A stretch of DNA of 29,720 nt from the NCBI RefSeq assembly GCF_000003605.2, contig NW_003120922.1, forward strand, positions 192,051-221,770. The letters are read 5' to 3'. Below are positions 1 through 29,720 of this stretch, one piece after another (the first letter of the stretch is position 1; each line of letters opens with the position of its first letter). Below the pieces are notes generated by a model. The model was given only the letters and a program-made list of their open reading frames with translations, searched no databases and was not told where the DNA came from. A program made the translations under genes and the position numbers. The DNA is from Saccoglossus kowalevskii. Taxonomy: Eukaryota > Hemichordata > Enteropneusta > Harrimaniidae.

Positions 1-53
1 TCGATTCGCACTCGCTCGGGTCGGACCGCTTCGTGGGGCGCCGACGATGTCCC
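1..53 (-). CDS. Candidate GC-rich exon running off the left edge
   Basis: On the minus strand, a pyrimidine tract (tgtttgtccgtccgttcatc) ends in tcag at 54-55. It is followed by a sequence far richer in G and C than anything nearby, reaching the window edge. If joined to the candidate exon at 3009-2993 (phase 2) it reads GHRRRPTKRSDPSECES with no stop. Other frames are also open over so short a length. Partial; no family recognised. Confidence 0.35.
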
Positions 54-1300
54 CTGAGATGAACGGACGGACAAACAGCTCACAGCATATCATTTCTTAT
101 TAGCTCCACGATATTACTTACATGATCAACTCCGTAATTACATAAACATACCTAGAGATTGAACAAACAACTCGGAATTAACACCTTACATTTACATAAA
201 CCCATGACTGACAGCCAGTTTTAGCAGTCAAAGCGACTGTTTGAATCATGCTTTTCCGTCGCTTTTACGCGCAAATCACACTGACATCGCACCGAACTCG
301 TAAATTAACATCGCAGTTGTATCGCGGACATATTCACGTTTGTGTACGACATGAAAATAAAGCATCACAGGCGTTAAGATTGCCGAAAAGAGTGATTTTG
401 CGGAGCACCCCGAAGAGGTGTTTCACGCTTGAGTGTCATTTGCATACTGAAAAGTGGCGGCCATCTTTCCTTTTATACACTCAGACCCGCGGTTTAAGCT
501 TTCAAGGGTCATATTTGTCTAAAGTGGAATGCACATAAAAAGTAAGAAGTTCAATGTCAGTGTTCATCTGATCTCCCAATCACAATGCAGTAGCAGTAGA
601 ATCACAGATGACGTGATGACATCATCGCCTGAATTCAAGTTGATATTGTAATCAACAAGGAATGCGCACTTAGTGCTAATTACAGTCGTGTAAACACAAT
701 CCTGGACACAATAAGATTTTCTGATAGTGGAGGGGAAAGTTCACACACAACTCATTTAAGCATTTACTGTTTTAGTCTTCACTTCATACCAATATCCGGG
801 ATCCAACTGCACACAATTCACGGGTATGTTGCACTAGTTTACTTTTCCACATTCAGTATTTACAAACAAATATTACTTCTAACTGAAACTTGTTTAGGGC
901 GATACTCAGTGTAGTTTCAATTTCATGAAATGTTTTCCCATAACACTAACTAGTAGCTTTGTAATGAGTGGCTTATTGGTAAATTACTTTCATAGTGAGT
1001 ATCTTTCGCAGCAGAGATTTTTCACAGTAACTGGTCAATTCATCAGAGTTGAGAATTACATTTTTGTGCATAATGAATAACTGGTGTTAATCTGGGAATA
1101 CGATCCTTAAGAATTTTTAACTTGCCTTTATGATGTACGCAGTGACTCTGGCAGTGGTTCCTAATTATAATTGCCAAATGGAAAAAACAGAGTTTGAAAT
1201 CTACGCTGCAGGTGCTCCCTAATTTTTGTAATGTTTTGTAAATTAATCTTGTAATTTCTGGTTTATGTGTGATTCTATTAGAATTATTTCTCTAATAACA

Positions 1301-1516
1301 TACTGTAAAATACTTTGTTTTAGTTGGAAATAATTTTCGCTGAAAAGACATTTTGGTGTTTTGTGTGACATTTATTTTCACTGAATTTTGCTGAGTTGAA
1401 TGTAAAACATCGGAAACAAGTTTTTTTCACAAGATTTTATTTTCACTGAATCATCGCTTTAGGGAGAGTCATGAAAAAAAATCACAGCGAAAATAAACTA
1501 CTGATAGTTTATAGTA
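1301..1516. mobile_element. MITE-like foldback element, family B, copy 1
   Basis: Begins TACTGTAAAATACTTTGTTT and ends with AGCGAAAATAAAC followed by a degraded AGTA terminus. The two ends are roughly inverted copies, and the interior (TTTTATTTTCACTGAATCAT) matches the copies at 14774 and 29167. It has no coding capacity. The right end is more decayed than the left. Confidence 0.65.
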
Positions 1517-2518
1517 AATATGTTACATGCCATGCATTTATATAGAGATAAAGATTTAGAGACATTTGAAAGAATTTGTAGTTGTACAGATGTCCCTGAC
1601 AACCAAGATGGAAGGTTTTGGTAGCAACCACATCAGTAAACTGTTCGAGACAACTGTGAATATGAACACAAAAATTGAAATTATATGCCAATCTCATATT
1701 AAAAAAATATATATTTAAAAAACAATTTGAGTAAAAAAAAATATTCATTTTTATTTTGTTTAAATTCACCTCATCAAAAATCAGTGAAACTAAATTCCAA
1801 ACAAAACACATAATAGTTTTCAGTAAGCACGAAGGCTTTACCGGACAACCACATTTCTTGTTGTAGACCTGCTTGACAACAAGGTATTTTTTTCAAATTT
1901 TGACCCTTGATTTATCCTAGACAAATATACTAAAATACACCACGCATCACATGCACATTATGATCTATTTTTAGCTTGCTTTATAAAGTGCTATGACTAA
2001 ACAGCATGTTATACTTAGTGTAGATAAGCCATACTGGAGTACAGGTATGCGATGAGGATGTGACTTATTATAGGGACCATGAATCTCCATGCAGGGACAC
2101 ACATCAGAACTGCATGTGCATACACACTCTCTATTTATTATTTATTCAAACTCCCCAAACATAAATCTTTTATATTTGCAATAAATATGAACGCAATTCA
2201 CCATTGGTGATCCCCCAGAAAGAGAGGTGTACTCGACTGGATTTTCGGTGGAGGTGCTCCACAGTTGAAAACTGAATCCTCAAATGTTGACATTGGGACA
2301 CCTTTCGCCAAAAAATTACCCAAATTTTGCTAAAATGGCTGAAAATCTTGATACCTGTGTCACCCTCAAAAATACACAAGTACCCCGGTAGCTCATGGCT
2401 GTATCTACTGCTTTATAACTACATAACTCAACTAACCATAAAAAGCCACCGACAGAGCTTCGTTGTTGCCCCCCCCCCCCCCGCTTTCAAAAAAATTGCA
2501 AAATTACCAGCAATCAAA

Positions 2519-2720
2519 TACTGTAAATGTAAAAATTATTCACTCGGTTTAGATTTCACTATTTTCGCTGATAAGAAAAAAATCGCTAAAATTATTTGTG
2601 AACATGTAAATTAACAATAAAACTCATTGTTTCCTTGACAAATTTGTGAAATTAAAACAGTGAAAATGCTCATAATGTCAAAATAGTGAAATGTCAGTGA
2701 AAATAAATGTTTTTACAGTA
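2519..2720. mobile_element. MITE-like element, family A, copy 1
   Basis: Begins TACTGTAAATG and ends GTGAAAATAAATGTTTTTACAGTA. The interior shares AACTCATTGTTTCCTTGACA with copy 2 and CAAAATAGTGAAAT with copy 3. Terminal inverted repeats are short (TACTGTA and an ATTATTCACT-type arm). Confidence 0.7.
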
Positions 2721-2992
2721 AAGCCTTTTCGTCCCAATTCCCACACAATAATCATGGATTCAGTTGTCTCCATATTAGCTTAGGACATTTTGTCAGAAAT
2801 GGCAACGAGTGTAAAACAGTGAACATCTAAATCACCGAATTATCCATGGCTGTAAAGAAGAACTTTGAACTATTATTGAAATTTAAAAATGATCACAGCA
2901 CAATAGCTAAGTCACTATGGTAACTATGGTATGGTAACGGCCATCGCGTAAGCGAAACTAAAAAGTGTTGACGAAATATCCAACATGCTTAC

Positions 2993-3009
2993 CTTGCTAG
3001 TCGCGCCAT
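2993..3009 (-). CDS. Candidate first coding exon of a divergent gene
   Basis: On the minus strand, AAAATGGCGCGAC gives a start (ATG GCG CGA CTA GCA AG) followed by a perfect donor, AAG|gtaagc, at 2992. Only MARLA plus two bases are encoded (phase 2). The surrounding string resembles the YY1 site often found over the start codon of short-leader genes. Joined directly to the GC-rich exon at 53-1, the frame stays open. Product unknown; intermediate exons cannot be excluded. Confidence 0.35.
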
Positions 3010-3860
3010 TTTGAATAATTAAAAAACGGTTTAATTGTTCGTAAATCTCGCAATATTTTCTCAAATAATTCAGACTGAGAGATAATCAGAATGCATCGTT
3101 TGAAGATTATACAAACTATAAACAGCATATGAAATGTGGGACACGTAGGCTTTGTTTTATCGTCTCGAATCGTTGGCAATAATAGAGAAAATGTGCTTTA
3201 TATTAAAAAAATATCTCACAGTTTGCGAGCTTATGACATCACAGGGTTAGGTCAAACGGTAGTTTTCTTCCGGGTTATTTAGATTTCTTGAAAGCGAGTT
3301 TTGCGGGGTACAGCGATCAGCTGGGACAAGGTCGGATATATTTTAATAGCTGCTTATCAATCACAGCACGGAGGCAGCTATTACTCATCTTTTTGTGAGA
3401 TCATCGTTTTAGCTGCCTTGCTAATAAAGGAATAAGTTCTCCGCTTCGGATAATCACCAGAAATACACAGGTAATCTGAATAATGCTCGTCTAAAAAAAA
3501 TGAAACATGCCTGTCGCATTGCTGAACTTGTTCGGTATTATTGTGGTACTGTATGATCGGGATTTCGTCTGAATACACCTTTATGTGTTGGTTTATTCGC
3601 TAGATCAATAGTAAACAGGGAGTCGTCGCGATTGGTGTAAATGTTATGCAAATCCGAAATAGGGGAAATTTTGTCTTACGAGGCTCCAAGGGACGCGTTC
3701 GTACACGCCTTGAAACTTTTGTTTTTTTTCGTAGCGTTGGAGTGACAAGCAATTATGTCATACATGTACTAGTATGTCGCACGTGAGGAACTACATTGCG
3801 GGAAAACCCACTTCTGGGAAACGGCGCCACGATCTGTTTATTGATAACGTCACTCGGAAG
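3010..3860. promoter_or_regulatory. Intergenic interval, possible divergent promoter
   Basis: This lies between the plus-strand TATA box and a candidate minus-strand first coding exon at 3009-2993. It is richer in CG dinucleotides than the flanks and contains CRE-like strings (ATGACATCAC near 3233). No convincing gene was found in it. A 65-codon minus-strand frame at 3381-3578 is discussed under rejected items. Confidence 0.35.
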
Positions 3861-3974
3861 TATAAAACTCTCAGCGGGCGCAACTTTATTTCATTTCAAT
3901 TTAATCTTGTGACAAGACAACATCAACACTTTGGCGTTTGAGAAAGCAAAACGATTTTTATCATACCCACACCA
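3861..3974 (+). promoter_or_regulatory. TATA-box core promoter and 5' UTR
   Basis: TATAAAA at 3861-3867 lies about 110 bases before the exon 1 ATG, so transcription would start near 3890 with a 5' UTR of roughly 80 bases. Just upstream, at 3600-3860, CpG dinucleotides are commoner than elsewhere. This stretch holds a perfect E-box CACGTG (3780-3785), an E2F-like GCGGGAAA (3798-3805), a STAT-like TTCTGGGAA (3812-3820) and a CRE half-site AACGTCAC near 3846. The factor sites are short and could be chance; the TATA box and its spacing are the useful evidence. Confidence 0.55.
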
Positions 3975-4004
3975 ATGGCGCCTGGCACTATAGATTCGGA
4001 AGAG
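3975..4004 (+). CDS. BCL2L14-like: Exon 1 (coding part), start codon
   Basis: Ten codons reading MAPGTIDSEE, ending at GAG|gtaaac, phase 0. The ATG has G at +4 but C at -3, a middling context. It lies about 110 bases after a TATA box at 3861-3867, so a 5' UTR of roughly 80 bases is expected. Joining to exon 2 gives an open acidic N-terminus in the exon 3 frame. Because exon 3 is 12 kb away, this could instead be an alternative first exon. A second possible start with ideal context (ACCATGG) lies at 16453 in exon 3. Confidence 0.6.
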
Positions 4005-7000
4005 GTAAACTTTGTTCGGAGGAAACATATTTTCTAACTGAGTCGCTTTCGGCGAAGAATTGAATCACCATTGACACTTGCTTCTCTAATCGCAAATTAA
4101 GATTACTTGGCAGTTGACTACATCGTCTTAACTTTTTTACCAGCAGTTTTGTAAAAATTAATTCTTTGGACAAATCGAAATATTCATATTTACTTTTATC
4201 TAGGTGGAAGAACCAACACAAAGAAGTGTTGCTGAAATACAGTGTGAAGACTTTGAAAGGTAACGCTTTGTACATTTTTACTCTGTTCTTTGCTAATTTT
4301 GTAACTAAGGTCTTATTCCTTTTAGTTACTTTTCTTAACATTAATTTAACTCACTATGTGAACATGCTGCAAACACAAGCCAGGCAACTCTAACGCAGAA
4401 TAATCTCTTTGGGTTTGCGGTGTGTTTATTGATTTGTGTTGTGTATCCAATTTGGTATGTTATTGGTCGGAAAGTCAAAGAAAAACTTAATACAACAGCT
4501 GGACTTGAAACATCTCACTGCAAGTTGTCAGTGTTTGTTTGTCTACTAATTCACATTACTCTGGTAAAGTAAAAGATTTACTGATCTGATTCATTTGCTT
4601 CTTGTAAACATAAATTATAAATTTTTAATTCTAGTTTTTCATGAAATATAATTGCGAGGGGGCCAGCGAAAAACTATTTTTAATCTGATTTCTTACTCTA
4701 ATGAGGTGTAGATGATGAAGGAAAACTGCATTTAGACATGACTTGAAACAAGATAAATAACATAAAAATAGAGTTTACTGCAACCTATTTTGGTGCCAAA
4801 ATTGTTCCCGCCAAAATTTTTGTATTTTCAATCATTTTTTTGGTAATTTTAAGCCTGATAGACATGATTCCTTATTGGTTACCTGTAGTGATCAAAATAT
4901 AAAAAAAAATTTATTTGGGTTTTATTTTGGGGGGAATCGACAAAAGTTGATGGGTAATGAGATGAATGGTAACTAAACTTATTTATGCTAATGAATATTC
5001 TGGCCGTTTGTACTGAAATACCCCGGTAATGTCATGCGTGCAGCTGCAGAACTTAGAACCATTGTCACTGTGGTGTGGTGACACATACATGTATGTCTTT
5101 GTTGTAACTTCCTCACTACAAAAGACGGATATACTTGTTTGGTCAGGATAGTAATAGTATCAGTAAATACTTGCACTTCCAAGTTAGCGTCAGAATCGTG
5201 AATACGGTATAAAGTCTGAATATGTTTCCACTTTTGTACATGATCAAAGATATGACATCTCTGTGAAGGTCTCATGCCACTAATTAACCAATGGCTGCTC
5301 GTAGCCCTCAATTTAAATGCCCAGCAAGAACCAATGAAATTTTTTAAATATTATTTTTCTCAGGTGCTCCCTGTTTGAGGGCGTAATCACCTGGGTCAGA
5401 GGTGAGACCAACATGTGGTCTTTTGTTTACTACTTAGCGGCTGTGTACCTGTGGGTTTATTCTGTGTGTTAATGGATGTTCTAATCTTGGTGTTTTTCCA
5501 GTGATTTCTCTTGGTGCAATCCAAATACAGTAGGTGTGTCTTGTTTACCTGAGATTTGCAAGAGTTTGAGCTGGCCAACATGTTAGTTTTTTTCATATGG
5601 TTGATTACTGGCATGTTGATTTCCCATTTTTGAGCCATATTTTCAACTTTCTTCGTCATTTTCATATAGCAATCTCGTCATATGTTAACATTGTCGTCTA
5701 TGGAAATTCAATTAGTGGTATGAGCCCTGTGTGTGATGAATGTGATACGTCATCAATAGTTATTTCAGATTCAGGTTACATACTACTATGTGAATTGTAT
5801 TCCAGTTTCCAACTGTGTTGAAACGTGTTCATTTAAAGTATTGACCAACACGGCTTGCAAGACGTCATTGAGTTGAAACATTTCCGGCTAATCTGAAGGC
5901 TACGTAAATATTTGATGATAATATCTGAAAATTGATAGAAGTGGCATTTTTTAGTAATTTTGGCCATAGAATGCTCAATTTTAACTTAGAATTATCAAAA
6001 ACTTCACACCCTATCTCCCCCACTTGGTGGCTCTGCTGAATTGCAGCGCTCCCTCTTTTTCTTGAAAACCCCCTGGAAGTAGTAAATAATAATCATAAAA
6101 AGAGGTGAGGTGCTGTCAATGAGATGACCATTATTCCTGTAAAGTTGAACTATGGATAACCTTTGCTTGGCAACTCAGTTTGATCAATTCACATGAATGA
6201 CCTTTACAAGTGACCTCACGTATGTTATACCTGTATGCACTGAACTGCTGGAAACGGCGTTAATTTCACGCGGGACATTATTTTTTGCAAAGTTTGTGAG
6301 TCAATGTGAATCGCAAAATGTCGTAGTAGTGATAATCTCACTCGGGTCCAAAAGACATAATCTTGAAGTTTTCTTGAAATTCTGTCCTTATGAACACCAT
6401 TATAATAGTAAATAGCAACTATCTCCAAATAGTGAAAAATTAAAACTTTTTTTAATAGTACATTGATCATCTTATTACATGTACTTGTATTACAAAATAA
6501 TTATTAACATCGGTACTAAACCTTTTGCCTGTCAATATTATTTTTAATTTCTAAAATGTTTTTAAAAAATTTTAAAATATGGAAAAAAATACATATACAA
6601 TATGTGGGTTTATTTGTTGTTGAATTGGGTTAAGGGGTAAAGTTCAAAGGGTAATGGGGTAAAGTTCAAAGGGTAAATGTTCATTGAAGTCCTAGTGAAT
6701 AATTTCTTTTGTGATATTTCCCTGTATCCTGTATATGCATTTATATTTAGTTATCAACACCTGCTTACCATTGGTGGATATGACAGACTGGGCATCATTG
6801 ATTTTGTCTGAAAATTGCAAAATGACCGTTGCCATTGAGTGAATTTTGTACATGTACAATGTAGTATGTTTTTCGAGTCAAATTACCGAAAAATTGTATT
6901 ACAGTTGATGACTCATCAGATAAAAAATTTCCATATTTAAATAGATCGCAAGAAATGACTTTGTTCTCTGCATATCATTGAACGTTACTATTGTTTGGCT

Positions 7001-10000
7001 AATCAGTTTTTAATTACCGTATTGTAAAACTAAATAGAATGCCTATGGTATTTTACTTTGCATGACTGACTTCATTTCTAAATTAATCTCCCTTTGCTTT
7101 CTCGCTCTCCTGATAACATCAATTCAGAATATGAGAATTAATATTAAAGTTACTGCTTCATTAGAAGTGCACATAACCCTACAACATATTTGCGATTTGA
7201 CGTTTCCATGGTATGTGTCAAGAAAAAATTCCATGAATGTTGCAGTAACATTTTGTGTCATGAGAAAATTTGAATGCTACAAAATTTAATTTTTCTTGAC
7301 TCACAAAATGTTGTCTCTTTCAAAATTAAATCAGTCTACAGTAATTAAAAGCACATATTTATTTACATAAATAATCTGTTAACTTTACTGTCTAAATTGT
7401 CCCATCTATATTTGGTATACTGTAAATGCATTAATTATTCACTGGATTTTGATTTCGCCACTTTCGGTAAATTAAATTTTCGTGAACACGAAAAATAACA
7501 ATTAAACTCATTGTTTCCTTGACAAATTCATGGAATTAAATCAGTGAAATTAAATGTCAGTGAAAATAAATGGTTCTACAGTATTTAATTCAAAATCTCA
7601 CCTAAACTAATTTATTTGGCTTATAGTGCGCTTCTAAAAAAAAAAAATATTTTATGTTTTACATACTGTTACTGTACACTTGTATCCTGATATGAAATGA
7701 ACACTATCCAGCATACCAATACTATGAATATCCACATTATAGACAAGTTGTGAATATTAATTATGAATGTATGTTTGAAAGATCATTTTCAACTTAGTGG
7801 TATATGTTTATGATATCTCATTATAAATTGAATACTGCGGTTCGTCTGGGTATGCGGCCGGCAACTTCTTCTGCACTACCTTTATACACGTTGCATTAGG
7901 TTACGGAATGTCACTTCTATAAATGACCTCATGACCTCTGCTAGAAATAAAAATAGATTCTCAACACATAGAATAATTAATAAAACTCGAGGGACCCTGT
8001 CTGATTGCTTGTAATTGATTTCAGCTTCACTGTTGGGTAAGTCTGGTGCCAACGGGTATTTACTTAACACTTCTAAAATCGTAGTCACGGATGTGTGTAA
8101 TCATAGACCTTAGGAATAGAAATTATGGTTTAATGAAATTCTGTGTGAATTTAAAATTTGAAAACTGCTTCAATTTTTTCAAGAATTTATGTGAATTTTG
8201 TAGGTGTGAATATTTCACTGGGGTCTTTAAGTCAGGGAATCAGGGAAACTTTCAGGAAATATTATTACTATATTTAGAGTCACAGCGACCTTCATAAACA
8301 TATTTCATCACAGAAGCTCTCAAAATATGAATTAGTAAATGTTTCCAGTAGTGACAATTAACAATTTGTATTACCGATGTGAAACCTTTATATCTCCTGT
8401 CTTATGTATCCATAGCAACAGTAATCTCCCAGGGGTTCATTACTATTTGTCTAGACTTTTATCTACTTAAACTTGGCTTTTAATTGATCAATTGATCTGG
8501 CTAAGTGTTATAGTACTATTTAATAGTGTGATATTGATTTGTTTGGAATTTCAATGACTTCCTATATAGATATACAGGAAGTTTCCTTCAAGGTATAATG
8601 ATATTCTCAGAAATATGATTCTTTTTATTAAATGCTAGTTTAAAGCTGTGGTTTTTGCCATCTTAAAAAAATATTTGGATAGTGTTGACCCATACTGACC
8701 TTTGTGATACTAAATACTGTGCATGTTCAACCTATTAAGCACCACTTCAATAAAAGCAGACATAAAACCAATATTTGCATTGATCTTATGCTGGACGATT
8801 AAAATAGATTTACCTCTATTAATTTGTTAACAATGTACATCACAACTAAAGAAAATACACTATTAAGAATATTTAATTGTTTTAGTATTACGTTTTATGC
8901 ACGTATAATATAAACAGCACCTGAACAGCTGTTTGAATGGCCTGTTGTCATATGACATGACAAATTACCCTGTTTTTACTTATTTTACATCACAAATTCT
9001 ATTTGTCAATGAAAAATAGGAACAAGTTAGATTTACGGTACTGTGTAGTGCCATTTTCGTATAAACCTGTACAAAATATGGAATCGTAACTGAGATGTCT
9101 TTTTATAAATACTGTACAAATACTTTGCAACAACAGTACATGTGTACATCGAGGGCAGCAAGGCAATTTTAATGGCTCATCGAAACAGTCGGTGAATTTC
9201 TATCCCTGTTGCGAATTTCGTTTCCTTCAAACCCTTGATATCAGAACGGGACAAGTAGATCTCAAATACAGTTCATGCAGTTGCACAAACAAATATTTAA
9301 AACCGCTTTTTTTTCATCGCTCTTTAGGCTGTTCGTACCTGGTAATGTGATACGGTGATAATTCATCAGTGGCGCACATCAGTGAATAATTAGAACCCTT
9401 GGGAAATTAATCGTTACATTCACCTCAGTCTCATTTTAAAATTTGTTTAAATATCCGAAACACCCGATGAATGTAGATGTGGTTTTTACAGATATGTTGC
9501 AAAAATGTCTGCGTGGTATGTTTGTCTTTAAAAGTAGCATGTAGTGATATTGGTCATGTGATCTCTGGATTCATGCTAGTCAACTAAGATGGCGTAACCT
9601 ACAAACATAACCCTGGGTAACTATGTACTATGTTGTTTACTGTCACATTTCTCATGATTTCATATCTTTAATATGCAGTTCAATTTTTTTTTCCTGAAAA
9701 TGCTGCGACTCCATAGTTTAATTCCTACACTACTGTATAATTACAGATGAACAATACATTTCTAACACCTTTTAAGAATCTGATAAAAAAAATTATTGTG
9801 TTCCCGATAACTATCTATATTTTTTTGGATGAAAATTAAACATTTTATTGTTATGCAAATTAGCCATCACCAACCAAAAAAAATAAATCTTTTCGTTTAT
9901 TTCTTTTAGTGCAGTGAACAAAACTGTAAGAATATCCACTATTGTAACACTAACAATGGGTGATTATTCTTTCTTAATATCAAGTCTTTATTAAGTGAAT

Positions 10001-13000
10001 GATTGTGAGACAAATAACCTTTTAAAATGAAGTCCACTAGAAATAAGTTCTATCTACCTACCCAGTAATTTTGTCACTCATTTCTAAAAACACCATTTTT
10101 TTTTACCTAACAATATATTTGTATGGATTGTATTGTTATGCAAATTATGTAAAGTATTGGAATGAAAATTAGACTGTTTCTTTCTGACCAGCAAAATTCA
10201 TGAAGATCGGTCTCTTGAATAAAATTACAGTATTTAGTAAAAGCATGAGTCATTGCCATGGAAATAAGTTATTATTATCACAATGTCTGAGCATGTACAA
10301 TGTACAGCAGGGTTTGCGCTAGTGTTTTGGCAAGACGAGTCCCACTTTCAAAATTTTAAGAAATTTAAATTTGACCCTGGATAACTTTAATCCCTGTACA
10401 TACAGTATGTGAAAAATATTATGATATGTCAGTTTCCATGGAAATATGCACGAATATATTTATTTTACCATACTTGCTTGACATGTAAAAAGAAGCATAC
10501 AGTTACAAGTACGCATTCAGTTTTTGTTTTTTCATACCATTGTTGCTAATGAATGTGTAATAAAACAGCTTTTATGGGTTAGAACTGTAGGGTGGCTTTA
10601 TTCTAAATCACCAACATTTTAGACAAGTGAAAAAAAATTAATTGTCCATTGTCTACATATTTTTGTCAACCTTGTTGAAACAAATATAGAAAATATTGTA
10701 CAAGAATATTTTTGTGAAAAAATAAATCAGATAGCTTATGTTTTTATTTTTATTTTTTTTTTGAAATTTTAAATGGATTTATGGTATTTGCTCTATTAAA
10801 AGTAAATCTCTAATTGAATCGCATATAAACCAAAAATCACATTTGCTCTTTACTGAATCATTAAAATATTATTTATTTTGCCATAAAAACACCTTTGTAA
10901 TTTACGTTAACACATGCGCTACTAATGGAGCAAATACGGTACATCTGGTTGTCTCAAAATTTACAAAGAAATTATTAAAAAATATGCAAAATGTGGGTAA
11001 AATTATGGCGTATATTACTTTTTTTCATCGTACTTTATTTTTGTTTTGTGACTAGTTTGAAGAGAAGTGTTAATAGTAATAAATAACAAAACAAATGACC
11101 TATTACAAATAACAATCTGACCAGGTTTTTTTTTACGAAAACAAACAGGAAGTAAGTATTGTTATTGTATCCGTCATCTGGTCAATAAACTCTACAGGGG
11201 ATAATAAAAACTGGTGTAGACTGGAAATTGAAAATAATTTTCAAATGTTTATGCTACCAGATTTCCTTCCTATGGGTTTGACCACGGTACCTTTAATTAC
11301 AGTAATTCATTGTCATGTTCTTATTTTGATGACAATGTTGCTAAAAAGGTTACCATGACACATAGACAGTGAATGTCAAATAACAATGCCATTGTTGAGT
11401 AGAGAGTAATAAAAGGGCGTTTGCTGATATTCTGCTGTGCAGTTTCATGTCACCCCAGTCTGGGACTGTATGTTTATTATTATGGAACAAGCCATTATTT
11501 AGGTGGGGGAAGGAGGGGCAACTCTTGGTTAGTGAACTCATCTATTGTACCTTGAATAATTTTATTTTTATTTTTACTACATATTTGCTAGAGAAATAAG
11601 TTTGCAAAAATAAAATCTAGTCGCCCATCAGGAAACAGTTAAAATACTAAAAATTGTGAAATTTTCCAGAGCTGTTAAAATTTGTGAATCACTATTTAAG
11701 AAGGATTCAAATAGATAACATTTTTGCAAGTCACTGTGACTTCTCTTTGAAGGACACCAGGAAAATGATTCCTGCAGTGTACTCGCTAGGATATAAACAG
11801 TATTGTGTACTACCACAGTGGTTTGTTTTACTGTCACACTGGTCTGACACTGACACAATCATTATTCTGACTACCACAGTGATTTATACATCAACTGTGC
11901 CATTGCTGACTTTTTAAATTGATAAAGTGCGAAAATTAATGTGTACTTGTATAAATAAGTCCTGATGTAATATAAGATTTGTAAGTGAATAATTGTGTGC
12001 ATTAAACAGTACTGTAAAACCATTTAATCATAATTTTTGTTTGGAATAATTTTGGAAATATATGCAAATGCTATGCAAATTACCTGGGCAATTTTACCAC
12101 CACAGTGCTTAAATTCCTGGAAAAAAACAAAACATGGCTGTCCCATACAAAAAGTGGTTTCTCACAAAATTTAAAGTGATTTATTAAAATGGTGTTTTTA
12201 CAATCAGCAGTTTTTTTACAATCCAATTTTTTTGTTTTGTAGGTATTTCTGTTTATTGGCTGAATTTGTGCCTATTAAAAATGCTGTATCATTAAAACTT
12301 ATGGGTTACTGCAGAAAAAAAAAATTGCACAAGAAAAGATCATGGGGGGAAAAAAGTCCTGTAGATATCAATAAAAAAAATAAAATTGTGCACCTATTTC
12401 TTAATGAAAAAAATATTACACACACACACGCAGAAGAAAAAAAAAAAATCACATCAAATTAATCATTAAACGAAAAAAATTAGTGCAAAACTATGCGAAG
12501 GAACAAATATATTGCGTTTCTTTTCTTTCATCTCATTCTCCTATCTCATTCTCCTGAGTTCCTAATTATCCTCCCCTCAGTGACATACATTGTACATGTA
12601 GTTTTAATGATCCAGTATACAAGGAATGCAATGTATGGTTTAGTAGAGCAAGCTTTTACAAGTAGTGTATACATGTATGTATCTCTAATTTATAGAACTG
12701 CACGCAAACCAAAAATCACATTTCTCGTATAGTGGATCATAAAAAAAATGTGACTTTAATAGTTTATTAGTTGATCATGAATATTAATTGAAATACACTT
12801 TGTTGTTATTTATTGTAAACACATGTGTTACTGATCAATACAGTTAGGTATCTTTGTTAAAGAATGTGACAACCATAGATAAATGCACAATAATAATGAA
12901 TTGAAAGTTCTGTTAATGGTTACGTTTTATCAATGATCTTGTTTTCAACGATACATTGTTTAAACAATCTATAGGCTCAAATGAAATTATGATTGTTGAA

Positions 13001-16000
13001 TTCGTAGAAAATGTGGAAATTTTTGTGACAGCATTCTTGTGTGAATTTGACATGTTACTTTGCTTCAAGTTATTTATTCGTGCACTTCAGACAATGCGTC
13101 TACACAAGCCATTTTTCTCTAAAGAGATTCCTAGAAGGGAAAACAATTCAATGAATCACTGCGCACCTGAGATAATCAGCATTTCAATTGAATTGTCCCA
13201 GAGTTCCACAGAAATTGTTTTCTGAGAATTACATAATGTAGCCAAACCCCCCATGTTAGTGTATACACCCCTATTTACCTAAATGAAGTAGTCCACCTTC
13301 CTTATATGGGGAAAGGTAATACATTTCATTGAAATGGCTATTTACTGCTACTCCTATCTCATCAGGTGTATCAGTTTCATCAGCCAATCACATTACAGGA
13401 TAAATAGAGTGTTTCCCTTATATGGAATTCGCTAGTCATCTTTTTTTGAGTGAATGTCCTGCTTATTTCTGATATTTACATAACAATAGGATGGCGGTTG
13501 TTCACTCTCAAATTAATAGGAAATGACAAAAAAAAAAACGGTTGGTTTAGGGGGAAACCCGTTGTCAAGGATAAATTATAATAATTTATGTTTTAGTCAT
13601 AACTGTGGAATGTTGACAGTCAGAGTTACAAATAGCGTGGTTATAAAATGTGTGACATATGATGAGACCCATCATAACGTAACTTAACACCGCAGTGCCA
13701 CTGTGTCACTAGTTGGTTTATTATTTACAATTACGACTCATCATGACAAGGTAAGATTGTATTGTCAATTTCATCAATTAAGCGCAATTCAATTGAATTT
13801 AATTAATTGTAGTTATAAAATTCAATCAAATTTGTATTTGTTTACACAATATACAGGAAGAATTCTGTGAAATATTGTGTATAATGTTTATTTCGTGCTA
13901 CAACAACCACTCCTTTTGAATCCCAGAGTAGATGATTAATACAGGCCCTCTTAGAAATACCTCCAATTTTTTATGTAGAGGGTACAGGTGTACCCCCAGT
14001 TTTCTGTATAGAGGGTACATATACCCTCAGTTAAAAATGCTGGAATGCTGACTGAATGTTAGACAACAGTGTACACCATTACTGTTTCTGTTACCATTTC
14101 GTATGTTTGTCGTTACCGATGGGAGGTAGTTGATGAATTGTTATTGTTCTATGTTTGTAGACACCGTTTGTGGGACACGCTCTTTGACATTTTTACCAAA
14201 ATGTTCACCCATCACTTTTTTTTTTAAATATCGGTATATGTAACTACATGTACAGTGAATGACTGTTTGTAGGTAGTGCTTTTACATATACATGTAGGGG
14301 TAGTGATAATGTACATGGGTATGTATTGCCACTGATAGCTATATGTATTCAGCATTGTTAGTTGTTACGTGAATCATGTGTTCACATTATATGTCCGTTT
14401 TTCAGTCATCCTAAAAAATAATAAGTCGCAGAAAATATGTATTAAATATATTATTGAAAAATTCAAACAAACTTAAATGAAAAAATTCTTTTTGCCATGG
14501 TGTTATAACAGGTGTTCGCAGTCTGATTCTCAATATTGTGATATATTTATATTTGTTTGACTTAATGTTTGCATCAAGTGTTTCTCGTCCTCACTGCTGG
14601 GATTATAATTTGAATGCATCATTTTTTTCCATTTCAGGACAACAATTTAAATTATAATTTCTTTGTGAATTTTGGACCTAATGGGCATTCTAACACATTA
14701 ACTGGTAAATACATGTACCAGGATTATTATTAGTGACTGTATGCGCTGGTTATGTCTCAGTTGTCGATCCTAATACTGTAAAACACTTTGTTTTAGCTGG
14801 AATTAATTTTCAAATAAAATACAGCGTATAGGAAAAAAAAGTATATTCACTGGATTTTATTTTCACTGAATCATTCCTTCAGTGAAAATATAAAAATTAA
14901 TTCTAAGCGAAAATAAAGTATTTTACAGTACTCGGGACAATTATGTAAAAGCATTCAGACTAACATTAGCCAACCATTCAATTCAAAAATTTAAATCATT
15001 CAAATATCAATAGATGAATATACTACAATATACTAACTTTTGAGGATTTCTATTTTATGTAGATTTGAGAACGAGCAATAATTGCATACATGTACACATG
15101 TATGAGTGTAAAATAGTCAACCCCATAAACATTTGAAAAATGAATCCAAATCAAAAATTTATATTTACATGAATCATTATTTTTATAAATAGTCTAGAAT
15201 AGGTCGAGTATTATTTTGGTGCTGGGCACCACCCATATCTGTTCATCTGACATCATTTATCTTTTATCCATTGACTGTTTATATTTAGCAAAGACACAAT
15301 ATAATGCAGGACCAGTTGTGAGGGCATATACATGTAGTCCCAAGGCCAAATGTGATAAACATGCTTTACCATATAGAAATAACATTTAGAATATTTGTAC
15401 TTTTCAAAGGATACCAAGGCTACAATGTGTTTCAAGTCATCCCGCATGTAATCTACTCTATTTTAGGCTTATGTGCACTTTACGTTTTTTAGACTGAATA
15501 CAGTACAACTTCAGCGATTTCCCTTCATGAATAATTTGATTCAGTATCACCAACTGGCAACCATCTTGTTTCTGTTATTTCCGGGTGTATTCTTCGCTCT
15601 CGGCTATGATTCATTTTTGTATGTTTTAGTAATTTTGTTTTATGATTGGATTCCAAATGGCCAGCTGGTGGCCATGCTTACATGTACTTTGTTCCAAGCT
15701 GATCATGGTATTGTTTCACAATGTTGAGTGACTTGGTCTTGCCTTCATTGATGCATTTTTTTTTTGAGTATGCCTACATTTTTATTTTGCATTCTATATT
15801 ATATTTTGTTTTTATGTCATTTATAATGAATTATTTTGATGAATATTCACAGATTGATTTGGAGAACTTTTGTACATTCATATTTAGAATCATGTTCTCG
15901 CGCCCTTCTACATATATGTATGAATATTATGTTTGTGAACATTGTAATACATTTGTACTGGGAATTCTAAGATGGCATTACTATTATTTATATGAAATAT

Positions 16001-19000
16001 TTAATGTTATATTTTATGTTTTTGAAATTTGAAATGACTATTGAAAACAACTTGACCAATCAGTAATGCCTTCATGTATGTCCATGTATAATTTCATTTG
16101 TGTACTTTGCACATTGTAGTAAATCGGCCAACGATGGATAATGGGTGGGTTCCTAATGACTTCCATAAAAGGATATTCTTATTTTTAATGAAGCATGCAA
16201 TTAAATGTTTTATAAATATTTAATAATTTTCCATAAAAAACATTCATGCCGTCATGCAGTTCACTGTATTCCCATTTGATTAATAGTTTTTATTTTGTAA
16301 GAAAAAAAAGAATTGCGTTTTTTAATTGCATATTCATTCCATAATCAAAGCGCTACTGGTTTCAATTTGTAGCAGGAGCGAGTCATACAGTGTTATTTCT
16401 GTTTTGTTACAGACAAGACCAGTCAGAGGCTGTTCAAACAGTGATTGCTACCATGGCAACCACCTCATGCATCCTCCCAAGTGATGTTACGGAAGATACA
16501 AAAGAACATTGCTGTGAAAAACCGCCGTGGGAGTTAAAAAGAAAAACAACAATTCCGAAAGTGAAAGAAGAAACCGAAAAAGTCCTGGATGTTTTCATAC
16601 GACGAAGTTTAAGTATGAATGATGCATCACCAAGACGAAAATATATGATTAAAATTCGCAGACAAAACGGCAGAGGAAGAACAATTACTAAATGTCAGAT
16701 ATTGAGGAAGAAAGTCAGTTCAAAAGAGAACCAAGTTATCGCGAGGCTGCTAGACACTCAGTGATGAATGATCTTGAATGCTCGGATTATGATGATGACG
16801 ATGAGGAATCCAAACCAATGTCTAACTCTGCACCGGGAAGTTTACATTACCGTGTTGAATTAAAACCGACAGAAGAAACTTTGAAAAAAATGGAAAAACT
16901 TGATCTTTTACCTCATAGTGAACAACCAACGACAAAAACGAAAAAGAAAAAGAAGCATTCATTTTCAAGTATTGCCCGGTCGATACAGTCTTTTTTGAAA
17001 TCTCCGTCAGTGTCCAAGAAAAAACATGACTGGGAGGAAGAAGAAAAGAAAGATGCGTGTAAACAGGAAAATGAGTCAAAAAAGGGCGGAATTAGAGCCA
17101 GTATTCGACGAAAGCTCAGAAGAAAATCATTAAAAGACAACCAGCGATATTCCATTGACAGCGTACTTACTCCTTCTTCAACTTCTACAGCAGGTAATCA
17201 GTTAGCCATAATATATGACATCATATAATATGCAGATCTATAATGTTTTGCATCAAATCTGCAAAATAACATGAAATGACATCAAATGTGCAAATTAGCA
17301 TGATATGACATCATCAAATATTCAAATTAACATTCAATGACATCATCAAATATGCAAATTAATATGTCATTGGTTAGATTTATACTAGTCATCCAATCAG
17401 GCTTATTGTTTTAACATGAGTGGATTAGGATTGTTTAAAAATTGTTATTGAAGTTTATTTTATTTATTAAAGATGAAGTCCCTCATGTACTGTAAATGCA
17501 TTAATTATTCGTTAGTCTTTAATTCTGCTAAATTAAATCAATGTGAACATGTACACAGTAGAACACATTGTTTTCCTGCCACGTTTGTGAACTTAAAACC
17601 AATTGAAATTACTCAAAACATCAAAATAGTGAAATTAATTACCAGTGAAAATAAATAGTCCCACAGTATTTGTATATATTCAGCAATATTTTTTTTGTAG
17701 GTGCTATAACTCCTTCATCACTCTCATCAGCTGAGATTCTAGACTCACCAAAGTTTTCGAAAAAACACAAGAAACACAAAGGATTTGGTGATGCCACCAC
17801 TCCGGGCAGTGAAGGTATTGTTGCGAATGGTGAAATCCTACATGGACATAAATCAGCCGACTCTGCACCATTGTTCAACATTGAAATTGACGATAATATG
17901 ACAATTAGCGGTGATCAATTTCACAGCGGCCGTAGCAAACATAGTGACTATGCCAGTCGATCTGCAGCATACAGACTGCAAGGAGATAATAAACGAGAAT
18001 CAAAAGAAAGTGAAAAAATCAAAAACTATCCTGATTATGTTCCTCCATTGCACTGTACAGCTACAACGGGAGTCTCTCAGGACGACACCGACGGACCAAA
18101 CTTCAGCAGAGAAAATGACTCAAACCAGCCTCAATTTAGATCTCTGAGTGCAATGTCTGGCCCACCGAGGCCAACATCTTTGAATGTCAGTCCGCATACC
18201 TTACGTTCATTTGATAGACTAGGACAAGTGGAGAATCTGGGACTGAATGGTAAATATCAATGTTAGTTTCTTCTGGCATTGAAATGCCATCAATTGGATC
18301 TAACCAATCATAAGCTGTGCATAATTACATGCACATCTTGTAGTGATCGATGACGTTAATCCAATCACCTTTGTCATCAAACAGATCCAATATCGTACCT
18401 ATCTAACAAAACCCATCAAAAGAATACACTGTATCACCTTACAAACATACAAAGATGTATCTCACACACATAACCCACTGTATTATCTTACAAAGACATC
18501 CCACACTTATAAAACCCATTGTACCTACTTTACAAACCCATTCCACACAAAACCCACTGACATACCCTCAGTACCTCTCAAACCCAATCTACTGTATAGA
18601 CAACCCACATGATAACCTACTCATTCATTTAAATGCTAACGCAACCCCATACAAACCCATTCACCATCACACAAACTAACAAACAACTCATTCCAATCTT
18701 TTCCGCTTTCCTCAGGTATCACAGAGGCTATAGAAGTTGAGATGAATGAGAGAGATGGATTGAGAGCCTCAGGAGCTCATGTTGTCAGACTCTCCGCGGA
18801 TGTTGTTGAAGATTGTAGTGGGTCTGTAGAAGGTGAGATGATAAATTCTTGTATTCAGTTATATTGCAATGTATTAGAAACATAACTTACAGAAAATGTG
18901 CGGTGTTCACAGGCCGATCAAAGTACATCATTTCATCACTGGTTATTTCACCATTCATTTCCTAACTAACAGAATGCAATAATATTAACATGGACATGTA

Positions 19001-21367
19001 TTAGATGAAATTCATGTACCAGTTGTCTTTTTTTTTCTTCTCTACTAACTTCACTGTCTTCTACTTTCTTACGTGCTTTCCTCTCTCACCATTAAAAGAT
19101 AACACAACTCATCGTTACTATTACATAATAGATGGCATTAGACCCCGTGTTATACTTATACCAGCCGAAGGTGAGATATATACATATACACTGTATCATA
19201 CAGATAACATAAATGGATTGGTGGCAGTCCTTGTTTAATGGAGATAAATCTACACTGTGACAATGTATTACATGTCTTGTATGATTGTTTCATCTGCATG
19301 GTCTTGTCTTGTTTTGTTATTCCTATCTTTGTAACTTGTATTCCTATTCATTCAATTTTGAATAATTTTTCATTTAGGAGTAGGCATGTCCAAAAAATGA
19401 CCCCTTAAAGGTCACACATCCTGGTACTTTTTGATTGAACAAATTTAATACAGATGAGAATTTGTCAATAACTTTCACCTGCTTAAAATTAGAGTCCTAA
19501 AATTAAAAATTACTTCTTTAATTTCTGCTGGGAAAGCAGAGAGTGCCAGGATGTATGACCTCGAGGAGACATGCATAGTGCCAGGATGTATGACCTCTAG
19601 GGGTCATGCATAGTGCCAGGATGTATGACCTTTAGGGGTCATGCTTATTGTTGTATCATATTATTCACTAGAATTCAGTTTCCCCGTTAAACTCATCCTT
19701 TGCTTTGTTTCCATGGCAATAGACTTTAGCAGTGATGAAAAGTATAAACCCTTCAAGGATCGATCAGACAAAGAAAAGGAGGCCCTCTATGAGAAGATTG
19801 CAGCCAGGTTGGCTGCCATTGGTGACAGAGTCACAGTGGACCATGCGGTTGGCGAATCCATGGCTGATGAATTAATTGGTGCTGTTGGTGGTAGCAGCCC
19901 CTCTCCAAAGAAAGGTGTGTATAAAAGATAATTGTGCTGTAATGAAAGTTCCTTTTCTTTCTTATCCTCCAATTCCAGTCAGGTTTATTTTGCATCAGAC
20001 AATTAATTACGAACCATATTAACCAGTAAAGGTCTTATTATATATACACTTCCCAGTCACCTCTGTTATATTCAGTTTTATGGTAATTTAATTCGTTTTC
20101 ACATTATTGTAAATTATTAAGGAGTGGGTCTCTATTCTATAATGCTACAAGTGGAAAACCCTGATCATATCGAAAAACATCACCCAAAGAACAACACTTT
20201 CTTTGGCCCTTGGAAACGTGTTAAAAAATGAAATCAGTTTCAACTAGTCGTATGATATTTTTAAGAGAAACATGAGAATTATGCGAATATTGCACTAAAA
20301 AACAACAACACATGTTTTTTGTCCCTACTTGTGGACCAGTAATCATGTTTACTGCAACTTAAGTTGTACCAAATTTATGTTCAAATTTCTGTGTTTACAG
20401 TAGCTAACATCAAAATGCAAGTTACATCTCAAACTTTTTTGTTTGTTTAGAAATTCAAGAAGAAATTATTGAGATTCCAATTGATGAGGAAGAGATCCCA
20501 TTCACAGAAACTGATGCTAGGCAACTAGGATTAAGATTACGTCATCATGGCGATAGACGGTCAAGTTCAGAACTAGTAAGTTCAAAATACTAAAAATAGA
20601 ATATTCATGTTTTTGTACATGTCTGAAACATCACAAACAATGTTATAAGTGTTAATAAGGATTTCAAAGTAAAACATTTTTTTTTTTTCGCTTTCAGTTT
20701 TCTATACCTTTATCTGTATTGATGTCGGTCGTGCAGAACACCCGCTATGATACGTTTAAAGGCGTTGCCTCACATCTGATCGGTAATGACACAAGTTGGC
20801 GAGGTTTGTCATTGGTTTTGAGGCTAACTGGTGATGCTATTAAACTAGCTGGGCGTACACCGTCAGCGGTAACGCAAATTAAAGACAACAGTGTCAAGTT
20901 CATTAACGATAAACTCGCCGGATGGATCGCAAGTCAGGGGGGATGGGTAAGTGTTTTTGGTGTGTTGTTTTTTAGAACTCAAAGATATAGAACGTTTTAA
21001 TTCCCATTCAGATGTCATCCCAAGAAAGGGAAAGCATTGTGAACTGTTTTGTTTCTAGCAATATTTGTATTTTTATGTTTACTTGGATGAAATTTCATGA
21101 AAGTCCATACGACAGTGAATTATTCAATAATAAAAACAGGTTTTCCCTTATTTGTATAATTCAAAAATTTTTGTTTCTCGTGCAATAAAAATTGCATGAC
21201 TTCAACAAAATTTGTCACCCTCTACAAAATTGTATTTCTCCATCCATGTGTTATGATTATTAATATGAAAAGGCAGCCATTGAGTAAATATTTAATTTTT
21301 TGTCTTGTAGGAGTCTGTAGTTGAAGAAAGTATAAGTTCATCAGGATCTGAGACTGAAGTCGACTGA
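3975..21367 (+). CDS. BCL2L14-like: Bcl-2 family protein, BCL2L14 (Bcl-G)-like; ten-exon gene model
   Basis: Gene-level entry; coding exons are 3975-4004, 4204-4259, 16413-17193, 17701-18249, 18716-18832, 19099-19170, 19723-19914, 20451-20575, 20698-20946 and 21311-21367. Seen: all junctions are GT-AG and keep phase (0, 2, 1, 1, 1, 1, 1, 0, 0), apart from one net missing base inside exon 3. The product would be about 742 residues: a charged low-complexity N-terminal two thirds, a BH3-like motif near 561-570, a second near 625-634, a BH1-like stretch around Trp675 and BH2 around 717-730, ending in GSETEVD. Known: this BH3-BH1-BH2 order defines the Bcl-2 fold, which controls mitochondrial apoptosis through BH3-groove contacts. 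Lack of a C-terminal transmembrane helix and an acidic end fit BCL2L14 better than BAX, BAK or BCL2. Inferred: a cytosolic apoptosis regulator, of unknown pro- or anti-death sign. It is longer than mammalian BCL2L14 (a little over 300 residues). Confidence 0.85.
4005..4203 (+). other. Intron 1 (199 bases)
   Basis: Starts gtaaac and ends in a T-rich tract with tctag. No other feature was seen. Confidence 0.55.
4204..4259 (+). CDS. BCL2L14-like: Exon 2
   Basis: The acceptor is a T-rich tract ending in tctag at 4203; the donor is GAAAG|gtaacg at 4260. The 56 bases encode VEEPTQRSVAEIQCEDFE plus two bases of the next codon (phase 2). The first base of exon 3 completes that codon as AGA (Arg) and continues without a stop, which is the main evidence that exons 1, 2 and 3 belong together. 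The acidic composition (five Glu and one Asp in 18 residues) matches the rest of the N-terminal region. No domain is recognised. Confidence 0.6.
6634..6677 (+). repeat. 22-base tandem duplication
   Basis: GGGGTAAAGTTCAAAGGGTA occurs twice, starting at 6634 and 6656. Non-coding. Confidence 0.8.
7418..7583. mobile_element. MITE-like element, family A, copy 2
   Basis: Begins TACTGTAAATGCATTAATTA and ends AAATGGTTCTACAGTA. The same interior string (AACTCATTGTTTCCTTGACA) occurs in copy 1. Non-coding. Confidence 0.7.
10780..10941. mobile_element. MITE-like element, family C, longer copy
   Basis: Left end ATGGTATTTGCTCTATTA; right end GGAGCAAATACGGTA. The interior has AACCAAAAATCACATTTG, then AATATTATTTATTTT and AACACATG near the right end. 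The last two are absent from the 112-base copy, which is therefore an internal deletion derivative. Confidence 0.7.
12689..12848. mobile_element. Decayed family C copy
   Basis: Retains GCAAACCAAAAATCACATTT on the left and TAAACACATGTGTTACT towards the right. The ends are too mutated to define termini. Confidence 0.35.
13967..14030 (+). repeat. Two tandem units of about 32 bases, each with a palindrome
   Basis: Both units contain TAGAGGGTAC. The first carries GGGTACAGGTGTACCC (13980-13995), the second GAGGGTA-CATA-TACCCTC (14011-14028). The palindrome is kept although its bases differ. Confidence 0.6.
14774..14930. mobile_element. MITE-like foldback element, family B, copy 2
   Basis: The left end is TACTGTAAAACACTTTGTTT and the right end AAAGTATTTTACAGTA, near-perfect terminal inverted repeats that continue inward (GGAATTAATTTTC against its complement). 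The interior shares GTATATTCACTGGATTTTAT with copy 3. No coding. Flanking TA bases are compatible with a TA target duplication. Confidence 0.75.
16413..17193 (+). CDS. BCL2L14-like: Exon 3, charged N-terminal region, contains an apparent frame break
   Basis: The acceptor is ttttgttacag at 16412 and the donor gcag|gtaatc at 17194. The first part, 16413 to about 16690, reads in one frame (QDQSEAVQTV..., then a basic stretch with RRSLS near 16602-16616 and RRKYMIKIRR). From about 16692 the coding character moves to another frame (MSDIEEESQFK..., DYDDDDEE, a lysine run KTKKKKKH, then IARSIQSFLKSP and RRKSLKD). The exon is 781 bases and would need one more base to join exon 4 correctly. The shift coincides with an AAA run at 16690-16692, so a one-base loss or assembly error is the simplest explanation. 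Content is largely disordered, with short basic amphipathic segments and RRxS motifs that resemble PKA sites. An in-frame ATG at 16453 has an ideal Kozak context and is a plausible internal or alternative start. Confidence 0.8.
17276..17370 (+). repeat. Three tandem units of about 30 bases in intron 3
   Basis: Units begin ATGACATC at 17276, 17305 and 17337 and contain CAAAT(A/G)T(G/T)CAAATTA. Two include the octamer-like ATGCAAAT or a close variant. Confidence 0.7.
17488..17668. mobile_element. MITE-like element, family A, copy 3, inside intron 3
   Basis: The left end TACTGTAAATGCATTAATTA is identical to copy 2 over 20 bases; the right end is AAATAGTCCCACAGTA. It lies immediately upstream of the exon 4 acceptor and could influence splicing of that exon. 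Confidence 0.7.
17701..18249 (+). CDS. BCL2L14-like: Exon 4, Ser/Lys-rich disordered region
   Basis: The acceptor is a run of T ending in gtag at 17700; the donor is AATG|gtaaat at 18250. Phase 1 at both ends, and the split Gly codon at each junction is intact. It encodes about 183 residues: GAITPSSLSSAEILDSP, a basic FSKKHKKHKGFG patch, a hydrophilic middle (NIEIDDNMTIS, HSGRSKHSDYASRSAA) and a Pro/Ser-rich end (SGPPRPTSLNVSPHTL). No folded domain is recognised; the composition suggests an intrinsically disordered linker carrying SP phosphorylation-type sites. The exon length is divisible by three, so skipping would keep the frame. Confidence 0.85.
18250..18715 (+). other. Intron 4 (466 bases), G-poor repeat
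   Basis: Between about 18380 and 18690 the sense strand is almost free of G and full of ACCCA(C/T)T strings, a divergent tandem repeat of roughly 40 bases. It ends in a good pyrimidine tract and tcag. Confidence 0.8.
18400..18690 (+). repeat. G-poor divergent tandem repeat, ACCCAYT-rich
   Basis: The strings AACCCACTG, AACCCATTG, AACCCATTC, AACCCACTG and AACCCAATC recur at roughly 40-base spacing on the sense strand, with very few G residues over about 290 bases. Confidence 0.55.
18716..18832 (+). CDS. BCL2L14-like: Exon 5, 39-codon cassette
   Basis: The acceptor is ttccgctttcctcag at 18715; the donor is GAAG|gtgaga at 18833. 117 bases, phase 1 to phase 1. It encodes GITEAIEVEMNERDG, then a hydrophobic-alternating stretch around HVVRLSADVVEDCSGSVEG. 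No known motif. Strong splice sites and clean phase support it; it would be an in-frame cassette if skipped. Confidence 0.8.
18833..19098 (+). other. Intron 5 (266 bases)
   Basis: Starts gtgaga and ends with a C/T-rich tract and ttaaaag. Nothing else was seen. Confidence 0.65.
19099..19170 (+). CDS. BCL2L14-like: Exon 6, 24-codon micro-cassette
   Basis: The acceptor is a C/T-rich tract ending in ttaaaag at 19098; the donor is CGAAG|gtgaga at 19171. 72 bases, phase 1 to phase 1. It encodes NTTHRYYYIIDGIRPR followed by VILIPAEG, a short beta-prone hydrophobic peptide unlike the surrounding disordered sequence. Its 3' edge (GAAGGTGAGA) matches that of exon 5. The acceptor is weaker than its neighbours, so inclusion may vary. 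Confidence 0.65.
19398..19428 (-). repeat. Inverted partner of the 35-base minisatellite
   Basis: ATGACCCCTTAAAGGTCACA followed by CATCCTGGTACT is the reverse complement, with a few mismatches, of one unit of the minisatellite at 19542-19646. A transcript of intron 6 could fold into a hairpin with a loop of about 115 to 180 bases. Confidence 0.7.
19542..19646 (+). repeat. Minisatellite, three 35-base units
   Basis: Units start AGTGCCAGGATGTATGACCT at 19542, 19577 and 19612. The second halves differ slightly (GGAGACATG against GGGGTCATG). It lies in intron 6, about 75 bases before exon 7. Confidence 0.85.
19723..19914 (+). CDS. BCL2L14-like: Exon 7, first BH3-like motif
   Basis: The acceptor ends in ggcaatag at 19722; the donor is AAAG|gtgtgt at 19915. 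192 bases, phase 1 to phase 1, 64 codons. A charged lead (DKEKEALYEK) runs into IAARLAAIGDRV at 19797-19832. That matches the BH3 pattern hydrophobic-x3-Leu-x3-Gly-Asp, followed by Arg and a hydrophobic residue. The motif lies about 105 residues before the BH1 tryptophan, too far for the canonical core BH3, and may replace the alpha-1 (BH4-position) helix. The tail, GAVGGSSPSPKKG, looks like a flexible linker. Inferred: an extra BH3-like helix or a BH3-resembling alpha-1. Confidence 0.88.
19915..20450 (+). other. Intron 7 (536 bases)
   Basis: Starts gtgtgt and ends in a T-rich tract with gtttag. No repeat or coding signal was seen. Confidence 0.85.
20451..20575 (+). CDS. BCL2L14-like: Exon 8, canonical-position BH3
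   Basis: The acceptor is a T-rich tract ending in gtttag at 20450; the donor is CTA|gtaagt at 20576. 125 bases, phase 1 to phase 0. It starts with an acidic stretch (EIIEIPIDEEEIP) and then carries ARQLGLRLRHHGDRR. Within this, L-GLR-L-RHH-GD at 20525-20554 fits the BH3 pattern exactly. The Asp is 41 residues before the BH1 Trp, the same spacing as in Bcl-xL (from memory, about 42), which makes this the core alpha-2 BH3. RRSSS follows directly, a PKA-like site next to the BH3. Confidence 0.88.
20576..20697 (+). other. Intron 8 (122 bases)
   Basis: Starts gtaagt and ends with a long T run and cgctttcag. It separates the canonical BH3 from the BH1/BH2 exon. Confidence 0.9.
20698..20946 (+). 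CDS. BCL2L14-like: Exon 9, BH1-like and first half of BH2
   Basis: The acceptor ends in cgctttcag at 20697; the donor is GGATGG|gtaagt at 20947, phase 0 at both ends, 83 codons. RYDTFKGVASHLI followed by SWRGLSLVLRLTGDAI (Trp codon 20797-20799) matches the alpha-3/4 to alpha-5 pattern of the family: Tyr-x2-Phe-x2-Val, then (N/S)W and a hydrophobic helix with a Gly. The normally Gly-rich BH1 core is TGDA here. After a polar helix (INDKLAG), BH2 begins with WIASQGGW at 20923-20946. The Trp-to-Trp spacing between BH1 and BH2 is 42 residues, close to the family value. This is the strongest evidence for the family call. Confidence 0.93.
20947..21310 (+). other. Intron 9 (364 bases), splits BH2 after Gly-Gly-Trp
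   Basis: Phase 0, gtaagt to cttgtag. Its position, directly after the Trp of GGW, matches the intron that splits BH2 in vertebrate BCL2 (after Trp195), a shared trait of multi-domain Bcl-2 genes. Confidence 0.92.
21311..21367 (+). CDS. BCL2L14-like: Exon 10, end of BH2 and acidic tail, stop
   Basis: The acceptor is tgtcttgtag at 21310. It encodes ESVVEESISSSGSETEVD and then TGA at 21365-21367. ESVVE completes BH2 after GGW (compare the D-x-F-V-E type ending in BCL2 relatives). The remaining 13 residues are Ser/acidic with no hydrophobic segment, so there is no C-terminal membrane anchor. Mammalian BCL2L14 also ends shortly after BH2 with an acidic end (from memory). Confidence 0.9.
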   Translation, partial: ESVVEESISSSGSETEVD

Positions 21368-22305
21368 GCGGGTCTACAGACAACTTCATGATCCACAGTC
21401 CTTGCCATAATCTGTGTACATGTATTTGAAATTTTGCGACTCAATGGAATAATTTTTAGCTTTCTACACAGAACTCTTTGAATTTAATATCGCGAGTGTA
21501 TTTTGGAACAAGATATTGAGGCTTTGAGCTATGTTGCCATCTAAGATGGCGACAGTCTCGGTTCTCTAGTATACCTGTCCTGTATTTTGTTTTGTGGGTT
21601 ACATTGGCTGAATTTGATTATGCAGATTGAGCGACCCAATCAAAATCTGATGATAGGAATTTGATTTTATTGGCCATTTAAAACTGCATGATTATTTGGT
21701 CCAAATTGGGCTGTCTGAATGTGCATTTAATCAGGGTCGGCCATTGACTTTATTTCAAGATGGCTACCATCTCAATTTCCTTGGTTAAAGATATACCATA
21801 TTTGCTCTATTAGAAGCACAATAGAATAGAAGCCCATATAAACCAAAAATCACATTTGTATCCTGAATCATAATCTCATGAGTTACTTTTAGAGCAAATA
21901 TGGTACGTCTTCCATTTTGTTTTGCTGTGTACATTGCTTTCAATTCAAAATGGTCTCTGTATCTGTTTCCTAGGATACAGGTATGAGGTCCTCCATTTTG
22001 TTTTGCTGTGTGTATTTATTTTCTAGTACATGATGTTCACTATTTTGTGTGCTATCTCAATTAAAAAAAAATAAATAATACGGTAAAAATAATACTTTCT
22101 AAATCTTAACTTTGATACATAGTTTTTATTTTATTTACATGGCTAATGTAAAAATACATTATTTACAATTTTATTTTTCTGATTTTTTTAGCCAGATTAT
22201 CATTTTTAATCAGAGCTCAATGAATTCTAAGAATTCTGCTTGACAAATCATTCAAAATGACTGCTTCATGCCTTGCCTTTACTGAAATAAATGTGCATCG
22301 TGACC
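21368..22305 (+). other. Probable 3' UTR with polyadenylation signal
   Basis: No further coding was seen after the TGA. AATAAA at 22286-22291 followed by a GT-rich stretch is the best polyadenylation candidate, giving a UTR near 920 bases. The interval holds a palindrome GCCATCTAAGATGGC (21536-21550), three divergent copies of a repeat with ATGGC and CATTTTGTTTTG(C/T)TGTGT strings, and an inserted inverted-repeat element (21794-21905). Confidence 0.5.
21794..21905. mobile_element. MITE-like element, family C, 112-base copy with intact ends
   Basis: Perfect 16-base terminal inverted repeats, TACCATATTTGCTCTA and its complement. The interior has AACCAAAAATCACATTTG. It interrupts one unit of a tandem repeat in the probable 3' UTR, which shows the insertion point directly. 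Confidence 0.8.
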
Positions 22306-22582
22306 ATATATGGTCGTTGTGACATTGCAATGCCAATATACTTCTACAGGCAATGTATATACTATGTATGTAACTTTTAGAACTACAATTATCGACTTGA
22401 AATTATCCACTTTGCTTGTATCAGTAAAATGTAGCCAGATTGGCTGATTGTTTATTGAATTTCAGTCAATCAAAGTTCATTTAAGAGGCTGTTGTGTTTC
22501 CTGCAGTATTTGTCAAATTTTAAAATATTTTTTTTTTTATTTTGAAAATGTTGGTTGTGGGGTTTTGGTATCTTCCAATGTA

Positions 22583-22672
22583 TCCAAGATGGCCACCATA
22601 TTCAAGATGGCCACCATATACAAGATGGCCACCATATTCAAGATGGCCACCATATACAAGATAGCCATCATC
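22583..22672 (+). repeat. 18-base tandem array, five units, alternating
   Basis: Units of CAAGATGGCCACCATAT plus one base alternate between a TTC and a TAC lead, giving a 36-base higher-order period. Each unit contains AAGATGGC, a YY1-type core. Apparent reading frames through it (DGHHIQ, KMATI) are by-products of the period being divisible by three. Confidence 0.85.
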
Positions 22673-23218
22673 ATGTTATAAGACATGGCAATTTATTTGT
22701 TCCCAAGAGATGCTGTAAACTGCTTGTTGTGATGTTTTTTTTATTTATATTTTATTTACATTTTATTTACTATGAGGTGCAATACGTTATAGGGTGAACT
22801 TTACTCCCAGCAACTTAACTTATGCCGAATTTGACTTGTGATATTTCTGTTACAGCTGGCTGTTGCTTTATCCCCTGTAAATGGAAATAGGATTTACTTT
22901 TTTGGTCAATATTGCTATGGTAATGTACTTTAATAGCACATGTAAATGCTGTGTGTGACAGGAATTGTAAATACTTGTTTTTTTTTTTTAATAATTCATA
23001 CAGAGCGTAACATCATAATAGGAATAAATCATCAATATACATAGTTTCCATTTCTGTTTGTATGGTTGTACACATACATGTATACTGCTAACTTTCATCT
23101 TGGGAGAGATCTTTTTATTGTAACAGATACAGAAAAACAACTGCCAAGCGTCCCCACACAGTATTTTAAATATTTAATTCAGTTTTTTTTCTGATCTTGA
23201 AATACCGTTAGGAAAAAT

Positions 23219-23364
23219 AAATACCTGCTTTAATAGAAGCACTTATAAACCAAAAATTGCATTTGTTGTTTACCAAATCATAAAAATATTATTTATTTTA
23301 ACCATAGAAACATCCTAGTCTGTAATTAACATAAACACATGTTACTAATAGAGCAAATATGGTA
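23219..23364. mobile_element. MITE-like element, family C, longer copy
   Basis: Right end ACTAATAGAGCAAATATGGTA; the left end is degraded (AATACCTGCTTTAATAGAAG). It shares AAATATTATTTATTTT and TAAACACATG with the 10780 copy. Confidence 0.7.
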
Positions 23365-24619
23365 AATACATATTCAAATGTAAAAAAATAATTTAAAATA
23401 AAAAAAGCCCAACCTCTGATCTTATTTTAATCTGAATGAAAATTGTCGACACGGTGGACACAGTTTTGACCTCTATGTGTGCGTGCGTCTGGACCTGTAT
23501 CTTAGAAATGCCTGAACCAATCACAGTCAAACTTCATACATACATCATACATGATATTATACATGTGCACGTCAATTTGTTTCACGATCTGATTCAAGAT
23601 GGCCGAATGACGGCCATTTTTGTGCTAAAAATCATCAAAATCAAGCATTTCTCAGCTGTTTACAGATGGGTTTTGTTCAAACTTGGTATATACATTAGAC
23701 ATTATAGGACCTTGATGCACATCATTTTGTTTTACGATCTGATTCAAGGTGGCCGAATGGCGGCCATTTTTGTGCTAAAAAATCAACCATTTCTCGGCTG
23801 TTTACAGATGGATTTTGTTCAAACTTGGTATATACATTAGACATTATGAGACCTTGATGCAAATAATTTTGTTTTTCAGATAAGATTCAAAATGGCCGAT
23901 TTTGTATTAATGAATGTGGTTCTCGTGCCATATCTCTGACTTGCTTTCACTGATTATGTTCAAATTTTAAATATTCATTATACATCATGTCATAGATAAA
24001 CAGATATATTGGTTTGACGATCATACATGTATTCATAATGGCCAAATGGTGGCCTTTTTTGTGCTAAACAATCATCAAATATCAAGCATTTCTGGCATTT
24101 ATAGATAAATTTTGTTTTAATGAATTGGCTTCTAGACCCATATTTTCAAATTTTAAATATTCATTATACATCATGTCATAGATAAACAGATATACTGGTT
24201 TGACTATCCTATTCAAAATGGCCGAATAGTGGTCATTTTTGTGCTAAAAAATCATCAAATATCAAGCATTTATGGGTGGATTTCGTTCAAACTTGGTACA
24301 TACATTAGACATTACGGGTTCCTGATGCTCGTCATTTTATTTTTCAGATTGGATTCAAAATGGCTGACTGGCGACCATTTTGTTTTAATGATTGGGCTTG
24401 TAGAGCCATATCTCTTAAATGCTTTGACTTATTATATTTAAATTTTATATATTCGTTATACATCATGTTATATATATATATACACATGTATTCAAAATGG
24501 CTGATTTTGAATGCTGTTCCAGAGCAATATCTCTCAATGTGGACAAGTACTTGTTTGGCAATCAGATACAAATGTCAATCATTTTAATGTTAAAAAATCA
24601 TATTCCTGACATGGTTATT

Positions 24620-24654
24620 AGTCCCTGTTCGGACAAAGTTCGAAAACAGGGACT
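24620..24654. repeat. Inverted repeat AGTCCCTGTT / AACAGGGACT
   Basis: Ten-base arms at 24620-24629 and 24645-24654 are exact complements with a 15-base spacer that contains a further TCG/CGA pair. It sits at the left boundary of the 422-base units and may be a terminus of an older element. Confidence 0.7.
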
Positions 24655-24670
24655 TGTAATTTGGTCTCCG

Positions 24671-25500
24671 TCCATGCGTCCGTGCATCCGTTCGGAGTCA
24701 TATCTCAGAATCCCTTGGACCGATTCCGTTCATTCTTTGCATGTTCCTAGTACTTTATGTGGGACATATGCACATGCAGTGGTTTAGCGATTCGATTCAA
24801 AATGGTCGACTGGCAACCATCTTGTTTTTTGAAAATGTTGTATTTTGGACATGCTTCGTCAGTTTTCATTCAAACTTGGTACATAGATTATACATGTTAG
24901 GATACATGTCCATAACGATTTGTTTCACAATTGGATCAAAGATGGCCGACTGGCAGCCATCTTGGTTTTTGAAGTGTTGTATTTTGGACATGTTTGTCAG
25001 TTTTCATTCAAATTTAGTACATACATCATACCTGTTAGGATACATGTCCCCAACCGTCAGTGAGTTCCTGTGTCCGTCCGTCCGTGTGTCCGTCCGTCCC
25101 TGCGTCAATCTGTCCAGAGTCATATTTCAGAATCCTGTTGACCGATTCCATTCATTCTTTGCATGTGCCTAGTACCTTATGTGGGACATATGCACATGCA
25201 TTGGCTTAGCGATTCGATTCAAAATGGCCAACTGGCAGCCATCTTGTTTTTTTGAAAATGTTGTATTTTGGACATGTTTTGTCAGTTGTCATTCAAACTT
25301 GGTACATCATAGACTATACATGTACATGTTAGAATACATGTCCATGACGATTTATTTCACAATTGGATCAAAGATAGTACTAAGTAGACTGGCAGGCATC
25401 TTGTTTTGATTGTTTATGCGATATCTTGGACGTGTTCTGTCAGTTTTCATTCAAATTTGGCACATACATGTACTTTATACATGTTAGGATGCATGTCCAT
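24671..25500 (+). repeat. Two 422-base higher-order units inside the array
   Basis: GAGTCATAT at 24695 and 25117, and the following CATTCTTTGCATGT, TATGTGGGACATATGCACAT and TTAGCGATTCGATTCAAAAT, recur at an offset of about 422 bases, close to three of the 140-145-base basic units. Confidence 0.75.
25073..25099 (+). repeat. TCCG microsatellite
   Basis: About six TCCG units interrupted by GTG, at the junction between the two 422-base units. Confidence 0.85.
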
Positions 25501-26351
25501 GACAATTTTTTTCAAAATCTGGTCAAGGATGGCCGATTGACAGCCATCTGACTTTTTGGCCTTACTACTATATTTCCACAATTTATGTACCATTTTCATT
25601 CATATTTGGCACATACATCATACATATCAGTGTGTTTCATAATCAGATCAAAAATGGCCGAATAACTGCTGTTTTTATTTTTGGCCATGTTGCTACTACA
25701 CGGAACACGTGTTTTGATGTAAATAAACAATCTGTTGTATACGCCACTTGGAACCCCTCCGCTTTAATATGACGAGCACAAAGAGAACTTTCAAACATTT
25801 AATGGGGACTGTGTCATTTTCAATGACTTGTATTCCAGCTATATTACTATAAACAAAACTATATATCTTAAATTTGATAACTATCATATGTTTGTCCAAA
25901 TTAACTATCCTCATGAATAATTAATCATATAAAGAAATGCTTGGTGACGCCATTTGACAAAAAATTTAAAAAATCGGTCGTATCGCATCGCTGCTTTGAT
26001 ACAGATATAAAACAAAAACGCCTTTCACACCACAACACAGCTTCAAACATAGAGGGCGCAATTTTTCAAAGGCACAACTGTGTACCTGTAGTAATCTTGC
26101 TTTCGGTCAACACATTTTATTACTATATCGTGTTTTGTATTACTTTAATTATTGCCACATAGTTAGTGGGCATTAACAATTACCAAAACTTTTAAAAAAA
26201 CTGCCAACAAATATATAATAAACTCAAATACAAGAATTCAAAAAATAAAGCCTAAACTAAGATCGTATTTTAATCATATTGCATGGATACAAGACAACCA
26301 ATTTACTGGTTACCTCTTTTCTTCTATACTGTAAAGTCTGTATTAGATACT

Positions 26352-26500
26352 GCGGCTTCTAATAAAGTGGTACAATGCAACAGAGGGGATGCGGCTTCTA
26401 TTAGAGCATCTACACATATGAGAAATGGTGAATTTTTGGTTCTCAATTGTTCAAAAAAAATGGGTGCGACTTATATTAGAGGTGCGGCTTCTAATATAGA
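26352..26500. repeat. Four copies of GCGGCTTCTAATA, related to family C ends
   Basis: GCGGCTTCTAAT at 26352, GCGGCTTCTATT at 26390, GCGACTTATATT at 26465 and GCGGCTTCTAAT at 26483. The string with its AGAG continuation is the reverse complement of the CTCTATTAGAAGC found at the left end of family C elements. Confidence 0.5.
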
Positions 26501-28302
26501 TTTTATGATAGTCTGGTCTTGCTCCTATGATTTTGCCATGGAGGTCAATGGCTGATCATGACATTGACTAGCAGATAAATATAGCATTCTGGTAATCTGA
26601 ATATGATAATTTTTCAAACAATAGATTAGACTTTCATTATCCCTTGTTTTGCAAACTGGCAGAATGAACAGGAGTCGAAAATGAAATAAAAATAAAATTT
26701 TATTTCAGCGTAATTTCTCGCGCCCACCAAATTGTAAGTGCAAAAAATTACTAAAAAAAAATTATTTTTATCTTCATTTTTTTTCCACTCGCCGCATAAC
26801 AAATCCAAGTTGCATTTTCGTGGGAGTATCATGATCAAAGTACCAAAGTCTTGCGCAGATGAGAAACAATTACAATTCTTTGAGAATCACACAAATCTAA
26901 TATGGGGGAAAAAAAAATTTTTTATTTTTTTTCCGTCCTCAAAAAATTTGCCTTATAAAAACTTAAGAAACAACGAATAAAAAAAGTCTGGCCTTAGTCC
27001 TCATATACTCACTTCTAATGACAATTTCTGTTAGGATTGCCTTTCAAGATTTGCTTACTTTCTCTATTACGGAGCGAGTTATCAGTAGAATGGTTGTTGG
27101 GTTTTCCTGACTTTCATACATTTTCCCATGTGATAATTGCTTGTGGTTGGCCTGTATTACTGAAATAACTATTGGCTTCAGACAAGACTCCCTCAATAGA
27201 TGAATGTTCCACTAAGTAATAAATGCATGATATGTCGTCAGTTTCCTTACATATTTTAAATATTAATAATTCAATATCAACCTTGGTTTGTATTATAATT
27301 TGAATAGTCTATGTGCAGTTTGTGATGTCAGACTGAATTACAGCAGTTCTGAGAATTATTTGGACAGTTAGCTAGCAAGATGACTTGTAACTTTGCGAAA
27401 CACTTTTGTTTTTGCTTTGTTCTAATCTTGACAATGTCGTTTGACTGATAACATGCAGTCTGGGATTCATTATTTTATATGATTTGCTAATTTGATTTGA
27501 TGATTTGCACACATTCAATAATTTTTTTTTGAGTATCAACATTATATGTATTCAAGAAAGTAAAAATAAATCACAATAACCTGTTTCTGTATTCTAGTGA
27601 ATGTGTATCATTTTGAAAATCTGCGCTTTACCCTAGTCTAGTATGATAATGGAATGATCTAAACTTTATGCACGTGCCGATGAAACCAAAGTGTTTTGCA
27701 AAGTTGTTAAGTCATATCTTGCCGACTGTTGGAATAATTTTCAGTCTGTAAAACTATTAACTGGTTAACTTGCATAGAGGAAGGATTATAGCACTTTGAG
27801 CAAAGCTTCAGTAACACACTGAACACAGCTTAAAACTCTTCAAGTTGTATTTTGAAATATATTTTGGTTTGAATATTTAACGTTTGAAGTAGTATGTGAC
27901 ATAAACAAAATGCAAAAATTGTGGTATTCTCAAAGTTTTTTTTTTGCAAATTGAAAATTCGGTTAATTAAATGTTTTATCAGCATTTTCAAGTTTACCAA
28001 ATTGCATTCAGAACTATTCAACCATTGATTCGAACATGGCTGGGTGTAGCTAGTGATAAGGATGTCATTGGTGTTTGCTTGAGAAAAATTTATAGCTCAC
28101 ACATTTAAAAAAAAAAAACAGACACTACATCCATAATCACAATATATTACTTTATTTACATCAATATCATTATCACATTAAATGACAATTTCAGGTAAAT
28201 TCTTACGACTATTATTGCTCCAGATTTACATATATTCATTGTAACACAAATAGAGTTCATAGGTCAAACCAAATCAAATACAGTGCCGATCCCCGTTCCC
28301 AT

Positions 28303-28359
28303 CCCGAGCCCGAGCCCGAGCTCGAGCCCGAGCCCGAGCCCGAACCCGAGCCCGAGCCC
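28303..28359 (+). repeat. CCCGAG hexanucleotide tandem repeat
   Basis: About nine CCCGAG units with single-base variants (CTCGAG, CCCGAA). It is an island of high GC in AT-rich DNA and lies in no supported exon. Confidence 0.9.
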
Positions 28360-29166
28360 AATCTCCACCCCCATGGCCCCACGATAAGCAGTCTATAGAG
28401 GCAAGTACTAGACTAGACTTAATACGCAAGTACTAGCTGACACTAACAGCCATGTACCACCTATAATACACATGTTACAAACATCACCACGGAAACTGTC
28501 TACAGCTGCACCAGGATGTTGACACATTTACATATAATCTCATAATACTGAGCAATCTCATATTTTCATAATTTTGTACTTTTTAGATGTATTCATTTGT
28601 TTTGAACTCACTATACAGTAAAAGAACCAGTTTTATTGTGTTTTTCACATTTTCACATGAAATTATAGCGAAACTTAAACTGTGTAAATAATGAATGTAT
28701 TTTTCATAGTTACTATAGCAACCAGCTTAATATTTATGCTGTCACACTCGCCACACACATCATTTAACACTTAAGAAAAAAATCATTCAAATGCGAAGTA
28801 ATTAAAAAGTCAAATACTTAAAATATACTTAGTATTTTATAGCATTAACAAAAAGAAAGATTTCAAATCAAGTCTATGACACGATATATGAATATTATAA
28901 TACAGTTATTAAACTAGTCAACATATTTGATACAACTAGTTTTAAAAAACAGATTATAAAAGCCACTGAAAAAAAGTGTAATATGGCTATGACTAATAGA
29001 ATGCGATGCACCAATGCACAAAGAGATGCTTTTATTTTTTTAACATCTTATTTCTTTTGATGTTTACGGCAGTTACCTGTCTCCGTGTTCTCTAGTGTTT
29101 GTGGTCACATCATTACAATACACTCAGGGATTAGCCATCGAATGATAAATTAAAAGTATTATCATA

Positions 29167-29365
29167 TACTGTGGAATTCTTTATTTTTGCTGGAATTAAT
29201 TTTCGCTGGGCGTTTTGTATGGAATTTATTTTCACTAATTTTAGAGGAGTTTAATGTGAAATATAGGAAAAAAAGTATATTCGCTGGATTTTATTTTCAC
29301 GGAATCATCCCTTCAGCAAAAATAGCGAAAATAAATTCCAAGCGAAAATAAAGTATTCTACAGTA
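29167..29365. mobile_element. MITE-like foldback element, family B, copy 3
   Basis: The left end is TACTGTGGAATTCTTTATTT and the right end AAAGTATTCTACAGTA. Long inverted arms contain GGAATTAATTTTCGCT on the left and AGCGAAAATAAATTCC on the right. It is the fullest copy, with clear internal symmetry and no coding capacity. Confidence 0.75.
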
Positions 29366-29612
29366 CTAGTACCTTGTGTTGCAGCGCCTTGTAATGTTAT
29401 GGGAAGTGCGCCCTCACACCAGGGCAATAATTTCTTGTATCACGCCTTGCCCAGCGCACCCGGCTTTCATCAATCAAAACAAAATGCATCATTTTTAAGT
29501 TATGTTGTGTGTTTGAGGTCAGGCCACGGTAAAATTGTAATTATAAGGTATATGATAAAACCTCTCTGAACTGAATACAGCTTTTGCTGCCCTGGGTTGT
29601 ACAGCTTAAATT

Positions 29613-29637
29613 AGGCGAGGGTTCTCCGAACCCGCCT
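29613..29637. repeat. Compact hairpin GGGTTC-TCC-GAACCC
   Basis: AGGC-GA-GGGTTC, loop TCC, GAACCC-GCCT: a six-base perfect inner stem and a four-base outer stem with a two-base bulge. It is a likely end of a dispersed repeat that continues to the window edge (GGTCAGTCAAAATGAC follows). Confidence 0.6.
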
Positions 29638-29720
29638 ATTCACATAGTTCATACCCACCATAGACTCCGGTCAGTCAAAATGACTATTTTGAACTGTAGG
29701 CATTAATCAGCGATTCTGCC

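Follow-up and report, generated by a model that had tools for sequence, protein, structure and literature searches.

A putative second BH3 sequence upstream of the canonical BH3 in a Bcl-2-family gene of Saccoglossus kowalevskii

A Bcl-2-family gene of the hemichordate Saccoglossus kowalevskii carries two BH3-type motifs in consecutive exons, which poses the question of which of them is the BH3 of the family fold and what the other one might do. The gene lies in a window (the whole stretch of DNA analysed) of 29,720 nucleotides on contig NW_003120922.1. For the upstream motif, a preliminary description had proposed a second functional BH3, a BH3-resembling α1 helix able to occupy the protein's own groove, or a remnant of exon duplication; taken as a whole, this interpretation is partly supported by the analysis below.

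Gene model and family assignment

The gene model predicts 620 residues from eight coding exons (16692-21367), all on the forward strand, as are the features given below. Coding exon 1 (16692-17193, aa 1-167), whose start codon is uncertain, is an open frame that follows a stop and ends at a GT donor; together with exon 2 (17701-18249), it encodes a charged, Ser-rich region that is probably disordered, judging from the composition of aa 1-413. Exons 2, 3 (18716-18832) and 4 (19099-19170) are of phase 1-1, as is exon 5 (19723-19914, 192 nt, aa 414-477), which, being symmetric, could be skipped without a frame shift. Exon 5 and exon 6 (20451-20575, 125 nt, aa 478-519), numbered 7 and 8 in the preliminary description, have GT-AG borders in the predicted model. 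Exon 7 (20698-20946) encodes the BH1 and BH2 region and contains the Pfam Bcl-2 match (aa 529-602); it ends with the BH2 sequence WIASQGGW (20923-20946), after which comes a phase-0 GT donor. The last coding exon spans 21311-21367. A transmembrane tail is absent, the highest 19-residue hydropathy across the protein being 0.86.

The Pfam Bcl-2 profile (PF00452) scores 33.6 bits on the domain, above its cut-off of 31.4, and 30.6 bits on the full protein, just under it. GGW followed by a predicted GT donor is found in 5/5 family genes examined (the window gene and loci L001, L002, L003 and L005). One extra GGW string in L001, on the opposite strand and without GT, is taken as chance. At the place of NWGR, the BH1 signature of groove-bearing multidomain Bcl-2 proteins, the protein reads SWRG (20794-20805, aa 552-555), and a working groove is thus doubtful. 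BH1 is degenerate, yet the Pfam match still covers its region, and the presence of this region and of BH2 rules out the BH3-only class. By its sequence, the protein is a member of the Bcl-2 family, with a helix-2 BH3 in exon 6 at canonical spacing, though with poor h3 and h4. With its long charged N-terminus, BH2, degenerate BH1 and lack of a membrane anchor, it looks like BCL-G and BFK.

The BH3 motifs of exons 5 and 6

Both motifs match the loose pattern hydrophobic-x3-L-x3-GD (with A, I, L, M, V, F, Y, T or C allowed at its start), have RLxxxGDR in common and begin at codon 26 of their exons when the split first codon is counted, as had been described; their positions also hold, codon 439 (I) beginning at 19797 and codon 512 (D) finishing at 20554. 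The shared codon position seems a coincidence, because the exons differ in length and end phase and show no DNA similarity. The 207-residue domain contains three loose-pattern matches, the third being LSLVLRLTGD in the BH1 region (20806-20835, aa 556-565), which is absent from the preliminary description; at least one match arises in 189/5000 shuffles of the domain and at least two in 1/5000.

The exon-6 motif, LGLRLRHHGDRR (20525-20560, aa 503-514), occupies the canonical helix-2 place and aligns with the BH3 of Bcl-XL and of the organism's own paralogues. Its GD lies 42 residues ahead of the BH1 Trp; the corresponding distances are 43 in the Bcl-XL-like gene and 45 in the Mcl-1-like gene of this genome; the distance from exon 5 is 106, so that, as proposed earlier, the exon-6 motif alone has canonical spacing. 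Two of its four hydrophobic anchors are missing (h3 is His and h4 is Arg). Within the explanation that we favour below, this sequence is the family's own helix-2 BH3, worn down.

The exon-5 motif, IAARLAAIGDRV (19797-19832, aa 439-450), has h1 I, h2 L, h3 I, the GD pair and h4 V. The two motifs were scored with a matrix (PSSM) built from 29 validated human BH3s, taken from the 35 BH3 sequences tabulated in PMC9171138. Left out were BCLXS, which is identical to BCLXL, the sequences of caspase-8, HEBP2, MOAP1 and TPT1, which differ in length, and INK4C, whose numbering is reversed. The exon-5 motif scores 18.3 bits and the exon-6 motif 9.5 bits, so the impression of two near-equal motifs does not survive. 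The exon-5 score exceeds 24/29 leave-one-out scores of the human BH3s as well as those of the genome's own Mcl-1-like (17.6 bits) and Bcl-XL-like (14.3 bits) BH3s; it is reached by 1/2,000,000 random 12-mers and 0/2000 domain shuffles. Among 45,474 12-mers from real frames, the motif ranks first; loci L004 and L006-L008, copies of the window, were excluded from this ranking, and some 12-mers are counted twice because L009 and L010 overlap L002 and L001. The Pfam BID profile (PF06393, positions 76-109) matches domain residues 17-52 with an E-value of 1.9e-4 on the domain and 0.0023 on the full protein, its 21.5 and 17.9 bits, respectively, falling short of the 25-bit cut-off. Searched against the PDB, the exon-5 peptide gives two matches, neither significant: one is to a BID chain (E 1.3), the other to a designed chain whose name refers to MCL-1 (E 1.4). 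Ten other α1 stretches (two taken by eye from the same genome, eight supplied as background sequences) score at most 6.2 bits, and to call the motif merely α1-like would therefore be too weak. These comparisons support a near-textbook, BH3-grade (BID-grade) sequence in exon 5, and to this extent, the proposal of a second BH3 stands.

Placement of the exon-5 helix and comparison with known proteins

Helices are predicted at domain residues 16-36, in the region of the exon-5 motif, and at 42-54. Of the 50 structural alignments listed, 19 start no later than model residue 26 (aa 439), and in 18 of these the partner is a Bcl-XL or Bcl-2 chain whose aligned part starts at residues -3 to 7; the ranges give only the first and last aligned residues, and the query model is poor and of low confidence. 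Among the Foldseek matches listed, BFK ranks second (E 0.072). The amphipathic moment is 0.41 for the exon-5 helix and 0.11 for aa 455-467, a Gly-rich stretch. On the other side, a MAFFT alignment does not place the exon-5 helix opposite the α1 of the organism's own paralogues, which it aligns downstream of the motif. The short α1 spacing in these paralogues also speaks against an α1 placement. The order of the helices and the poor model nevertheless make packing as α1 the most likely arrangement. The α1 proposal is thus retained in its packing part, against some contrary evidence; with SWRG in place of NWGR, it is less likely that the helix occupies the protein's own groove.

An upstream BH3 motif beside the usual one, perhaps on the first helix, is unusual, and BID with its BH3-B is the closest, partial precedent. 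In BID, a BH3-like stretch lies N-terminal to the BH3 with cleavage in between (PMC3369933, partial text), an order repeated here. However, the later BH3 is the good one in BID and BH3-B the poor one, an order of quality that is reversed here; BID also lacks BH2 (PMC8814693, partial text), which is present here. BFK (BCL2L15), which has a Bcl-2 fold, shares with the present protein BH3, BH2 and the lack of NWGR; its α1 and α1' precede a cleavable loop, and BFK and BID are both precedents for a helix 1 that covers the core (PMC8814693, partial text). The binding BH3 peptide of BFK is helix 2. A Trp is kept at the NWGR place in the present protein but not in BFK, and the present protein has a long N-terminus. 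BCL-G (BCL2L14) has a long N-terminus, BH3 and BH2 without BH1 (PMC10244440, partial text). A long N-terminus, BH3 and BH2 recur here beside a degenerate BH1, and GGWE after BH2 is shared with the human BCL-G sequence used for comparison. That sequence, however, has no second BH3 (its best other 12-mer scores 3.2 bits), whereas the protein described here carries a putative one and keeps a Pfam Bcl-2 match across the BH1 region. Alignment to this human BCL-G sequence scores 63, a value for BCL-G alone; it is reached by 0/500 shuffles (highest 60), and the GDs are unpaired. An altered BH1 is also found in Trichoplax Bcl-2L4, which reads SWRR and in which a working groove is thought unlikely (PMC8998228, partial text); here, the Arg two residues after the Trp is also lost, and the available part of that paper mentions no second BH3 in Bcl-2L4. 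For Hrk, a second peptide containing a BH3 is mentioned in PMC6927658 (partial text). Among the listed papers on BCL-G, BFK, BH3-B and second-BH3 proteins, screened mainly at listing level, no report of a protein like the one described here was seen.

Competing explanations and significance

The sequence quality of the exon-5 motif, the motif order, the exon-6 spacing and the loss of NWGR are observed, and the explanation of them that we tentatively favour is a BCL-G/BFK-like protein whose helix 1 bears a strong BH3 sequence, packed at rest and acting as a ligand of pro-survival proteins if released. At rest, the exon-5 helix would be buried as α1; it might be released on contact with a membrane, on binding of a partner or through cleavage at a speculative caspase-like site between the motifs (TETD↓A, 20504-20518, aa 496-500; such a site arises within aa 451-502 in 151/5000 shuffles). 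The freed helix could then bind Bcl-XL-like and Mcl-1-like proteins in their grooves, by analogy with tBID, and promote death as tBID does; the symmetric exon 5 would permit an isoform lacking the strong motif. It is unlikely that α1 is itself the working BH3, the helix that closes the fold at rest being the death ligand once released and the helix-2 BH3 and the groove having decayed; lock and key would then be the same helix.

A possible though doubtful alternative is a free BH3 in a flexible region upstream of the fold, always exposed, so that the protein would act as a BH3-only ligand to which a Bcl-2 domain is joined, with α1 elsewhere, perhaps at aa 455-467. The matrix score, the BID profile match, the second predicted helix, the downstream alignment of the paralogues' α1 and the symmetry of exon 5 all agree with it, but that candidate α1 is only weakly amphipathic and Gly-rich, and the upstream-reaching structural alignments begin at or before aa 439. 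We consider it improbable that an amphipathic helix reads as BH3 by chance and has no binding function: the loose pattern is common, as seen above, and PMC9171138 warns of false positives, but none of the 2000 shuffled domains reaches the matrix score and the ten other α1 stretches stay at 6.2 bits or below. Autoinhibition, in which the exon-5 helix would restrain the exon-6 BH3 as reported for BH3-B of BID, appears quite unlikely. It is favoured by the BID-like order and a motif spacing of 64 residues, compared with ~53 in BID (counted by hand from GHE41 in PMC3369933, partial text, and BH3 86-97 in PMC9171138); however, of the two motifs here the upstream one is the better BH3, BH3-B in the BID sequence used for comparison scores at most 2.1 bits, and there may be little to inhibit because the exon-6 motif lacks h3 and h4. 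Finally, despite the shared start codon position and RLxxxGDR, it is very improbable that exon 5 is the remnant of a duplicated BH3 exon: the best DNA match between the two exons scores 13, under the codon-shuffle mean of 16.7 and reached by 999/1000 shuffles, the protein match of 26 is reached by 172/2000 shuffles, and the exons differ in length and end phase.

BCL-G is regarded as a non-typical Bcl-2 protein, and its cross-species conservation is listed as an open question (PMC10244440, partial text). If the exon-5 helix binds pro-survival proteins, BH3 function would not be confined to helix 2 of the fold. Such a finding would bear on whether BH3 motifs arise by homology or by convergence and on the way in which BID-like proteins are held inactive by their own structure.

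Predicted gene and its two BH3-like motifs

The gene under study comprises eight exons (16692-21367, + strand) with GT-AG borders that join into a frame of 620 residues predicted from the DNA; it lies in a 572-Mb assembly that also contains the Bcl-2 paralogue loci and whose introns and Bcl-2 genes point to an animal. Its Pfam Bcl-2 domain (aa 529-602) scores 30.6 bits on the full protein, slightly below the cut-off of 31.4, and 33.6 bits on the last 207 residues alone, hereafter the domain. An exon border falls exactly at the end of the BH2 stretch WIASQGGW, and GGW followed by GT is found in all five Bcl-2 genes compared, including this one. Residues 1-413 contain 62 K/R, 66 D/E and 56 S, and a hydrophobicity scan of the predicted protein found no segment with the hydrophobicity of a membrane anchor. 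From its ACCATGG start, an open frame of 103 codons (16453-16764, MATTSC...) overlaps the main frame start (ATG 16692) out of frame; it may reflect an intron missed in the model, a misassembly or an upstream ORF, and the true N-terminus is unsure. Three tandem arrays downstream of the gene, at 22581-22671 (18-bp unit), 23566-23899 (142 bp) and 24797-25049 (138 bp), share the word ATGGCC, and a frame at 28186-28398 with a PEPEPE run on a 6-bp repeat matches Pfam PARP at 26 bits (cut-off 100), probably an effect of composition. The same genome contains Bcl-XL-like (L001), Mcl-1-like (L002) and Bak/Bok-like (L003) loci, names assigned by reading the sequences; another BH2 exon lies at the end of a contig (L005).

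The strong motif IAARLAAIGDRV (aa 439-450) is carried by exon 7 (19723-19914, fifth in the gene model) and the second, LGLRLRHHGDRR (aa 503-514), by exon 8 (20451-20575, sixth); both are on the + strand and, as the preliminary description had it, begin at codon 26 of their exon, the former starting 64 residues upstream of the latter. The loose BH3 pattern has a third + strand match in the BH1 region (LSLVLRLTGD, aa 556); by chance, at least one match occurs in 189 of 5000 domain shuffles and at least two in 1 of 5000.

Unequal quality of the motifs

Both motifs fit the BH3 pattern but differ in quality. Under a 12-position matrix built from 29 of the 35 BH3s tabulated in PMC9171138 (Table 1), the exon-7 motif reaches 18.3 bits and exceeds 24 of the 29 leave-one-out scores; this value is attained by 1 in 2,000,000 random 12-mers and by none of 2000 domain shuffles. 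It ranks first among 45,474 12-mers drawn from the window and six loci in stop-to-stop frames, ahead of the Mcl-1-like (17.6 bits) and Bcl-XL-like (14.3 bits) BH3s. The exon-8 motif scores 9.5 bits, above 11 of 29 leave-one-out scores and attained by 40 of 2000 shuffles; two further sites in the protein score 11.3 and 9.5 bits. The former, IDDNMTISGDQF (aa 230-241, exon 17701-18249), is a BH3 look-alike in the charged N-terminal region that outscores the exon-8 motif. Matrix scores call for caution, as patterns from validated BH3s are said in PMC9171138 to predict new ones poorly. Positions 76-109 of the Pfam BID profile match exon 7 (E 1.9e-4 for the domain, 0.0023 for the full protein), under the profile cut-off; the BH3 of human BID spans 86-97 (PMC9171138). 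The best PDB match of the exon-7 peptide is also a BID chain (E 1.3, non-significant).

By sequence, the exon-8 motif is the canonical BH3. Its Gly-Asp pair (GD) lies 42 residues from the BH1 Trp (the paralogues have 43 and 45), bearing out the spacing first ascribed to it, and aligns with the GD of Bcl-XL (phmmer) and of the paralogues (MAFFT). It lacks the third and fourth hydrophobic anchors (His and Arg there); a polar third anchor also occurs in the BH3 of human BCL-G, IVELLKYSGDQL (PMC9171138).

Placement of the exon-7 helix

The suggestion of a duplication remnant found no support: the DNA score of exon 7 against exon 8 is 13, below the codon-shuffle mean of 16.7, and the protein score of 26 is attained by 172 of 2000 shuffles. 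A helix lodged in the protein's own groove, also put forward earlier, is less probable than one packed as alpha-1 or released as a ligand, since BH1 reads SWRG where NWGR is expected; Trichoplax Bcl-2L4 has a related change, SWRR, and was judged unlikely to keep a working groove (PMC8998228), and BFK, without NWGR, did not bind a BID BH3 peptide appreciably (PMC8814693).

We favour packing as alpha-1, albeit on a poor single-sequence AlphaFold2 model (mean pLDDT 47.6). Its low-confidence helices (16-36 in exon 7, 42-54, 84-96 in exon 8, plus five) match the order alpha-1, alpha-1', alpha-2 described for BFK and BID (PMC8814693). Among the Foldseek matches listed, BOK, BFK and Bcl-XL come first, none at E<=0.001 (query TM-scores 0.24-0.36); 19 of 50 start no later than model residue 26 (aa 439), 18 being chains of Bcl-XL or Bcl-2 whose aligned part begins at residues -3 to 7 and one BAX, whereas the remaining 31 stop short of exon 7; ten rows are unrelated proteins. 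Against this placement, MAFFT sets the paralogues' alpha-1 against about aa 475-490, and hand counts from alpha-1 core to GD give about 31 and 23 residues in the paralogues versus 68 for the exon-7 helix. An alpha-1 place alone would not account for the BH3 likeness, since no other alpha-1 stretch among the ten scored (two from this genome and eight others) exceeds 6.2 bits, and BID BH3-B scores at most 2.1. Exon 7 measures 192 nt in phase 1-1, so in-frame skipping is possible; the intron directly upstream holds a 35-bp tandem repeat (19542-19644, 2.9 copies).

Relatives and a possible release mechanism

BID BH3-B reportedly binds the BH3 of BID and inhibits it (PMC3369933), so a second, upstream BH3-like stretch as such has a precedent among Bcl-2-fold proteins. 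Unlike in BID, the upstream motif is here the strong one. To our knowledge, neither ITPR1 nor Hrk has this layout; two BH3 motifs are given for the former (PMC9171138), and discussion of the latter includes a second peptide containing a BH3 (PMC6927658). A human BCL-G sequence that matches the published length and two published motif positions aligns locally to the predicted protein with a score of 63 (highest of 500 shuffles, 60), but this alignment leaves the two GDs unpaired, so the gene is at most a candidate BCL-G orthologue. A death role is not assured, because that of BCL-G in apoptosis is doubted (PMC10244440) and the BH3s of mouse Bcl-G and BCL2L15 are listed as non-functional (PMC9171138); in contrast to the latter listing, nanomolar binding is reported for a BFK BH3 peptide (PMC8814693).

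A caspase-like site, TETD/A, lies between the two motifs; such a site falls in the same interval in 151 of 5000 shuffles. The mechanism proposed here builds on the quality and order of the motifs, the loss of NWGR and the DNA-predicted gene structure. At rest, the exon-7 helix would be packed as alpha-1; its release would expose a BID-type BH3 to the Bcl-XL-like and Mcl-1-like proteins (L001, L002) of the same genome.
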